NCBI RefSeq assembly: GCF_000265205.3 | Contig: NC_018000.1 | Coordinates: 6,376,001-6,440,000, forward strand | DNA from: Sinorhizobium fredii USDA 257 | GTDB lineage: Bacteria; Pseudomonadota; Alphaproteobacteria; Rhizobiales; Rhizobiaceae | Reading direction: 5' to 3' | DNA length: 64,000 bases | Part shown: positions 1-64,000 of the stretch, in pieces | Numbering within the stretch: the stretch's first letter is position 1 | Layout: each line of letters begins with the position of its first letter | Made by a program: the position numbers and the translations under genes | Notes under the pieces: model-generated | Databases searched by the model: none | What the model saw: only the letters and a program-made list of their open reading frames with translations | What the model was told of the DNA's origin: nothing

Positions 1-1
1 G

Positions 2-850
<849 letters not shown>

Positions 851-866
851 CCGCCCGGAAGCCGGC

Positions 867-1504
867 TCACGAAACGAAGAACTGAGACAGACCCTGGCCG
901 GCGGCGAAGGCGAGATAGGCGAGCACGGCGAAATAGATTGCGGTCGCGACGAGAAAGAGATAGCCGCCGGTCACCATCAGTCCGTCGCGCTGGATGATAC
1001 CGAGTGACAAGAGCAGGATGGCGATGCCCGGCAGCGTGTTCGACAGCGGGATCAGCCCGAGCGGAAACAACAGGAGTACGCCGCCGGCCATGATCATCAG
1101 GCCGTTGAAGCGGTTCATCACGGCGCCGTCAGTCAAAAAAGCAACCTTGGGCGCACATAGCGGTCGAGTTTCGCGACGAGCGCCGCCCCCTTCTTCAAGG
1201 TCGGCACGAGTTTTTCGGTTTCGATCTGCCGGTCGAGAATGCGCCGCGGCAGCCAGGGCAGGCGGTTGAGGGTGATCGCCAGCGAGATGAGAATTATCGC
1301 CGCGCCGAACACGGTGCTGACGCCGGGGATCGACACCGGGATCAGGAACGGCAGCGTCAGCAGCGCGCAGAGAAGCAGGAAACCGTGCTCGCCGATCTCG
1401 ATCATCAGCTCGCGCAGCGTGATCGTATTGCCTCGGATCGAAGCGATCATGCCGGTCAGCGTATCGCTGAGACTGCGCTGCGTGTCGTCGAACTCGATCG
1501 CCAT
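867..1504 (-). pseudogene. ExoD-family membrane protein, frameshifted
   Basis: The N-terminal 123 residues (1133-1504) begin MAIEFDDTQRS and hold a soluble helix plus the hydrophobic LLCALLTLPFLIP segment typical of ExoD-family exopolysaccharide-synthesis proteins. They stop at TGA just after RPRLLF. The expected C-terminal membrane half (LTDGAVMNRFNGLMIM...FFVS) continues in another frame down to 867. The break lies at a run of six T on the coding strand (1135-1140); a seventh T would fuse the halves into a protein of about 211 residues, the normal family size. It could be a decayed gene, a sequencing error, or slippage at the T-run. A separate start for the second half exists at 1118 (ATG, MNRFNG). 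Function of the family is known only loosely (polysaccharide, alkaline tolerance). Confidence 0.75.
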
Positions 1505-1733
1505 ATATCGTTCCTCTCGCTTGGATCCCGCCCAGGCAGCGATACCTAGCGCGAGCCTGTGAAGCTTCGGTTAGCGGGCGCTCTGGACAGCAATGTGGCA
1601 AAGCAAGGCGCAAATGCTGCAGTGCCGAAGCGTCGTCTATTGCCCGTCCGTGTGGAAAGCGCGGCGCCCCTTCATCTTCCTGCCGCAATCGATAGTATGA
1701 AGCACCTTTAGCACAATGGGGACCATTGATTCG

Positions 1734-2399
1734 ATGATCAAGAAATGCGCCATCCTGGCTGTCGCGGCCATCTATCTTTCCGGATGCACGACCACCGATC
1801 CCTATACGGGAGAACAGAAGATGTCGAACACGGCCGGTGGCGCGCTGATCGGCGCGGGCCTCGGCGCCGCAACCGGCCTCCTGGTCGGCGGCAGTGCTGC
1901 CGGACGCCGTGATGCCGCGCTCGTCGGCGCCGGCATCGGCGCGCTCGGCGGTGGCCTGGTCGGCAACTACATGGACCAGCAGGAATCGGAATTGCGCGCC
2001 CAGCTGCAGGGCACCGGCGTCTCGGTGACGCGTGCCGGCGACCGCATCATTCTCAACATGCCGTCGAACATCACCTTCGCGACCGACCGCGACCAGGTGA
2101 TCCCGCCCTTCTACCCGACGCTCGATTCGGTCGCGATCGTGCTGCGCAAGTTCAACAAGACGCTGATCGACGTCGATGGCCACACCGATTCGACCGGCAG
2201 CGCCTCCCACAACCAGGGCCTCTCGGAACGCCGCGCCGCCTCCGTCGCCAACTATCTGGCCGGCCGCGGCATCGATCAGCGGCGCATCTCGACCATGGGC
2301 TATGGCATGGAGCGGCCCGTCGCATCGAACGCCAGCGAGGCCGGCCGCGCCCAGAACCGCCGCGTCGAAATCTCCATCGCGCCGATCAAGCAGGGCTGA
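1734..2399 (+). CDS. OmpA-family outer-membrane lipoprotein with glycine-zipper
   Basis: The 221-residue product begins MIKKCAILAVAAIYLSGC, a lipoprotein signal peptide with lipobox LSGC, so Cys18 would be lipidated. Residues about 33-75 form a glycine zipper (GGALIGAGLGAATG and GAGIGALGGGLVG). The C-terminal half is an OmpA-like peptidoglycan-binding domain with the VDGHTDSTGS motif and the NRRVEI end. It is expected to tether the outer membrane to the cell wall. I chose ATG 1734 over the in-frame ATG 1716 because it places the charged residues directly before the hydrophobic core and has GGGGACC upstream. A clear terminator follows. Confidence 0.88.
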   Translation: MIKKCAILAVAAIYLSGCTTTDPYTGEQKMSNTAGGALIGAGLGAATGLLVGGSAAGRRDAALVGAGIGALGGGLVGNYMDQQESELRAQLQGTGVSVTRAGDRIILNMPSNITFATDRDQVIPPFYPTLDSVAIVLRKFNKTLIDVDGHTDSTGSASHNQGLSERRAASVANYLAGRGIDQRRISTMGYGMERPVASNASEAGRAQNRRVEISIAPIKQG

Positions 2400-2417
2400 G
2401 TTCTCTTGGAAAATTGC

Positions 2418-2449
2418 AAAGGCCGCGTGGAGTTCCGCGCGGCCTTTTT
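2418..2449 (+). terminator. rho-independent terminator of the OmpA lipoprotein gene
   Basis: Arms GGCCGCG (2421-2427) and CGCGGCC (2438-2444) are perfect inverted repeats, preceded by AAA and followed by five T. The A-run upstream lets it work for the converging epmB gene too. Confidence 0.85.
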
Positions 2450-2464
2450 GCTGCGTAGATCGCG

Positions 2465-3517
2465 TCAGCCTTGCGGCGGATAGCTGTGCTCGTTTCCGCG
2501 GAAATCGGTGACGGTGTAGCAGCCACCTCCTTCCGCCTCGATCGCGCTTGCGCTGACGACGGCCTTGCCGTGGCCGCCGGGAATGTCGAGGATATAGGTC
2601 GGCTGGCAGAGGCCCGAGACGCGGCCGCGCAGCGCGGCGACGAGCGCCTGGCCCTCCTCGATCGTCAGCCGGAAATGGCTGGTGCCGGGCGCCAGATCCG
2701 GATGGTGCAGGTAATAGGGCTTGATCCGCGTCTCGACGAAGGCGCGCATCAGGTCGGCGAGCACCCCCGGGTCGTCGTTGACGCCCTTCAGCAGCACCGA
2801 TTGGCTGATCATGACGATCCCCGCATCGATCAGCCGGGCAGCGGCGGCCCGCGCTTCCTCTGTCAGTTCGCGTGGATGATTGGCGTGGAGCGCCACATAG
2901 GTCGCCTTGCCGCTGCTTTTGAGTGACGCGATGAGAATCGCATCGACGCGATCCGGCTCGACGACCGGTACGCGCGTATGGAAACGGACGACCTTGACAT
3001 GGCCGATCGCGCCGAGGCGTTCCATGATTTCTTGGAGCCGCCGTGGCGAGAGCACCAGCGGGTCGCCGCCGGTGAGGATCACCTCCCAGATCTCCGAATG
3101 ATCGGCGATATAGGCGATTGCCGCGTCGAGCTCGCCGGTCGTCAGCGTGCCAAGTCCCTGCGGACCGACCATCTCGCGGCGGAAACAGAAGCGGCAATAG
3201 ACCGGGCAGACATGCACGGCCTTGAGTAGCACCCGGTCCGGATAGCGGTGGACGATGCCAGAGACGGGACTGTGCGCACTGTCGCCGATCGGGTCGGCCC
3301 GCTCTTCCGGCATGAGCATCAGCTCTGCCGCATCGGGCACGAATTGCCGGGCGATCGGATCATTCGGATCGTCTCGGTCGATGAGGTTTGCAACAGCGGG
3401 GCTGATGGCGATGGCGTATCGAGAGGCGACGCGGGAGATCGCTGCCTCGGCCGAGGCTTCGACCAGGCCGGCGTCGACGAGCTCGCGTGCCGTCCTGAGG
3501 GCGCGTTCCGCGGTCAT
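2465..3517 (-). CDS. epmB: EF-P lysine 2,3-aminomutase-type radical SAM enzyme
   Basis: The 350-residue protein belongs to the lysine 2,3-aminomutase family (radical SAM, PLP). The cluster-binding motif CPVYCRFC places Cys at 104, 108 and 111, followed by FRREMVG. EpmB converts (S)-alpha-lysine to (R)-beta-lysine, which EpmA then attaches to elongation factor P. The length suits EpmB, which is shorter than catabolic KamA. Its start codon overlaps the stop of epmA by four bases (ATGA), implying translational coupling, and efp itself is divergent just upstream; this context is the main reason to prefer EpmB over a catabolic aminomutase. Confidence 0.9.
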   Translation of the reverse strand: MTAERALRTARELVDAGLVEASAEAAISRVASRYAIAISPAVANLIDRDDPNDPIARQFVPDAAELMLMPEERADPIGDSAHSPVSGIVHRYPDRVLLKAVHVCPVYCRFCFRREMVGPQGLGTLTTGELDAAIAYIADHSEIWEVILTGGDPLVLSPRRLQEIMERLGAIGHVKVVRFHTRVPVVEPDRVDAILIASLKSSGKATYVALHANHPRELTEEARAAAARLIDAGIVMISQSVLLKGVNDDPGVLADLMRAFVETRIKPYYLHHPDLAPGTSHFRLTIEEGQALVAALRGRVSGLCQPTYILDIPGGHGKAVVSASAIEAEGGGCYTVTDFRGNEHSYPPQG

Positions 3518-4566
3518 CTCCTGACCTCCGTCACCGGCGTCCAGAGGACCTGGTCGATGCGGGAGGCGCCGGTCGCCAGCATCGCCAGACGATCGAAGCC
3601 GAGGGCGATGCCGCTCGCCTCCGGCATGATGGCAAGTGCCGCCAGGAAATCCTCGTCGAGCGGGTAGGTTTCGCCATAGACCCGCGCCTTTTCGGTCATT
3701 TCCAGCTCGAAGCGGCGGCGCTGTTCGGCCGCATCGGTCAGTTCGCCGAAGGCATTGGCAAGCTCGATCCCGCAGGCATAAAGCTCGAAACGCTCGGCGA
3801 CGCGGCGGTCGCGCGGCGTCGGACGGGCGAGTGCGGCCTCAGTGACCGGATACGCGTCGAGGATCGTCGGCCGGCCGAAGCCGAGATTGGGTTCGACCTT
3901 TTCGACGAGCGCGCGGCTGAAGAGATCCGCCCAGCTGTCGTCGTCGGCGACGCGGAGACCTGCCTCCCGCATGGCTGCGGCCAGGCTTTCACGGTCCGTC
4001 GTGCCATCCTTCGCGAGGGAGGCGAGGAGGTCGATCCCGGCAAAGCGCGCGAAAGCCTCGACCACCGAAAGCCGTTCCGGTTCCTTGAAGGGATCGCAGC
4101 TTCTGCCCCGGTAGGTAAGAGACGCCGCGCCGGCGGTCTCGGCGGCAAGCGCGAGGATGTCGGCGCAATCGCGCATCAGCGTCTCATAGCTCTCGTCAGC
4201 GCGGTACCATTCGAGCATGGTGAATTCCGGATGGTGCAGCGGGCCGCGCTCGCGGTTGCGGTAGACATGGGCGAAACAGACGATGCGCCTTTCGCCGGCA
4301 GCGAGCAGCTTCTTGCAGGCGAATTCCGGCGAGGTGTGCAAATAGAGCGGCTGCACCGATCCGTCGGGCCCAAGCGCTTGCGTTGCAAAGGCGTGCAGAT
4401 GCGCCTCGTTGCCCGGTGACAGCTGCAGCGTCGCCGTATCGATCTCGATGAAGTCGCGCTCGCCGAAGTACCGGCGCAGCGCCGACTGGATGCGGTTGCG
4501 TCCGATCAGGAAGGGGCGCCGGTCGGCATGGACATCCGGGGTCCACCAGGGTGAAGCATGCGGCAT
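3514..4566 (-). CDS. epmA: EF-P--(R)-beta-lysine ligase (GenX/PoxA-type)
   Basis: The 350-residue protein is a class II lysyl-tRNA-synthetase catalytic core without the N-terminal anticodon-binding domain, as in EpmA/GenX. Motif 2 reads VYRNRERGPLHHPEF and motif 3 GIALGFDRLAML. It activates beta-lysine with ATP and transfers it to a lysine of EF-P. It overlaps epmB by four bases and is divergent from efp with about 160 bases between the start codons, so the writer and its protein substrate sit back to back. Confidence 0.93.
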   Translation of the reverse strand: MPHASPWWTPDVHADRRPFLIGRNRIQSALRRYFGERDFIEIDTATLQLSPGNEAHLHAFATQALGPDGSVQPLYLHTSPEFACKKLLAAGERRIVCFAHVYRNRERGPLHHPEFTMLEWYRADESYETLMRDCADILALAAETAGAASLTYRGRSCDPFKEPERLSVVEAFARFAGIDLLASLAKDGTTDRESLAAAMREAGLRVADDDSWADLFSRALVEKVEPNLGFGRPTILDAYPVTEAALARPTPRDRRVAERFELYACGIELANAFGELTDAAEQRRRFELEMTEKARVYGETYPLDEDFLAALAIMPEASGIALGFDRLAMLATGASRIDQVLWTPVTEVRR

Positions 4567-4727
4567 GGTCGGTTCGATCCAAGCTTTCTTTCCACGCGAA
4601 TGCCGGCTCAGGCTGGCTATTTGCCCGGAATTAGGGTAGTGGCGGCGCGAAATCGAAATTTTCGCGTCCTTTCCGGGCCAGTCGCGGCCCGCGCGTGTCG
4701 CGCATACCTCTGTTACAAGGAAGACTA

Positions 4728-5297
4728 ATGGTCAAGGTCATCGCTTCTTCGGTCCGCAAGGGCAACGTTCTCGACGTCGACGGCAAGCTTTATGTCGTGC
4801 TCACCGCCCAGAACTTCCATCCGGGCAAAGGCACGCCGGTCACCCAGGTCGACATGCGCCGCATCTCCGACGGCGTGAAGGTCTCGGAGCGCTATCGCAC
4901 CACCGAGCAGGTCGAGCGCGCCTTCGTCGAGGACCGCGAGCACACCTTCCTTTATGAAGATGGCGAAGGCTTTCACTTCATGAATCCCGAAAGCTACGAC
5001 CAGCTCGTCATGACCACCGAAGACATCGGCGATTTGAAGGCCTATCTGCAAGAGGGCATGGCGGTGATGCTGTCGATCCACGAGGGCCTCGCGATCGCCA
5101 TCGACCTGCCGCGTCACGTTATCCTCGAAATCACCGAGACCGAACCGGTCGTCAAGGGCCAGACGGCTTCTTCATCCTACAAGCCGGCGGTCCTCTCAAA
5201 TGGCGTGCGCACGCTCGTGCCGCCGCATATCCAGGCGGGCACCCGCGTCGTCATCGCCACGGAAGACGGCTCCTATGTCGAGCGCGCCAAGGACTGA
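4728..5297 (+). CDS. efp: translation elongation factor P
   Basis: The 189-residue product matches the normal EF-P length and has the KOW-like N domain followed by two OB folds. The modified loop reads HPGKGTP, with Lys34 as the expected target of EpmA/EpmB. EF-P relieves ribosome stalling at polyproline stretches. ATG 4728 is chosen because AAGGAAG lies at 4717-4723 with proper spacing; an in-frame codon at 4695 would add a non-homologous tail. A strong hairpin terminator follows the stop. Confidence 0.97.
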
Positions 5298-5318
5298 ATA
5301 GCGCGCTCACCGCTATCG

Positions 5319-5356
5319 AAAGGGGCGGCGGGCTTTGCCTGCCGCCCCTTTATTTG
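5319..5356 (+). terminator. efp terminator
   Basis: A GC-rich stem pairs AAAGGGGCGGC (from 5319) with GCCGCCCCTTT (to 5352), one G-T pair further in, and ends in a T-rich stretch. Confidence 0.85.
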
Positions 5357-5475
5357 TGCTTTCCACAACTCAAGATGCGATCGCGGAAACCCTGCAAAAT
5401 TGAGCGTGCATTTTAGGGGCCCGCTGTTTAGGGTCACGTGCCGCCGCTGGAGGCGGGACGAGATCGAGGGATTGC

Positions 5476-6717
5476 ATGTTTCCACTGTCGCACATGATGA
5501 AAGCCTTCATCCGCAAGGGTAGCCTGACGGTGATCGACGCCGACGGCAAGAGGCACGTCTTCGCCGGAGAGCAGGGGCCGAGCGTCACGATGCGGCTGAC
5601 CGATAAGCGGCTCTATCGCAATCTCGTCCTCAATGCCGAGCTCGCCGCCGGCGAGGCCTATATGGACGGGACGATGCGCTTCGAGGAGGGGTCGACGCTG
5701 CGTGACTTTCTCACGCTCTTCTCGATCAACCGGCTGTCGCTCGGCTCCTATCCGCTCCAGAAGCTGTTGCGGGCGATCAAGATGCGCTTCCGCAAGCGCC
5801 AGCAGGCAAATCCAAAGGGCAAGGCGCAGCAGAACGTCGCCCATCACTACGATCTCGGCAACGATTTCTACAAGCTGTTCCTCGACGAGAACATGCTCTA
5901 TTCCTGCGCCTATTTCCGCGACCCGGACGAGACGCTGGAGGCGGCGCAGCGCAACAAACTGCGGCTGCTGGCCGCGAAACTTTGCCTGAAGCCCGGCATG
6001 AAAGTACTCGACATCGGCTGCGGCTGGGGCGATCTGGCGCTCTATCTGGCGACGCTCGAAAATGTCGAGGTCCTCGGTGTCACCCTGTCGAAGGAGCAGC
6101 AGGCGCTTGCCTCCGAGCGAGCCCGCGCTGCCGGCATGGCCGACCGGGTGCGCTTCGAGCTGAAGGACTATCGCGATGTCGAGGGGCCCTTCGACCGCAT
6201 CGTCTCGGTCGGTATGTTCGAGCATGTCGGCGTGCATCACTACGACGAGTATTTCAAGAAGCTGAACGCTCTGATGCCGGATGACGGCCTCGCCGTTCTG
6301 CACTCGATCGGCCATATGAGCCCGCCCGGCATGGCGAGTCCCTGGCTCAGGAAGTATATCTTCCCGGGCGCCTATTCGCCGGCCCTGTCGGAAGTCTTCG
6401 AAGTCGTCGAGCGCAACAGCCTGTGGGTGATGGATCTCGAATTCCTGCGCGTCCATTACGCGACGACGCTTGCCCATTGGGGCGCGCGTTTCGAGGAAAA
6501 TCGCGACAAGGTCATTGCGATGTATGACGAGCGCTTCGCCCGGATGTGGGAGTTCTACCTGATCAGCGCCGAAATGATGTTCCGCACCGGCAGCCAGCTG
6601 GTCTTCCACATGCAGCTGTCGCGCTCGCGCGATGCGGCGCCAATCGTGCGCGACTACATCACCGACCAGCAACGCGCCTATATCGAGCGGGAGAAGGCGC
6701 TGGATCTGTCGATTTGA
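5476..6717 (+). CDS. cfa: cyclopropane-fatty-acyl-phospholipid synthase
   Basis: The 413-residue protein has the CFA synthase layout: an N-terminal lipid-binding part, then a SAM-dependent methyltransferase fold with motif VLDIGCGWGDLALYL and the family block HHYDLGNDFYKLFLDE before it. It adds a methylene group from SAM to double bonds of membrane phospholipid acyl chains, usually in stationary phase or acid. Rhizobia often carry more than one copy, so a paralogue elsewhere is likely. ATG 5476 gives the full start; ATG 5494 or 5497 are possible alternatives. Confidence 0.92.
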   Translation: MFPLSHMMKAFIRKGSLTVIDADGKRHVFAGEQGPSVTMRLTDKRLYRNLVLNAELAAGEAYMDGTMRFEEGSTLRDFLTLFSINRLSLGSYPLQKLLRAIKMRFRKRQQANPKGKAQQNVAHHYDLGNDFYKLFLDENMLYSCAYFRDPDETLEAAQRNKLRLLAAKLCLKPGMKVLDIGCGWGDLALYLATLENVEVLGVTLSKEQQALASERARAAGMADRVRFELKDYRDVEGPFDRIVSVGMFEHVGVHHYDEYFKKLNALMPDDGLAVLHSIGHMSPPGMASPWLRKYIFPGAYSPALSEVFEVVERNSLWVMDLEFLRVHYATTLAHWGARFEENRDKVIAMYDERFARMWEFYLISAEMMFRTGSQLVFHMQLSRSRDAAPIVRDYITDQQRAYIEREKALDLSI

Positions 6718-6737
6718 GGCCTCACCTAACCTCTTTC

Positions 6738-6900
6738 GGTCACCCCTCCCCAACCCCAACGGGGAGAGGCTTACTTTCGGCACCTCCTCACCTCATTCTT
6801 GTTGTTGCCACAGGCTCGTGTTTCGGGAATGGCAGGCGGCCGCCCGAGCGCCAAAGCCCTCTTCACTATAGGGAGGGGTTGGGGCGGGGCATGTCCTTTC
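6738..6900. repeat. rhizobial palindromic intergenic element, copy 1
   Basis: About 160 bases begin with CCCCTCCCCAACCCC and end with the inverted form GGGAGGGGTTGGGGCGGGG. The same two-ended architecture recurs at 24.0, 43.5 and 56.9 kb, with a single-hairpin version at 18.7 kb. No coding potential is recognised. Confidence 0.75.
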
Positions 6901-6960
6901 TCCGCGTTTGTGGATAGACCTGCCACCAAGCATCTTGACGGTCTGCCCGGCGACTTCTAT

Positions 6961-6983
6961 TTCTTTAGAATTATTCTAAAGAA
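6961..6983. promoter_or_regulatory. iron control element (ICE, Irr operator) of mbfA
   Basis: This is a perfect palindrome with 11-base arms (TTCTTTAGAAT and its reverse complement) around one T. Its core TTTAGAA-N3-TTCTAAA matches the ICE motif bound by the rhizobial iron regulator Irr. It ends at the ribosome binding site GAAGG of mbfA, so Irr bound here would block transcription of mbfA when iron is low. Confidence 0.88.
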
Positions 6984-6994
6984 GGTTACTGCTG

Positions 6995-7978
6995 GTGTTT
7001 TCCCGCCTCTTTTCCCGTTCCAAGCGCCCGTTTCTGTCCTTGAGCGAACAGGAAATCCTGGCGCTCGCCATCTCTTCGGAAGAGGATGACGGCCGCATCT
7101 ACCTCGCCTATGCGGATGCGCTGCGGGAAAAATATCCGCACTCCGCCAGGGTCTTCGAGGCCATGGCCGAAGAAGAGAGCCACCATCGAAAGACCCTGAT
7201 CGACCTGCATGTCGCTCGCTTCGGCAATCGCATTCCGCTCATCCGGCGCGAGCATGTGCGCGGCTTTCCGGAGCGCAAGCCGGACTGGCTGATTGCCGAG
7301 ATGCCGATCGAAAGGGCACGTGCCGAGGCGGAGGCCATGGAGGAGGCGGCCCACCGCTTCTATATCGAGGCGGCGGCACGAACGCGCGACGCGGCGACGC
7401 GCAAGCTGTTGGGGGATCTGGCGATCGCCGAGAAGGCGCATGAATCTCTCGCGCGCCGTCTCGGCGAAAGGCATACACCCGCCGACGTCCGCGCCGAGGA
7501 AGACCAGACATCGCATCGCCAGTTCATTCTTACCTATGTGCAGCCGGGCCTGGCAGGCTTGATGGATGGTTCGGTTTCGACGCTGGCGCCGATCTTCGCC
7601 GCCGCTTTTGCAACTCAGGATACCTGGCAAACCTTCCTGGTCGGGCTTTCGGCCTCGGTCGGTGCGGGCATTTCCATGGGTTTCACCGAAGCCGCCCATG
7701 ATGATGGCAAGCTTTCCGGCCGCGGCTCACCGGTCAAGCGTGGCCTCGCCTCCGGCATCATGACGGCGCTCGGCGGTCTCGGCCATGCGCTCCCCTATCT
7801 GATACCGCATTTCTGGACGGCGACGGTGACCGCGGTGGCGATCGTTTTCTTCGAGCTCTGGGCCATCGCCTTCATCCAGAACCGTTTCATGGAAACGCCA
7901 TTCCTCAGAGCGGCCTTCCAGGTCGTGCTCGGCGGCGGCCTGGTGCTGGCGGCCGGCATCGTCATCGGCAATGCCTGA
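6995..7978 (+). CDS. mbfA: membrane-bound ferritin (erythrin-vacuolar iron transport family)
   Basis: The 327-residue protein fuses an N-terminal ferritin-like di-iron domain (about 1-150; Glu/His-rich EEESHH and later EKAHESL) to a C-terminal VIT/CCC1-type membrane domain with about five transmembrane helices (from residue 170). MbfA of Agrobacterium and Bradyrhizobium exports iron and protects from iron and peroxide stress. The start is GTG 6995, with GAAGG at 6981-6985. Regulation by Irr is strongly suggested by the palindrome overlapping that site. Confidence 0.92.
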   Translation: MFSRLFSRSKRPFLSLSEQEILALAISSEEDDGRIYLAYADALREKYPHSARVFEAMAEEESHHRKTLIDLHVARFGNRIPLIRREHVRGFPERKPDWLIAEMPIERARAEAEAMEEAAHRFYIEAAARTRDAATRKLLGDLAIAEKAHESLARRLGERHTPADVRAEEDQTSHRQFILTYVQPGLAGLMDGSVSTLAPIFAAAFATQDTWQTFLVGLSASVGAGISMGFTEAAHDDGKLSGRGSPVKRGLASGIMTALGGLGHALPYLIPHFWTATVTAVAIVFFELWAIAFIQNRFMETPFLRAAFQVVLGGGLVLAAGIVIGNA

Positions 7979-8037
7979 TGCAGCTTGCCGAAAACTGCGC
8001 AGTGGTCTTGGGAACATGCGTATGAACGGACGGCATG

Positions 8038-8066
8038 AAAAAAGGGCCGAGAACCGGCCCTTCTTC
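8038..8066. terminator. bidirectional terminator between mbfA and the BTLCP gene
   Basis: Arms GGGCCG (8044-8049) and CGGCCC (8055-8060) are flanked by A6 on one side and TTCTT on the other, so it can end transcripts from both converging genes. Confidence 0.75.
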
Positions 8067-8085
8067 ATTCGAATTGTCTGGCTGC

Positions 8086-8706
8086 TTATCTGCCGACGGA
8101 GCCGACGAGCACCTCGGCGCTGTTGTCGATCGTGACCCAGCGGCCGCTATTGTTGGAAGCCTGGCGCTTCAGGAAGCGGTAGGGCGTATTGGTCCAAAGC
8201 CTGACACCGTTGTCGAGATTGTCGAGGACGAAATCGCCCTGGGCGGTGCGCACCGTCAGCACCGCATGGCCCTCGCCGTCGGGTTTGCGCACCACGGTCA
8301 TCAACAGATTGCCGGCAGCAAAGCCGCGCTGCATCAGGCGCCGGCGCTTTTCGAGCGCGAAATCCTCGCAGTCGCCCCGCCCTTTCGGATAGGACCAGAC
8401 CTCGTCCCTGCCGAGAAGCTCCTGGTCGGTGACCGGCGAAATCTCGCGGTTGACGGCGGCGTTCACCTGCCGGATGACGGCCCAGCCGCCTGCCGTGACA
8501 CGCGGCGGCGCGCCCGCCCGAGACCGGACGCCGCATTCACTCCTGTTCTTCTGGCAGAACTCGAAATGCCCGATCGGCTGGGAAGTTGCCGAGCCGGTCT
8601 GCATCCAGGGAGTGGATCCCGACTGTGCGGGAATTGCCATGCTTGCCGAAATGAAAATTGCGCAGAATGCCGCGACGCCTGTCTTTACCCCGGTCCAAAA
8701 TGCCAT
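8086..8706 (-). CDS. transglutaminase-like cysteine peptidase (BTLCP family)
   Basis: The 206-residue product starts with a signal peptide (hydrophobic to about residue 25, MAIPAQS), so it acts in the periplasm. The papain/transglutaminase-like triad is visible: Cys113 in GDCEDFA, His147 in EGHAVL and Asp162 in FVLDNL. The family includes LapG-like proteases, but this compact alphaproteobacterial form has no assigned substrate and no LapD-type partner is nearby. ATG 8706 was preferred over 8748 because it starts the signal peptide directly. Confidence 0.82.
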   Translation of the reverse strand: MAFWTGVKTGVAAFCAIFISASMAIPAQSGSTPWMQTGSATSQPIGHFEFCQKNRSECGVRSRAGAPPRVTAGGWAVIRQVNAAVNREISPVTDQELLGRDEVWSYPKGRGDCEDFALEKRRRLMQRGFAAGNLLMTVVRKPDGEGHAVLTVRTAQGDFVLDNLDNGVRLWTNTPYRFLKRQASNNSGRWVTIDNSAEVLVGSVGR

Positions 8707-8962
8707 ACAGATCCCCTGCAAGCGCGTGCGCCGCACGCGCAATCTCAAGTTGATGACAGCTTTTGTAGGCTTCCCCTAGCGCTGCTCTAATCGTTAACAA
8801 AGAGTTAATATGCTCGGACCGTGTGAGTCAATCTACCGATTCGTCGGATTGACCTTTATGGTTAAGATCACCCATCGAAAGACAGCGGAAGCCCTGCATT
8901 CCGGGCCATCCGGGATGCGTTCTGAAATGGGGTCGGAGTGTTAACGGAAGCCGGCCGGGGAC

Positions 8963-9769
8963 TCAGGCCTTGGCAAGCATGGCGCTAATGGCCTGTTTCA
9001 GTTTGACGATGTCTTCCTCGCGCGACAACCGGTGGTCGCCGTCACGAATGAGGGTCATGACGACGTCGTCCGCCGGCATGTGCTCCATGAGCTTCAGCGC
9101 GTGCGTATAGGGCACATCCAAATCGCGCATCCCCTGAAGAATATGCACCGGGCAGCCCGTCTCGATCGGTCCCTTGAGGACCCGGTTTTGCCGCCCGTCC
9201 TCGATCAGGGCGCGGGTGAAGATGTTGGGCTCGGGGCTATATTCCGACGGCTCCTCGAAATAGCCCCGTTCGGCAAGCGAAGTCCGCTCGGCCGTCGTCA
9301 GATTGGGTTCGATCAGCTCGGCGGTGAAGTCCGGGGCGGGGGCGATCAGCACCAGGCCGGCCACACGTTTCCCTTGGCCGCGCGCCCTCAGTTCTTCGAT
9401 AAGGCGCAGGGCGAGCCAGGCACCCATGGAGGAACCGATCAGGATCATGCGCCCGGCGACCGCGTGATCGACGACGGCGAGGCTTTCTTCGAGCCAGCGT
9501 GAGATCGTGCCTTCTTTGAAGTCGCCGCCGGAAGCGCCATGGGCGGAATAGTCGAAGCGGACGCAGTTCGTTCCGACCGCTTGCGCGTGACGTTCGACCT
9601 CGACCGCCTTCGTGCCGGTCATGTCGGAGCGGTAGCCGCCGAGCCAGACGAGGGCGGGGCTTTCCGAGGCCGGTTCGGCGCTGAAAACCCGCATGGCGAT
9701 GCTGCGCGCCGCACCGGCCGTACCCACCATTATCCGCGTGATTTCGGTTTCGGCCGGCATCGCTGACAT
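8963..9769 (-). CDS. alpha/beta hydrolase
   Basis: The 268-residue protein has an alpha/beta-hydrolase fold: an oxyanion region VWLGGYRSDM, the nucleophile elbow GSSMG with Ser114, an acid in the DLDVPYTHAL block and the catalytic His in DGDHRLS near the end. The RFDYSAHGASGG segment is typical of small ABHD10-like serine hydrolases and thioesterases. It is transcribed away from infC and has no operon partner that would define its substrate. Cytosolic, no signal peptide. Confidence 0.85.
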   Translation of the reverse strand: MSAMPAETEITRIMVGTAGAARSIAMRVFSAEPASESPALVWLGGYRSDMTGTKAVEVERHAQAVGTNCVRFDYSAHGASGGDFKEGTISRWLEESLAVVDHAVAGRMILIGSSMGAWLALRLIEELRARGQGKRVAGLVLIAPAPDFTAELIEPNLTTAERTSLAERGYFEEPSEYSPEPNIFTRALIEDGRQNRVLKGPIETGCPVHILQGMRDLDVPYTHALKLMEHMPADDVVMTLIRDGDHRLSREEDIVKLKQAISAMLAKA

Positions 9770-9868
9770 CGCTTATTTCCTCGCAAACACCCGTTTCGAT
9801 CAGATATCCTGCCAAAAACAGATTCGCCAGAGCCTCGATGGTGGTGATTTTCCTTGCGGGCCATGCTA

Positions 9869-9897
9869 TTGACTCTGGAGCCGCAATTCACACATTG
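9869..9897 (+). promoter_or_regulatory. possible sigma-70 promoter of infC
   Basis: TTGACT at 9869-9874 is followed after 17 bases by ACATTG. The -35 is good and the -10 weak, and the position about 90 bases before the infC start is reasonable. Confidence 0.4.
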
Positions 9898-9987
9898 CCG
9901 TCAGTGACTGTTTCAAGCGCCAAGTTTGAGATGACGCTGATCGTTTGATTGACCAGTATACGTAAACAGCTCGAGGAGAGTACGACC

Positions 9988-10524
9988 ATTCGCAGACCGT
10001 TCAAAGCGGACGCCCCAGTCAAGGAAGGGCCGCGCGCAAACAAGGAAATCCGGGTCCCCCGGGTTCAGCTCATCGACGCCGAAGGCCTGAATTTGGGCAG
10101 CGTCCCGATCGATCAGGCGCTCCGCATGGCGGAAGAGTCCGGTCTCGATCTGGTGGAGATCGCACCGAATTCCGAACCGCCGGTGTGCAAGATCCTCGAT
10201 CTTGGCAAGCTGAAATACGCCAACCAGAAGAAGGCGGCCGAGGCGCGCAAGAAGCAGAAGATCGTCGAGATCAAGGAAATCAAGATGCGCCCGAACATCG
10301 ACACCCACGATTACGAGGTGAAGATGAAGGCGATGAACCGCTTCTTCGAAGAGGGCGACAAGGTCAAGGTGACGCTGAAGTTCCGCGGCCGCGAAATGGC
10401 CCACCAGGAGCTCGGCATGAAGCTTCTGCTGCAGGTCAAGGACGATACCCAGGCGATCGCCAAGGTTGAAGCCGAGCCGAAGCTGGAAGGTCGCCAGATG
10501 ATGATGGTGCTTGCGCCCAAGTAA
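9988..10524 (+). CDS. infC: translation initiation factor IF-3, ATT start
   Basis: Translation from the ATT at 9988 gives [14 protein letters not shown] and a 178-residue protein, the usual IF-3 length. GAGGAGAG at 9973-9980 lies at the right distance from this codon, while the upstream TTG (9949) in the same frame has no such site. The N domain holds [13 protein letters not shown] and the C domain [15 protein letters not shown]-3 controls start-codon choice on the 30S subunit, and an ATT start is the known basis of IF-3 autoregulation. Unlike the usual order, rpmI and rplT are not next but about 3.7 kb further on. Confidence 0.96.
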
Positions 10525-10565
10525 GGCACGAAAGCGTGGATCGCACGTGAAAGCAATCCAATGTA

Positions 10566-10592
10566 AAAGGCCGCCGTGAGGCGGCTTTTTTC
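10566..10592 (+). terminator. infC terminator
   Basis: Arms GCCGCC (10570-10575) and GGCGGC (10580-10585) with a GTGA loop, A4 before and T6 after. It suggests infC ends its own transcript and does not read into the following genes. Confidence 0.88.
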
Positions 10593-10616
10593 GTTCCGGC
10601 GCACCGTTGCCGGCGC

Positions 10617-10655
10617 CTGACAGAATGCTGACAGCCGTGCTCAGCCGCCTGTCAG
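10617..10655 (+). promoter_or_regulatory. CTGACAG direct repeat, candidate OmpR/PhoB-type regulator site
   Basis: CTGACAG occurs at 10617-10623 and 10628-10634, an exact 11-base period, and the near-inverted CTGTCAG lies at 10649-10655. Heptamers repeated every 11 bases are how PhoB/OmpR-class regulators bind. It lies 50-90 bases before the start of the glycine-rich gene. Which regulator binds is inferred. Confidence 0.5.
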
Positions 10656-10704
10656 TTGCCAAATGCCAGTCTCTGCCCGTTCCGAAACAAGGAAGGGTAA
10701 AGAT

Positions 10705-11370
10705 ATGCACAGCGCATTCAAAAAAGTGCTGCTCGTTTCCACAATGAGCTTGTTCGGCGTCGTTGGAGGGCCAGTGACGATGGCTCTTGCGGATACCGGC
10801 GCGGCCAGCAGCTTCGAAGCCGGACCTAACGGTGGCTTCGACACCAGCAGCCCCACCACAGTCGGCGAAGGTGGATCCGGTGGCGGACAGGACACCGGCA
10901 CGGGCGGCGGACAAGACACCGGCACCGGTGGCGGTGAAGGCGGCGGCACCGGCGGCGAAGGCGGCGGCACCGGCGGCGAAGGCGGCGGCACTGGCGGCGA
11001 AGGCGGCGGCACCGGCGGCGAAGGCGGCGGCAGTGGCGGCGAAGGCAGCGGCGGCGAAGGCGGCGGCAGTGGCGGCGAAGGCGGCGGCACTGGCGGCGAA
11101 GGCGGCGGCAGTGGCGGCGAAGGCGGTGGCAGTGGCGGCGAAGGCGGCGGCACCGGCGGCGAAGGCGGCGGCACTGGCGGCGAAGGCGGCGGCACCGGCG
11201 GCGAAGGCGGCGGCACTGGCGGCGAAGGCGGCGGCACTGGCGGCGAAGGCGGCGGCACCGGCGGCGAAGGCGGCGGCACTGGCGGCGGACAAGACACTGG
11301 CACCGGCGGCGGGCAGGACACCGGCACCGGCGGCGGGCAGGACGGCGGCGGAACTCCGACGGCGAACTGA
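10705..11370 (+). CDS. secreted glycine-rich heptapeptide-repeat protein
   Basis: The 221-residue product starts with a signal peptide (MHSAFKKVLLVSTMSLF...MALA, cleavage near residue 29). After a short unique stretch it consists of two GGGQDTGT units, about 16 copies of the heptapeptide GEGGG[T/S]G plus one shortened copy, then two more QDTGT units and a short tail ending TPTAN. It has no known domain; it should be an unstructured extracytoplasmic protein. GGAAGG at 10691 supports ATG 10705. The neighbouring PepSY-like protein carries a similar Gly/Asp/Thr-rich linker (GGSTGDTGT), and both precede a two-component system, so a shared envelope role is plausible but unproven. Confidence 0.75.
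   Translation: MHSAFKKVLLVSTMSLFGVVGGPVTMALADTGAASSFEAGPNGGFDTSSPTTVGEGGSGGGQDTGTGGGQDTGTGGGEGGGTGGEGGGTGGEGGGTGGEGGGTGGEGGGSGGEGSGGEGGGSGGEGGGTGGEGGGSGGEGGGSGGEGGGTGGEGGGTGGEGGGTGGEGGGTGGEGGGTGGEGGGTGGEGGGTGGGQDTGTGGGQDTGTGGGQDGGGTPTAN
10926..11290 (+). repeat. 21-base tandem repeat array
   Basis: The heptapeptide part is encoded by a 21-base unit (GGCGGCACCGGCGGCGAAGGC) repeated about 17 times with few silent changes. Other frames stay open through it purely because of the repeat. Copy number is likely to vary among strains. Confidence 0.9.
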
Positions 11371-11394
11371 TCCGATTCCGACCTGAGCCCTTAA

Positions 11395-11471
11395 CTGCGG
11401 CGGTGGCTGTCCCATCGCCGCAGACTTCCTCAAATTCGTGCCTCTCGCATCACTCCTGCTGCGAGGGGCAC
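11395..11471 (+). terminator. two tandem strong hairpins after the repeat gene
   Basis: Hairpin 1 pairs 11395-11406 with 11412-11423 (CTGCGGCGGTGG/CCATCGCCGCAG, one G-T). Hairpin 2 pairs 11438-11449 with 11460-11471 (GTGCCTCTCGCA/TGCGAGGGGCAC, one G-T). Neither has a long T-run, so they may end or stabilise the transcript or form a small RNA. Confidence 0.55.
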
Positions 11472-11611
11472 GCCCGTTTCAGTAAGAAAATCGACGTTCC
11501 ACCCCTGTTTCCGTCACTTTTCTGGCGGATGCTGCGGCGACCTATGTTGAGGGGATAATGAGAGACCATATCTGCCTGGAGCGCGCCGCACCGCCTCGTC
11601 CCGCTTCGCTC

Positions 11612-12028
11612 ATGCGCCGGAGTCTGGCCGCATTTGTTTGCTGGTCGGTTGCGTCCTGTGTCGTGCCGTTCTCCGCGAGCGGCGCGGCTTTGGCCGATGA
11701 CGGCAAGACCGGCCGCGGCAACTCGGATGCCGGCGGCAGCACCGGCGATACCGGCACCCGAGGTGATCGCAGCACGGCAGCCCCGGAGAACGGGAGTCGG
11801 GAAACGAGAAGCCAGGAGGATGCGCGAGACGCCGTCGTCAAGGGAGAGATCCTGCCGCTGAGCAAGCTGCTCGCCTTGGTGGATCGCGATCTCTACGGCA
11901 TGGTCATCGCGGTTGATCTGGTGCGGTACATGGGAAGCGACGTCTATCGGCTGAAGACGCGGGATGGCGCGGGCGTCATCCGCGACCTCCGGATCGATGC
12001 GCGCACCGGCAGTTTCGTGAAATTCTGA
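11612..12028 (+). CDS. secreted PepSY-like small protein upstream of a two-component system
   Basis: Translation from ATG 11612 gives 138 residues: a signal peptide (MRRSLAAFVCW...ALA), a Gly/Asp/Thr/Arg-rich linker, and a C-terminal PepSY-like fold (ILPLSKLLALV, then YRLKTRDGAGVIRDLRIDARTG). An in-frame ATG at 11558 adds 18 residues before the signal and is less likely. The gene is followed after 7 bases by the response regulator, so all three are probably one operon. Small periplasmic proteins of this type inhibit their partner kinase in the rhizobial FeuN/FeuP/FeuQ system; a similar role here is inferred from layout only. Confidence 0.75.
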   Translation: MRRSLAAFVCWSVASCVVPFSASGAALADDGKTGRGNSDAGGSTGDTGTRGDRSTAAPENGSRETRSQEDARDAVVKGEILPLSKLLALVDRDLYGMVIAVDLVRYMGSDVYRLKTRDGAGVIRDLRIDARTGSFVKF

Positions 12029-12035
12029 GGCAGAC

Positions 12036-12701
12036 ATGCGCATACTTCTGGCAGAGGACGACCTCAACATTGCTGGCCATGTCCGCGGGAAACTCGAGGC
12101 TGAAGGCTATGCGGTCGATACGCTTGCCCACGGCCCCGACATCTGGGAGCGCGGCGAAGACGGCGGCTATGCAGCCATCATCCTCGACCTCGGCCTGCCC
12201 GGCCTCGACGGATTGTCGATCCTCAAGCGGTGGCGTCTCGACGGCGTGGAAACGCCGGTGGTGGTGCTGACCGCCCGCGGATCCTGGATGGAGCGCGTCG
12301 ACGGGTTCGAGGCCGGCGCCGACGACTACATTCCCAAGCCGTTTCGCGCCGAGGAGCTGCTGGCGCGGCTGAGGGCGCTTCTGCGGCGCGCCGGCCCGCG
12401 ATTCCAGATCATCAAATCGGCGGGCCGCTTCACGCTTGACGAGGCGACCCGCCGGGTCACCTTCGACGGAGAGGCGCTTGATCTCAGCCCGCTCGAATTC
12501 CGGATGGTCGCCTACTTCATCGAACGCAAGGGCGAAGTGCTGTCGCCGCTCGAACTGGCAAGCCATGTCCAGGGACGCGACGACGACTCCGCCAAGAACG
12601 CCGTCGAGGCGATGATCGCCCGGCTGCGCCGCAAGACCGAGAGCCGCGCCATCGAGACGCGACGCGGATTCGGCTATCTCCTGCCGGACGACCCTTCATG
12701 A
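12036..12701 (+). CDS. OmpR/PhoP-family response regulator
   Basis: The 221-residue protein has a receiver domain with acidic pocket D8-D9, phospho-acceptor Asp51 (IILDLGLPG), Thr in VVLTARG and Lys in YIPKPF, then a winged-helix DNA-binding domain with LSPLEFRMVAYF and the RRGFGYLL end. It would be phosphorylated by the adjacent kinase, whose start overlaps its stop by four bases. Targets are unknown; the CTGACAG repeat upstream of the glycine-rich gene is a candidate site. Confidence 0.93.
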   Translation: MRILLAEDDLNIAGHVRGKLEAEGYAVDTLAHGPDIWERGEDGGYAAIILDLGLPGLDGLSILKRWRLDGVETPVVVLTARGSWMERVDGFEAGADDYIPKPFRAEELLARLRALLRRAGPRFQIIKSAGRFTLDEATRRVTFDGEALDLSPLEFRMVAYFIERKGEVLSPLELASHVQGRDDDSAKNAVEAMIARLRRKTESRAIETRRGFGYLLPDDPS

Positions 12702-14065
12702 TGCGCTCGCTGCGGCTGCGACTGGCGGTCGGAGCAGTGATCGCAATCGGCCTCGTGCTGCTCGTAGCGTGGCTTTCCCTGACCCGGCTGTTCACCGATT
12801 ACGTGGTCGGGCGGTACCGCGGCGAGATGATGACGATCGTCGACACGCTCGCTGCCGAACTCGCCTTGCAAGAGGGCCAGCTTATGCTCGCGCGCGAGCC
12901 GGCAGATCCGCGTTTCGACCTGCCGAACGGCGGCCGCTACTGGCAGGTCTCACCCGTCGACGGCAGTCACCTGCGGTCGCGCTCGCTCTGGGACGTGGCG
13001 ATCGATGCCGACGCTCCGGTCCCTTCGCGCTACGAGGGTTTTACCATCAGTGAAGGTCCGGACGGACATCCGATGCTGGTCCACAGCCAAAGCCTGTCGC
13101 TTGGCGAAGGTGCCCCGGCGATCCGGTTCGTCGCGTCAGCGGCGTTTCCTAAACGGGAACTCGACGAAGCGCTGGGCGATTTCCAAGCGGCGCTGCGGCT
13201 GATGCTGCTTGCGACCGCCGGGCTCCTGGCCGCCGCCGCCTTTTTCCAGAATGCCATCGGGCTCAAGCCGCTCCGCCGCCTGAGCGAGCGGGCGGCCTCG
13301 GTGCGCGCCGGCCGCGACCGGGATTTCGGAACCTCCGGCCCAAGCGAGGTGCAGCCGCTGGTCAGCGAGATCAATCTCCTCCTGAAGGAACGCGAAGTGG
13401 CGGTCGAGCGCGCGCGTGCCCGCGCCAGCGATCTCGCCCACGGCCTCAAGACGCCGCTGACGGTGCTGGCGCAGCTCGCGGAGCGGCTTCCGCCGGAGGA
13501 TCGCGCCTTGGCGCTCAGACAGGTGGAACTCGCCCGCCAGCGGGCCGACCGGCAGCTGCAGGCCGCGCGCATGGGCGTCGAGCGAATGGCGACGACGTCG
13601 GTCATGGGCCTTGGCGGCAAGCTCGTCAGTGTCCTTCGTCCCGTCACCGCCGAGCGGGATGTCGCCTGGGAAGTTTCGATCGACAGCTCGCTTTCGCTCG
13701 ACGTCGATCCGGCCGACCTTGCCGAATGTCTCGGCAATCTGCTCGACAACGCCGCGAAATGGGCGCGTTCGTTCATCCGCTTCTCGGCACGCCGGGCCAA
13801 CGGCGCCATCACCATCCTGATCGAGGACGACGGGCCTGGCATTGCCGAACAGAACCGCGTGGCGATCCTCAGACGCGGTGCACGGCTCGACAGCACCGAC
13901 GACCGAGAGCCCGAAGGCGCGGGACTGGGTCTCGCGATCAGCGCCGACATCGCCGAGGCCTATGGTGCCTCCTTGACCCTAGAGCAGTCCGACCTCGGAG
14001 GACTGAGAGCCCGGCTGACCTTTCCGGTCAGGGTCGTGCGGCTTCCGGTGCGCGATCCCGCCTGA
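12698..14065 (+). CDS. PhoQ-like sensor histidine kinase
   Basis: The 455-residue protein has a transmembrane helix at about 11-30, a periplasmic sensor of about 130 residues, a second helix at about 165-185, a HAMP-like linker, the phospho-acceptor His248 in DLAHGLKTPL and an ATPase domain with N-box NLLDNAAKW (347-355), DDGPGI and GAGLGLAI. The input signal is unknown. The PepSY-like protein encoded upstream would be exported to the same compartment as the sensor domain, which makes it the obvious candidate modulator. Confidence 0.93.
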   Translation: MMRSLRLRLAVGAVIAIGLVLLVAWLSLTRLFTDYVVGRYRGEMMTIVDTLAAELALQEGQLMLAREPADPRFDLPNGGRYWQVSPVDGSHLRSRSLWDVAIDADAPVPSRYEGFTISEGPDGHPMLVHSQSLSLGEGAPAIRFVASAAFPKRELDEALGDFQAALRLMLLATAGLLAAAAFFQNAIGLKPLRRLSERAASVRAGRDRDFGTSGPSEVQPLVSEINLLLKEREVAVERARARASDLAHGLKTPLTVLAQLAERLPPEDRALALRQVELARQRADRQLQAARMGVERMATTSVMGLGGKLVSVLRPVTAERDVAWEVSIDSSLSLDVDPADLAECLGNLLDNAAKWARSFIRFSARRANGAITILIEDDGPGIAEQNRVAILRRGARLDSTDDREPEGAGLGLAISADIAEAYGASLTLEQSDLGGLRARLTFPVRVVRLPVRDPA

Positions 14066-14233
14066 GCCGCGGCTCAGCGTATGCCATGATCAACGGGCGG
14101 CTTGCGCTTTTGCAGGACTTCGGCTACAAGCCCCCCGTCCGAACGGTCCGGCAGGGCATGCCGTGGCCGTTCTTAACGCTGGAAACCAGCCTCGTCAGCC
14201 GGTTTCGCATATCAAGAACAATGGAGTAGCAAA

Positions 14234-14437
14234 ATGCCCAAGATGAAGACGAAATCGTCTGCCAAGAAGCGGTTCAAAGTAACCGCGACCGGCAAGGTTC
14301 GAGCTGCCGCTGCTGGCAAGCGCCACGGCATGATCAAGCGGTCCAACAAGTTCATTCGCGACGCACGCGGAACCATGGTTCTCGCAGAGCCTGATGGCAA
14401 GAAGGTCGTCAAGAATTACCTGCCGAACGGTCTCTAA
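14234..14437 (+). CDS. rpmI: 50S ribosomal protein L35
   Basis: The 67-residue basic protein has the L35 signature [21 protein letters not shown] and matches the family length. It lies 38 bases before rplT and belongs to one transcript with it. GGAG at 14223-14226 is its ribosome binding site. Its usual upstream partner infC is separated from it by the two-component block. Confidence 0.97.
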
Positions 14438-14475
14438 GACTTCAGGCACATTGGACACGTTAAGGAGATCATGAC

Positions 14476-14880
14476 ATGGCACGTGTAAAACGCGGCGTAA
14501 CCGCTCACGCCAAGCACAAGAAGACGCTCAAGGCCGCCAAGGGTTTCTACGGCCGCCGCAAGAACACGATCCGCGCCGCCAAGGCAGCGGTCGACCGTTC
14601 CAAGCAGTACGCCTACCGCGACCGCAAGGTCAACAAGCGCAATTTCCGCGCCCTCTGGATCCAGCGCATCAACGCTGCCGTCCGCGAGCACGGTCTGACC
14701 TATGGCCGCTTCATCGACGGCCTGAGCAAGGCAGGCATCGAAGTGGACCGCAAGGTTCTCTCCGACATGGCGATCCATGAGACGGCTGCATTCACGGCGC
14801 TCGTCGAAGCCGCCAAGAAGGCGCTCGCCTATCTCAAGGAAGCCGGCACGGCAAACGAGTTTGAAAGCGCTGTCCGTTAA
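14476..14880 (+). CDS. rplT: 50S ribosomal protein L20
   Basis: The 134-residue protein shows the L20 pattern [16 protein letters not shown] and [14 protein letters not shown]. It binds 23S rRNA early in assembly and in other bacteria represses its own operon. The site AAGGAG at 14461-14466 precedes the ATG. A strong terminator follows. Confidence 0.97.
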
Positions 14881-14918
14881 GCCAGCGTTTTCCCAAGACC
14901 GTTTCTGAAATTGTTGGG

Positions 14919-14954
14919 AAACCCGCGCTGGCAGGGCTGGCGCGGGTTTTTCTT
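14919..14954 (+). terminator. rpmI-rplT terminator
   Basis: AAACCCGCGC pairs with GCGCGGGTTT around an 11-base loop, ending TTTTTCTT. Confidence 0.88.
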
Positions 14955-15035
14955 ATTCGGCGCACTGCCAGGCGATCACATCGCTGAAGTGTTGAACCGA
15001 TAGACCGAACCAATCCCGCATCGAGGTAGGACAGA

Positions 15036-16118
15036 ATGAGCGAACTGGAAACTTTGGAACGGACATTGCTGGCGGAAATCGATGCCGCCGCCGACGAGGG
15101 GGCGATCGAGTCGTTGCGCGTCGGTGCGCTCGGCAAGAAGGGTTCGATTTCGGAGCTCTTGAAGACGCTCGGCACGATGAGCCCCGAGGAGCGCCAGACG
15201 CGCGGCGCCCGCATCAATGCCCTGAAGAATACCGTTTCCGATGCGATTTCGGCTCGCAAGCTCGCCCTCAAGGATGCGGCGATCGCCGAGCGGCTGGCGC
15301 GCGAGACGGTGGATATCAGCCTGCCGGTCCGCTCCTCGCCTGCGGAGCGCGGCCGCATCCATCCGATCAGCCAGATCGTCGACGAGATCACCGCCATCTT
15401 CGGCGACATGGGCTTCTCGATCGCCGAGGGACCGGACATCGAGACCGATTACTATAACTTCACGGCGCTGAACTTCCCCGAGGGCCATCCGGCCCGCGAG
15501 ATGCACGACACTTTCTTCTTCCAGCCGGACGAGAAGGGAGAGCGTAAGGTGCTGCGCACCCACACCTCGCCGGTGCAGATCCGCACGATGGAGGCTCAAC
15601 AGCCGCCGATCCGCATCATCATTCCCGGCAAGACCTATCGCCAGGATTCCGACGCCACCCATTCACCGATGTTCCACCAGGTCGAGGGACTGGTGATCGA
15701 CAGGACGGCGAACGTCGCCAACATGCGCTGGGTGCTGGAAGAGTTCTGCAAGGCTTTTTTCGAGGTGGACCAGGTGACGATGCGCTTCCGCCCGTCCTTC
15801 TTCCCCTTCACCGAGCCGTCCTTCGAGGTCGATATCCAGTGCGACCGCTCCGGCCCGATCGTCAAGTTCGGCGAAGGCAAGGATTGGATGGAGATCCTCG
15901 GCTGCGGCATGGTGCATCCGAACGTGCTGCGCGCCGGCGGTCTCGATCCGGACGAGTATCAGGGCTTTGCCTGGGGCATGGGCCTCGACCGCATCGCCAT
16001 GTTGAAATACGGCATGCCGGACCTGCGCGACTTCTTCAACGCCGATGTCCGCTGGATGACCCATTACGGCTTCCGCCCGCTCGACATGCCGACGCTGTTC
16101 GGCGGTCTTTCGGCCTGA
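15036..16118 (+). CDS. pheS: phenylalanyl-tRNA synthetase alpha subunit
   Basis: The 360-residue protein has an N-terminal coiled coil (1-90) and a class II core with the motif 2 block [10 protein letters not shown], later [10 protein letters not shown] and the motif 3 stretch [14 protein letters not shown]. With PheT it charges tRNA-Phe as an alpha2-beta2 enzyme. GGTAGGA lies before ATG 15036. A 104-base repeat separates it from pheT. Confidence 0.97.
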
Positions 16119-16130
16119 TCGCTCGCGCTA

Positions 16131-16234
16131 CTGCATGTTTCCTTAAATCCTAGCCGATTTAAGGACAAAAACATGCAGCAATTCAAAGTGCTATAGCGAC
16201 CTTTGCGCGTCTGGTAAGACGCGCGGCGCTGTAG
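16131..16234. repeat. RIME-like rhizobial intergenic repeat, full copy
   Basis: It starts CTGCATGTTTCCTTAAAT, contains the inverted ATTTAAGGACAAAAACATGCAG, then AATTCAAAGTGCTATAGCGACC and a GCGCGTC/GACGCGC hairpin (16205-16224), and ends GCTGTAG. Related copies lie at 21793 (inverted, partial) and 59569 (diverged). It sits inside the pheS-pheT transcript. Confidence 0.82.
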
Positions 16235-16258
16235 AATTCTTAGGACACAGGTGAAATC

Positions 16259-18685
16259 ATGAAGTTCCCGCTCTCCTGGCTGAAGGACCATCTGGAAACC
16301 GACGCCTCGCTCGAGGAAATCTGCGCGCGCCTGACGATGATCGGGCTCGAGGTCGAGGGTGTCGACGACAAGGCCGCCTTCAAGCCCTTCGTCATCGCCA
16401 AGGTCATTTCCGCCGAGCAGCACCCGAACGCCGACAAGCTGAGGGTGCTGATGGTCGATACCGGCAACGGCTCACCGGTGCAGGTCGTCTGCGGTGCGCC
16501 AAACGCGCGCAAGGGCCTCGTCGGCGCCTTTGCCGCGCCGGGCACCTACGTGCCGGGCATCGACGTGACGCTGTCGGTCGGCAACATCCGCGGCGTCGAA
16601 AGCCGCGGCATGATGTGCTCGGAAAAGGAATTGGAGATATCCGATAACCACACCGGCATCATCGACCTGCCCGAGGATGCGCCGGTCGGCACCAGCTACG
16701 CCGCCTATGCGGGCCTCGACGATCCGATGATCGAGATCAACCTGACGCCGAACCGGCCGGATTGCACCAGCGTTCACGGCATTGCCCGCGACCTCGCCGC
16801 CTCCGGCCTCGGCACGCTGAAGACAAGGCCGGCGCCCTCCTTCCCGGTCGAAGGCGAAACGCCGGTCAAGGTGCGGCTGGAGCTCGGTGAGGACAAGCAT
16901 CTCTGCCCCGGCTTTGCGCTGCGTCTTGTGCGCGGCGTCAAGAATGGCCCGAGCCCGGTCTGGATGCGCCGGCGGCTGACGGCGATCGGGCTTCGGCCGA
17001 TCAACGCATTGGTCGACATCACCAACTACCTGACCTTCGACCAGGGCCGGCCGCTGCACGTCTTCGACGCGGCCAAGGTCAACGGCAACCTGACGGTTCG
17101 CCGGGCAAAGGAAGGCGAGAAGGTGTTGGCGCTCGATGCCCGCGAATACACGCTGTCGCCCGCCAATGTGGTGATCACCGACGAGGACGGCATCGAATCG
17201 ATCGGCGGCATCATGGGCGGCGAGCATTCCGGCTGCGACGAGGCGACCACCGACGTGCTGATCGAGTCGGCGCTTTGGGACCCGATGAACATCGCCAAGT
17301 CCGGCCGCACCCTCGGCATCATCACCGATGCGCGCTATCGCTTCGAGCGCGGTGTCGATCCGGAATATATGGTGCCGGGCCTCGAACGGGCGACCGAACT
17401 GGTGCTGGAGCTCTGCGGTGGTACCGCCGCGAAGCTGGACGTCGTCGGCTATGAGGGCCATACGCCCAAAGTCGTCGACTTCCCGGTCTCCGAGGTCAAG
17501 CGGCTGACCGGTCTCGAGGTCTCCACCGAGGAGAGCGTTTCGATTCTCGAGGAGCTCGGCTTCGGCGTCGAGGGCTCCGGCGAGCGCTTCCGCGTCACCG
17601 TGCCCTCCTGGCGACCGGATGTCGACGGCAAGGCGGACCTGGTCGAGGAAGTCATGCGCATCCATGGCGTCGACAACATCGTCGCGGCCGCCCTGCCGAG
17701 CCACAACGCCGTCAACGGCAAGATCCTCACGACCTTGCAGATCCGCACCCGCCAGGCGAGACGCGGGCTCGCCAGCCGCGGCATGCTAGAAGCGGTCACC
17801 TGGTCGTTCATCTCGGAGGAGCAGGCGAAGCTCTTCGGTGGTGGTCAGCCGGGGCTGAAGCTCGCCAATCCGATTGCTGCCGACATGTCCGACATGCGGC
17901 CGTCGCTGCTGCCGGGGCTTTTGACCGCCGCGCAGCGCAATGCCGACAAGGGCTATGGTGACGTGGCGATCTTCGAGGTCTCCGGCACCTATGAGGGCGA
18001 CACGCCCGAGGCGCAGCGCCGCGTCGCCGGCGGCGTCCGCCGCGGCACCGCCTCCCTCAACGGCGCCGGCCGGCTCTGGTCGAACGCGGTGAAGGGCGGA
18101 GGCAAGCCGGTCGACGTCTTCGACGCGAAGGCCGATGCGATCGCGGTGCTCGAAGCCTGCGGCGTGCCGATGGCCAATGTCCAGTTCGAGGCCGGCGGCC
18201 CGGACTGGTACCATCCCGGCCGCTCCGGCACGATCAAGCTCGGCCCGAAGATCGTGCTCGGCGCCTTCGGCGAGTTCCACCCGAAGACGCTCGACGCTCT
18301 CGATGTCTCCGGCCCGATCGCCGGTTTCGAGATCTATGTCGATGCGATGCCGGAGCCAAAGAAGAAGACGACGCGCACTAAGCCGGCGCTTGAGCTCTCG
18401 CCATTCCAGGCGGTGAAGCGCGACTTCGCCTTCGTGGTCGACAAGGAGGTCGAGGCGGCCGCTGTCGTCCGGGCCGCTTCCGGCGCCGACCGCAAGCTGG
18501 TAACCGGCGTCAATGTCTTCGACGTCTTCGAAGGCGCCTCGCTCGGCGAAGGCAAGAAGTCGATCGCCATCGAGGTGACGATCCAGCCGGTCGAGCGCAC
18601 GCTGACCGACGAGGATTTCGAGGCGCTGACCTCGCGCATCGTCGCCATTGTGGCGAAAAGCACCGGCGGCGTGCTTCGCGCCTGA
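16259..18685 (+). CDS. pheT: phenylalanyl-tRNA synthetase beta subunit
   Basis: The 808-residue protein has the bacterial PheT order: N-terminal tRNA-binding fold (about 40-150, [11 protein letters not shown]), the B3/B4 editing region, B5 domain, a degenerate class II core and the C-terminal FDX-ACB domain starting near [13 protein letters not shown]. It completes the enzyme formed with PheS. No frame damage is seen. Confidence 0.97.
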
Positions 18686-18707
18686 GTATAGATCGGTTTT
18701 GGAGAAA

Positions 18708-18755
18708 GACTCCTCCCCAACACCCCACCTGTGGGGAGGGTTGGGGAGGGGCATG
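18708..18755. repeat. palindromic intergenic element, single-hairpin copy
   Basis: CTCCTCCCCAACACCCCACC and GTGGGGAGGGTTGGGGAGGGG form one imperfect hairpin between pheT and the converging VOC gene; it may also end both transcripts. Confidence 0.65.
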
Positions 18756-18768
18756 TGGCTGACGATCG

Positions 18769-19152
18769 TCAATCGCTTGGCTGCAGCAATTCTATCCTGT
18801 TACCAAACGGATCGCTCATATAGCGACGGACAAACCCCGCGAGCGGCTCGTCTTCCGTCGCGTCGAATCCCGCTGCCGCAAGCCGTGCGACCAGCACGAA
18901 AAGATCATCGACAACGAAGGCCGGGTGCGCCTTGCGGGCGGGTGAGAATTCCTTTTCAACACCGAGATGGATCTTGAGGCCGGCTTGCTCGAACCAGCAG
19001 CCGCCGCGCGCCGCGAGATTGGGCGGCTTGGTCACTTCCGGAATTCCGAGCAGGCCGGCATAGAACCGGCGCGCCTCCGCTTCGCCGCCTTCCGGCATGG
19101 CGAGTTGCACATGGTCGATTGCGACGACCTTGCCGGATGCGCCTTGCCGCAT
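18769..19152 (-). CDS. VOC-family (glyoxalase/bleomycin-resistance-like) protein
   Basis: The 127-residue protein starts MRQGASGKVVAIDHVQLAMP and shows the paired beta-alpha-beta-beta-beta modules of the vicinal oxygen chelate fold, with metal-site candidates His in DHVQLAMP and Glu in GNRIELLQP. Substrate is unknown. ATG 19152 was chosen because AAGGATC lies just before it; the longer in-frame start at 19209 would overlap the upstream gene. Confidence 0.78.
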   Translation of the reverse strand: MRQGASGKVVAIDHVQLAMPEGGEAEARRFYAGLLGIPEVTKPPNLAARGGCWFEQAGLKIHLGVEKEFSPARKAHPAFVVDDLFVLVARLAAAGFDATEDEPLAGFVRRYMSDPFGNRIELLQPSD

Positions 19153-19169
19153 GATCCTTGGAATAGCCC

Positions 19170-19529
19170 CTACGTGTGGCGATGCCAGACCTTGTTGACG
19201 ATCAGCCAACGCCCGTCGACCTTGAGCAGGGTCAGATAGTCCGTATAGCGCGCGCCGCCGAATTCATCGATGACCTTCACGCTCGCTGCGTCGCCGGTTA
19301 TATGGATCAATTCCACCTCCATGAGCGGCTGCGTCTCCGGCGGCGCCGAGCCCTCCGTCACGACAGCGGCGATGAAGGCGTCACGGCTCAGCCATTCAAC
19401 CGAATCCTGGTAATTGCCAACGATCGAGGCGCTCGGGTGAAAGGCCTTGCGCAGCGCCGCCTCATTGGCGAACGCCATTCCGTCGACATAGAGATGGACG
19501 ACTGCGCTGATGGCCTGCTCATCGGACAT
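19170..19529 (-). CDS. NTF2-like (SnoaL/lumazine-binding-type) protein
   Basis: The 119-residue protein has the NTF2-like cone fold pattern: N-terminal helix MSDEQAISAVVHLYVDGMA, then LRKAFHPSASI and a C-terminal sheet ending DGRWLIVNKVWHRH. Relatives act as small isomerases, hydratases or binding proteins; none can be assigned. It lies 17 bases upstream of the VOC gene and is probably cotranscribed. Confidence 0.75.
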   Translation of the reverse strand: MSDEQAISAVVHLYVDGMAFANEAALRKAFHPSASIVGNYQDSVEWLSRDAFIAAVVTEGSAPPETQPLMEVELIHITGDAASVKVIDEFGGARYTDYLTLLKVDGRWLIVNKVWHRHT

Positions 19530-19687
19530 ACCTCATTCCTCCGTTCCTGGAGCGGCCAAAACACAACATTGTTGCGCGTGATTGAAGCTCTTCCGCCTCC
19601 GATGCCGCTCCAGCCATCGTCAAGGCGGACACATCATAGTTAGGGTATCGCAACGGAATTGCGATACCCGCGGCCGGTAGCCGGTTT

Positions 19688-20683
19688 TCAGCGGTTCGTC
19701 AGCGCCAGTGACGCCTCGGTGTATCGGCTGCCGGCGACGAGCGTCGGGGACAGTGCCTCGCCGAGTTCGGCACGTTCCTCTGCAGAGAGGACGATATCGG
19801 CGGCGGCGGCGTTCTGCTCCAGATGCTCGAGCTTGCGGGCGCCGGGGATCGGCACGATGTTGTCGCCCTGGTTGACGCCCCAGGCGAGTGCCAGCTGGGC
19901 GGCCGTCACCTGTTTCTCGGCGGCGAGCCTTTGCAGCTTTTCGACGAGCGCGGCATTGGCGTCGAAGTTCTCCACCTGGAAGCGTGGCAGCGAGCGACGG
20001 AAATCGTCGTCAGCGAGGTCCTCGACCTTGCGAATGGTGCCGGTCAGCATGCCGCGCCCCAGCGGGCTATAGGGGACAAAGCCGATGCCGAGTTCGCGGC
20101 AGGTGGCGAGCACCTCGTCTTCCGGGTCGCGCGTCCAGAGCGAGTATTCGCTTTGCACCGCCGCGATCGGATGCACCGCGTGGGCGCGGCGGATGGTGGT
20201 CGCACTCGCCTCGGAAAGCCCGATCGCCCGTACCTTGCCCTCCTTCACCAGCTCCGCCATCGCGCCGACGCTTTCCTCGATCGGGACGTTCGGATCGATG
20301 CGGTGCTGGTAGTAGAGATCGATGACGTCGGTGTCGAGCCGCTTCAGCGAAGCCTCGGCGACAGCCTTGGCATTTTCCGGCCGGCCGTCGACCCCCTTGA
20401 TCGCCTCCGCGGCCGGTTTGCCCGGCTCGATCAGAAAACCGAATTTCGTGGCGATCACCACCTGGTCGCGCCTGTCCTTCAGCGCCCGCCCGAGGAGCTT
20501 CTCGTTCTCATAGGGCCCGTAGACCTCTGCCGTGTCGAAGAAGATGACGCCAAGCTCGATGGCGCGATGGAGCGTTCGGATCGATTGGCGTTCGTCGGCC
20601 TCGCCATAGGCAAAACTCATGCCCATGCAGCCGAGGCCGATGGCCGAGACGGTGAGTTCATTGCCGAGCTTGCGGGTTCTCAT
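19688..20683 (-). CDS. aldo/keto reductase
   Basis: The 331-residue TIM-barrel NADPH-dependent oxidoreductase carries the tetrad Asp and Tyr in [14 protein letters not shown], Lys in VIATKFGF and His in LYYQHRIDP. It resembles the subfamily often annotated as general stress or aldehyde reductases. A LysR regulator is divergent 190 bases away and is the likely controller. Confidence 0.88.
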
Positions 20684-20873
20684 GGGATTTCCTTTCCGGC
20701 TGGAATGCGCTTGGACGCGTCACGCAGAAGTGGCTGCGTCGAACATGCGGGGCGATCGTCTGGGTTGGCGCCGGTCGGTTCGCGGCGCCCACGACGACCA
20801 GGGAAAGATAGGTCTCTCGTCGGCGCCTGAAAATCGCTGCCAATTCTCACAGCTTGTTCTATTATTTCGATCA

Positions 20874-21764
20874 ATGAATCGCACCCAGCTCTCCCAGCTC
20901 GCCGTCCTCTCCGCCGTCGCCGCCCATGGCAGTTTCCGCGGCGCGGCCAAGGAACTCGCCATTGCGCCGTCGGCCGTCAGCCACGCCGTCGCGAGTCTCG
21001 AAGCGAGCCTCGGGGTCCGGCTGCTTGCACGCACGACGCGCAGCGTCGCGGCGACAGAGGAGGGCAGACGGCTGCTCGACCGCCTGCGGCCGGCGCTCGA
21101 CGAGATTGCCCACGCGCTGGAATCGGCGGTGGATGCGCGGCAACGCCCGGCCGGCAATCTGCGGATCACCGCGCCGCGCTTTGCCGCCGACCTCATTCTG
21201 GCGCCGCGGCTCGGCGACTTTTTGACGCGCTATCCGGATATCGTGCTGGAGATCGCCAACGAGGACGGCTTCACCAATATCGTCGAGGCGGGTTTTGATG
21301 CGGGCATTAGGCTAGGCGAGAGCTTGGAGGCGGACATGATCGCGGTGAAGATCGGCCCGGATCTGAAGAGCGCGGTTGTCGCGTCGCCCGGCTATTTCGA
21401 GCGATTTCCGCGGCCGCTGCACCCGCGCGACCTCGCCGCGCATCGCTGCATCCGCCGGCGCTTTTCGAACGGCACGATTTATCGCTGGGAGTTCGAGAAG
21501 GATGGCGAGGAGATCACGGTCTCGGTGAATGGCCCGCTGATCGTCGGCGAGGACCGGCCGATCATCAAGGCGGCAATCGGCGGCGCGGGCCTCGCCTACC
21601 TTTTCGAGCCGCGCGTCAGCGGCGATCTGGCGGAGGGGAGATTGCTGCGGGTGCTCGAGGATTGGTGTGCGCCCTATGCCGGCCCCTATCTCTATTACCC
21701 GAGCCGTCGCCAGATGCGTCCGGCGCTCCGGGCCTTCATCGATTTCTTCCGGCATACGGATTGA
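20874..21764 (+). CDS. LysR-family transcriptional regulator
   Basis: The 296-residue protein has the N-terminal helix-turn-helix (AAKELAIAPSAVSHAVASLE) and a periplasmic-binding-like effector domain of the CrgA/AaeR-like subgroup (LRITAPRFAADLIL). It is divergent from the aldo/keto reductase gene, the standard arrangement for a LysR regulator and its target. The start ATG 20874 gives MNRTQLSQL; earlier in-frame codons would add unrelated residues. Confidence 0.88.
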   Translation: MNRTQLSQLAVLSAVAAHGSFRGAAKELAIAPSAVSHAVASLEASLGVRLLARTTRSVAATEEGRRLLDRLRPALDEIAHALESAVDARQRPAGNLRITAPRFAADLILAPRLGDFLTRYPDIVLEIANEDGFTNIVEAGFDAGIRLGESLEADMIAVKIGPDLKSAVVASPGYFERFPRPLHPRDLAAHRCIRRRFSNGTIYRWEFEKDGEEITVSVNGPLIVGEDRPIIKAAIGGAGLAYLFEPRVSGDLAEGRLLRVLEDWCAPYAGPYLYYPSRRQMRPALRAFIDFFRHTD

Positions 21765-21792
21765 GCGGCGACCGGTCCTCTCCGGTCGCCGC
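21765..21792. terminator. hairpin directly after the LysR stop
   Basis: A perfect 11-base stem pairs GCGGCGACCGG with CCGGTCGCCGC around a six-base loop, starting at the first base after the stop. No T-run follows. Confidence 0.55.
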
Positions 21793-21861
21793 TGCAGCAA
21801 AAGTCGCTGTAGAACTTTGAATTGCTGCATCGGTTCCAATTAAGGAAACATGCAGTAGCGC
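21793..21861 (-). repeat. RIME-like rhizobial repeat, inverted partial copy
   Basis: GTCGCTGTAGAACTTTGAATTGCTGCA and TTAAGGAAACATGCAGTAGCGC are the reverse complement of the repeat at 16131, without its GC hairpin. It ends at the stop codon of the DUF892 gene. Confidence 0.75.
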
Positions 21862-22353
21862 TCATGCGGCTTTCTTGTTCGATTTCGCCGTCGCGAGCTT
21901 CGTCAGATCCTGGTCCGTGACGACCTCTTCCTTCAGCGTTGCGTCGAGAAGCGGCACCGCGTCCTTGAGGCCGATGGTCTGCGCCCAGGTCTTCAGGGTG
22001 CCGTAGCGAGCGATCTCGTAATGCTCGACGGACTGCGCGGCGGAGATCAGCCCGGCGTCAAGGGCCTGCGTGCCCTTGAACTCGTCCATGATCTCCTCGC
22101 CTTCGGCAATGATCCCTTCGATCGCTTCGCAGGTTTTGCCTTGCGCGCGCTTGCCGATCAATTCGAAGACCTGCTGCAGCCGCTCGACATGGGTTTCGGT
22201 CTGCTCGCGGTGCTTTTCGAACGCTGCCTTGAGCTCCGGTGCCTGCGCGCTGCGTGCCATCTTCGGAAGAGCCTTCAGGATCTTGCGCTCCGCATAGTAG
22301 ATGTCCTTGAGCGCGTCGTAGAACAGGTCGTCCATTGTCTTTTCCTTGGGCAT
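21862..22353 (-). CDS. YciE/YciF-family ferritin-like protein (DUF892)
   Basis: The 163-residue protein (MPKEKTMDDLFYDALKDIYYAE) is a four-helix ferritin-like bundle with the DUF892 features: Glu in YYAERKIL, the EKHREQTETHVERL helix, and EHYEIARYGTL. Family members are induced by osmotic or general stress. AAGGAAA before ATG 22353 decides the start; an upstream in-frame codon at 22401 is unlikely. The tail ends in KSNKKAA. Confidence 0.88.
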   Translation of the reverse strand: MPKEKTMDDLFYDALKDIYYAERKILKALPKMARSAQAPELKAAFEKHREQTETHVERLQQVFELIGKRAQGKTCEAIEGIIAEGEEIMDEFKGTQALDAGLISAAQSVEHYEIARYGTLKTWAQTIGLKDAVPLLDATLKEEVVTDQDLTKLATAKSNKKAA

Positions 22354-22580
22354 TGTCGATTTCCTTCCTTGTCCGGTGGGGAGGTTGGCAGTGACGCCCA
22401 ATCAACATCAGACAGAGGCATTTGTTCCTGCCTTGGGGAAAATGCGTGCTTGTGCGGTCTTTCCACCCGTCGACCTCCTGCAGGTGCGGCCACTTTCGCT
22501 GCACGGAAATCGGGTGGCCGCAACAACTGCCATCTGGGATCTTTCCGCTCGTCAACGACAACAGGCGCGAGGAAAGTGGA

Positions 22581-23351
22581 ATGTCGAGACTTGAAGGAAA
22601 AGTGGCGATCGTGACGGGTGCAAGTTCGGGAATAGGCCGCGCGGCCGCCTCTCTCTTTGCGCGCGAAGGCGCAAAGATCGTGATCGCCGCAAGGCGAGGC
22701 GAGGCTCTCGAGCAGCTCGTGGGCGAGATCATCGAAGAAGGCGGTGAAGCGGCAATGCTTGCCGGCGACCTGCGCGACGAAAGCCCGAACAAGGCGCTGG
22801 TGGACCTGGCGCTCGGCCGCTTCGGCGGATTGGACATTGCGTTCAACAATGCCGGCGCCCTGGGCGCCATGGGCGAGATCTCCTCGCTGTCGCTCGAGGG
22901 ATGGCGCGAGACGCTCGACACCAACCTGACCGGCGCCTTTCTCGCCGCCAAGCATCAGGCTCCGGCCATGCTTGCTCGCGGCGGCGGTTCGCTGGTCTTC
23001 ACGTCGAGCTTCGTCGGCCACACGGCAGGGTTCCCGGGCATGGCCGCCTATGCGGCCAGCAAGGCTGGGTTGATCGGCCTAGTGCAGTCTTTGGCGGTTG
23101 AGCTCGGAGCCCACGGCGTGCGCGTCAATGCATTGCTGCCGGGCGGCACCGACACGCCCGCCAACGTCGCGAACCTGCCCGGTGCTTCTCCCGAGACGCG
23201 CGGCTTTATCGAAGGCCTGCATGCGCTGAAGCGCATGGCGCAGCCGGCGGAAATCGCCGAGGCCGCGCTTTATCTTGCCTCCGATGCTGCTAGTTTCATT
23301 ACCGGCACCGCATTGCTGGTCGATGGCGGCGTTTCGATCAGCCGGACATGA
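22581..23351 (+). CDS. SDR-family oxidoreductase
   Basis: The 256-residue classical short-chain dehydrogenase has the cofactor motif TGASSGIG, NNAG, the catalytic Ser in FTSSFVG and YAASK (Tyr/Lys), then the PGGTDTP loop. It reduces or oxidises an unknown carbonyl or alcohol with NAD(P). It precedes the M15-like gene by 30 bases and may share its transcript. ATG 22581 follows GAGGAAAG. Confidence 0.9.
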   Translation: MSRLEGKVAIVTGASSGIGRAAASLFAREGAKIVIAARRGEALEQLVGEIIEEGGEAAMLAGDLRDESPNKALVDLALGRFGGLDIAFNNAGALGAMGEISSLSLEGWRETLDTNLTGAFLAAKHQAPAMLARGGGSLVFTSSFVGHTAGFPGMAAYAASKAGLIGLVQSLAVELGAHGVRVNALLPGGTDTPANVANLPGASPETRGFIEGLHALKRMAQPAEIAEAALYLASDAASFITGTALLVDGGVSISRT

Positions 23352-23381
23352 ACGGCTCGTGCGAGCGGCGCGGAGGGAAGA

Positions 23382-24011
23382 ATGAAGAAACCTGGATCGA
23401 TGAAGTCGCTGGAGGATGTCGGCCGCATACGCCTGTCGAAAAACTTCTTCCTGCGCGATTTCCTCCATTCGGAGATCGCCGATTTCTATCGTATTCCGAA
23501 CATCCCGGACGATGCGGAGCTTGCCGTCGAGGCCGGTCGCAAGCTCTGCGAGGAGCTTCTCGAACCGCTGCAGGCGACCTTCGGGCGGCTGCACATCCGC
23601 TCCGCCTATCGCAACCGCGCCGTCAACGAATTCGGCAATGCCAACAAGCTCAATTGCTCGACCAATGCCTCGACGGCGGCCGATCATATCTGGGACATGC
23701 GCGATGCGGACGGCTGCATGGGCGCCACCGCTTGCATCGTCATTCCCTGGGTTTGGGACCGGGAGCGTAGGGAGGGCGGTTGGCAGAGCCTCGCCTGGTG
23801 GATCCACGACCACCTTCCCTATGCCTCGCTCTGCTTCTTCCCGAAGCTTTGGGCCTTCAACATCCAGTGGCACGAGCGGCCGCAACGGAGGATCCGCAGC
23901 TTCGCCGAACCGCGCGGCCTCCTGACGAAACCGGGCATGGCCAATCACGAAGGCAGCCATGCGTATCTATACCCGGGCTATCCGCCGCTTGCGAACGTGG
24001 CGGGATCGTAA
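23382..24011 (+). CDS. peptidase M15-like protein of unknown role
   Basis: The 209-residue protein resembles peptidase M15A/D-Ala-D-Ala carboxypeptidase folds: LSKNFFLRDFLHSEIA, IPDDAELAVEAGRKLCEELLEPLQ, then LHIRSAYRNRAVN, and candidate zinc ligands in ADHIWDM and IQWHERP. No signal peptide is visible, which is odd for a cell-wall enzyme. It may be a phage-derived or cytosolic variant. The assignment rests on motif order only. Confidence 0.5.
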   Translation: MKKPGSMKSLEDVGRIRLSKNFFLRDFLHSEIADFYRIPNIPDDAELAVEAGRKLCEELLEPLQATFGRLHIRSAYRNRAVNEFGNANKLNCSTNASTAADHIWDMRDADGCMGATACIVIPWVWDRERREGGWQSLAWWIHDHLPYASLCFFPKLWAFNIQWHERPQRRIRSFAEPRGLLTKPGMANHEGSHAYLYPGYPPLANVAGS

Positions 24012-24014
24012 GCT

Positions 24015-24180
24015 TCATCCCTCCCCAACCCCCACAAGGGGGAGGGCCTAGCACCCGCCGTCTCGGCCAGTGCCGCCTTCAACATCCAAGATCGTGGAAC
24101 CGCCGAGACATGAGTGGAGCGGGCGCGGCATCGCAAGCCCCTCACCCTTGTGGGGAGGGGTTGGGGAGGGGCTTTTTCGG
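24015..24180. repeat. rhizobial palindromic intergenic element, copy 2
   Basis: It begins CATCCCTCCCCAACCCCCAC with a first hairpin (CAAGGGGGAGGG) and ends with TGTGGGGAGGGGTTGGGGAG. It separates the M15-like gene from the converging aldo/keto reductase. Confidence 0.8.
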
Positions 24181-24183
24181 CCA

Positions 24184-25134
24184 TTACTGGCTCACGTCGT
24201 TCAGCCGCTGTATCGCCGCCTCCGTCAGCGTGAGCTCCGCCGACCTTACGAGGCTTGCCAGCTGATTGAGATTGGTGGCGCTGGCGATCGGCGCGGTGAC
24301 GCCGTCGCGGGCGATGATCCAGGCGAGGGCGATCTCCGCCTGTTTCGCGCCGGTCTCCTCGGCGATCTCGTCGAGCACGCCGAGAATGCGCATGCCGCGC
24401 CCGTCGAGGTATTTTTCGACCCCGCCGCCGCGCTCCGAGCCTTCGAGATCCGTGTGCGAGCGGTATTTGCCGGAAAGAAAGCCGCGAGCCAGGCTAAAAT
24501 AGGTGATGACGCCGATTTCCTCGGCGAGGCAGAGGTTGCGCAAGGCGCCGTCATAGGCGGCGCGGTCGTAGAGATTGTATTCGGGCTGCAGCACGTCGTA
24601 GCGCGGCAGGCCTCTCGCCGCCGCGACATCCAGGGCATCGCGTAATTGTCCCGCATCGAGGTTCGAGGCGCCGATCGCCCGCACCTTGCCCTGGCCGAGC
24701 AGCGTCTCATAGGCGGCGAGCGTCTCCTCGTAGGGCGTTTCGGGATCGGGCCAGTGCGACAGATAAAGGTCGATATAATCGGTCTGCAGGCGGCTCAGCG
24801 AGTCCTCGACCGCCTGCAGGATCCAGCGACGCGAGAGCCCCTTGCGGCCGGGGCCGAGTTCGGAGCCGACCTTGGTGATAATCACTGCCTTGTCCCGCGC
24901 GCGCCCGGACTGCTTCAGCCACTTGCCGATGATCGTCTCGGATTCGCCACCCTGGTTTCCCGGGACCCAGGAGGAGTAGACATCCGCCGTATCGACGGCA
25001 TTGAAGCCCGCATCGAAAAAGGCATCGAGTAGGGCGAAGGACGTTCTCTCGTCCGCCGTCCAGCCGAAGACATTGCCGCCGAAGACGAGCGGTGCAATTG
25101 AAAGATCGGTACGGCCAAGCCTGCGCAATTCCAT
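24184..25134 (-). CDS. aldo/keto reductase
   Basis: The 316-residue TIM-barrel reductase has Asp and Tyr in NAVDTADVYSSW, Lys in VIITKVG and His in LYLSHWPDP, and a C-terminal cofactor segment TAPIASATNLNQL. It is only distantly like the reductase at 19.7 kb. ATG 25134 is preceded by GGAG; a longer in-frame start at 25194 has no support. Substrate unknown. Confidence 0.88.
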   Translation of the reverse strand: MELRRLGRTDLSIAPLVFGGNVFGWTADERTSFALLDAFFDAGFNAVDTADVYSSWVPGNQGGESETIIGKWLKQSGRARDKAVIITKVGSELGPGRKGLSRRWILQAVEDSLSRLQTDYIDLYLSHWPDPETPYEETLAAYETLLGQGKVRAIGASNLDAGQLRDALDVAAARGLPRYDVLQPEYNLYDRAAYDGALRNLCLAEEIGVITYFSLARGFLSGKYRSHTDLEGSERGGGVEKYLDGRGMRILGVLDEIAEETGAKQAEIALAWIIARDGVTAPIASATNLNQLASLVRSAELTLTEAAIQRLNDVSQ

Positions 25135-25396
25135 GGTTTCGCTCCGCGGTTGAATGAAGACAAGCTGCGATCGGGAGGATTGCCGGGGAAACATAGGTCA
25201 GTTCCCTGCCGATGACACCCGCCGGCTTGGTTTTTCTGGTCGGTTCAAGCCTTGCTAGGCACATACCTCGGCGATAGTCTCGGCGCCGCCCTGGTCGTGC
25301 GATGGATAAATCCGGACGCGACCGATCCCCACACAGGTGCGGGCCGAGGGAGCCCCTGCACTTCTTCGCGAGTCCGCTCTAACAGGAGACTGCCCC

Positions 25397-26383
25397 ATGC
25401 TGCGTTTCGGAATTCTGTCGACGGCCAGGATCGGCCGCGAACTGGTCGTGCCCGCCATCCAGGACGCGGAGAACTGTGTCGTTTCGGCAATTGCCAGCCG
25501 CGACCACGCCAAGGCGCGTGCCATGGCCGACCGCTTCTCGGTGCCGCATGCTTTCGGCTCCTATGAAGAGATGCTCGCCTCGGACGTGATCGACGCCGTC
25601 TATATTCCGCTCCCGACGTCGCAACACGTGGAATGGGCGATCAAGGCCGCCGATGCCGGCAAGCATGTTCTGTGCGAGAAACCGCTGGCGCTGAAGGCTG
25701 AGGAAATCGACGCCGTGATCGCGGCGCGCGATCGCAACAGGGTGCTGGTTTCGGAAGCCTATATGGTGACCTACAGCCCGGTCTGGCGGAAAGTGCGCTC
25801 GCTCCTCGCCGAGGGTGCCATCGGCAAGCTGCGCCATGTCCAGGGCGCCTTCACCTATTACAACCGCGATCCCGGCAACATGCGCAACGTTCCGGCGCTC
25901 GGCGGTGGCGGCCTGCCTGACATCGGTGTCTATCCGGCGATCACCACCCGGTTCACCACCGGCAAGGAGCCGCTGCGTGTCCAGGCCAATACCGACCGCG
26001 ATCCGGAATTCGGCACCGACATCTATTCGAGCGTGCGCGCCGACTTCGACGATTTCGAACTGAGCTTCTACATCTCCACCCAGCTCGCCGCCCGCCAGGT
26101 CATGGTCTTCCATGGCGACCAGGGCTATATCGAGGTGAAGTCGCCCTTCAATGCGGATCGCTACGGCCGCGAGGAGGTGGAACTCACCAACCAGAATCAC
26201 GCCCAGGCGCAGCTTTTCCGCTTCCAGGATGCCCGCCAGTACAAGCTCGAGGCGGAAGCCTTCGCGCGTGCGGCGAAGGGCGAGGCGGAAGAGGTGGTGA
26301 CGCTCGAGAGCTCGCGCCTCAATCAGAAGTTCATCGACGCGATCTATCGCGCCAGCGACAAAGATGGCTGGGAAACGGTCTGA
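25397..26383 (+). CDS. Gfo/Idh/MocA-family oxidoreductase
   Basis: The 328-residue protein has a Rossmann N-domain ([17 protein letters not shown]), the family motif EKPLAL and a C-terminal substrate domain. Members oxidise or reduce sugars, inositols or related compounds with NAD(P). AACAGGAG upstream of ATG 25397 supports the start. A hairpin follows the stop. Confidence 0.88.
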
Positions 26384-26397
26384 GGCCCGCTGAAAAG

Positions 26398-26430
26398 ACG
26401 GCCCGCCAAACGGCGGGCCGGCGCATTTTG
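26398..26430 (+). terminator. terminator of the Gfo/Idh/MocA gene
   Basis: GCCCGCC (26401-26407) pairs with GGCGGGC (26412-26418) around AAAC, followed by GGCGCATTTTG. Confidence 0.7.
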
Positions 26431-26435
26431 AGGAC

Positions 26436-26843
26436 CTAAGCAGCCCTCGTGCCCACCTGGGCGGCCCCCTTCAGCTTCAGGAAGAGAAAGTCGGCGACGC
26501 CGACCATCGCCACGACGATCAGCCCGATCCCCATTGCCGACAGCGACGCATAGGCGAGGGCGATGATGACGAGGCTCGCGATCTGCCAAAGAATATCGCC
26601 GGCAATGCTGATCCGTACCGCCAGCGCGTTCGGGCCCCCCTTTCTCGCCCAGGCGAGGTGGAAAGCGCCCCAGAGCAGCAGGCCGATACCGAGCACGCCG
26701 ACGACCTCCGGCGCAACAGCGGGGCCGACGAGCGCCGCCAGTGGCTGCGCGTCGACGATCAGGACCGTGCCGGCGATGAGCGAGAAGATGCCGTCGGCGA
26801 GGAACGTCTTGTTGAGAAGCGAGCGGTTGGAAAAATCGAGCAT
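26436..26843 (-). CDS. small four-helix membrane protein
   Basis: The 135-residue protein has about four hydrophobic segments (FLADGIFSLIAGTVLIV, VVGVLGIGLLLWGAFHL, ILWQIASLVIIALAY, MGIGLIVVAMVGVADFL) and no catalytic motif. It looks like a small integral inner-membrane protein of unknown role. AAAGGAG precedes the ATG. It is divergent from the XRE regulator across a perfect palindrome, so it is probably that regulator's target. Confidence 0.75.
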   Translation of the reverse strand: MLDFSNRSLLNKTFLADGIFSLIAGTVLIVDAQPLAALVGPAVAPEVVGVLGIGLLLWGAFHLAWARKGGPNALAVRISIAGDILWQIASLVIIALAYASLSAMGIGLIVVAMVGVADFLFLKLKGAAQVGTRAA

Positions 26844-26896
26844 GTCTGTCTCCTTTGTCGATGGAGCAATGCTGGCCTGTCGTGATCATCATTCCA

Positions 26897-26913
26897 ATTA
26901 CCTCGGAGGTAAT
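26897..26913. promoter_or_regulatory. palindromic operator between the membrane protein and XRE regulator genes
   Basis: A perfect 8-1-8 palindrome, ATTACCTC-G-GAGGTAAT, lies in the 123-base divergent intergenic region, where an autoregulating HTH protein would bind. Confidence 0.75.
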
Positions 26914-26966
26914 GGATTTCGCGCCACATTCGGCCCATTCTTGCCGCGCAACGAAGGAAGGCATCG

Positions 26967-27771
26967 ATGGAATTCGGCAGTCACTTGAAGGAATGGCGCG
27001 GTCATCGCCGCATGAGCCAGCTTGATCTGGCGACCGCTGCCGGCATTTCCACTCGCCATCTCTCCTTCCTCGAGACGGGCCGTTCGCGGCCGACCGAGGG
27101 GATGATCCTGCGGCTCGCCTCGGTGCTCGATATTCCCGCCCGCGACCAGGGCTCGCTCTTTTCCGCCGCTGGCTATCGGCCGCGGATGGCGATGCGCCCC
27201 GCCGCCGGACTGGATGCGATGCCGCCCGCCGTCGCCAGTGCGATCCGCCTGATGCTGGACCGACATGATCCGTACCCGGCCTTGTCCTCGATCATCAGTA
27301 CACGGTGCTTTTGACCAATCCGGCCTTCGCGGGGGGCTTGTCGAGGCTACCGATGTTCCGCTCAGTCCGGGCCAGAACTTCCTTGACGGCTTCCTTGGCT
27401 CCGAAAGCGTCCGTACCCTCGTCGTGAATTGGGAGGCCGCTGCCGCCGACCTTGTCCAGAGGGTCCGCATGGAGGCCTGGCTGCAGGGGCCGCGCAGTCC
27501 GCTGCAGCGCCGGCTCGACCGGCTCGCCGCAGAACCGGCTGTCGTCAAGGCAATCGACAATCATCCTGCCACCGATCGTTTGCCGGTGCTGCCGATCGAA
27601 CTGCGCTTCGGGGAAGCGGAATTGCGCTTCATCACGACGCTCTCGACCTTCGGTTCGACCCAGGACGCGCTGGTGGAGGGCGTGCTGATCGAATCCTTCT
27701 TCCCGGCCGACGAGGCGACTCGGTGTTTTTTCGAGAAGGCGACCTCTCCCGGCCGGAAAAACCGTAGATAG
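26967..27771 (+). pseudogene. XRE-family regulator with MmyB-type ligand domain, two frameshifts
   Basis: The first 348 bases encode an XRE helix-turn-helix (SQLDLATAAGISTRHLSFLE) and the start of the MmyB-like domain (DRHDPYPAL). Homology then moves to a second frame at about 27284 (LDHQYTVLLTNPAFAGG) and to a third at about 27331, a run of six G, continuing TDVPLSPGQNFLDGFLG and VVNWEAAAADLV to 27771. One missing base at each point would restore about 268 residues, the normal size. Either two sequencing errors or real decay. The palindrome upstream and the divergent partner gene are intact. Confidence 0.8.
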
Positions 27772-27820
27772 GCGGCGTCTCGCTGCTGATCTTCTGCCTC
27801 CGGTCGGCTACAAAGGGCGT

Positions 27821-29404
27821 ATGACCTCGTTCTTCGATTCCGATTCTCAGTCCAATGTCGCCGAATATTCGGTGTCGGAACTGTCCGGCTCGATCAAGCG
27901 TACGCTCGAGCAGGCCTTCGATCATGTCCGGGTACGCGGCGAGATCTCCGGTTATCGCGGGCCACATTCCTCCGGCCATGCCTATTTCGCGCTGAAGGAT
28001 GATCGCGCCCGGATGGAGGCGGTGATCTGGAAGGGCACGTTCGCACGGCTGAAATTCCGCCCGGAAGAAGGCATGGAGGTCATCGCGACCGGCCGGGTGA
28101 CGACTTTCCCCGGTTCGTCGAAATACCAGATCGTCATCGATTCGCTCGAACCGGCCGGCGCCGGCGCGCTGATGGCGCTCATCGAAGAGCGTAAGCGCAA
28201 GCTTGCTGCAGAGGGCCTCTTCGACGCAACACGGAAGCGGCCGCTTCCCTTCATGCCGAAAGTGATCGGCGTCGTGACCTCGCCGACGGGCGCGGTTATC
28301 CGCGACATCCTGCACCGCATCGCCGACCGCTTTCCGGTTCATGTGGTCGTCTGGCCCGTGCGTGTCCAGGGCGACGGGGCGTGCGACGAGATCACGGCGG
28401 CGATCCGCGGCTTCAATTCTCTCGATGCAGACGGACCAATCCCGCGCCCCGACGTGCTGATCGTGGCGCGCGGCGGCGGCAGCCTTGAGGATCTCTGGTG
28501 TTTCAACGACGAGGCGGTGGTGCGTGCTGCGGCGGCCTCCACCATTCCGCTGATCTCGGCCGTCGGCCATGAGACGGACTGGACGCTGATCGACTATGCC
28601 TCCGACCAGCGGGCGCCGACGCCAACGGGCGCTGCCGAAATGGCGGTGCCGGTGAAGGCTGACCTCGAGGCGCAGGTCGCCAATCTTTCCGCCCGGCTGC
28701 AGGTGGGTGCGACGCGGCAGATGGATCACCGGCGCCACGCGCTTCGGGCGCTGGCCCGGGCGCTGCCGTCGCTCGATCAGTTGCTCGCCTTGCCAAGAAG
28801 ACGTTTCGACGAGGCGGCCGCCGGGCTCGGCCGCGGCCTGCAGATGAACACCGCCAACAAGCGCCGCAGCTTCGAGCGCATCGCGGCGCACCTGCGATCC
28901 GAGCTGCTGACGACGAAGATCCGCGAACATCGGCGGCATCTCCTCGAAGCCATGAACAAGGCCGAACGCTGCGTGGAACGTCAGATCGACCGGCGCCAGG
29001 CGCGCATTTCGTCCGCCGACGCATCGCTTCGAGCCCTGCCGTCGCGTCTCCTCGGCCAGATCCATCGTGCATCGGACCGCATTGCCGGCTTGAGCGCCCG
29101 GACCGATGGAGCCATGGCCGCCGAGATGCGCCGGCTGAAAGGCGCGCTCGCGGCGCAGGATCGCGTGCTGCAATCGCTTTCCTATCGCAACGTGCTGCAG
29201 CGCGGCTTCGCGCTGGTGCGCGATGCCGCAGGCGAGCCGGTCAAACAGGCGGCGGTGGTGACGCCAGGCATGGCGCTGTCGCTCGAATTCGCCGACGGCA
29301 ACGTCGCGGCGGTCGCGGGCGAGGGCGGGTCGGCCCCGACCCAGGCGCCGAAGAAGCGTCCGGCGCGGCCGGCCGATCCGACGAAGCAGGGTAGCTTGTT
29401 TTAA
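27821..29404 (+). CDS. xseA: exodeoxyribonuclease VII large subunit
   Basis: The 527-residue protein has the N-terminal OB fold ([24 protein letters not shown]), the catalytic domain with [14 protein letters not shown] and [15 protein letters not shown], and a long helical region. With XseB it degrades single-stranded DNA from both ends. The Lys/Pro-rich tail ([12 protein letters not shown]) extends beyond the usual end. The next gene starts 14 bases after its stop. Confidence 0.96.
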
Positions 29405-29418
29405 AAAAGGGCGGCCGG

Positions 29419-30006
29419 ATGCGTATTCTGTTGGTGTTCGCCCACCCGCTCGAGGACAGTTTTGCGGCGAGCACCGCGCGGGCCGCCAAGGAGGTTCTGG
29501 AAGGCCGCGGCCACGTCGTCGATCTGCTCGACCTCTATCGCGAGGGCTTCGATCCACGGCTGACTGCAGCGGAGCGCGACAGCTATTTCATGGAGCGATA
29601 TGACGCATCCGAGGTCTCTGGCTGGATCGACCGGCTGAAGGCGGCGGACGGGATCGTGCTCGTCTTTCCGCAATGGTTCAATTTCCCTGCGATCCTCAAG
29701 GGCTTCTTCGACCGGGTCTTCGCGCCGGGGGTCGCTTTCGAGCACGACCCGGCGGGCGGACGCATCATCCCGCGCCTTACCAACATCAAGCTCTTTTGGG
29801 CGCTGACGACCACCGGCTCGCCCTGGTGGGTCGTGCATCTCTACATGGGCAATCCGGTGCATCGCCTGCTCAAGCGCGGCATCGCCGCCTTCTGCAGCAA
29901 AAGCGTCCAGTTCCGGATGATCAACCTGCACGACCTGGACAGGGCAACCGACGCAAAGCGCAAGCGTCACCTCGAGCGGGTGCGCGCCTTGGTGAGCCGT
30001 ATCTGA
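29419..30006 (+). CDS. flavodoxin-fold NAD(P)H:quinone reductase family protein
   Basis: The 195-residue protein belongs to the NQO1/MdaB/KefF-like flavodoxin-2 family: ILLVFAHPLEDSFAAS, the FMN/FAD loop VFPQWFNFPAILKGFFDRVF and TTTGSPWW. It would reduce quinones or electrophiles using NAD(P)H. It is close behind xseA and may be co-transcribed, although their roles differ. Confidence 0.85.
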   Translation: MRILLVFAHPLEDSFAASTARAAKEVLEGRGHVVDLLDLYREGFDPRLTAAERDSYFMERYDASEVSGWIDRLKAADGIVLVFPQWFNFPAILKGFFDRVFAPGVAFEHDPAGGRIIPRLTNIKLFWALTTTGSPWWVVHLYMGNPVHRLLKRGIAAFCSKSVQFRMINLHDLDRATDAKRKRHLERVRALVSRI

Positions 30007-30011
30007 TCAGC

Positions 30012-30554
30012 TCATTCGAATGTCGCAAGAAATTTCCTGAGCAGCGCGTCGAGCGCACTCCGTTCCTCGGGCTCAAGGCCTGCGATTAGGCGCTGCTGGT
30101 TGGCGACGTGGGCGGCCGCCGCGGCATCGATGCGCTTCAAGCCCTCCGGCGTCAACGCGATGATCACGCCGCGCCGGTCTTCGGGATTGTCCAGCCGCTC
30201 GACGAGGCCTGCTCTTTCGAGTTGGTCGAGGCGGTTGGTCATGGTGCCGGAGGTCACCATTGTCGCCGCAAGCAATTCGCCGGGCGAAAGTTGAAAGGGC
30301 GGTCCGGAGCGGCGGAGCGTCGCCAGCACGTCGAAACTTGCCGATGTGAGATCGTGTTCGGCGAAGACCGTTTCCTGCTCCCGAGCGATATGGGCCCTGA
30401 GCCGCGCCAAGCGCCCGAGGGGACCCATGGCGGAGATGTCCAGCTCCGGCCGCTCGCTGCGCCACTGTGCCAGAATCTTGTCCACGTGGTCCTGATCGCC
30501 GTGTTTCATGTGCACCCATGGCCTGACCGGCGGAGCCGCTCGCGCCTTTGTCAT
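30012..30554 (-). CDS. MarR-family regulator
   Basis: Translation from 30554 (MTKARAAPP) gives 180 residues with a winged helix: FDVLATLRRSGPPFQLSPGEL, recognition helix VTSGTMTNRLDQLERAGLV and wing DNPEDRRGVIIALT. An upstream in-frame ATG at 30596 would place the operator inside the gene, so I prefer 30554 (30509 is also possible). It is divergent from an EamA transporter with two operator-like palindromes between them, and probably represses both. Confidence 0.87.
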   Translation of the reverse strand: MTKARAAPPVRPWVHMKHGDQDHVDKILAQWRSERPELDISAMGPLGRLARLRAHIAREQETVFAEHDLTSASFDVLATLRRSGPPFQLSPGELLAATMVTSGTMTNRLDQLERAGLVERLDNPEDRRGVIIALTPEGLKRIDAAAAAHVANQQRLIAGLEPEERSALDALLRKFLATFE

Positions 30555-30570
30555 GGCTCTAATAGACCGA

Positions 30571-30588
30571 TATCTTGACGTCAAGATA
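30571..30588. promoter_or_regulatory. MarR-type operator 1
   Basis: A perfect 18-base palindrome TATCTTGAC/GTCAAGATA just upstream of the MarR gene. Confidence 0.8.
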
Positions 30589-30604
30589 GTTTCCATTTAC
30601 GGTT

Positions 30605-30620
30605 ATCTTGATATCAAGAT
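30605..30620. promoter_or_regulatory. MarR-type operator 2
   Basis: A perfect 16-base palindrome ATCTTGAT/ATCAAGAT sharing its arms with operator 1, 33 bases away centre to centre, right before the transporter start. Confidence 0.8.
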
Positions 30621-30636
30621 TCTTGAGATGAAGAAA

Positions 30637-31512
30637 ATGCGGACACAAAACTTGGACATTGCCCTTACGGCCATAGCCCCGGCGATCTGGGGTAGTACCT
30701 ATCTGGTTACCACCGAATTCCTGCCCGCCGGCTACCCGTTGACCGTGGCAATGCTGAGAGCCCTGCCGGCCGGCCTCCCACTGCTGCTCGTCGTCCGGCA
30801 GTTGCCGACGGGCATCTGGTGGCTGCGCAGCTTTCTGCTCGGCGCACTCAACTTTTCTTTCTTTTGGGCGATGCTGTTCGTCTCCGCCTACCGCCTTCCG
30901 GGCGGTGTTGCCGCGACGGTCGGCGCCATCCAGCCGCTGATTGTCGTGCTGCTGTCGCGGCTCGTTCTTGGTTCGCCGGTCCGAGTGCTGAGCATCCTTG
31001 CCGGCGTGGCGGGCATGGCCGGGGTCGCGCTGCTGGTGTTGACCCCGGGGGCCGCACTCGATCCTCTCGGCGTCGCGGCGGGCCTCGCAGGCGCCGTCTC
31101 CATGGCTTTCGGTACGGTGCTCAGCCGGCATTGGGCGCCGCCTGTCTCGCCGCTGACCTTCACCGCCTGGCAATTGGCGGCCGGCGGCCTTCTCCTCGTT
31201 CCTGTAGCTCTATTCTTCGAGCCCTCCCTGCCATCGCTCACCGCATCGAACCTGATGGGTTTCGCCTACCTCGGCCTGATCGGCGCCGCCTTCACCTATC
31301 TCCTCTGGTTCCGCGGTCTCTCACGCCTGGAACCGTCGCAGGTCTCGCCGCTCGGCTTCCTCAGCCCTGTGGTGGCAATCCTGCTCGGCTGGGGAGTACT
31401 CGGCCAACAGATGGCGGGAATACAAACGCTGGGAATCGTCGTCGTCTTTGCCAGCGTCTGGATGAGCCAGCAGGCGCAGATGGCGCGTCGCCCTGCGCCC
31501 GTCCGCGCCTAG
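30637..31512 (+). CDS. EamA/DMT-family transporter
   Basis: Translation from ATG 30637 gives 291 residues with about ten transmembrane helices in two EamA repeats (first near IAPAIWGSTYLVTTEFLP, second near PLGVAAGLAGAVSMAFGTVL). Such proteins export amino acids, metabolites or drugs. GAG lies 9 bases before this ATG; ATG 30628 is an alternative. Divergent MarR control suggests export of an inducing compound. Confidence 0.87.
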   Translation: MRTQNLDIALTAIAPAIWGSTYLVTTEFLPAGYPLTVAMLRALPAGLPLLLVVRQLPTGIWWLRSFLLGALNFSFFWAMLFVSAYRLPGGVAATVGAIQPLIVVLLSRLVLGSPVRVLSILAGVAGMAGVALLVLTPGAALDPLGVAAGLAGAVSMAFGTVLSRHWAPPVSPLTFTAWQLAAGGLLLVPVALFFEPSLPSLTASNLMGFAYLGLIGAAFTYLLWFRGLSRLEPSQVSPLGFLSPVVAILLGWGVLGQQMAGIQTLGIVVVFASVWMSQQAQMARRPAPVRA

Positions 31513-31570
31513 CCGCTTGGCAGGGGCCGCTGCCGCGGCAGTTCATGCCGCGGCATAGGTCATTGATTGC

Positions 31571-32827
31571 TTAGGCCCATTCGCCCTGGCGCATGACCGC
31601 CACGCGGCTGCCGTCGGCGCGCACGCCATCGATGTCGACCTCACCGGAGCCGATCATCCAGTCGATATGGATGAGGCTCGAATTGCCGCCCTGGGCGCGG
31701 ATTTGCTCCTCGCTGAGGCCGGCGCCGTCGAGGAAGCACTTCGAATAGCACTGGCCGAGAGCGATGTGGCACGACGCGTTTTCGTCGAAGAGCGTGTTGT
31801 AGAAGAGGATGCCGGAGGCCGAGATCGGCGAGGAATGCGGCACCAGCGCCACTTCGCCGAGCCGGCGCGCCCCCTCGTCGGTGTCGAGCACCTTCTTCAG
31901 CACTTCCTCGCCGCGCGAGGCCTTGGCCTCAACGATGCGGCCGCCTTCGAAGCGTACCTGGATATTGTCGATCAACGTGCCCTGGTGCGACAGCGGCTTG
32001 GTGCTCGATACATGCCCCTCGACGCGCAGCGCATGCGGCGTCGTGAAGACCTCCTCGGTCGGAATGTTCGGATTGCAGGTGATGCCGTTCTTGGCGGTCG
32101 AGGCGCCGCCGTGCCATTCGTGGCCATCCGCAAGCCCGACCATCAGGTCGGTGCCCGGACCCGTGAAATGCAGCGCCGCGAAGCGCTCTTCGTTCAGCCA
32201 GGCCGAACGCCGGCGGAGGTTGGCATTGTGCTCGTTCCAGGCGGCGATCGGGTCGTCGACGTCGACGCGGGAAGCGGCGAAGATCGCGTTTGCCAGCTTC
32301 TCGACGGCGATCGCTTCCGGATCGTCCGGAAAGACTTGGCTCGCCCAGGATGGGTTCGGATAGGAGACGATGTTCCAGTTGATGTCGAAATTGGAGATCT
32401 TTTCGAGCGCCGGCTTGTAGGCGATCGAATTGGCCCTGTTGGCGCGTGCCACCTTCTGCGGATCCTGCGACGAAAGCAGCATCGGGTTGTCGCCGGCGAT
32501 CGCCAGCCGCGCCGCGCCGCCGGCAAACGCCTTTGCCATGCCCTCGTAGAGCCAGTCGCTAGCGCGGTCGAAACTCTCGTCCGGCGCATGGGCGTAGCGG
32601 GCGAGCGTCGCCTCCTCGTCGGCATAGAAGGTCGTCACCAGTCCGGCGCCGGCTTTGTAGGCATGCTGGGTGATCAGACGCACGAGCGGCAGCGCGGCGA
32701 CCGGCGCGGTCATCACCAGGTCCTGGCCGCGCTGCAGCTGCAAGCCGATCTTGACGGCGACCTCGGCGAGTTTTTCGAGCTTGGCGGTATCGACGGGATT
32801 TCTGGCCGACTGGAGGGGGGCGTTCAT
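31571..32827 (-). CDS. M29-family aminopeptidase
   Basis: The 418-residue protein matches the thermophilic metalloprotease (M29, AmpS/PepS-like) family: conserved GPGTDLMVGLADGHEW, PNIPTEEVFTTPH, then EVALVPHSSPIS and HIALGQCY, and the C-terminal IHIDWMIGSGEVDIDG. These blocks hold the Glu/His/Asp ligands for a dinuclear metal site. It removes N-terminal amino acids in the cytosol. ATG 32827 (MNAPLQSARN) is chosen over 32860. Confidence 0.92.
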   Translation of the reverse strand: MNAPLQSARNPVDTAKLEKLAEVAVKIGLQLQRGQDLVMTAPVAALPLVRLITQHAYKAGAGLVTTFYADEEATLARYAHAPDESFDRASDWLYEGMAKAFAGGAARLAIAGDNPMLLSSQDPQKVARANRANSIAYKPALEKISNFDINWNIVSYPNPSWASQVFPDDPEAIAVEKLANAIFAASRVDVDDPIAAWNEHNANLRRRSAWLNEERFAALHFTGPGTDLMVGLADGHEWHGGASTAKNGITCNPNIPTEEVFTTPHALRVEGHVSSTKPLSHQGTLIDNIQVRFEGGRIVEAKASRGEEVLKKVLDTDEGARRLGEVALVPHSSPISASGILFYNTLFDENASCHIALGQCYSKCFLDGAGLSEEQIRAQGGNSSLIHIDWMIGSGEVDIDGVRADGSRVAVMRQGEWA

Positions 32828-32911
32828 GGCAGCTCCTGTTCTTCTTCCTGCGGGTGTCATGCGGTTTTAAACCGCTTCCCGCAAAAACAGAAGGCTCTGC
32901 GATCCCCCAAA

Positions 32912-33598
32912 TCAGGCGGCGATCTTTCCCGTCTTGAGTAAGGCTGCGTCGTGCTTCCTGAGGAACGCCATCAGCCGCTCGGCGTAATCGTCGGTGACCG
33001 CCGCCTTGACGCTCGGCCGTGCTGCCAGAGCCTTGCGCCAGGCGCTGACGCGCGGCAGGCCGTCGAAGATGCCGTGCTCCGCGATCGAGTCGAATACGTC
33101 GAAATAGCGGAAGATCGGCGCGAAGACGGCGTCGACAAGGCTGAAATCGGCTCCGGCAAAATAGGGACCGTCGCCGAGTTCCGCCTCGACGGTCGAAAAC
33201 TTCGTCTTGAGCGTGTTCCGCTTGGCTTCGAGCGTCTCGCCGTCCTGCGTCGTCTCGTAGACCCAGAGGTCGGCAAGAACGGAGGAGCCGAATTCTATCC
33301 AGCCGCGGTGGCGGGCCCTGGTCAGAGGATCGGCCGGGTGGAGTTTCGCGCCGCCTTGCGTCTCTTCGAGATATTCGCAGATCACCGTGCTTTCGAAGAG
33401 GATCGCCTCGCCTTCTTCCTGCGGAATGCGCAGCAGCGGCACCTTGCCGAGTGGCGAAATCTGCAGGAACCAGTCGGGCTTGTTCGCAAGGTCGATAAAC
33501 GCACGCTCGAAGGGAATGCCTTTTTCGTGAAGCGCAGTCGCGGCCCGTTGGACGTAGGGGCAGAGGTGATGGCTGATCAGGGTGAGAGGCGCGGTCAT
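32912..33598 (-). CDS. glutathione S-transferase (omega-like)
   Basis: The 228-residue protein has a thioredoxin-like N domain with Cys13 in ISHHLCPYVQR, cis-Pro in GKVPLL and the glutathione-binding ESTVICEYLEE, then a helical C domain. A cysteine at the active site points to omega/lambda-type thiol transferases. GGAGA precedes ATG 33598. A MarR gene is divergent, with a shared operator motif twice in the 84-base gap. Confidence 0.88.
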   Translation of the reverse strand: MTAPLTLISHHLCPYVQRAATALHEKGIPFERAFIDLANKPDWFLQISPLGKVPLLRIPQEEGEAILFESTVICEYLEETQGGAKLHPADPLTRARHRGWIEFGSSVLADLWVYETTQDGETLEAKRNTLKTKFSTVEAELGDGPYFAGADFSLVDAVFAPIFRYFDVFDSIAEHGIFDGLPRVSAWRKALAARPSVKAAVTDDYAERLMAFLRKHDAALLKTGKIAA

Positions 33599-33622
33599 CG
33601 GGGTCTCCGCTGTTTGAGAAAG

Positions 33623-33640
33623 TAGATGTAATTGCATATA
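33623..33640. promoter_or_regulatory. MarR-type operator near the GST gene
   Basis: TAGATGTAATTGCATATA, an imperfect copy of the near-palindrome at 33666, 25 bases upstream of the GST start. Confidence 0.72.
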
Positions 33641-33665
33641 TAATGCCTTGCTAAATCCGTCAATA

Positions 33666-33683
33666 TAGATGTAATTGCATCTA
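33666..33683. promoter_or_regulatory. MarR-type operator overlapping the MarR start codon
   Basis: TAGATGTAATTGCATCTA is palindromic apart from its centre (16 of 18 positions). Its last base is the A of the MarR ATG. Confidence 0.78.
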
Positions 33684-34138
33684 TGAAGGAAAAGGGCGTA
33701 TCAGAGCGAACCGTGCCGACTTCGGCGACCACCGAGGCGTGGGTAGGTCTCATGCGGGCGCAGCGGCGTGTGCTTGCCGCAATCGAACAGGACATCAAGA
33801 CGGCAGGACTGCCGCCGCTCGGCTGGTACGACGTACTCTGGGAATTGGTGCGGGCCGAAGCCGGCCGGCTGCGCCCGTTCGAGGTCGAAGCCCGGACGCT
33901 GCTCGCCCAATACAATCTCTCCCGACTGATCGATCGGCTGGAAAGGGAGGGCTTGGTGCGCCGCGAGGCCTATGACGAGGACGCCCGCGGCTGCTGGGTC
34001 GTCGTCACCGAGGCTGGGAGGGCGATGCGGGCCCGCATGTGGGAAACCTATTCGCGGTCGATCGAGAGGCATGTCGGCGCAAAGCTCAGCGAGCCGCAGG
34101 CAAAGGCGCTCACCGCGCTGCTTTCACGCCTGTCCTGA
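33683..34138 (+). CDS. MarR-family regulator
   Basis: The 151-residue protein has a winged helix-turn-helix: LGWYDVLWELVRAE, recognition region EARTLLAQYNLSRLIDRLEREGLV and wing YDEDARGCWVVVTEAG. It is divergent from the GST gene. The ATG overlaps the operator and has no Shine-Dalgarno site before it, so translation may be leaderless or start at a later codon such as GTG 33710. Ligand unknown, probably an electrophile handled by the GST. Confidence 0.87.
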   Translation: MKEKGVSERTVPTSATTEAWVGLMRAQRRVLAAIEQDIKTAGLPPLGWYDVLWELVRAEAGRLRPFEVEARTLLAQYNLSRLIDRLEREGLVRREAYDEDARGCWVVVTEAGRAMRARMWETYSRSIERHVGAKLSEPQAKALTALLSRLS

Positions 34139-34143
34139 GGCGG

Positions 34144-34617
34144 TCAGGCGATCAGTGAAGCGGCAATCGCCTTGAGCACAGCCTGCGCATCCTTCGGGTC
34201 AAGCCGCACCTGCAGCCCGCGCTGGCCGCCATTGATGAAGACCAGCACTTCGCCGAGCGCCGCTTCCTCAATCGCCGTCGGCACGAGCTTTTTCTGGCCG
34301 AAGGGGCTGATACCGCCGACGTGATAGCCGGTCAGCCGCTCGGCGTCGGCCGGTTTCATCATGCTCGCCGACTTGCCGCCGAAGGCGGCGGCGAGCTTCT
34401 TCATGCTGACTTCCCGGTCGGAGGGCACGACGCAGCAGACCGGCTTGCCGTCCACCTCCGCCATCAGCGTCTTCAGCACGCGGGATGGTTTCTCGCCAAG
34501 CGCCTCCGCCGCCTGCAATCCGACCCGTTCGGCACCCGGATCGTAATCATAGCTGTGCAGCGTGAAGGAGATGCCGGCCTTTGTCAGCGTCTGCGTGGCG
34601 CGGGTCGTCTTGGACAT
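34144..34617 (-). CDS. ybaK: Cys-tRNA(Pro)/aminoacyl-tRNA deacylase (YbaK/EbsC)
   Basis: The 157-residue protein has the YbaK fold with the conserved Lys in RVLKTLM and the GGISPFGQKK block. It hydrolyses Cys-tRNA(Pro) formed in error by prolyl-tRNA synthetase. ATG 34617 (MSKTTRATQTL) is five bases from the stop of the ArsC-like gene, so the two are probably cotranscribed. Confidence 0.93.
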   Translation of the reverse strand: MSKTTRATQTLTKAGISFTLHSYDYDPGAERVGLQAAEALGEKPSRVLKTLMAEVDGKPVCCVVPSDREVSMKKLAAAFGGKSASMMKPADAERLTGYHVGGISPFGQKKLVPTAIEEAALGEVLVFINGGQRGLQVRLDPKDAQAVLKAIAASLIA

Positions 34618-34622
34618 GGGAG

Positions 34623-34973
34623 CTAGGCGCCGAACTCGGCTTCGTAGAGCCCGGGCTTGAAGCCGACGAGCAGCTTGCCCTCGGTCTCCAAGACTGGCCG
34701 CTTGATCATCGACGGCTGCTTGAGCATCAATGCGATCGCCTTTTCGGCGGTCAGATTCTGCTTCTCGCCGTCGGCCAGGTTGCGGAAGGTCATGCCCTGG
34801 CGGTTGAGGACCGTCTCCCAGCCGAGCACGGCGCACCAGCGCTCGAGGCTTGCGCGGTCGATGCCCTCGGATTTGTAGTCGTGGAACCGGTAGGTCGTGC
34901 CGCGGCCGTCGAGCCAGCCGCGCGCCTTCTTCATCGTGTCGCAGTTCTTGATGCCGTAGATCGTGACCGTCAT
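34623..34973 (-). CDS. ArsC/Spx-family protein (YffB-like)
   Basis: The 116-residue thioredoxin-like protein (MTVTIYGIKNCDTMKKARGWL) has the single Cys of the YffB subgroup (KNCDTMKKA) and PSMIKRPVLE. It differs from true arsenate reductases and from Spx, which has a CxxC motif. Probable glutathione-dependent thiol reductase; role unknown. Confidence 0.87.
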   Translation of the reverse strand: MTVTIYGIKNCDTMKKARGWLDGRGTTYRFHDYKSEGIDRASLERWCAVLGWETVLNRQGMTFRNLADGEKQNLTAEKAIALMLKQPSMIKRPVLETEGKLLVGFKPGLYEAEFGA

Positions 34974-35051
34974 TGCCGAATCTCTTCCGTCAAAATCGGC
35001 ATCACACATAGCCGTGCACCGTCCCGGAGAAAAGCCCGGAACGTGGCAAAC

Positions 35052-35690
35052 TCAGGTCACGCCGACATAGCGGCCGGGCTTGTGGTTGATCGCAAGCGTC
35101 ATGTTGACGACGATGGCGCCGACGACCGACAGGAGCAGATTGGCCGGCGGCAGCACGAAGACGGCGGCCGCGAGGATTGCGAGATCGACGCCGAGCTGGA
35201 AATAGCCGGCGCGGATTGCCCATCTCTCCTGCAGGTAGATCGCCAGGATATTGATTCCGCCGAGCCCGGTGCGGTGACGGAAGAGAATGAGCAGGCCCAT
35301 CCCCATCAATGCGCCGCCGATGATAGCGGCATAGAGCGGATCGAGTCGCGCAAAATCCACCCATTCTGCGGTCAGGCGGGAGAAGAGTGAGACGAGGCTG
35401 ACCGCAACGAAGGTGCGCAGCGCGAAGAGCCAGCCGAGGCGCTTCACTGCCAGAATGTAAAAGGGCAGGTTGACGAGCGAGAAGGCGAGCCAGAAGGCGG
35501 CACCGGTCGCATATTGCAGCAGTAAAGCGAGGCCGGCGGTGCTGCCGGTGATGAGCATGGCCTTGCCATAGATGACGACGCCGAGCGCCATGATCAGCGT
35601 GCCCGTCACGATCGCGAGCACGTCCTCGTAGATCCGGTGCCGCTCGGCGGGGGCTGTGGCACCGGCATTGGTCTTTTCGTCGACCTTCAT
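35052..35690 (-). CDS. YitT-family membrane protein
   Basis: The 212-residue protein has about five transmembrane helices: LAIVTGTLIMALGVVIYG, AFWLAFSLVNLPFYIL, YAAIIGGALMGMGLLILF and others, with the family motif RHRTGLGGINILAIYLQ. The YitT (DUF161) family has no settled function. It shares no evident operon with its neighbours other than the aminotransferase gene 14 bases upstream. Confidence 0.88.
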   Translation of the reverse strand: MKVDEKTNAGATAPAERHRIYEDVLAIVTGTLIMALGVVIYGKAMLITGSTAGLALLLQYATGAAFWLAFSLVNLPFYILAVKRLGWLFALRTFVAVSLVSLFSRLTAEWVDFARLDPLYAAIIGGALMGMGLLILFRHRTGLGGINILAIYLQERWAIRAGYFQLGVDLAILAAAVFVLPPANLLLSVVGAIVVNMTLAINHKPGRYVGVT

Positions 35691-35704
35691 ATTGGAGAAT
35701 CCGA

Positions 35705-36874
35705 TCAGAGGCTGGTGAATTTCTGGACGACGTCGGCGACCTCCGCCGTCTTCAGCCCGGCAATATTGATGCGGCCCGAGCCCGGCATGTAGAGGCCGTG
35801 TTCGGTCCTGAGCCGCATGACCTCGGCCTCAGTCAGCGGCAGCATCGAGAACATGCCCTCCTGGTCGGCGACTGCCCCGAGGCTCTGCCAGCGGGACCTC
35901 AGCCCTTCGGCGAGCGCCCGGCGGATGCCGGTCATGCGCAGCCGCATGCCTTCCAGTTCGTCGGCCCAGTCGCGGGCAAGCTCGGGATCGGAAAGGATCG
36001 TACGCACCACGGCCGCGCCGTGGTCCGGCGGCATGGAATAGCTGATGCGGGCAAGGCCGGCGAGGTTCGAGCGCACCGTGTCGGCAGACGACGGCGATGT
36101 CGTCACGGCAAAGATCGCGCCGGTGCGCTCGCGATAGAGGCCGAAAGATTTCGAGCAGGAAACCGCCGCGAGCGCTTCTGGAACGACGCCGATCAGGTGC
36201 CGGAGGCCAGCGACGTCCTGGTCGAGGCCGCGGCCAAAACCCTGATAGGCGAGATCGACGAGCGGCAGCAGGCCGCGCTCGGCGACGAGGGCCGCGATTT
36301 CCATCCATTGGGGTCCGGTCAACACGCCGCCGGTCGGGTTGTGGCAGCTCGCATGCAGGAGCACGGCATCGCCGGCCGCAGCACCTTCGAGAGCGCTGAC
36401 GACATTGTCGAAGATGACCGATTGCGACGGAATGTCGAAGAAGTCGTAGGTGCCGATCTCGAGCCCCGCCGCCTTGAAGATCGGCGCGTGGTTGGGCCAG
36501 CTCGGCAGGCCGAGCCAGATCCTCCGGCCGCCCATGCGGTGAATGAGGTCGGCCGCCAGGCGAAGCGCGCCGGAGCCGCCGGGGGTCTGCACGCCGGCCA
36601 CATGGCTGCGCTCGACCGTGTCGCCGCCGACGAGACGCCAAAGGTGATCGAGGAACACCAGGTCTCCCTCGGGGCCGACATAGGCCTTGGTGTCCTGGGT
36701 TTCGAGAAGCCGCTTTTCCGCCGCCTTGACGGCGCGGAAGATCGGCGTGCGCCCGGTTTCGTCCCGATAGACACCGACGCCGAGATCCACCTTGCCGGGG
36801 CGTTCGTCCTTGCGGAACAGGCCGATCAGGGCCAGCAACGGATCGTCGGGTTGGCGGGCGAGGGCGTCGAACAT
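35705..36874 (-). CDS. tatA: aromatic amino acid aminotransferase
   Basis: The 389-residue PLP enzyme of class I has YVGPEGD, SCHNPTGG, and SCSKSFGLYRERTGA containing the PLP-lysine. It is in the Asp/aromatic subgroup (TyrB-like); the closest rhizobial match I know is TatA of Sinorhizobium, so the symbol is tentative. It transfers the amino group of Tyr, Phe or Trp to 2-oxoglutarate. ATG 36874 follows AAAGGGAATT. A Lrp-type regulator is divergent. Confidence 0.82.
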   Translation of the reverse strand: MFDALARQPDDPLLALIGLFRKDERPGKVDLGVGVYRDETGRTPIFRAVKAAEKRLLETQDTKAYVGPEGDLVFLDHLWRLVGGDTVERSHVAGVQTPGGSGALRLAADLIHRMGGRRIWLGLPSWPNHAPIFKAAGLEIGTYDFFDIPSQSVIFDNVVSALEGAAAGDAVLLHASCHNPTGGVLTGPQWMEIAALVAERGLLPLVDLAYQGFGRGLDQDVAGLRHLIGVVPEALAAVSCSKSFGLYRERTGAIFAVTTSPSSADTVRSNLAGLARISYSMPPDHGAAVVRTILSDPELARDWADELEGMRLRMTGIRRALAEGLRSRWQSLGAVADQEGMFSMLPLTEAEVMRLRTEHGLYMPGSGRINIAGLKTAEVADVVQKFTSL

Positions 36875-36983
36875 GCTGGAATTCCCTTTGGGTTTGAGAA
36901 ATCGATCGATAGTCGTCTTGAGGCGGCCGAAAGGCAAGCTGCACCAGTGGCTTGCCGGTTTCCTCTGTAGAACAAGCCTGCCG

Positions 36984-37013
36984 CAAAATCGACGATATAA
37001 TTGCCCGATTTTG
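36984..37013. promoter_or_regulatory. inverted repeat in the aminotransferase/Lrp divergent promoter
   Basis: CAAAATCG (36984-36991) and CGATTTTG (37006-37013) are perfect inverted arms around an AT-rich centre, a plausible Lrp-family site. Confidence 0.6.
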
Positions 37014-37085
37014 TTGCTGCCTATGCGCATTTTTGCGGTAGAATGGCAGAAACTGCATCAATTTTGCTGAAGCCTGGGGAGTCGC

Positions 37086-37550
37086 TTGGAAATCGAACGA
37101 ACGGAACTGGATGCGACCGACCGGCGGATCATCAGGCTGCTGATCGAAGATGCGTCGCGCAGCAACAACGAGCTTGCTGCCAAAGTGGGGCTGTCGCCGG
37201 CGCCGCTGTCGCGGCGGCTGGCACGACTCTACGCGGCCGGCGTCATCCGCCAGACGGTCGTCGTCGACCCGAAGGCGCTGGGAATCGGCTTCCAGGCCTT
37301 TGTGGAGGTGACGCTGGAACGCACCGCCAGCAAGGTCGGGCAACGATTCATCGAGCTGGTGTCGCGCATGCCGGAGGTGGTCGAATGCCACACGGTCGCC
37401 GGCGATTTCGACTTCCTGCTGAAGATCGCGGTGCGCGATGTCGCGGATTACAAGCGCCTGCTCTGGAGCGAGTTCGAGCAGATCGCCGAAATCAAGACAT
37501 TGCGCTCGACCATTCTGCTCGACAGCTCGAAAATACAGGCCGCGCCATAG
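37086..37550 (+). CDS. Lrp/AsnC-family regulator
   Basis: The 154-residue protein has an N-terminal helix-turn-helix (DATDRRIIRLLIEDASRSNNELAAKVGLS) and a C-terminal RAM domain (VVECHTVAGDFDFLLKIAV). It starts with TTG 37086 after GGGGAG (37077-37082). The divergent aromatic aminotransferase is its likely target, with an aromatic amino acid as ligand; that is inference from position. Confidence 0.9.
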   Translation: MEIERTELDATDRRIIRLLIEDASRSNNELAAKVGLSPAPLSRRLARLYAAGVIRQTVVVDPKALGIGFQAFVEVTLERTASKVGQRFIELVSRMPEVVECHTVAGDFDFLLKIAVRDVADYKRLLWSEFEQIAEIKTLRSTILLDSSKIQAAP

Positions 37551-37585
37551 TCGCGGAAAGCCCGTCGCGTGCCGCCATTGATACG

Positions 37586-38647
37586 TTACGCCTCCAGCGT
37601 GCCCGGCTTGCGGCTCGCGCGCGACGGCTCGGCGCAGGCGATCTTCATGAGATCGGCGCGCCGGCGCCCGAAGCGGGTCGAGACGCGGGTGACGATCAGA
37701 CCGTCCTGCGGCGCCCGGACCTCCATCGCGCCATCCGTCATGCCGGGCTTCACGAGGATCGTCGCCAGCAGGTCGCCTGCCTTGACGCGCTCGCCGACGT
37801 CGCCGTGGAACAGGATCGCGCCTGCTTCCGGCGTGCGGATCATCTCGATATTGTCGAGCGGCGCGACGATGCCGCCGAAGGCCGGAAAGAATTGGCTTTC
37901 CGCCACGACGACGCCGCGCCCGGCGAGGAAACGGTAGAGTCCCTCGGCATCCTTGCGCGCCAGTTCCGGAGAGACGTCGCGGGTGCCGCGAAGCTCGACC
38001 GTGACCGAGAGCCGCCCCGGCAGGGAAGTATTCCTCTCCCCGGCGCTCGCGTGCTTCCAGGCATGGGCAACGGCCTCTTCGAAGGCGGAGCTTTCGCCGT
38101 CGGAGAGGAACACCGCTTGCATGTCGAGTGCGGCGGCGAGATCCGAAGCCTCCGGCCAGAAGGCCTCGTCGATATAGGCATACTGCAGCCCCTCGTCGTC
38201 GCAATGGAGATCGAGCACCAGTTCGGCGCCGAGGGCCATGGAGAGGAGATGCCGCTTCAGTCGGTCGACCGCCGAATGCCGGTCGAGATCATCGATGAGA
38301 CCGCCACGCTCGCCAAGCACAATCAAGGGAAAATCGCGGTTGAAATTGGTGCGGGTGCCGAGATCGAACCGACCCTGCAACTCGCCGAATTGCGACTGCG
38401 CCGCGCCGATCGGGTTCGCCTGTGGAACGACGGTAATGTCGCCGAGGATGCCGCCTTCGCTCTCGGCCTGCCGCAGCTTCTCCATAAGGAAATGCAGCAG
38501 CGCCGTGCCCGGCAGTTCGTTGGCGTGCAGCGCCGCCTGAAGATAAGTCGCCGGCGCCTCCGGCTTCGTTCCCTTGAATCGGAACACCGGCAACCGCCAT
38601 TCCAGACCCGGTGTGTCGCCGGCGATGATGATGTCGGAAATTTCCAC
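37586..38647 (-). CDS. succinylglutamate desuccinylase/aspartoacylase-family deacylase (M14-like)
   Basis: The 353-residue protein has the zinc-carboxypeptidase-like motif HANELPG (His/Glu ligands) and LDLHCDDEG (His ligand), followed by a C-terminal biotinyl-like barrel (ILFHGDVGERVKAGDLLATI). The family deacylates N-acyl amino acids such as N-acetyl-diaminobutyrate or succinylglutamate. The start is GTG 38647 with AGGAC before it; an upstream ATG at 38827 is not supported. Substrate unknown. Confidence 0.85.
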   Translation of the reverse strand: MEISDIIIAGDTPGLEWRLPVFRFKGTKPEAPATYLQAALHANELPGTALLHFLMEKLRQAESEGGILGDITVVPQANPIGAAQSQFGELQGRFDLGTRTNFNRDFPLIVLGERGGLIDDLDRHSAVDRLKRHLLSMALGAELVLDLHCDDEGLQYAYIDEAFWPEASDLAAALDMQAVFLSDGESSAFEEAVAHAWKHASAGERNTSLPGRLSVTVELRGTRDVSPELARKDAEGLYRFLAGRGVVVAESQFFPAFGGIVAPLDNIEMIRTPEAGAILFHGDVGERVKAGDLLATILVKPGMTDGAMEVRAPQDGLIVTRVSTRFGRRRADLMKIACAEPSRASRKPGTLEA

Positions 38648-38853
38648 GTCTATCGTCCTGATGGATGCGGTGGGTTTTTCTTGCGGACGGATAGTACGGC
38701 GACAGCCAAACGGCAAGCGCCACGCCTGGGTCACGCCCCTTGGGCGCTCGACAGGTTCAATCGCGGAGCGAAGCATTCCGGCGCCCCGCTCATAATCTGT
38801 CGCCGTCGCCCGCGAACACCTTCGCAATGGCGATTGTTAAGAAGCCGCCGCCC

Positions 38854-40416
38854 TCACTCCCACTCGATCGTGCCCGGCGGCTTCGAGGTGACGTCGTAGA
38901 CGACGCGGTTGATGCCGCGCACCTCGTTGATGATGCGGGTTGCCGCGCGGCCCAGGAATTCCATGTCGTAGTGGTAGAAGTCGGCGGTCATGCCGTCGAC
39001 CGAGGTGACGGCGCGGAGTGCGCAGACGAACTCATAGGTGCGCCCGTCGCCCATGACGCCGACCGTCTGCACCGGCAGAAGCACGGCGAAGGCCTGCCAG
39101 ATGGCGTCGTAGAGGCCCGCCTTGCGGATCTCGTCGAGATAGATCGCATCCGCCTCGCGCAGGATCTCGAGCTTCTCGCGGCTGATGCCGCCAGGGCAGC
39201 GGATCGCCAGGCCGGGGCCGGGGAAGGGGTGGCGGCCGATGAAGCTGTCGGGCAGGCCGAGCTCGCGGCCGAGCACGCGCACCTCGTCCTTGAAGAGTTC
39301 GCGCAGCGGCTCGACGAGCTGCATGTTCATGCGCTCCGGCAGGCCGCCGACATTGTGGTGCGACTTGATCGTCACCGACGGGCCGCCGGTGAACGAAACG
39401 CTTTCGATCACGTCCGGATAGAGCGTGCCCTGGGCGAGGAAATCGGCGCCGCCGAGCTTCTTCGCCTCTTCCTCAAAGACCTCGATGAAGAGGCGGCCGA
39501 TGATCTTGCGCTTGGTCTCCGGGTCGCTGACGCCCTCGAGCTCGCCGATGAAGCGGTCGGACGCATCGATGTGGAGGAGGTGGAGGTTGTAGTGCTCTTG
39601 GAACATGGCGACGACGCTTGCCGCCTCGTCTTTGCGCATCAGGCCATGGTCGACGAGGATGCAGGTGAGCTGATCGCCGACAGCCTCATGGATGAGGAGC
39701 GCGGCAACGGAAGAATCGACGCCGCCCGAAAGCGCGCAGATCACCTTCTTGTCGCCGACCTGCTCGCGGATCGCTTCGACCGCCTTGGCACGGTAGGCCG
39801 ACATCGTCCAATCGCCGCTGATGCCGGCGATATTGTGAACGAAGTTGGAGATGAGCTTGGCGCCGTCCGGCGTATGCACCACTTCCGGATGGAACTGCAC
39901 GGCGTAATACTTGCGCTTCTCGTCGGCGATGAAGGCAAAGGGGGCGTTGGAAGAGGTCGCGACCACCTCGAAGCCCTCCGGCAGCGCGGTCACCCGATCG
40001 CCGTGAGACATCCAGACCTGATGGCGGGAGCCGAGCGACCAGACCCCGTCGAAGAGGGCGCAGTCCTTCTCGACCTCCAGGAAGGCGCGGCCGAATTCGC
40101 GGTGATGGCCGCTTTCGACCGTGCCGCCGAGCTGCGCGCACATGGTCTGCTGGCCGTAGCAGATGCCGAAGACCGGCAGGCCGCTTTCGAAGATCACCGA
40201 CGGTGCGCGCGGCGAGCCGATGTCGAGGGTCGAGGCCGGGCTGCCGGACAGGATCACCGCCTTCGGGTTCAGGCGCTTGAACCCCTCGTCGGCCGACTGG
40301 AACGGCACGATCTCGCAGTAGACGCCGGCCTCGCGCACGCGCCGGGCGATGAGCTGCGTTACCTGGCTACCGAAATCGACGATGAGGACGGTGTCGGGAT
40401 GGGCTGTCTGGGTCAT
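38854..40416 (-). CDS. guaA: GMP synthase (glutamine-hydrolysing)
   Basis: The 520-residue protein has a class I amidotransferase domain with Cys86 (GICYGQQ), His176 and Glu178 (FHPEVV), then the ATP-pyrophosphatase domain with SGGVDS at 230-235 and the C-terminal dimerisation domain ending KPPGTIEWE. It converts XMP to GMP. It stands alone. Confidence 0.97.
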
Positions 40417-40522
40417 GACGGGCCTTCAAACAAGCTTGATCATGGCGAGCCTTTAATCAAAGCCCGCCGCCGGCGCAACGATAACATTGCACCCCGACAA
40501 TTTAGGATCTGCTGCCGGACCG

Positions 40523-41161
40523 TCAGACCCGGATTTCGTCGCTCAAGAGTGCTTCCTCGAGCCGATCCACGGCGTCTGCCAGCTTCTCGTCGATGACGTG
40601 CAGATATTCCGTCCAGTCGTCGACATGCTTCAGGTCCGCCTTGCCATCCGATATGCCGCGAAGCCCGATGAGCGGCACGCCGAAGGCCTGGCAGGCGCGC
40701 AGGATGGCATAGGTCTCCATCTCGACCATATCGGCGTCGATCCTGTCATAAGCCTGACCGGAGACGATATTGGCGCCGGTCGAAAGCCGCGCCTCCTTCA
40801 CGCCCGGAATGCGCAGCGGCAGGTCGACGATGGCGGGCAGGTCGAGGAAGGGTGTTGCGCCCTTCTCGAAGCCGAGCGGCGAGGCATCCATGTCGCGATA
40901 GCCGATCGAGATCGCCTGGTAGATTTCCGTCTGTTCGAGGCTGGCTGAGCCCGCCGAGCCGAGCGAGACGACGAGATCCGGCAGCCCACCTGAGGCCTTG
41001 AGCTCGCAAAGCGCCTTGGTCAGGCCGACGGCCGCCTCGACCGGGCCGACGCCGGTCATCAGCGGCGCGATCCGCTTACGCAGGCAGGGGCCGTATTCCG
41101 GATCGACGGCCATCACGTAGAGGACCTTCCTGCCGGCGACCGGCTTCAACTCGTAACTCAT
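40523..41161 (-). CDS. 5'-methylthioadenosine/S-adenosylhomocysteine nucleosidase-family protein
   Basis: The 212-residue phosphorylase-fold protein has VVSLGSAGSA, the nucleosidase motif VEMETYAI (catalytic Glu pair) and GISDGK (catalytic Asp). It probably splits MTA or SAH to adenine and the thio-sugar. Its start overlaps the stop of the thioesterase gene by four bases (ATGA), so both are translated together. Confidence 0.88.
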   Translation of the reverse strand: MSYELKPVAGRKVLYVMAVDPEYGPCLRKRIAPLMTGVGPVEAAVGLTKALCELKASGGLPDLVVSLGSAGSASLEQTEIYQAISIGYRDMDASPLGFEKGATPFLDLPAIVDLPLRIPGVKEARLSTGANIVSGQAYDRIDADMVEMETYAILRACQAFGVPLIGLRGISDGKADLKHVDDWTEYLHVIDEKLADAVDRLEEALLSDEIRV

Positions 41162-41613
41162 CCCTCGATCCCTTCGCGGCCGCGCACCACCATCATCGTT
41201 CCGGTCATCGAGGCGATCAGCTTCGCCGGCCCGTCGGACCTCACCGCATAGGCTTTGCCGTCCGAAACGATGATCGTCGTGCCGGGCTTCGTCACCTCGC
41301 CGCGGAAAAGGAACCGCTCGCCGCGACCAGGCGACAGAAGGTTCACCTTGAACTCGATCGTCAGCAGCGATGCGTCGGGGTCGATGAGCGAATAGGCGGC
41401 ATAAGTCCCCGCGGCATCGAGCGCCGCCGAAATCACGCCGGCATGCAGAAGGCCATGCTGCTGCGTCAGCTTGGGATCGAACGGCAGTTCGATCTCCACC
41501 GTGCCTTGCTCGACACGGGTGAGTTCCGCGCCGATCGTGCGCATGGCGGCCTGGCGGCCGAAGCTCTCCCGGATGCGGGCACGAAAATCGTGCGGCTCGC
41601 TGTCGTCTCTCAA
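41158..41613 (-). CDS. PaaI-type hotdog thioesterase
   Basis: The hotdog-fold protein has the PaaI signature HGLLHAGVISAALDAAG and the strands LLTIEFKVNLLSPG and RFLFRGEV. It hydrolyses acyl-CoA thioesters. I propose TTG 41613 (LRDDSEPHDF, 151 residues) because AAGGGG lies before it; an ATG at 41694 adds a tail unlike the family. The nucleosidase gene follows with overlap. Confidence 0.82.
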   Translation of the reverse strand: MRDDSEPHDFRARIRESFGRQAAMRTIGAELTRVEQGTVEIELPFDPKLTQQHGLLHAGVISAALDAAGTYAAYSLIDPDASLLTIEFKVNLLSPGRGERFLFRGEVTKPGTTIIVSDGKAYAVRSDGPAKLIASMTGTMMVVRGREGIEG

Positions 41614-41770
41614 TGTAAAAGCCCCTTGCCAAAACAGACCTGAATGCCCCGCCGCGCCGACAGTTGCATGCGTCGCGAGAGAGGACAAGCGCAATCATCG
41701 GCGCGCCACAGGCCGCGAATCCAGTCAGTAGGACTTTCGGCAGCCGGGCCGCATCCATATATCATTCTCG

Positions 41771-42322
41771 ATGAGAAACTTCAGACGCATCGAGATCCGC
41801 CAGGCCGTACCGGATGACCTGATGATGATCGCCTCGGTCCTGGTCACGACCTGGCGCGCCACCTTTCGCGGCATCATTTCCGATGCCTATCTCGATGCGA
41901 TGAAGGTCGAAGACCAGGCGATCGGGCATGCGCGGCGGATGCGCATTCCAGGCGCCTTCCTTCTGGTCGCCGTCGACCTGTCGGAAGAGCGGGTGATCGG
42001 CTTCGCCAATTACGGCCGGGCGAGGGCGATGCCGCCGGCCTTCGATCGGGAACTCTACGAGCTCTATCTTCTGCCGGAGTTTCACGGCGCCGGCGTCGGT
42101 TCGGCACTGGTGCGCACGGTCGCTCACCATTGCCGGGAAATGCAGGCCTCGTCGCTTTTCGCCTGGGTGCTGGCGGGCAATCCAAACCGGGCGTTCTATG
42201 AGCGGCTCGGGGCGCGGGCGGTGGGACAGGGGCGCGTCAGCGTCGGCCGCGAGAGCCTGGAGCAGATCGCCTATCGCTGGGATGATCTCGCAACGCTTTC
42301 CGGCGCGGGAAATATCACCTAA
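41771..42322 (+). CDS. GNAT-family N-acetyltransferase
   Basis: The 183-residue protein has the GNAT fold with the acetyl-CoA loop LLPEFHGAGVGSALVR and the C-terminal AFYERLGARAVGQ. The target is unknown. Its stop overlaps the end of the converging DUF1513 gene by four bases. Confidence 0.87.
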   Translation: MRNFRRIEIRQAVPDDLMMIASVLVTTWRATFRGIISDAYLDAMKVEDQAIGHARRMRIPGAFLLVAVDLSEERVIGFANYGRARAMPPAFDRELYELYLLPEFHGAGVGSALVRTVAHHCREMQASSLFAWVLAGNPNRAFYERLGARAVGQGRVSVGRESLEQIAYRWDDLATLSGAGNIT

Positions 42323-43407
42323 TCCTTGTCGAGCCGGACGATGTGCTGGTCCCAGGCGACCGGGCTTTGGCGTTTCATGAACAGCCCGTCATAGGAAGAG
42401 ACGGCGAGACCGGGCTTCGCGGCGGCAACGCCCGCCGCTTCCGCTACCCGTTCCTCCTTGACGACCGCGCCCGTCTTCGCATCGAGCGTGACGGCGACAT
42501 TGCCTTTCGGAGAAGTCAGGCCGACGAGCCCCTCGCGGCGGTTGACGGCGATGGCGCCGACGTAGTTGGCGAGTGCGGCCGTTATGCGTTCGGGCAGAGG
42601 CACAAATGTCAGCGTCTCCCCCTTGGCGAAATGCCCGACAAGCGGCGGCCGGTCGTCGCGCGCGCCCTCGTACTGGCAGGCGAACCAAATCCTCCCATCG
42701 GCGCCGATGTCGACGTGCCGGGTGGAAAGCTGCTTGAGGTCCGGCTGCAGGCTATGTTTCTCGATGAGCGCTCCGGTCGCCGTGTCGACGAGGGCGAGGC
42801 TCGGTTCCATGTGATCGAGATTGAGTTTGGTGCGGCCGAAATCCGGATGGGTCTCGATGCCGCCATTGGCGATCGCCAGCGTCCGGCCGTCGGCGCTAAG
42901 CGTCATGTCGTGCGGGCCGATGCCATAGGTCGGGAATTCGCCGATGTGGGCAAAGCCGCGTGTCCCGTCATAGATGCCGATAATGCCGCGATTGGCGGAA
43001 AAGTCATTCTCCGTGGCGTAGAGCAGCCTGCCGTCGGCCGAGAAGCAGCCGTGGCCGAAGAAGTGGCGACCTTCGGCGGCGGTGATCACGATAGGCTCGG
43101 CAGTACCGTCCGTCGAAAGGACCATCGCATAGGTCCCCGGCCGGCGCGCAAAGGCGACGGCTCGGCGGGTCGCAGGCGAGTAGGCCATGCCGTGCGCCCG
43201 CGCCGGCAGCGGCGTGCGCTCAATGATCCTTCCCTCTTCCGTCAGCGTCGCGACGCCATGGCTGCCGTCCGGCGCCATGAAGGCCGAGGCGAAGACGGCG
43301 TCGGTCCGTTCGAGTGCGAAGGCGCGGCCGGGGGCGAGCGTCGCCATCCAGGCGGCACCCGCCATCTTGACGAAGCTGCGTCGATCGATGAGGTTCCTGG
43401 CGCTCAT
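42319..43407 (-). CDS. DUF1513 beta-propeller protein, Tat-exported
   Basis: The 362-residue protein starts with a Tat signal (RRSFVKMAGAAWMATLAPGRAFA), so it is folded before export to the periplasm. The rest is a seven-bladed-propeller-like repeat (GHGCFSADGRLLYATEN, GPHDMTLSADGRTLAIANGG). DUF1513 genes normally accompany imelysin and di-heme oxidoreductase genes in iron-regulated clusters; here those lie 1.4 kb upstream beyond corA. ATG 43407 was preferred over 43428. Confidence 0.85.
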   Translation of the reverse strand: MSARNLIDRRSFVKMAGAAWMATLAPGRAFALERTDAVFASAFMAPDGSHGVATLTEEGRIIERTPLPARAHGMAYSPATRRAVAFARRPGTYAMVLSTDGTAEPIVITAAEGRHFFGHGCFSADGRLLYATENDFSANRGIIGIYDGTRGFAHIGEFPTYGIGPHDMTLSADGRTLAIANGGIETHPDFGRTKLNLDHMEPSLALVDTATGALIEKHSLQPDLKQLSTRHVDIGADGRIWFACQYEGARDDRPPLVGHFAKGETLTFVPLPERITAALANYVGAIAVNRREGLVGLTSPKGNVAVTLDAKTGAVVKEERVAEAAGVAAAKPGLAVSSYDGLFMKRQSPVAWDQHIVRLDKD

Positions 43408-43445
43408 GCGATTTTCCGCGATGGGCATGGGCGCAGACCGTCCTT

Positions 43446-43612
43446 TGGGCAAGACCCCTCCCCACAAGGGGGAGGGACTTGCAATGCCGCGACGCGTCCG
43501 TTCAGCCTCACCGGTTCCGCAGGCGCGGATGTCGGAGATGGCGTCGAGCGTGCCGCGGAGGGCAAGCCCATCCCCCTTGTGGGGAGGGGTTGGGGAGGGG
43601 AAATTTCTCACG
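43446..43612. repeat. rhizobial palindromic intergenic element, copy 3
   Basis: It begins CCCCTCCCCACAAGGGGGAG and ends CCTTGTGGGGAGGGGTTGGG. It separates corA from the DUF1513 gene. Confidence 0.8.
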
Positions 43613-43623
43613 GTTCTACGTCC

Positions 43624-44613
43624 CTACAGCCAGCCCCGGCGTTTGAAATAGAGATACGGCAGCAGCGCGGAAATCGCCATCGCAACCAGCGCATAGGGAT
43701 AGCCGAGCCGCCAGTGGAGCTCCGGTATGACATCGAAGTTCATGCCGTAGATCGAAGCGACGAGCGTCGGCGGCAGGAACACGACGGCTGCGACCGAGAA
43801 GATCTTGATGATCTGGTTCTGCTCGAGATTGATCAGGCCGAGCGTCGCGTCGAGCAGGAAGTTGATCGTGTTCGACAGGAACAGCGCGTGGTCGCCGAGC
43901 GAGACGGCGTCGCGCTGAATCAGCTTGATCCGCTGCCGGCTCTCCTTGGCGGCCTTGCGCGCCGTGCTCCTTTCAAGGGCGACGTGGTAGGCGACGAGCC
44001 TGCCGATGCTGACCAGGCTTTCCCGGATAGTCGTCAGAAGGTCGCCCTTCTGGCCGATCTGTTCGATCAGCGACTGCAGGTCGCGGGTCTTCTTGGTGGC
44101 GCTCGCATGCGACTTGCGGAACACCTCGCGCGAGATCCCGTCGACCTCGTTGCCGGAACGCTCCAGGGCGTCGGCAATCCGGTCGATCATCGCCTCGAGC
44201 AGACCCAGCATGACCAGCTCGCCCGTTTCGCAGACGGCGCCGTTCGGCTTCTGGATGCGGGTTGCGTAGATCTGGAACGGCTTCGGGTCGGCGTGGCGCA
44301 CCGTGACCAGCGTCGCGCCCTTCAGGACGAAGGTCACCGGCACCTTCACCGGATAGTCACTGTCGAGCTTCGCGGTCGCGGTCATGGTCATGAACTCCGC
44401 GCCGTCCTCCTGGTAGAGGCGGTCTGAAAGCTCGATCTCCTGCATCTCGTCGCGGGTCGGGATGGCGATGCCGAGATGGTCCTCGACAAACCGCGTCTCA
44501 TCGGCGGAGGGGTTGAAAAGGTCGAACCAGGTCACCGGCTCCTGGATGGCGAGACCGGCGGCACGATCGACGAGCACGAGATGGCCGTCCTGGCTTTTGT
44601 AGATACGCAGCAT
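43624..44613 (-). CDS. corA: CorA-family divalent cation transporter
   Basis: The 329-residue protein has a large cytosolic N domain, a long coiled helix (RKAAKESRQRIKLIQRD), two C-terminal transmembrane helices and the selectivity motif YGMNF between them. It moves Mg2+ (or Co2+, Ni2+). GGAG six bases before ATG 44613 sets the start. It lies within an otherwise iron-related gene run on the same strand. Confidence 0.93.
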   Translation of the reverse strand: MLRIYKSQDGHLVLVDRAAGLAIQEPVTWFDLFNPSADETRFVEDHLGIAIPTRDEMQEIELSDRLYQEDGAEFMTMTATAKLDSDYPVKVPVTFVLKGATLVTVRHADPKPFQIYATRIQKPNGAVCETGELVMLGLLEAMIDRIADALERSGNEVDGISREVFRKSHASATKKTRDLQSLIEQIGQKGDLLTTIRESLVSIGRLVAYHVALERSTARKAAKESRQRIKLIQRDAVSLGDHALFLSNTINFLLDATLGLINLEQNQIIKIFSVAAVVFLPPTLVASIYGMNFDVIPELHWRLGYPYALVAMAISALLPYLYFKRRGWL

Positions 44614-44827
44614 TTTGGGCTCCATAGGCGAGGTCATCCGACCGCTTGGAGCCCTGATCGATCAGGTCCGCATGGCCGCAATGAAGGCTCGACTTCGACT
44701 GTCGGGGTTCATCTTGGGTTGATCCTTCGTGGGTGAAGCATGCCCGCGGAGCGGACATGAATGCGCTTTGCTCCGAAATCCGCCGCTTGTCAACGATAGG
44801 CCGCTGCAGGCTTTTCACGTTCGCGTG

Positions 44828-45952
44828 TCAATCGCCGTCCGCGAAGGAAAACCCGGCCCCGAGCCCGATCGCGCCGCCGAAGTCGCGGTTCAGCCGGTCG
44901 AGGAGGTCGGCGGTGTTGAGGGCGATGAAGTCGAGCCTGGAGCGCTGTTTCTCATCGGCAAGCACCGCATCGATCGGGCCCTCGACGCGCTCGGTCATGC
45001 TGATCAAGGCCTTGAGAAGGAAATTCACCGAACCGGCGATCGAGCGGCTGTCGCCCGGAAGCAGGCTCTCCATGCCCGCGCTGTTGAAGAGCGTCTGCAG
45101 CCCGCGGAGGTTCGCGGCAATCGCCGCCATCGTATTGCCCGATCGCCAGTAGATGGCGAGCTTCGGGCGACCCTTGTCAAGCTTGCCGTTGACCGCCCCG
45201 CTGTAGAAGGGGCGCAGCCGCTGGTCTTTGATCATCTCGACGCTGTGCACGAGAACCCCGAGCAGTTCTGTCGCCGCTTCCTTGTTGTCGCGGAAGAGCG
45301 GATTGTCAGGGCCCGGCGTCTTCCAGGCAGACTGGATGCCGTCGGGCTTCTCCCAGGCGGCAAGAAGCTCGCCGGCAATCGCCGTCAGGTTCTGCGCGAT
45401 CGCCATTCCGTAGCGGCAGCGAAAGCGGCTATCGTCCCCGCTGAGCGTCTCTGCTCCGGTGCCGTAAAGAACATATTCAAGCGCGCCGAGGCCCTGCACG
45501 GCGACGCTCTTCGTCTTCAGGCTCTCCGCCTGCGTCGCGCTCTCGTCGCGCTTTGTGAGGATGGCTTGCACCTGCTTCAGGCCGGTGCCCCTGCGGTCGG
45601 GATAGAAGAGGAAGCGCTCGAAGCGGTTCTGTTCGAGGGCCGGTCCAAGGCGGACGATCTCGATCGTCGACCAGTTGCGCACGACCTCCGAGAAGGACGA
45701 TCGCGTCTCTTCGAGGGCCGCGGCGGACGGTTTATCGCAGAGGACGACGCTATCTTCGGCAAGGTCGGCCGTTGCCTGCGACAGGTCGCGATAGCCGGGA
45801 ACGATGAAATCATCCACCGCCTTCGCCATCACGCCCGGCAGGGCAGCCTCGTCGAGGACGCGCGGCGAGAGGATAGCGCCCTCCTGCGCCGCCGCAGGCG
45901 CGACGACTGCAAGAAGCAGCAAGCCGAGGGTCAGGGGAAGGCTCAGGCGCAT
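44828..45952 (-). CDS. imelysin-family periplasmic protein (GLGALE type)
   Basis: The 374-residue protein has a signal peptide (MRLSLPLTLGLLLLAVVAPAA). It is an imelysin with two helical bundles. Where iron-binding imelysins have GxHxxE, this paralogue reads GLGALEYVLYG and so lacks the His, like the second imelysin in similar clusters. Its ATG overlaps the di-heme oxidoreductase stop. Proposed role in periplasmic iron handling. Confidence 0.88.
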   Translation of the reverse strand: MRLSLPLTLGLLLLAVVAPAAAQEGAILSPRVLDEAALPGVMAKAVDDFIVPGYRDLSQATADLAEDSVVLCDKPSAAALEETRSSFSEVVRNWSTIEIVRLGPALEQNRFERFLFYPDRRGTGLKQVQAILTKRDESATQAESLKTKSVAVQGLGALEYVLYGTGAETLSGDDSRFRCRYGMAIAQNLTAIAGELLAAWEKPDGIQSAWKTPGPDNPLFRDNKEAATELLGVLVHSVEMIKDQRLRPFYSGAVNGKLDKGRPKLAIYWRSGNTMAAIAANLRGLQTLFNSAGMESLLPGDSRSIAGSVNFLLKALISMTERVEGPIDAVLADEKQRSRLDFIALNTADLLDRLNRDFGGAIGLGAGFSFADGD

Positions 45953-47693
45953 CAGAGCGACTCCAGAAAGGAAAGCAGGGCGTTTCGATCGTCCCTCGAC
46001 ATCGCGGCGAAGGCATTGCGGGCTTTTTCCGCTTCGCCGCCGTGCCAGAGGATGGCCTCGGTGAAATTGCGGGCACGTCCATCGTGAAGCAGGAACGTGT
46101 GACCGCTGACGGTCTTCGTTAAGCCCAACCCCCAGAGCGGCGGCGTGCGCCATTCGCGTCCGCTGGCGACACCGACGTCTTGGCGGTCGGCCAGTCCCTC
46201 CCCCATGTCGTGCAGCAGGAAGTCGGAGTAGGGCCAGATCAACTGGAACGCCAGCTCCTTGTGCGGCGCATCGCGCCGGGTCACGTATTTCGGCACGTGG
46301 CAGGCCGGACAGCCCGCTTCGTAGAACAGCTGCTTGCCGTTCAACGTTTCCGGAAAGCTTGCCTTGCGGCGCGCCGGAACGGCGAGATTGGCGGAATAAA
46401 AGGTGACGAGGCCGAGCACCGGGTCGGGCGCCTCGACCGGCCCGAGCCGCGCCTGCACCCCGGTCGGGAGCCTGCGACAAGCGCCCTGTGCCTCGGTACA
46501 ATCGCCATGACCGTTGTCGAAGGCAGGGGTGGAAATGCCGATATCGGCGGCGAAGGCGTCTGCGGCCTGTTGGCGAATCGTCGGGTTCTGGGCCTTCCAG
46601 CCGAAGCGGCCGAGGGCGAGCGCGCCACGATCTCGATCCCGCACGAGCGCTGCCCGTCCGCTGATGCCGTCTCCGTCCCGGTCGTTCGGGTCGGCCTTCG
46701 CGAGGATGTCGGACTCGTGGATCATCTCGATGAGGCCGAGTCCGATCATCGGCGGGGCGACCCGCGGCGACAGAATGGTCGTCGGGTCCATCGGGCCATA
46801 GCCAAGGTCGGTGACGCCATAGTGCGGCTTGCGAAGATAGACCGTTTCGCCTCCGTAAAGCGGCACCGACTCATCCTGATAAGTGACCTCGAGGCGGCCC
46901 TCGGCGGCAAGTCCGGGCACGGCGCTATCCTGCAGCTGCGCGCCATAGACGGGATCCGGCAAATTCGCCACCTGGTGGGCGGCGATCATGCGGCGTTCGG
47001 CTTCGACGCGCGCCGGACGGGCGAGACGGAAGATCGTCGATGTCGCGTCCGCTCCCGCCGGCGGACGGCCGCGGCCGTCGCGCGGATGGCAGCTCTCGCA
47101 GGCGCGGGCATTGTAGAGCGGACCGAGCCCATCTGAAGCCTGCGTCGAGGAGGGGGCGGAGACCCAAAGCTTTTCGAACAGTGCCTTGCCGAGCTTGAAA
47201 TTCTGCTCGTCCTCAAAAGGCAGGTTGGCCGAGAATTGCGCGAAGACCCTCTCGTTGATGGGCGCGATCGTCGTCGTCGCGCCGCCGGGCATCGCCTCGA
47301 ACTGTTCGGCCTTGGAGAAGTCGGTCGCCGCCCGGGTGACGGTCTCGACGCGCTGTAGGTCCAGTTCGGAGAGATCGTCGCGTGCAGCCAGGCACCCCCC
47401 TCTGCCCTGCCGGGCACCTCTCCCACAAGGAGAGAGATCGGCAAGCGGCGAGGTCCCGCTCAACGAACTGGGCCGCGCGCGTATCTTTGAATTCGGCGTT
47501 TGCGAGCTGATTGTCGGGCAGGGCTTTGCTTGTATCGAATCTCCCCCCTTGTGGGGGAGATGCCCGGCAGGGCAGAGGGGGTGCTGGAACCACCACCGAC
47601 TCCGATGTCGCCCGACATCGCCAACGCCGTGGCGGCAAGGCCGATGAGCGCGGCAATCGGCAGCGCAAGGAAGCGGGCGGTCAGGACTTTCAT
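45952..47693 (-). pseudogene. di-heme oxidoreductase (DHOR), split by a palindromic element
   Basis: A signal peptide (MKVLTARFLALPIAALIGLAA...) starts at 47693 and its frame ends inside a palindromic element at 47460. The catalytic part, with two heme sites CESCH and CPACH, runs to 45952 from a TTG at 47463 within the same element. The second frame has no signal peptide, so its c-type hemes could not be attached in the periplasm. The family normally has one continuous frame. The overlap TTGA at 47460-47463 could allow some re-initiation, but not export. Confidence 0.8.
47388..47586. repeat. palindromic element inserted in the DHOR gene
   Basis: Arms of about 45 bases (from CCAGGCACCCCCCTCTGCC at 47388 and the reverse form GGCAGAGGGGGTGCTGG at the other end) enclose about 100 bases. 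Each arm has its own short hairpin (CTCCCCCC.TTGTGGGGGAG). The pattern is that of rhizobial mosaic elements, a different sequence family from the copies at 6.7 or 24 kb. Confidence 0.82.
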
Positions 47694-47741
47694 CGTGCGA
47701 GGGCCGGGCCGTGCTTGTCGGAGCGGCCCGCCTTTCTCGGC

Positions 47742-49022
47742 TTATTGGAAAACTGCGTTAGGATTATCCAGGCTGTCCGAACCTTCAAGCTCGATCGTGC
47801 CGAGGTCGAGCGCCGCGATGACGCGTTCGACGGTCTTGGCCTGGGCGATCAGCCCGTCGATGGCGGCCTGAACGGTTGCGTTGCCTTCCGCATTGCCTTC
47901 CGCGATCATCTGGTCGTAGGCTTCGCCGGTTTCGGCGCGCTTGGCCATCGCCTGCATCTTCTCGACCGTTGTCGCGAGATTGGCCGTCAACTCCTTGTCG
48001 AGGGCGGCGTCCTTGGCGGCAACGAGTTCGGAAAGCGAAGGGCCGGTGAGCTTCGTGCCGTCGACCCGGGTGTATTCCCCGGTATAGGCCGACTGGACGC
48101 CGATCGCGTCATGCAGATGCGAGTTGTGTGTGTTGTCCGAGAAGCAATCGTGCTCCTCTTCCGGATCGTGCAGCAACAGGCCGAGCTTCATGCGCTCGCC
48201 GGCAAGTTCACCATAGGAGAGCGAGCCCATGCCTGTGAGGATCGCCGCGAGGCCGGCCTTGGGGTCTCCCTCCACCGCCTTGGCCGCGGCACCTTCCGGT
48301 GCCCAGTTGCCGACCATTTCCTTGAGGTCGGAGACGAGCAGGCTCGTCGCCGCCTTGAGATAGGCGGCGCGGCGGTCGCAATTGCCGTTCGTGCAGGCCT
48401 TCGTGTCGAAATCGGTATAGGCACGCTTGCCGGCGCCCGGGCCGGTGCCGTTCAGATCCTGGCCCCAAAGGAGGAATTCGATGGCATGGTAGCCTGTCGC
48501 GACATTCGCCTCGATGCCGCCGGCTTCCTGGAGCGTGCCGCCCAGGAATTCCGGCGTGATATTCGTCGCGTCGACGTCCTTGCCGTCGATCTTGATCGTC
48601 TTGTTGGCGATGACGTTGGCGGTGAAGAGAGCGTTCTCGTCGCTCTCCGTGCCGTAGCTCGCATCGACATAGTCGATCAGGCCTTCGTCCAGCGGCCAAG
48701 CGTTCACCTTGCCTTCCCAGTCGTCGACGATCGAATTGCCGAAGCGGTAGACCTCCGTCTCCTGATAGGGGTTGCGGGCCCTGAGCCAAGCCTCGCGCGC
48801 CGCCTTCAACGTCGCCTCGCTGGGGCTTGCGATCAGCGCATCGACCGCCTTGTCGAGCGCCTCGGCCGTTGTCAGCGCGTCCTCATATTTGGCGTGCGCC
48901 ACGGCGGCATAATGCTTGACGACGGCGGCAGCGTCAGTCGCCGCATTCGCCGGCTGCAACGCCAATGCCGACGTTGCCGTCATGAGCGCCAGTGCGGCCG
49001 CGCGGATGAAATTCTTGGTCAT
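47742..49022 (-). CDS. imelysin-family periplasmic iron-binding protein
   Basis: The 426-residue protein has a signal peptide (ALALMTATSALALQPANA) and the imelysin iron motif GYHAIEF (GxHxxE). It also has a Cys-containing loop (ACTNGNCDR) and a second bundle ending in VIAALDLGTIELEGSDSL. It belongs to the iron-regulated IrpA/EfeO group. It starts the run imelysin, DHOR, imelysin, and the region before it has an ICE-like sequence. ATG 49022 follows AAGGAGAGGGTC. Confidence 0.9.
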   Translation of the reverse strand: MTKNFIRAAALALMTATSALALQPANAATDAAAVVKHYAAVAHAKYEDALTTAEALDKAVDALIASPSEATLKAAREAWLRARNPYQETEVYRFGNSIVDDWEGKVNAWPLDEGLIDYVDASYGTESDENALFTANVIANKTIKIDGKDVDATNITPEFLGGTLQEAGGIEANVATGYHAIEFLLWGQDLNGTGPGAGKRAYTDFDTKACTNGNCDRRAAYLKAATSLLVSDLKEMVGNWAPEGAAAKAVEGDPKAGLAAILTGMGSLSYGELAGERMKLGLLLHDPEEEHDCFSDNTHNSHLHDAIGVQSAYTGEYTRVDGTKLTGPSLSELVAAKDAALDKELTANLATTVEKMQAMAKRAETGEAYDQMIAEGNAEGNATVQAAIDGLIAQAKTVERVIAALDLGTIELEGSDSLDNPNAVFQ

Positions 49023-49127
49023 GACCCTCTCCTTTGGCGTCTCGCAGGCCGGCCGAGCGAAGCGGCTCGAGGCCGGTAAAGCGCCATTTCTCATGAACCA
49101 AAAGCAAACTGGTGTCAAAGCGTATAG

Positions 49128-49144
49128 TTTAGAACACTTTCAAA
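49128..49144. promoter_or_regulatory. imperfect ICE-like site upstream of the imelysin cluster
   Basis: TTTAGAA-CAC-TTTCAAA keeps one perfect ICE half and departs from the other at two bases. It lies about 105 bases before the start. Confidence 0.45.
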
Positions 49145-49275
49145 TTTGCGACTTCCCCTTGCAGGAGCTAAAGCGTGGCATTCATGGTATCCATACAATG
49201 CGCATTAGGTATTTGTTTGTGCATGCCGTTGTCGCAAAACCGCTGCACACCTTTGGGCGACATGCACCCGGCCTG

Positions 49276-50565
49276 CTACCCTTTCCTGCCCATCAGGCAG
49301 AAGAAGAACCCGTCGGTTCCGGTCGAGCCAGGCGTCAGGGTGACGGTCTTCATATCGGCGGACCAGGGCTGCGGCTTGTCGGTGCCGAACAGTGTCGCCC
49401 ATGTGTCGGCTGCCGAGAGGATCTCGAACTCCGGATTGTCCTCGCAGAAACCGTAGACCTGCGCTTCGTTCTCCTCCGGCAGCACGGAACAGGTCACGTA
49501 GATCAAGTAGCCGCCGGGGCGGACGAATTGGGCGGCACCGGCAAGCGCCTCCTCCTGCTGCGCCAGCCGCTCCTCGAGGTTCTTCTGGGTCAGGCGCCAC
49601 TTCGTGTCGGGCCGGCGCCGCCACGTTCCCGTACCGGTGCAGGGGGCATCGACAAGCACTCGATCGCAGCGGCCGACCAGCGGTGCGAGCGAATCCGCCG
49701 ACTCGTGCACCTGCACATTGCGGGTGCCGGCGCGCTTCAGTCGCTCGATGATCGGTGCCAGCCGCTTGCGGTCGGTGTCGTAGGCATGCACCTGGCCCTT
49801 GTTGTTCATGGCGGCGGAGATGGCGAGCGTCTTGCCGCCGCCGCCGGCGCAATAGTCGAGCACCTGCTCGCCCTCTCGCGGGAAGACCAAGTCGGCGACG
49901 ATCTGCGAACCTTCGTCCTGAACCTCGAACCAGCCCTTCTGGAACGAGACCTCGGCGGTCACGTTCGGCAGGCGCGAGGCGCCTTCGCCGGCGGGAATGC
50001 GCACGCCATAGCGGGCGATCGCCGCAGGCTCGGCACCGCTGCGATCCAAGGATTTCAGCACCTTGTCGCGGCTTGCCTTCAGCGTGTTGACGCGCAGGTC
50101 GAGGGTCGGGCGGCCAGCCAGTGCCCTGGCTTCATCGAGCCAGTCGTCGGAGAAGTTTTCCTGGAAGGACGCCTGCGTCCATTCGGGGATGTCGCCCTGC
50201 ACATGCAGCGGCGCGTCGTCGATGCGGCGCTCGCCGAACGCCTTCATCATTTCCGTCGAAGGCGCTTCCGGGGCAAACTTGTCGTCGGCGAGTTCCGCCG
50301 TGAGCCAATCGACCCCGAAGCCCCATTGGCGGTACATGACCGCATGGGCAAGGGCGGTGGCGCTGTCGCTGTCCATCAGATAGGCGTGGGAAAGCTTCAT
50401 CCGGAGCGCATCGTAGACGATGTTGCCGATGGCGGCGCGATCGCCCGATCCGGCGAAACGATGCGAGAGGCCCCAGTCCTTGAGCGCGTCGGCGACGGGG
50501 CGCTTCCGCTTTTCGATATCGTCAAGAACGTCAATGGCTCCCGAGAGCCGTCCGCCCAATCGCAT
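49276..50565 (-). CDS. rsmB: RsmB/NOP-family RNA (cytosine-5-)-methyltransferase
   Basis: The 429-residue protein has an N-terminal NusB-like region and a SAM-dependent m5C methyltransferase domain: LDYCAGGGGKTLAIS, VDAPCTGTGTWRR (second Cys) and VTCSVLPEEN (catalytic Cys). It methylates a cytosine in rRNA, most likely C967 of 16S rRNA. Stands alone upstream of the imelysin cluster on the same strand. Confidence 0.88.
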   Translation of the reverse strand: MRLGGRLSGAIDVLDDIEKRKRPVADALKDWGLSHRFAGSGDRAAIGNIVYDALRMKLSHAYLMDSDSATALAHAVMYRQWGFGVDWLTAELADDKFAPEAPSTEMMKAFGERRIDDAPLHVQGDIPEWTQASFQENFSDDWLDEARALAGRPTLDLRVNTLKASRDKVLKSLDRSGAEPAAIARYGVRIPAGEGASRLPNVTAEVSFQKGWFEVQDEGSQIVADLVFPREGEQVLDYCAGGGGKTLAISAAMNNKGQVHAYDTDRKRLAPIIERLKRAGTRNVQVHESADSLAPLVGRCDRVLVDAPCTGTGTWRRRPDTKWRLTQKNLEERLAQQEEALAGAAQFVRPGGYLIYVTCSVLPEENEAQVYGFCEDNPEFEILSAADTWATLFGTDKPQPWSADMKTVTLTPGSTGTDGFFFCLMGRKG

Positions 50566-50698
50566 CTTCGATCAACTCCTTTTTCGCCGTGGTAGCGGCG
50601 ATGGCATCGAAGAGCAAGTGAGCGGTCGCATTATATGCGGGGGGCGAAGTCTGACGGAGCAGATCCGTCCAGCCCGGAGTCGGGGGACGGATGGCCGA

Positions 50699-51073
50699 TC
50701 AGGAATTGACGACTTGATAGCAGATGCTGGCGGTGCCGGAGCGGATCATGCCGATCTGCGAGGCAGCCGCTTTGGAGAGATCGATGACCCGACCGCGAAT
50801 GAAAGGACCGCGGTCGTTGATCCGGACGACGACGGTCTTGCCGTTTCGCTTGTTGGTGACCTGGACCTTGGTGCCGAATTTCAGGCTCCGGTGCGCGGCC
50901 GTCAGGCGCGCGGCATTCATGCGCTCGCCGGAGGCGGTTTTCGAGGTGAGGGCATACCAGGAGGCGCCACCGCAACCCGTCCCTTTTGCCTGAGTGTCGG
51001 ATGCTGAGACCAAACCCATCCCGACGGTGAATAGCGCTGCGGCGGCAGCAGTCTTGATTTTCGCGGGTTTCAA
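50699..51073 (-). CDS. RlpA-like septal ring/DPBB-domain protein
   Basis: The 124-residue protein has a signal peptide ([16 protein letters not shown]) and a double-psi beta-barrel ([47 protein letters not shown]). It lacks a SPOR domain and lipobox and is much shorter than E. coli RlpA. Probably acts on peptidoglycan glycan strands. GGGATCC lies before the start. Confidence 0.85.
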
Positions 51074-51533
51074 GCGAGGATCCCTTCGGATTGAATGTTC
51101 GACTAGTTCCCTTTGCAGTTCGAGCTAATTAGGGCGAAAAGTGGCAAAAGCGTGCTTCAACCTTTAACCTTTGATTAGGATTTATTAAAAAGCGCCCCTA
51201 ATTTAAAATTGAATGCCGGTTTAATTGTTTTAAAATGCTCAAAGAAATTCTTTAAAAACAGCGCCTAAACGCGTTTTGCGAGCTTTGGTTCCACGCAGCT
51301 GCCAAGCCGACGTAAAAAAACATTTAAATTTTCGATTCGCGTGAATTTCCACGAACTTTCATCATTAGAATTCCGAACTATCGCTAAGGTTGTGCGGAAC
51401 GGCGAAGTATAGGTTGAAATGTGGCGGTATGAGGTAGTCAAGATGAGTGGCCCGAATCTATTACTTTCGGATGATCTCACCACATGCTTTCGGTGGTGAG
51501 CAGATATTCTGATCAAAGTATTGCCGAAGTAAA
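51074..51533. other. AT-rich gap without a recognised gene
   Basis: These 460 bases are clearly AT-richer than the flanks (runs such as TTTATTAAAAAGCG and TTTAATTGTTTTAAAATG), with no domain-bearing frame on either strand. It holds a perfect 8-base inverted repeat CTCACCAC/GTGGTGAG (51476-51483, 51493-51500). It may carry promoters for rlpA or a small RNA; nothing firm can be said. Confidence 0.6.
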
Positions 51534-52409
51534 CTATTCGCCGCGCCAGATGCCGCTCGTCCATAGCTGTGCAAGCGAAGCGCGATAATTCGGAAAGGCG
51601 AAATCGAAGCCGGCCTGGCGCAGCCGCTGATTGGAGACGCGCTTGTTCTCGCCGTAGAAGGAGCGCGCCATCGGCGACATGTCGGCGGCTTCGAACGGAA
51701 TCTCCGGCGGCGTCTCGACGCCCATCAGCCGGGCGGCCTCGGCCACCACGTCCTGCGGCGGTCCTGGCTCGTCGTCGGTAACGTTGAAAACCCCGCCCAT
51801 GCCGCGGCTGGCGAGGAAAGCGGCGGCCGAGCCGATATCCTCGACGCGGATGCGATTGAAGACCTGGTTCGTCTTCACGACGCGCCGCGCCGTGCCTTCG
51901 GCGAGATTGCGGAAGGCATTGCGGCCCGGCCCGTAGATGCCGGCAAGGCGAAGCACTGCAACCGGAATTCCCTGCCTGGCGCCATGGTCCAGCCAGGCGT
52001 TTTCCGCCTCGACCCGTTCCTTCGAGCGTTGCGACACCGGCTTGATCGGCGTCTCTTCAGTAACCCAGCCGCCGCCATGATCGCCATAGACGCCGACCGT
52101 CGAAAGATAGCCCACCCATTCAAGCTTCGGCAGCAGGTCTGTAAGCGGCGGCGTGCCGGCGCGAAACATCGGGTCGCCTTCGTGGCCGGGCGCAATGGAT
52201 TGGATGAGGTGGGTCGCCTTGCCCATCGCGGCGGCGAGTTCCGCGGAAATCGTCGTTCCGTCGAACAGCAGAGGCTCGATTCCGGCCGCCTCGAGCGCCG
52301 GCAGCTTGTCCGGCGAACGGGTGGTTCCCGTCACCGATTGCGCGGCGGGCGCAAGCGCCTTGGCGATGGCCGTGCCGGAATAGCCGGCGCCAAGTATCAG
52401 GACATGCAT
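51534..52409 (-). CDS. NAD-dependent epimerase/dehydratase-like (YeeZ-type) protein
   Basis: The 291-residue extended-SDR protein has a Rossmann start [19 protein letters not shown] and a degraded active site ([10 protein letters not shown] keeps Tyr without the classic YxxxK spacing). It is in the YeeZ-like subgroup of unknown function. It starts at 52409, overlapping the queG end by 13 bases, so it belongs to the queG transcript. Confidence 0.83.
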
Positions 52410-53569
52410 CGGCTCACTCCTGCCATTTCCCATTCCGAAAGCACCTCATCGTCGGTTTCCCGCCCGCACTCCCGTGCAAAGGCGGCGAGGTCGTCCGCTG
52501 CCAGCAGCCGCGAAAGTGCCCAGACGGCCATCGCCCTGACGGTCGGCGAGGCGTCACGCGCCAGCGCCTTGCAGGCGTGTACGAACCTCTCTTCGCCGGA
52601 ATTGCCGGCGGCGATCAAGACATTTCTGACAAAGCGGTCGCGTCCGATGCGTTTCACCGGAGAGCCGGAAAACAAGCTGCGGAAGGCGATGTCGTCGAGC
52701 GTCAGCAGGTCGGCGAGTTCCGGTTCCTGGAGGTCTTCCCGCGCTTTAAGCTTCATCTCTGAGGCCGAGCGCGCAAACTTGTTCCAAGGGCAGACGGCAA
52801 GGCAATCGTCGCAGCCATAGATGCGGTTGCCGATCAGCGGGCGCAATTCAGGGTCGATCGGCCCCTTGTGCTCGATCGTCAGATAGGAGATGCAGCGTCG
52901 CGCATCGATGCGATAGGGCGCCGGAAAGGCGCCGGTCGGACAGACGTCGAGGCAGGCCCGGCAGGAGCCGCAATGGTCGCGTTCCGGCGCGTCAGGGTCG
53001 AGATCGGCGGTGGTGAACAGGCTGCCGAGAAAGAGCCACGAGCCGAAGTCGCGGCTGACGAGATTGGTGTGCTTGCCCTGCCAGCCGATGCCGGCTTTTT
53101 CCGCGAGCGGCTTCTCCATGACGGGTGCGGTGTCGACGAAGACCTTCACATCCTCGCCGGCTCGAGCAGCAAAGCGCGTGGCGATCTCCTTCAGCCGCCC
53201 CTTGACGACGTCGTGATAGTCGCGGTTCTGAGCGTAGACCGAAATTGCGCCCCGGTCCTGCTTGGCGAGGATCGCGAGCGGATCGGTGTCGGGGCCGTAA
53301 TTCATCCCGAACAGGACGATCGAGCGGACTTCGCTCCACAGCACGCGAGGATCGGAGCGCCGTTCCGCCGTCTCCGACATCCATTCCATCGTCCCGTGAC
53401 AGCCCTCGTCAAGGAACTGCCGGAGCCGGTCCGGCGCATCGGGAATCGCGTCCGGCCGCGTGATGCGACAGAGATCGAAGCCCTTGGCCGCGGCTTCCTC
53501 CTTCAGGAAAGCGGTGAGCGTCCGTCGTTTCCTGTCCTGGTTCTCCGCCTTTGCAGCGTCGCCAGGCAT
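52397..53569 (-). CDS. queG: epoxyqueuosine reductase
   Basis: The 390-residue protein has an N-terminal cobalamin-binding domain, the two 4Fe-4S motifs [16 protein letters not shown] and [13 protein letters not shown], and a C-terminal HEAT-repeat region. It reduces epoxyqueuosine to queuosine in tRNA. ATG 53569 follows AAGGACG and lies eleven bases from the GST stop; the ATG at 53599 would overlap that gene. Confidence 0.95.
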
Positions 53570-53579
53570 CGTCGCGTCC

Positions 53580-54272
53580 TTAGAAATCGAGATCCGCATA
53601 ATGGGAGACGGGGGTTACGCCGCGCACCCGCTCGGCAAGCAGCGGACGGAAGGACGGCCGGGATTTCAGCCGCTGGTACCATTCCTTGGCGGATGGCGCG
53701 TCGGACCAGTCTATTTCGCCGAGATAGTCGAGCACCGAGGTCGCCGCGGCCGCCGCGAGATCGGCATAGGAGATTCGGTCGCCGGCAAGCCAGGGGCGCG
53801 AGCCGGCGAGCCAGGAGAGATACTTCATGTGCTGACGGATATTGTTGCGCGAGGTTCGGAGAACCTTCGAATCCGGCGCGCCGCCGCCTTGGTCGGGTGT
53901 CATCTGCAGCTTGAAGATGCGCTCGCGCACCAGCGGCCGCGTCACGTCGGCTTCCATCTTCTGCAGGAACCATTCGGTGAGCCGGCGGATCTCGGCCCTC
54001 TGGAACGGATCCTCCGCCAGCAGCCGGCGATCGCGCTTCATGATGCCGCTGGTCTCGTCGAGATATTCCGAGATGATCGTCGCGCCGCAAAGCGCCCGCA
54101 TGCTGTCATCCACATAGACCGGCAGGGTGCCGGCCGGGTTGAGCGCCAGGAAGTCGCGCCGGTTCTCCCAGGGCTGTTCCTCGCTCAATTCCGTCTGATA
54201 GCCATATTCTGAGAGAATAAGGCGTACGAACCGCGAGGCAGAGGACATGGGGTGATGATACAGTGTCGGCAT
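53580..54272 (-). CDS. glutathione S-transferase family protein
   Basis: The 230-residue protein has a thioredoxin-like N domain ([31 protein letters not shown] with cis-Pro, [10 protein letters not shown]) and a helical C domain ending [16 protein letters not shown]. It lies 10 bases upstream of queG and is probably cotranscribed. A conserved GST-QueG-YeeZ order suggests linked roles, but the substrate is unknown. Confidence 0.87.
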
Positions 54273-54428
54273 CGATGATCAGATTGCAGCTGTTTTCGAG
54301 GATCTCGGCGTCGCGGCGTATGCAACTGGCCACGGCTTGCGACAACGAGCTATAGGTAGTTGTGGTGGCAAACACAAGAGAATCGACTTTCTCCTCCCAA
54401 ATCCCAGAATATCAGGAAACGTTCATAT

Positions 54429-55235
54429 ATGGCCGATCAATCGATCATCAGCGCGCTCGTGCTTGGGCTCATCGAAGGGCTGACGGAGTTCATTCCCGTC
54501 TCGTCGACGGCGCATGTACTCCTCGCCGGGCACTTCCTCGGCTTCAAGTCGCCGGGAAACACTTTTGCCGTGCTCATCCAGCTCGGTGCCATCCTTGCCA
54601 TCCTGCTCGTCTATTTCCAGAAGCTCCTATCGATCGCCTTGGCCCTGCCGACGAGCGTTAAGGCACGGCGCTTCGTCTTGTCGGTGTTGCTCGCCTTCCT
54701 GCCGGCTGCGCTGATCGGGGCCGCGGCACATGGCTTCATCAAGGCGGTCCTGTTCGAGACACCGATGCTGATCTGCGTCGTACTGATCGTCGGCGGTGTC
54801 ATTCTCTACATGATCGACCGCCTGCCCTTGAAGCCGCGCTATACCGACGTGTTCGACTACCCGCCGTCGCTCGCCCTGAAGATCGGGCTCTTCCAGTGCC
54901 TCGCGATGATTCCGGGGACGTCACGCTCCGGCGCGACAATCGCCGGCGCTCTGCTGATGGGAACCGACAAGCGTTCGGCCGCCGAGTTCTCCTTCTTCCT
55001 CGCCATGCCGACCATGGTCGGCGCCTTCACCCTCGACCTCTACAAGAACCGTGACGCGCTCTCCTTCGACGACATCAGCGTCATCGCCGTCGGTTTCATC
55101 GCCGCCTTCGTCGCGGGGATCTTCGTCGTGCGCTCGCTGCTCGATTTCGTCTCGCACCGCGGCTTCACGCCCTTCGCGATCTGGCGCATCGTGGTCGGCA
55201 CTGCGGGTCTGATCGGTCTGTGGCTGCTCGGCTAA
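54429..55235 (+). CDS. uppP: undecaprenyl-diphosphatase
   Basis: The 268-residue membrane protein has the two family motifs [16 protein letters not shown] and [15 protein letters not shown], and about eight hydrophobic segments. It removes a phosphate from C55-PP to recycle the carrier of cell-wall precursors and gives bacitracin tolerance. It is divergent from the GST. This is the UppP family, not the symbiotic BacA transporter. Confidence 0.95.
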
Positions 55236-55249
55236 GCTTAGCCCGCAAA

Positions 55250-55288
55250 ACATAAAGCCGCATGCGTCTCTTGCGAAACGCATGCGGC
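55250..55288 (-). terminator. terminator of the small secreted protein gene
   Basis: GCCGCATGCGT and its reverse complement (55257-55267, 55278-55288) form an 11-base stem. On the minus strand it is followed by TTTATGTTTT, so it ends the small gene's transcript and also caps uppP. Confidence 0.7.
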
Positions 55289-55346
55289 CCCTGGCCCCCG
55301 CCAATAACTCAAGATGCCTGCCTCAAAGCCGAGGCAGTAGACCGGC

Positions 55347-55508
55347 TTACCAGCCGGATGCCCCGATCGACGCCGTCGTGCACGGATCGACGCCATAGCC
55401 AGGCGTGCAGCCCTTGCTGCTGCTCGCCACAGTGCCCGGTGCGATGAATGAGCCAGCCAGAATGATCAGTGCCGCAGACGCAAAAAAGATTGCGATCGAC
55501 TTGCCCAT
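55347..55508 (-). CDS. 53-residue secreted protein with two cysteines
   Basis: ATG 55508 opens a frame MGKSIAIFFASAALIILAGS with a strong signal peptide, then a mature tail of about 25 residues containing CTPGYGVDPC and ending GASGW. The two Cys could form a disulfide. AAGG lies about ten bases upstream, and a hairpin terminator follows. No family recognised; short tails of this kind occur in rhizobia as uncharacterised small proteins. Confidence 0.65.
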   Translation of the reverse strand: MGKSIAIFFASAALIILAGSFIAPGTVASSSKGCTPGYGVDPCTTASIGASGW

Positions 55509-55689
55509 GGGAAGTTATGCCTTTCAGCTATGATGTTGTCACCGCCTGCGCTCGCCGCGCCGTGGGTGCGAGCGGTGTTTATTCGCCGGGCGTGTCATGA
55601 TCAATATCAGGACATGCTGAATCTGCGGTAAACACCATTCCCGTTTTCGACTGCGGCAGAACTGCAACGCTGTTGCAACATGGCCACAA

Positions 55690-55717
55690 GCAAAAGCCGC
55701 CGGCGGGACCGGCGGCT
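55690..55717. terminator. terminator of the NDUFA9-like gene
   Basis: AGCCGCCGG (from 55693) and CCGGCGGCT form a 9-base stem around a short loop, with A4 before it on the plus strand (T4 for the minus-strand gene). Confidence 0.75.
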
Positions 55718-55746
55718 GAAATCAAACCACATCGCTGGTAGCGCAA

Positions 55747-56727
55747 TCAGGCCGCGCGGCCGCCGCGCGTATACTGCCCCTGCGGGCGGAAACGCACCAG
55801 ATAGGTTGGCAGAATCGATTCGAGCAAGGTCGGCTCGATGCCGATTCCGGGGAGCGTCCGGCCTTCCGCCTCGGCCGCCGCGGACACCACATTGTCGGAT
55901 TTGAGCAACACCACCTGGTCGGCGGTAATCGGCGGCGCGATGAACGGCACGAGTGATGCGACGCTGCCGAGAAGCGATGCGATGCCGAAGGGGATCGAAA
56001 CGAAGGAACGCTTGCGATCGATCGTGTTCAGCGTGATCTCGAGACATTCGCGGAACGACAGGACCTGCGCGCCGCCGAGTTCATAGATCGTCCCGCCCGT
56101 GAGTTTCCCGTCGACGGCGCGGGCGACCGCTTCGGCGACATCCGTCACATAGACCGGCTGGAACTTCGTCCGGCCGCCGCCGATCAGCGGCAGCGCGGGT
56201 GCGAAGCGCGCCATGCTGGCGAACTTGTTGAAGAAGTCGTCCTCGGGCCCGAAGATGATCGACGGGCGCAGGATGACCGCCTCGGGGACCGTTTCGAGGA
56301 CGGCGATCTCGGCCCGGCCCTTGGTGCGGGCGTAGCTCGACTCGGATTGCGTGTTGGCGCCGATTGCCGAAATATGCGTCAGCGTCGCACCGGCCGCGCG
56401 GGCGGCTTCCGCGACGGCCCGGGCGCCGAAGTCCTGTACCGCGTCAAACGTGTTGCGGCCGCTCTCGAAGAGCACGCCGACGCAGTTGATCACGTGGTCG
56501 GCACCCTCGACGGCGCGATCGACCGACTTGCGATAGCGCAGATTGGCCTGGACGAAGGAAATCTGGCCCATGCTGCCGAGCGGCTGGAGATGACCTGCAA
56601 GATCCGGCCGGCGCACCGCGACGCGAATGCGATAGCCTCGCTTTGCAAGCGCGCGCACCACATGACGGCCGACAAATCCGGATCCGCCGAAAATCGTCAC
56701 CAGCGGCGGAAGGTTGGACAAGGTCAT
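55747..56727 (-). CDS. complex I NDUFA9-like NAD(P)-binding protein
   Basis: The 326-residue atypical SDR has VTIFGGSGFVGRHVV, NCVGVLFE, HISAIGAN and a long C-terminal region (RSFVSIPFGIASLLGS). It matches the NDUFA9 subgroup, which in alphaproteobacteria is a companion of respiratory complex I or a free enzyme. No complex I genes are in the window. Confidence 0.85.
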   Translation of the reverse strand: MTLSNLPPLVTIFGGSGFVGRHVVRALAKRGYRIRVAVRRPDLAGHLQPLGSMGQISFVQANLRYRKSVDRAVEGADHVINCVGVLFESGRNTFDAVQDFGARAVAEAARAAGATLTHISAIGANTQSESSYARTKGRAEIAVLETVPEAVILRPSIIFGPEDDFFNKFASMARFAPALPLIGGGRTKFQPVYVTDVAEAVARAVDGKLTGGTIYELGGAQVLSFRECLEITLNTIDRKRSFVSIPFGIASLLGSVASLVPFIAPPITADQVVLLKSDNVVSAAAEAEGRTLPGIGIEPTLLESILPTYLVRFRPQGQYTRGGRAA

Positions 56728-56825
56728 GGGAAGCGCACTCCTGAAGTCGTTTGGAAGAATTGCTTGCTACATAGCCGAAGCGGCGGGCAAGGTGAAGGCC
56801 ATTCCGCGCATGCTCGCGGCAGGTT

Positions 56826-56990
56826 CACCCCTCCCCAACCCCTCGCCACGAGGGGGAGGGGCCACGATGCCGCGCCTTGGGCACGTCACCTAAACCGCTT
56901 CCGCGTGTGGAAGCGTTGGAGGGGGCGGAGGCGGTGCCACGGCTAGTCCCTCCCCCTTGTGGGGAGGCGTTGGGGAGGGGGTCTTGCCCG
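56826..56990. repeat. rhizobial palindromic intergenic element, copy 4
   Basis: It begins CACCCCTCCCCAACCCCTCG with a first hairpin and ends CCCCCTTGTGGGGAGGCGTT with GGGGAGGG after it. It separates the NDUFA9-like and DUF1330 genes. Confidence 0.8.
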
Positions 56991-57030
56991 GAGGACGGCG
57001 CCGTGTCTCCGCTCGAAGCAGACGGGGAGG

Positions 57031-57318
57031 TCAGACGCCCTCCACTACGACCATCTCGGCATCGGCAACCTCCTGGCGGATTGCAGCGGCGATCTGATAT
57101 TCCGGGGAATTGTAGCAGTCGATCGCCGCCTGCAGGGAGGGGAATTCGATCACCACATTGCGGGCGCGGACGGCGCCTTCCAACCGGTGGAATTCTCCGC
57201 CGCGCGCCAGGAAAGTCGCGCCATATTTCTCGAAGGCCGGCTTTGCGGCCGCCACGTAGTGTTTGTAGCGTTCCGGGTCTCTGATATCGACCCGAGCAAT
57301 CCAATATCCCTTTGCCAT
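57031..57318 (-). CDS. DUF1330-family protein
   Basis: The 95-residue protein (MAKGYWIARVDIRDPERYKHY) has a ferredoxin-like fold of the dimeric alpha-beta barrel group, with GATFLARGGEF and VVIEFPSLQAAIDCYNSPEY. No catalytic residue is established for the family. GAGGAG lies six bases before ATG 57318, which rules out the in-frame ATG 57372. Confidence 0.88.
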   Translation of the reverse strand: MAKGYWIARVDIRDPERYKHYVAAAKPAFEKYGATFLARGGEFHRLEGAVRARNVVIEFPSLQAAIDCYNSPEYQIAAAIRQEVADAEMVVVEGV

Positions 57319-57447
57319 AACGAACTCCTCGTCGTTCTCGAAAAGCACAGACGGGATCGTTACTTCCGGCAATTCTGGGTCGAGGTCAAGCGCACCGGTT
57401 GACAGGAAGTGACAAAGCCAAGGCTGGTCGCGCCGCCTCAGGGCGGA

Positions 57448-58152
57448 TCAACCGGAGAGGGTGCTCTCCATCTCGGCGAGGATTGCGCGGCTGGCGGCCA
57501 GCGGATCGACCGCCTTGATGATCGGTCGGGCGACGACGAGGTGGCTCGATCCCGCACTGAGCGCCTCGGCCGGCGTCATCACCCGCTTCTGGTCGCCTTT
57601 CTCCGCACCGGCGGGGCGGATGCCGGGCGTCACCACCGCCATCTCCGCGCCGATGATGTTGCGGACGGCGGCGGCTTCCTCCGCCGAGCAGACGATGCCG
57701 CCCATGCCGGCGGTGCGCGCCTGTTCGGCACGGCGCAGCACCAGTGTGTGTGGATCGGTTCCGTAACCCGCATCGATGACGTCCCGCGCGTCCATCGAGG
57801 TCAGCACCGTCACTCCGAGCAGGCAGAGGTCCGATCCCTTCGCCGCTTCGACGGCCGCCTTCATCGCCTTCGGATAGGCATGCAGCGTCAGCATCGACAT
57901 GCCCATCCTGACGATGTTCTCGACGCCCTTCGCCACCGTGTTGTCGATGTCGAGCAGTTTCATGTCGAGAAAGACCTTCTTGCCGCTCATGGCGAGATCG
58001 CGGGCGAATTCGAGGCCGCCGGCGAAGGCGAGCTGGTAGCCGATCTTGTAGAAGACGACCTCCTCGCCCAGCGTCGAGACGATCTTTTCGGCCTCGGCGA
58101 TCGTAGGAATGTCGAGGCCGACGATCAGCCGGTCGCGCGCGCTTGTGCTCAT
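57448..58152 (-). CDS. pyrF: orotidine 5'-phosphate decarboxylase
   Basis: The 234-residue TIM-barrel enzyme has the catalytic array in [24 protein letters not shown] and the phosphate loop [16 protein letters not shown]. It makes UMP from OMP. It follows the histidine-phosphatase-like gene by eight bases. Confidence 0.96.
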
Positions 58153-58159
58153 GTCGAGA

Positions 58160-58741
58160 TCACCCCTGCCAAATCTCCATCGGCGTCCAGTCGCATGTGA
58201 CGGCCCGATCCGCAAGACGAAAGGCAAAGAGATTGCCGCCGCCCGGCAACTGGTCGGCGCTGCGGGAGATCGCCGCGCCCGTCATCCGGCATTTCAGCAG
58301 CGTGCCGACGCCGCCATGCCCCACAAAAGCGATCGGGATCGCCGGATCATGACGGTCGAGGATGGAGAACACCGCCTTCGAGATGCGCGCCTGCGCATCG
58401 ATGGCGCGCTCCCAGCCCAAATGGCTCTCCTCGGGGTGGGCGAAGAACCGGTCCGCTGCTTTCTCGAAGTCGTCGGGCGGCAGGAAGCCCGTCGAGGAGC
58501 GGTCGTTCTCGCCCATCTCCTCGTCGGTCTCGACCGGAACGCCTGCGGCCTCCGCGAGAATTGCCGCCGTTTCGATCGCCTTCTTTTCCGCGCTGGAGAT
58601 GACGCGGCCGAGCAATCGGACCCACGGCTGTTCGGAGGTCATGCGTACCCGTTCCCGCCCGAGATCGGACAGGCCCCATTCCGGCACGGGGACGGCGGGA
58701 TCGATCTTGACTTGCGGGTGGGTGATATAGACGCCGAACAC
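58160..58741 (-). CDS. histidine phosphatase superfamily protein with altered RHG motif
   Basis: The 193-residue protein starts with GTG 58741 ([15 protein letters not shown]). The fold is that of phosphoglycerate-mutase-like phosphatases, with LSDLGRERV and the second His in [11 protein letters not shown]. The catalytic RHG motif reads THP: the His is kept, the Arg is lost. It may be inactive as a phosphatase or act on another substrate. Located between pmtA and pyrF on the same strand. Confidence 0.78.
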
Positions 58742-58755
58742 GGCAGGTCCGGGGT

Positions 58756-59358
58756 CTAATGGGCCTTGCTATAGACCCAGAGCTGAGCCGGCGGGATGTT
58801 GCGCACGACGAAATCGTAATGCTGGATGCGATAGCGATCCGGCATGGCAACCACTGGCGACATCGGCCCGTAGGAGATCTGAACGACGGGACGGCCGAAG
58901 GGGACGCGCGAGAGCAGGTCGTCGATCAGTTCGACGCGGCGGTGCATCGGGAAGTTCAGGAGCGGTACGGCGGAGACGACGCTGTCGAACTGTTGACCGT
59001 TCAGCGCGCCGAGCGTGCGCGAAAGGTCGAAGGCATCGCCGTTGATGAAGTGCACGCCAGCGAAATCCTCCTTCAGCTGATTGAAGAATTCGGTCGAGTA
59101 TTCGACCGATATCAGCCTTTCAGGCGAAATGCCGCGCTCCAGGATCGCCTTGGTGATCACGCCTGTGCCCGGGCCGAGCTCGAGGACCGGCAGACCGGAA
59201 CGCGGGTTGACGACGCTCGCCATGCGTCGCGCCGTCACTGCGGATGTCGGCAGGATCGCGCCGACGGCCCGGGTGTTGCTCATCCAGCCCTTGAAGAAGC
59301 GAATCTCTTCGTCGAACTTCTGACCGAACTTTTCCTTCACCTTCAGGCGCAGACTCAT
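58756..59358 (-). CDS. pmtA: phosphatidylethanolamine N-methyltransferase, rhizobial PmtA type
   Basis: The 200-residue class I methyltransferase starts MSLRLKVKEKFGQKFDEEI and has the SAM loop VLELGPGTGVIT. It lacks membrane segments, as in the soluble Sinorhizobium/Rhodobacter PmtA group, and the IRFFKGWMSNTRAVGAI N-terminus is typical of it. It methylates phosphatidylethanolamine to phosphatidylcholine, needed for symbiosis in Sinorhizobium. The identification is by recalled similarity. Confidence 0.8.
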   Translation of the reverse strand: MSLRLKVKEKFGQKFDEEIRFFKGWMSNTRAVGAILPTSAVTARRMASVVNPRSGLPVLELGPGTGVITKAILERGISPERLISVEYSTEFFNQLKEDFAGVHFINGDAFDLSRTLGALNGQQFDSVVSAVPLLNFPMHRRVELIDDLLSRVPFGRPVVQISYGPMSPVVAMPDRYRIQHYDFVVRNIPPAQLWVYSKAH

Positions 59359-59520
59359 CGAATCCCCTCGACTTCATTGTTCCATGGCAACACGCGCGTC
59401 GCCGCAAATCGGCGGCCCGCGTGAGCGTCTGTGCATAATGTGCTCGCATCTGCGGCGAAAACAAGTCGGCCTGCGTCTGAAAGCGACACTTTATCAACAG
59501 AGGGCGACGTCGGATCTATG

Positions 59521-59550
59521 AAAAAACCACCACGCGGGCGTGGCGGGTTT
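59521..59550 (-). terminator. dnaN terminator
   Basis: CCACGC (59530-59535) pairs with GCGTGG (59538-59543), extended by AAACC and GGTTT outside. On the minus strand it ends in TTTTTT. Confidence 0.75.
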
Positions 59551-59568
59551 CAGTCCGATATCGCTCCG

Positions 59569-59660
59569 CTGCATGCTTCCCGAGATCGCAGCCGATCTAA
59601 GGATAGAACGGCACCAATTCAAAGTGCGACAGCGACCTTTGTGCGTCTGATCAAGACGCT
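59569..59660. repeat. RIME-like rhizobial repeat, diverged copy
   Basis: CTGCATGCTTCC, CCGATCTAAGGATAGAACG, AATTCAAAGTGCGACAGCGACC and TTTGTGCGTCTGATCAAGACGC follow the order of the copy at 16131, with substitutions. Confidence 0.75.
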
Positions 59661-59666
59661 GACGTC

Positions 59667-60785
59667 TTACACGCGCATCGGCATCAGCACGTAGAGCGCG
59701 TCGTCCGCCGCGAGGTCCCGCACCAGCGTCGGCGAACCCGGGTCCGCCAGCATGAAGACCGCTTCATTGCCGGTAAGTTGGGCGGTGATGTCGAGCAGGT
59801 ACTTGGCGTTGAAACCGATCTCGAGCGGGTCGCTCTCATAACCGACCGGCAATTCTTCCGTTGCGCTGCCGGAATCCGGGTTGTTGACGGTCAGCGTCAT
59901 CTGGCCTTCGTTCAAGGCGAGCTTGACGGCTCGGCCGCGTTCGGAGGAGATCGTCGAGACGCGGTCGACGGCTTGCGCGAAGGACTGGCAGTCGACGCGC
60001 AGCTCCTTGTCGTTGCCGGCAGGAATCACCCGCTGATAGTCCGGGAAGGTGCCGTCGATCAGCTTCGAGGTCATGACGATCGAGCCGATCGTCAGGCGGA
60101 TTTTCGCGTCCGAGACCTCGACCGTCACGACCACGTCCGGATTGTCGAGCAGCTTCTGCAATTCGCTGACGGTCTTGCGCGGAACGATGATGCCGGGCAT
60201 GCCCTCCGAACCGGACGGCGCCTCGATGTCGGCACGGGCGAGGCGATGGCCGTCGGTCGCAACGGCGCGCAGCTTCAACTGCCCCTTGTCCTCCACCGTG
60301 TGAACGAAGATGCCATTGAGGTAGTAGCGCGTTTCCTCCGTCGAAATCGCGAACTGCGTCCTGTCGATCAGCATCTTCAAGTCCGGCGCCTTGACGCGGA
60401 AGGAATGCGAGAAGCTGCCGGCCGTGAGGTCCGGAAAGTCCGATTGCGGCAGGCATTGCAGCGAGAACTTGGAGCGGCCCGAGGCAACCGTCATTGCCGT
60501 ACCCTCGGCATTGGTGGCGAGCCGCACCTCGGAACCGTCCGGCAGCTTGCGGACGATGTCATAGAGCAGGTGGGCCGGAACGGTCGTGGCGCCGGCCTGT
60601 TCCACCTGGGCCGGCGTTGCCTCGGTGATCTCCAGGTCGAGGTCGGTCGCCTTCATTTCGAGGCTGGCGCCATCGGAGCGCAGGAGCACGTTCGAGAGGA
60701 TGGGGATGGTGTTGCGCCGTTCGACCACGCGATGGACATGGTTCAGCGATTTCAAAAGATTGGACCGCTCAAGAGTAATGCGCAT
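59667..60785 (-). CDS. dnaN: DNA polymerase III beta subunit (sliding clamp)
   Basis: The 372-residue protein has three clamp domains (MRITLERSNLLKSLNHVHRVVERRNTIPILSN start, VRVL-type end DALYVLMPMRV) and ends with the usual PMR signature. It is not next to dnaA, as is common in rhizobia. No frame damage. Confidence 0.97.
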   Translation of the reverse strand: MRITLERSNLLKSLNHVHRVVERRNTIPILSNVLLRSDGASLEMKATDLDLEITEATPAQVEQAGATTVPAHLLYDIVRKLPDGSEVRLATNAEGTAMTVASGRSKFSLQCLPQSDFPDLTAGSFSHSFRVKAPDLKMLIDRTQFAISTEETRYYLNGIFVHTVEDKGQLKLRAVATDGHRLARADIEAPSGSEGMPGIIVPRKTVSELQKLLDNPDVVVTVEVSDAKIRLTIGSIVMTSKLIDGTFPDYQRVIPAGNDKELRVDCQSFAQAVDRVSTISSERGRAVKLALNEGQMTLTVNNPDSGSATEELPVGYESDPLEIGFNAKYLLDITAQLTGNEAVFMLADPGSPTLVRDLAADDALYVLMPMRV

Positions 60786-61037
60786 GGGATGCTACCGCTT
60801 TCAACCATTGCCGGACGGGCGGTGCGCCCGCCGCAGCGTCAAACTGCGTGTGTCCCGGCCGGCCGGCCGGAGTGATGTGGACGGGCAAAATGGCAGAAAA
60901 ATCGCCGCGAACGCAAGCGGTTTTGCGGGCTTTTCCCAAATGCAGGCGCCCGCCGGGGCCGGCGGCCTTGCCCTGCGCGTGCGGCTCACTCATAAAGGGC
61001 GCGAACCGGCAAGCCGGGCATAAGCGGGAACAGGGCG

Positions 61038-61967
61038 TTGGACAAGCAGCAATCGACCGAAGCGGCGGGGAAGGAAAGGCACCGCAGCTTTCGCCTGCAC
61101 AATGCAAGCATTCCGGCGCGCCCGCTGGAGCCGGCTCTCTATCTGGTGGCGACGCCGATCGGCAATCTCGCCGACATCACCTTGAGGGCGCTGGAGACGA
61201 TCGCCGGCGCCGACCTGCTTGCCTGCGAGGACACGCGGGTGACGCGGGTGCTGCTCGACCGCTACGGCATCGTCAATCGGCCGGTTGCCTATCATGAACA
61301 CAACGCGGCCGAGGCCGGGCCGCGGCTGCTTTCGGCGCTTGCCGCGGGGAAATCCGTGGCGCTCGTCTCCGATGCCGGCACGCCGCTCGTCTCAGACCCG
61401 GGCTATCGCCTGGCGCAGCTCGCGATCGACGCCGGTCATCGGGTCGTGCCCATTCCCGGTGCGTCGGCGCCGCTCGCGGCTCTCGTCGGATCCGGTCTCC
61501 CGAGCGATGCCTTCCTCTTTGCCGGTTTTCTGCCCACCAAGGACAAGGCGAAGCGCGATCGGTTGGCGGAATTCGCCCACGTGCCAGCGACGCTTCTCTT
61601 CTTCGAGTCGCCGCACCGCATCGCCGCGACCGTCGCTGCGGCCGCCGAGATTTTCGGCGAAGGGAGGAAGGCGGCGGTCTGCCGCGAACTAACCAAAACC
61701 TTTGAGGAATTTCGCCGCGGCACGCTCGGCGAACTGAAGGCGTTTTACGACGAAGGCGCAAGTGTGAAGGGCGAGATCGTTCTGGTGATCGGACCGCCCG
61801 ATGCAAAGCCAGCCCCCGGGGCCGCGGATGTGGACGCGCTCCTGAAAACACTTTCCCGCGACATGCCGACGGGCAAGGCCGCGACGGAAGCCGCCCGGCA
61901 AACCGGATTGCCACGCAAGGAGCTCTACGACAGGCTGCTGGGTCTCAAGGACAGCAATGAAGGTTGA
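61038..61967 (+). CDS. rsmI: 16S rRNA (cytidine-1402 2'-O)-methyltransferase
   Basis: The 309-residue protein of the tetrapyrrole-methylase fold has [44 protein letters not shown] and [11 protein letters not shown]. It uses SAM to 2'-O-methylate C1402 at the decoding site. TTG 61038 follows AGGG; the next gene, yraN, overlaps its end by eleven bases, so they are co-transcribed. Confidence 0.95.
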
Positions 61968-62325
61968 GCGTCCGGATGCCCGCAAGCTGAAGGCGCTGAA
62001 GCGCGGCCATCTTGCCGAATACCGCGCCGCGCTCTGCCTGATCGTCAAGGGCTACCGCATCGTCGCCATGCGCTACCGCACCAAGCTGGGCGAGATCGAC
62101 ATCATCGCTCGGCGCGGCGACCTCATCGCCTGCGTCGAAGTGAAGGCCCGCGGCACTTTCGACGGGGCGGTCTTCGCCGTCTCCGATACGGCGCAACGGC
62201 GGATCAGGGCCGCCAGCGACGTCTGGCTCTCGCGTCAGGCGGATTTCCACCGCCTCTCTGTCCGCTACGACATCGTCGCCGTTATGCCCTGGCGCTGGCC
62301 GCGGCACCTGCCGAATGCTTTTTGA
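61957..62325 (+). CDS. yraN: YraN-family (UPF0102) endonuclease-like protein
   Basis: The 122-residue protein has the restriction-endonuclease-like core [21 protein letters not shown] (Asp, Glu-x-Lys). It starts inside rsmI, a conserved pairing. Function in bacteria is still unclear, with links to DNA repair or processing. Confidence 0.92.
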
Positions 62326-62430
62326 TCGACGAGCGGAACGAGGCAAAGTGCGCGCGGTTTTCGGCCCGCATCCCGCGACCAAGCGATCGCGGCAAATTTG
62401 TAATCGTTCCGACACAAAAGCATTACCGGC

Positions 62431-62437
62431 CTGTCAT
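62431..62437 (+). promoter_or_regulatory. possible PhoB half-site upstream of ugpB
   Basis: CTGTCAT matches one heptamer of the PhoB box, but no good second copy is seen at the 11-base spacing. The ugp operon is phosphate-regulated in relatives. Confidence 0.3.
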
Positions 62438-62490
62438 TGAAGATCACTAGTCCACTGCCAACCGGAACCACGGTGGAGAGGGACCCAGAC

Positions 62491-63789
62491 ATGCTCAAAA
62501 CAATTTCGCTCGCAGCCCTTGCTCTTGCATTTTCGACGACCGCGTCGTTCGCCGCGACCAACATCACCTGGTGGCACGGCATGGCCGGCCGCAACGGCGA
62601 GGTGATCAACGAAGTCGCCCAGAAATTCAACGCATCCCAGAGCGCTTGCGCGCTGACGCCCGTCAGCAAAGGCACCTATGAGGAAGCGCTCGCTTCCGGC
62701 ATCGCCGCCTTCCGCTCCGGCGAACAGCCGAACATCCTGCAGGTCTTCGACGCCGGCGCCGCAACCATCATCAACGCCAAGGGCGCTGTCATTCCGGCCG
62801 AAGACCTGATCAACAAGGCGGGCTACAACTTCGATCGCAACGCCTTCATCGACGGCGTGCGCTACTTCTACGCCGACGCCGAAGGCAAGTTCGTCGGCAT
62901 GCCGTTCAATTCCTCGGCGCCGATCATGTACATCAATGACGAGGCCCTGAAGAAGGCCGGCGTCGAGGCGCCGAAGACCTGGGAAGAGTTCGAGGCGATC
63001 GCGCCGAAGCTGAAAGGGGCCGGCTTCATCCCGCTCGTCCAGTCGCAGCTCACCTGGCAGTTCACCGAGAATTTCTTCTCGCGCAACAACGTCCAGTTCG
63101 CCACCAACAACAATGGCTACGACAGCGTCGTCGATACGAAGCTCAACGTCACCGACCCGAATCTCGAAATGATGTTCGAGAAGCTGAAGGCCTGGAAGGA
63201 CCAGGGCCATTTCGCCTTCTACGGTGCCGGCTGGAACGACAACCAGAAGGTCTTCGAAGAAGGCAAGGCAGCGCTTTGGATCGGCTCCTCCGGTTCCTTC
63301 GGCGGCCTGCAGAAGACCGCGCAGATGCCGTTCTCCGCGACGTTCCTCCCCTATTGGGGCTCGATCAAGGGCGCCGGTACCAACTCCTTCATCGGCGGCG
63401 CCGCACTCTTTGCCATGTCCGGCAAGTCGGACGAGGAAAACAAGTGTGTGGCCCGCTTCTTCCAGTTCCTGACCTCGCCGGAAATCCAGTACTTCTACCA
63501 CAAGTCCACCGGCTACGTCGCCATCACCAAGGCAGCCTACGAGCTCGCCGAGAAGGACGGCTACTACAAGGAAAAGCCGGTCGCCGAAGTCGGCATCAAG
63601 CAGCTCCTGCTGCCGGCCGGCGAATGGTCCAAGGGTTACCGTCTCGGCTTTTACCCGCAAATCCGCGAGATCATGGAGCGTGAATACGGTCGCATCTTCT
63701 CCGGCGAAACGACCGTGAAGGATGCCCTCGAAACGATCGAGAACGAAGGCAACGAACTGCTGGCCCGTTTCGCCAAGACGGCCGGCTGA
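62491..63789 (+). CDS. ugpB: sn-glycerol-3-phosphate ABC transporter, periplasmic binding protein
   Basis: The 432-residue protein has a signal peptide (MLKTISLAALALAFSTTASFA) and the UgpB substrate-binding sequence ITWWHGMAGRNGEVINEVAQKFN, with GMPFNSSAPIMY and EGKAALWIGSSGSF. It binds glycerol-3-phosphate or glycerophosphodiesters. ATG 62491 follows GGAGAGGGA. ugpA starts 119 bases downstream, behind a hairpin. Confidence 0.95.
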   Translation: MLKTISLAALALAFSTTASFAATNITWWHGMAGRNGEVINEVAQKFNASQSACALTPVSKGTYEEALASGIAAFRSGEQPNILQVFDAGAATIINAKGAVIPAEDLINKAGYNFDRNAFIDGVRYFYADAEGKFVGMPFNSSAPIMYINDEALKKAGVEAPKTWEEFEAIAPKLKGAGFIPLVQSQLTWQFTENFFSRNNVQFATNNNGYDSVVDTKLNVTDPNLEMMFEKLKAWKDQGHFAFYGAGWNDNQKVFEEGKAALWIGSSGSFGGLQKTAQMPFSATFLPYWGSIKGAGTNSFIGGAALFAMSGKSDEENKCVARFFQFLTSPEIQYFYHKSTGYVAITKAAYELAEKDGYYKEKPVAEVGIKQLLLPAGEWSKGYRLGFYPQIREIMEREYGRIFSGETTVKDALETIENEGNELLARFAKTAG

Positions 63790-63813
63790 TCTCGATGGTG
63801 ATTGGAACAGATC

Positions 63814-63836
63814 TCCTCCCCGCGACGCGGGGAGGA
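63814..63836 (+). terminator. intercistronic hairpin between ugpB and ugpA
   Basis: TCCTCCCCGCG and its reverse complement lie back to back (63814-63824, 63826-63836). No T-run follows. Such stems usually stabilise the abundant binding-protein mRNA and lower expression of the permease. Confidence 0.6.
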
Positions 63837-63908
63837 ACAGGAACGAAGGCTGGAGGACGTCGTCTCGGCGCTTTCCGGCTCTTTGGCGGCAAGTCGGACA
63901 GGGGCGAA

Positions 63909-64000
63909 ATGGCTGCCAAGCGCGTGCAGTTCTCGTCGCCTTTCCTGCCCTATCTCTTTCTCGCGCCGCAGCTGGCGATCATCTTCGTCTTCTTCTACTG
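63909..64000 (+). CDS. ugpA: glycerol-3-phosphate ABC transporter permease UgpA, cut by the window end
   Basis: ATG 63909 after GGGGCG opens MAAKRVQFSSPFLPYLFLAPQ and then a transmembrane segment LAIIFVFFY before the window ends. Its place directly after ugpB identifies it as the first permease subunit. Only 30 residues are visible. Confidence 0.85.
   Translation, partial: MAAKRVQFSSPFLPYLFLAPQLAIIFVFFY

Follow-up and report, generated by a model that had tools for sequence, protein, structure and literature searches.

What role could two small secreted proteins and a two-component system play between infC and rpmI of Sinorhizobium fredii USDA 257, and do the four genes constitute a single circuit? 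The question arises from a 64,000-nucleotide stretch of contig NC_018000.1 (positions 6,376,001 to 6,440,000; hereafter the window), in which infC is followed by gene A, gene B, a response regulator (RR) gene, a sensor histidine kinase (HK) gene and rpmI (Table 1). Genes and spacing were checked, and their order agrees with the original prediction, which had placed a Gly-rich protein, a PepSY-like protein, an OmpR-type RR and a PhoQ-like HK between infC and rpmI. The close packing described for the last three genes (a 7-base gap between B and RR and a 4-base overlap of RR with HK), the terminator attributed to infC and the Gly/Asp/Thr-rich stretches common to A and B were likewise recovered.

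Table 1. Features of the infC-rpmI interval, in window coordinates.
Feature	Position	Strand	Basis
infC (translation initiation factor IF-3), 5' neighbour	9949..10524	+	Pfam IF3_N, IF3_C
infC intrinsic terminator, GC hairpin and T run	10568..10592	+	terminator scan
Tripartite box CTGACA-N5-CTGACA-N16-TGTCAG, candidate RR site	10617..10655	+	conservation and genome box scan
Candidate -10 element CAGTCT (aligned-promoter consensus CATNNT)	10667..10672	+	position-specific conservation
Gene A, 221-aa secreted protein with Gly/Glu-rich repeats	10705..11370	+	ORF; N-terminus homologous in relatives
21-bp tandem repeat in gene A, 17.4 copies, 90% matches	10929..11287	+	TRF
Twin strong hairpins A-B, without T run	11395..11472	+	fold z -4.34
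Gene B, secreted PepSY-like protein (alternative start 11612)	11558..12028	+	Pfam PepSY in relatives; PDB profile match
OmpR-family RR	12036..12701	+	Pfam Response_reg 2.2e-21, Trans_reg_C 1.6e-16
Sensor HK with a periplasmic domain of its own (RSRSLWD motif) and a PhoQ-type catalytic part	12698..14065	+	Pfam HATPase_c; alignment
rpmI, 3' neighbour, own promoter-like region and leader	14234..14437	+	Pfam L35p; conserved upstream stretch

The position of the block appears less odd than was earlier stated. infC had been claimed to run normally straight into rpmI-rplT, so that the block would split an operon. In the 22 Sinorhizobium genomes without the block, the infC-rpmI gap measures 242-508 bp, and in all 14 of these intergenic regions inspected by eye infC is followed by a GC hairpin and a T-rich run, and a conserved promoter-like stretch and leader precede rpmI. 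Because the blockless relatives inspected possess both elements, the claim of a shared operon in Sinorhizobium was abandoned and the splitting of an infC-rpmI-rplT operon rejected; the block seemingly sits between two transcription units.

Among 33 Sinorhizobium genomes the block occupies infC-rpmI in 11, 10 of them complete and one (G042) ended by the contig end inside gene A, and since it recurs at the same site its layout is not due to chance. Block-bearing strains include S. fredii NGR234, where gene B has the locus tag NGR_c36220. The block is absent from this site in the other 22 genomes, one of which (G022) retains a 3' HK remnant, a deletion scar. The block is also present in other genera of Rhizobiaceae; both infC and rpmI flank 26 of 34 named orthologous loci (kinase identity at least 47%). 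Copies elsewhere, for example in Rhizobium sp. Root1334 and on pR132501, a conjugative plasmid of R. leguminosarum WSM1325, together with the patchy presence in the genus and a kinase tree in which loci L166 and L167 nest next to the window's clade, could be taken to indicate a mobile cassette that landed by chance between infC and rpmI. That reading is very improbable given the use of the same site in many genera, an HK tree that broadly follows the infC tree and shares its main clades, the loss scar in G022 and the lack of any recombinase among the 11 annotated features that surround the copy on the plasmid. Gene order is conserved, and the block is lost and moved as a unit; the four genes travel together across relatives, as had been proposed for checking.

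As to the kind of system, 32 members of the B family were aligned (leaving out L191), and Pfam recognizes a PepSY domain in 23 of them (E <= 0.1, best 1.7e-07). B of the window is without a Pfam match; it shares 88% identity over the domain with its nearest aligned relative, and profile comparison of B with the PDB PepSY chain 9vy3 gave 4.9e-12. The locus thereby shows the gene arrangement of DbfQRS-like systems, a secreted PepSY-domain protein beside an RR/HK pair, and by its predicted proteins belongs to this known kind. The PepSY protein of DbfQ-DbfR-DbfS in Vibrio cholerae binds the kinase sensor domain and favours the phosphatase state, the operon is thought to be autoregulated, and PepSY-linked two-component systems are widespread (PMC12714742). 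There, as here, a small secreted PepSY protein lies directly upstream of an RR and a membrane kinase, and in PA2658/PA2659-BqsRS (CarRS) of Pseudomonas aeruginosa two small secreted proteins precede the pair, again as here. The present block, known from sequence only, differs from both in that its first protein is a low-complexity repeat protein rather than PepSY (with a small separate C-terminal domain in other genera), in the tripartite box identified here and in its site between infC and rpmI. By analogy, we infer that B contacts the kinase.

FeuN-FeuP-FeuQ of Sinorhizobium meliloti likewise combines a small periplasmic protein, the essential FeuN, with an OmpR/PhoQ-like pair. The original prediction had drawn this rhizobial parallel from the layout. 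Its idea of a periplasmic restrainer is plausible by analogy, but the present block, unlike an essential system, is missing from two-thirds of the genus genomes (22/33), and DbfQ-DbfR-DbfS is the better documented parallel (PMC12714742). Resemblance to PhoP-PhoQ lies in the catalytic half of HK, whose best PDB matches are 3cgy and 1id0 (PhoQ); both proteins fall far below the NCBIfam cut-offs, HK reaching 128 of 497 bits for PhoQ over residues 170-442, with the sensor domain outside the match, and RR 131 of 336 bits for PhoP. Neither block nor box was found in the titles and abstract openings of literature on PepSY-linked systems, FeuNPQ and infC-rpmI in Rhizobiales, searched by topic and by gene or locus name; passages on a Mesorhizobium loti PepSY protein (PMC11511026) do not tie it to the present block.

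The operon is preceded by a conserved box and a -10-like element, an arrangement consistent with positive autoregulation by RR, and the placement of the box before gene A lends support to the earlier suggestion that RR controls the Gly-rich gene. RR is presumed to recognize this box. The exact box (CTGACA-N5-CTGACA-N16-TGTCA) has one copy in the 7.03 Mb genome, in front of gene A, and A is therefore likely to be the output of the system. At <=1 mismatch the box is found at the block in 11/11 block-bearing Sinorhizobium genomes and upstream of it in 27 of the 34 named orthologous loci; L178 and L190 have it only at 2 mismatches, and five loci lack it at <=2 mismatches (L166 and L180, with incomplete upstream sequence, and L182, L187 and L194, with complete upstream sequence). 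The promoter profile was drawn from 30 loci, leaving out boxless loci and three with a 15-base spacer (L189, L191, L193). Further downstream, the twin hairpins between A and B are kept in the window's clade and were seen in six of eight relatives folded (L054, L056, L057, L059, L060 and L070, the last with an insert between them) and not in L068 or L078.

A single exact site in the genome speaks against the reading in which the two-component system is a wide-regulon envelope-stress regulator and A an incidental, co-transcribed surface or biofilm structural protein with no signalling role. In favour of a wide regulon, DbfRS controls many genes (PMC12714742), and the genome scan covered boxes with <=2 mismatches, half-boxes and looser forms lying outside it. 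Beyond the block, 45 more distant RR/HK loci were compared: 21 carry the box (<=1 mismatch) and 24 lack it, and 19 of the 21 face PepSY_2 and/or cytochrome b561 genes. Five of the 26 exact sites in the family are without evident link to such a system. When 394 family genomes were searched with a stricter form of 38 bases, 20 of them each yielded one site, four being additional genomes (G485, G498, G521 and G555); of these four sites, L317 and L332 were inspected more closely. The G555 box lies directly before a B-like gene. In G217 (20 RTX repeat matches in the genome) the gene faced by the box encodes RTX calcium-binding repeats and adjoins a paralogous PepSY-RR-HK set; in R. alvei it is a stand-alone RTX gene, a link that is weak because its genome has 168 RTX repeat matches. 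New here are the tripartite promoter box and the finding that it also accompanies more distant versions of the system, where it faces PepSY_2/cytochrome b561 or RTX genes.

For gene A, relatives and a ribosome-binding site favour the ATG at 10705 over 10663; a signal peptide spans approximately residues 1-29 (by eye), and the N-terminus (MHSAFKK..LLVST) is homologous in relatives. A random Gly-rich ORF was rejected in view of the conserved signal peptide, ribosome-binding site and box, and because the window-type gene was found at the block only among the 33 genus genomes. Like RTX proteins, A is secreted and carries Gly/Asp repeats, and one RTX gene with the same box occurs in each of two other genera; A nevertheless has no match to the PF00353 nonapeptide (RTX) repeats (0 Pfam families), nor to any NCBIfam family. 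In the window's clade A is without the small C-terminal domain and its repeat is expanded. For the C-domain of relatives neither Foldseek nor VIA-align 2 gave a clear fold match in the PDB, which does not imply a novel fold, and its identity as a second PepSY domain is unsupported (hhalign probability 3.9). A search of 297 family genomes found it in 12, always as a single copy adjoining the HK orthologue; window-type A occurs in 8 of 33 genus genomes, at the block only. Gene A is not discernible in L187, L189, L191, L193 and L194, and the distant L221 has none. In the genomes searched (297 family, 33 genus) every A encountered accompanied the block, an observation new here; the Gly-rich gene separated from the two-component genes, which the original prediction had raised, turned up neither in the C-domain search of the former nor in the search of the latter for the window-type start. 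This association weighs against A being incidental, although A is highly variable, both in sequence and in length, and has no C-domain in 7/23 loci, as a non-signalling surface protein might.

The acidic content of the A and B linkers coevolves, which is also new here: D+E of the two correlates over 22 phylogenetic contrasts (r 0.79, same sign in 20/22) in a set of 23 loci picked by hand, not at random, among those with both genes readable, and the HK, RR and PepSY-domain controls are flat. This too argues against an incidental A, and we regard the wide-regulon reading as unlikely. By single residue, A-B correlation over the 23 loci (rho) is clear for Asp (0.81) and His (0.71) and not for Ser (0.41), Thr (0.35), Glu (0.32), Asn (0.21) or Gly (0.12); by phylogenetic contrasts Asp (0.85) and Ser (0.64) correlate, and His (0.25) and Gly (0.07) do not. 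Since the acidity of the A linker also correlates with the GC content of the locus (r 0.43, p 0.024) and Gly shows no A-B link, the link could stem from shared DNA repeat dynamics.

The coevolving acidity and the Asp-rich linkers in many of the loci read, such as L183 of Ciceribacter selenitireducens, raise a further alternative, that A and B are a cation-binding sensor pair whose acidic linkers bind Ca2+ or another metal, the kinase reading their metal loading rather than its own domain. LanPepSY is a PepSY-domain protein implicated in metal binding. The same is indicated for PepSY domains by UipA (cited in PMC12714742), and BqsRS/CarRS senses Fe2+ directly, its Ca2+ effects being suggested to act via another operon protein or elsewhere (PMC12666569). 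The boxes facing RTX genes point the same way, the R. alvei case only weakly. Against this, acidic residues are few in L160 (A 10%, B 2%), and those of the window show no more than mild acidity (D+E 14% in A, with net -24 over 176 residues; B nearly neutral, net -1), so that a cation role is weakest in the window; ranked by compositional similarity to its own A, the window's B comes 10th among 23. A sensor pair of this type is conceivable but doubtful.

We consider it probable, instead, that the block is a self-contained, autoregulated envelope-signalling circuit of the DbfQRS kind, with its own secreted proteins as outputs. In such a circuit the kinase would monitor the periplasm, the likeliest signal being the status of divalent cations or of the outer membrane, and B, as inferred from DbfQ, would bind the kinase sensor domain and keep it in the phosphatase state. 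Relief of this inhibition would allow phosphorylation of RR, which would act on the tripartite box (10617-10655) and turn on the A-B-RR-HK operon. Gene A would supply the main output: its secreted product, flexible and built of Gly/acidic repeats, would buffer or organize cations or polymers in the envelope; B would restore the off state as negative feedback, and the inclusion of RR and HK in the operon would provide positive autoregulation. A bolder version, which we offer tentatively and do not expect to hold in full, has the system dedicated to one promoter, its output being its own two coevolving low-complexity secreted proteins, with A buffering or presenting a divalent cation in the envelope and B reporting the buffered state to the kinase, so that the sensor would read a condition set by its own product; the box would also be the code by which an entire class of PepSY-linked proteobacterial regulators recognizes its targets, and would predict them (PepSY_2-cytochrome b561, RTX proteins and A).

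A box marking target promoters makes the targets of PepSY-linked two-component systems searchable. In the present case it leads to one target only, the secreted repeat protein, which in the genomes searched did not occur without the block. The system is small and, because many relatives lack the block, dispensable, and its inhibitor, output and sensor could be deleted one by one and followed with one reporter.

In this Sinorhizobium genome of 7.03 Mb, whose closest named relatives are Sinorhizobium and Ensifer, the infC-rpmI interval carries four genes (table): A, encoding a secreted Gly/Glu-rich repeat protein and built in its middle from 17.4 copies of a 21-bp unit; B, encoding a secreted PepSY-like protein; an OmpR-type regulator; and a PhoQ-type kinase. 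The original prediction described this block as wedged between infC and rpmI and proposed comparing the interval across relatives. When the site was compared across 33 Sinorhizobium genomes the whole block recurred, complete in 10 and, in one further genome (G042), cut within A by a contig end. In the 22 blockless genomes the gap is just 242-508 bp; the 14 of these gaps inspected by eye have a GC hairpin and T-rich stretch 3' of infC and a conserved promoter-like stretch and leader 5' of rpmI, indicating that the block is placed between two independent units. The predicted wedge was thus right as to position, with flanks that are separate units. One blockless genome (G022) yet retains the final part of the kinase gene, a deletion scar.

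Coordinates of features in the window and at the fetched loci
Feature	Location	Strand
Box	window 10617..10655	
A	window, start most likely 10705	+
B	window	+
OmpR-type regulator	window	+
PhoQ-type kinase	window	+
rpmI 5' leader	window 14128-14236	
B, regulator and kinase genes	within region L221 4143-7602	
Phosphoethanolamine-transferase-like gene region	L296 3933-7842	
Stand-alone RTX gene	region L291 3121-3588	
Secreted Gly/Ala/Pro-rich protein gene	region L290 2881-3612	

Upstream of A lies a tripartite element (the box), CTGACA-N5-CTGACA-N16-TGTCAG, followed by a -10-like CATNNT; its fixed positions carry ~1.9 bits against 0.26 upstream in 30 aligned promoters. At ≤2 mismatches one site, which is picked up on both strands, was observed in the window with 0.02 expected. 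The genome holds one exact copy, none with one mismatch and, at two mismatches, six further places versus one for a reversed-pattern control. All 11 block-bearing Sinorhizobium genomes have the box at ≤1 mismatch at the block, and four blockless ones have a one-mismatch copy elsewhere. Among the best 80 named loci by kinase match, 34 had kinase identity ≥47%; in these orthologous loci the box was exact in 26, had one mismatch in one and two in two, and was absent from five, two of which lack full upstream sequence.

Away from the block, the 297 family genomes contain 26 exact sites in 25 genomes, hand-sorted into 12 at orthologous blocks, seven beside paralogous kinase genes, one at an RTX gene in Rhizobium alvei, one in G236 and five without evident link. 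Of the 45 more distant loci among the best 80, 20 have a B-like match and 21 a box at ≤1 mismatch; 19 of these 21 boxes face neighbouring genes that resemble a PepSY_2 protein and/or cytochrome b561, the two Pfam names having been assigned at one locus and carried over to the rest on the strength of their similarity. The G217 genome, which has 20 RTX repeat matches, carries the box between a PepSY-regulator-kinase set and an RTX calcium-binding-repeat gene. We take the box for a putative binding site of the regulator family. In R. alvei (G209) the box is exact at a stand-alone RTX calcium-binding-repeat gene, whose neighbours look by eye like guanylate kinase and ksgA; at the genome's own A promoter it is degenerate. 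The G236 site lies 77 bases 5' of a gene of 573 codons that by eye resembles a phosphoethanolamine transferase gene and is followed by another regulator/kinase pair. In G286 a box next to a paralogous PepSY two-component system is directed at the gene of a secreted protein rich in Gly, Ala and Pro, which may be a low-complexity partner of independent origin.

The kinase query matched 114 of 297 family genomes at E ≤ 1e-48 and 19, the window's included, better than 1e-100; at least 11 of 20 regions fetched around family matches had both infC and rpmI. Both genes flank 26 of the 34 orthologous loci among the best 80, rpmI only three and neither five. Blocks outside this site include that of Rhizobium sp. 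Root1334 (L167) and one, its box with one mismatch, on plasmid pR132501 of R. leguminosarum WSM1325, typed conjugative and the sole record at E ≤ 1e-60 among 72,556 plasmids. Kinase and infC trees share the main genus-level clades, the infC tree being weakly resolved, and L166 and L167 nest in the kinase tree next to the window's clade, which suggests that these two blocks moved by transfer. B, regulator and kinase genes with an exact box also lie between infC and rpmI in MAG Pseudomonadota KLAP69 (L221; infC 67% and kinase 35% identical), a distant locus at which A was not found; from this arrangement, the infC-rpmI site may predate the family.

The window's B had no match in a Pfam search; 23 of 32 aligned members matched PepSY at E ≤ 0.1 (best 1.7e-07), and the B profile matched PepSY chain 9vy3 in the PDB (4.9e-12). 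The low-complexity linkers of A and B were compared at 23 loci chosen by hand, with both readable; A has a small C-terminal domain at 16 of them and lacks it at seven. Jensen-Shannon composition distance was 0.106 for own pairs versus 0.167 for shuffled pairs (p ≤ 2e-5), and Asp content correlated (rho 0.81; one locus per group, n = 20); the window's own B ranked just 10th of 23 in closeness to A. Contrasts on the kinase tree, which point to coevolution of A and B, correlated for D+E (r 0.79, same sign in 20/22, permutation p printed as 0.0000) and likewise for Asp (0.85) and Ser (0.64); Gly (0.07) and His (0.25) showed no correlation, and the kinase, regulator and PepSY-domain controls were flat. 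Against locus GC, linker acidity had r 0.43 in A (p 0.024) and 0.33 in B (p 0.06). DNA repeat dynamics are a possible cause of the A-B correlation.

A pair of strong hairpins lacking a T run separates A from B (z -4.34). Both are kept in six of eight relatives folded, the six of the window's clade, and the pair was not found in the other two (L068, L078); they may raise A abundance above that of the signalling genes. Within the rpmI 5' leader a stretch, CCGTCCGAACGGTCCGGCAGGGCATGCCGTGGCCGTTCTTAACGCTGGA, is near-identical in the window and the 14 other Sinorhizobium intergenic regions inspected; an Rfam search to E 10 gave no match and the fold is not exceptional (z -1.54). This could be a ribosomal-protein leader that has not been described. 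Short palindromic repeat-like inserts, which we take to be of RIME/RPE type, were seen by eye between infC terminator and box at L054, L057 and L078, and in the infC-rpmI gap of blockless L062 and L074 too.

B can be likened to DbfQ of V. cholerae, a PepSY protein encoded 5' of its regulator/kinase pair. DbfQ binds the sensor domain of the kinase with a Kd of 30 nM, shifting the kinase to phosphatase; its operon, apparently autoregulated, is activated by outer-membrane stress, and such modules are widespread (PMC12714742). By this analogy B would act as a brake on the circuit and the box as its switch, with A as output. For P. aeruginosa BqsS/CarS, direct Fe2+ sensing is reported, and Ca2+ effects were proposed to run via another operon protein or elsewhere (PMC12666569). 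Because of the Asp-rich linkers and RTX targets, a divalent cation is a reasonable guess for the signal in many genera; the window's own linkers show mild acidity only, so the guess is least sure there.

The block does not make a new system class. It is a real, conserved and self-contained variant of a known system type, with a control site seen here for the first time and a secreted partner in close linkage, and it is of interest to specialists.
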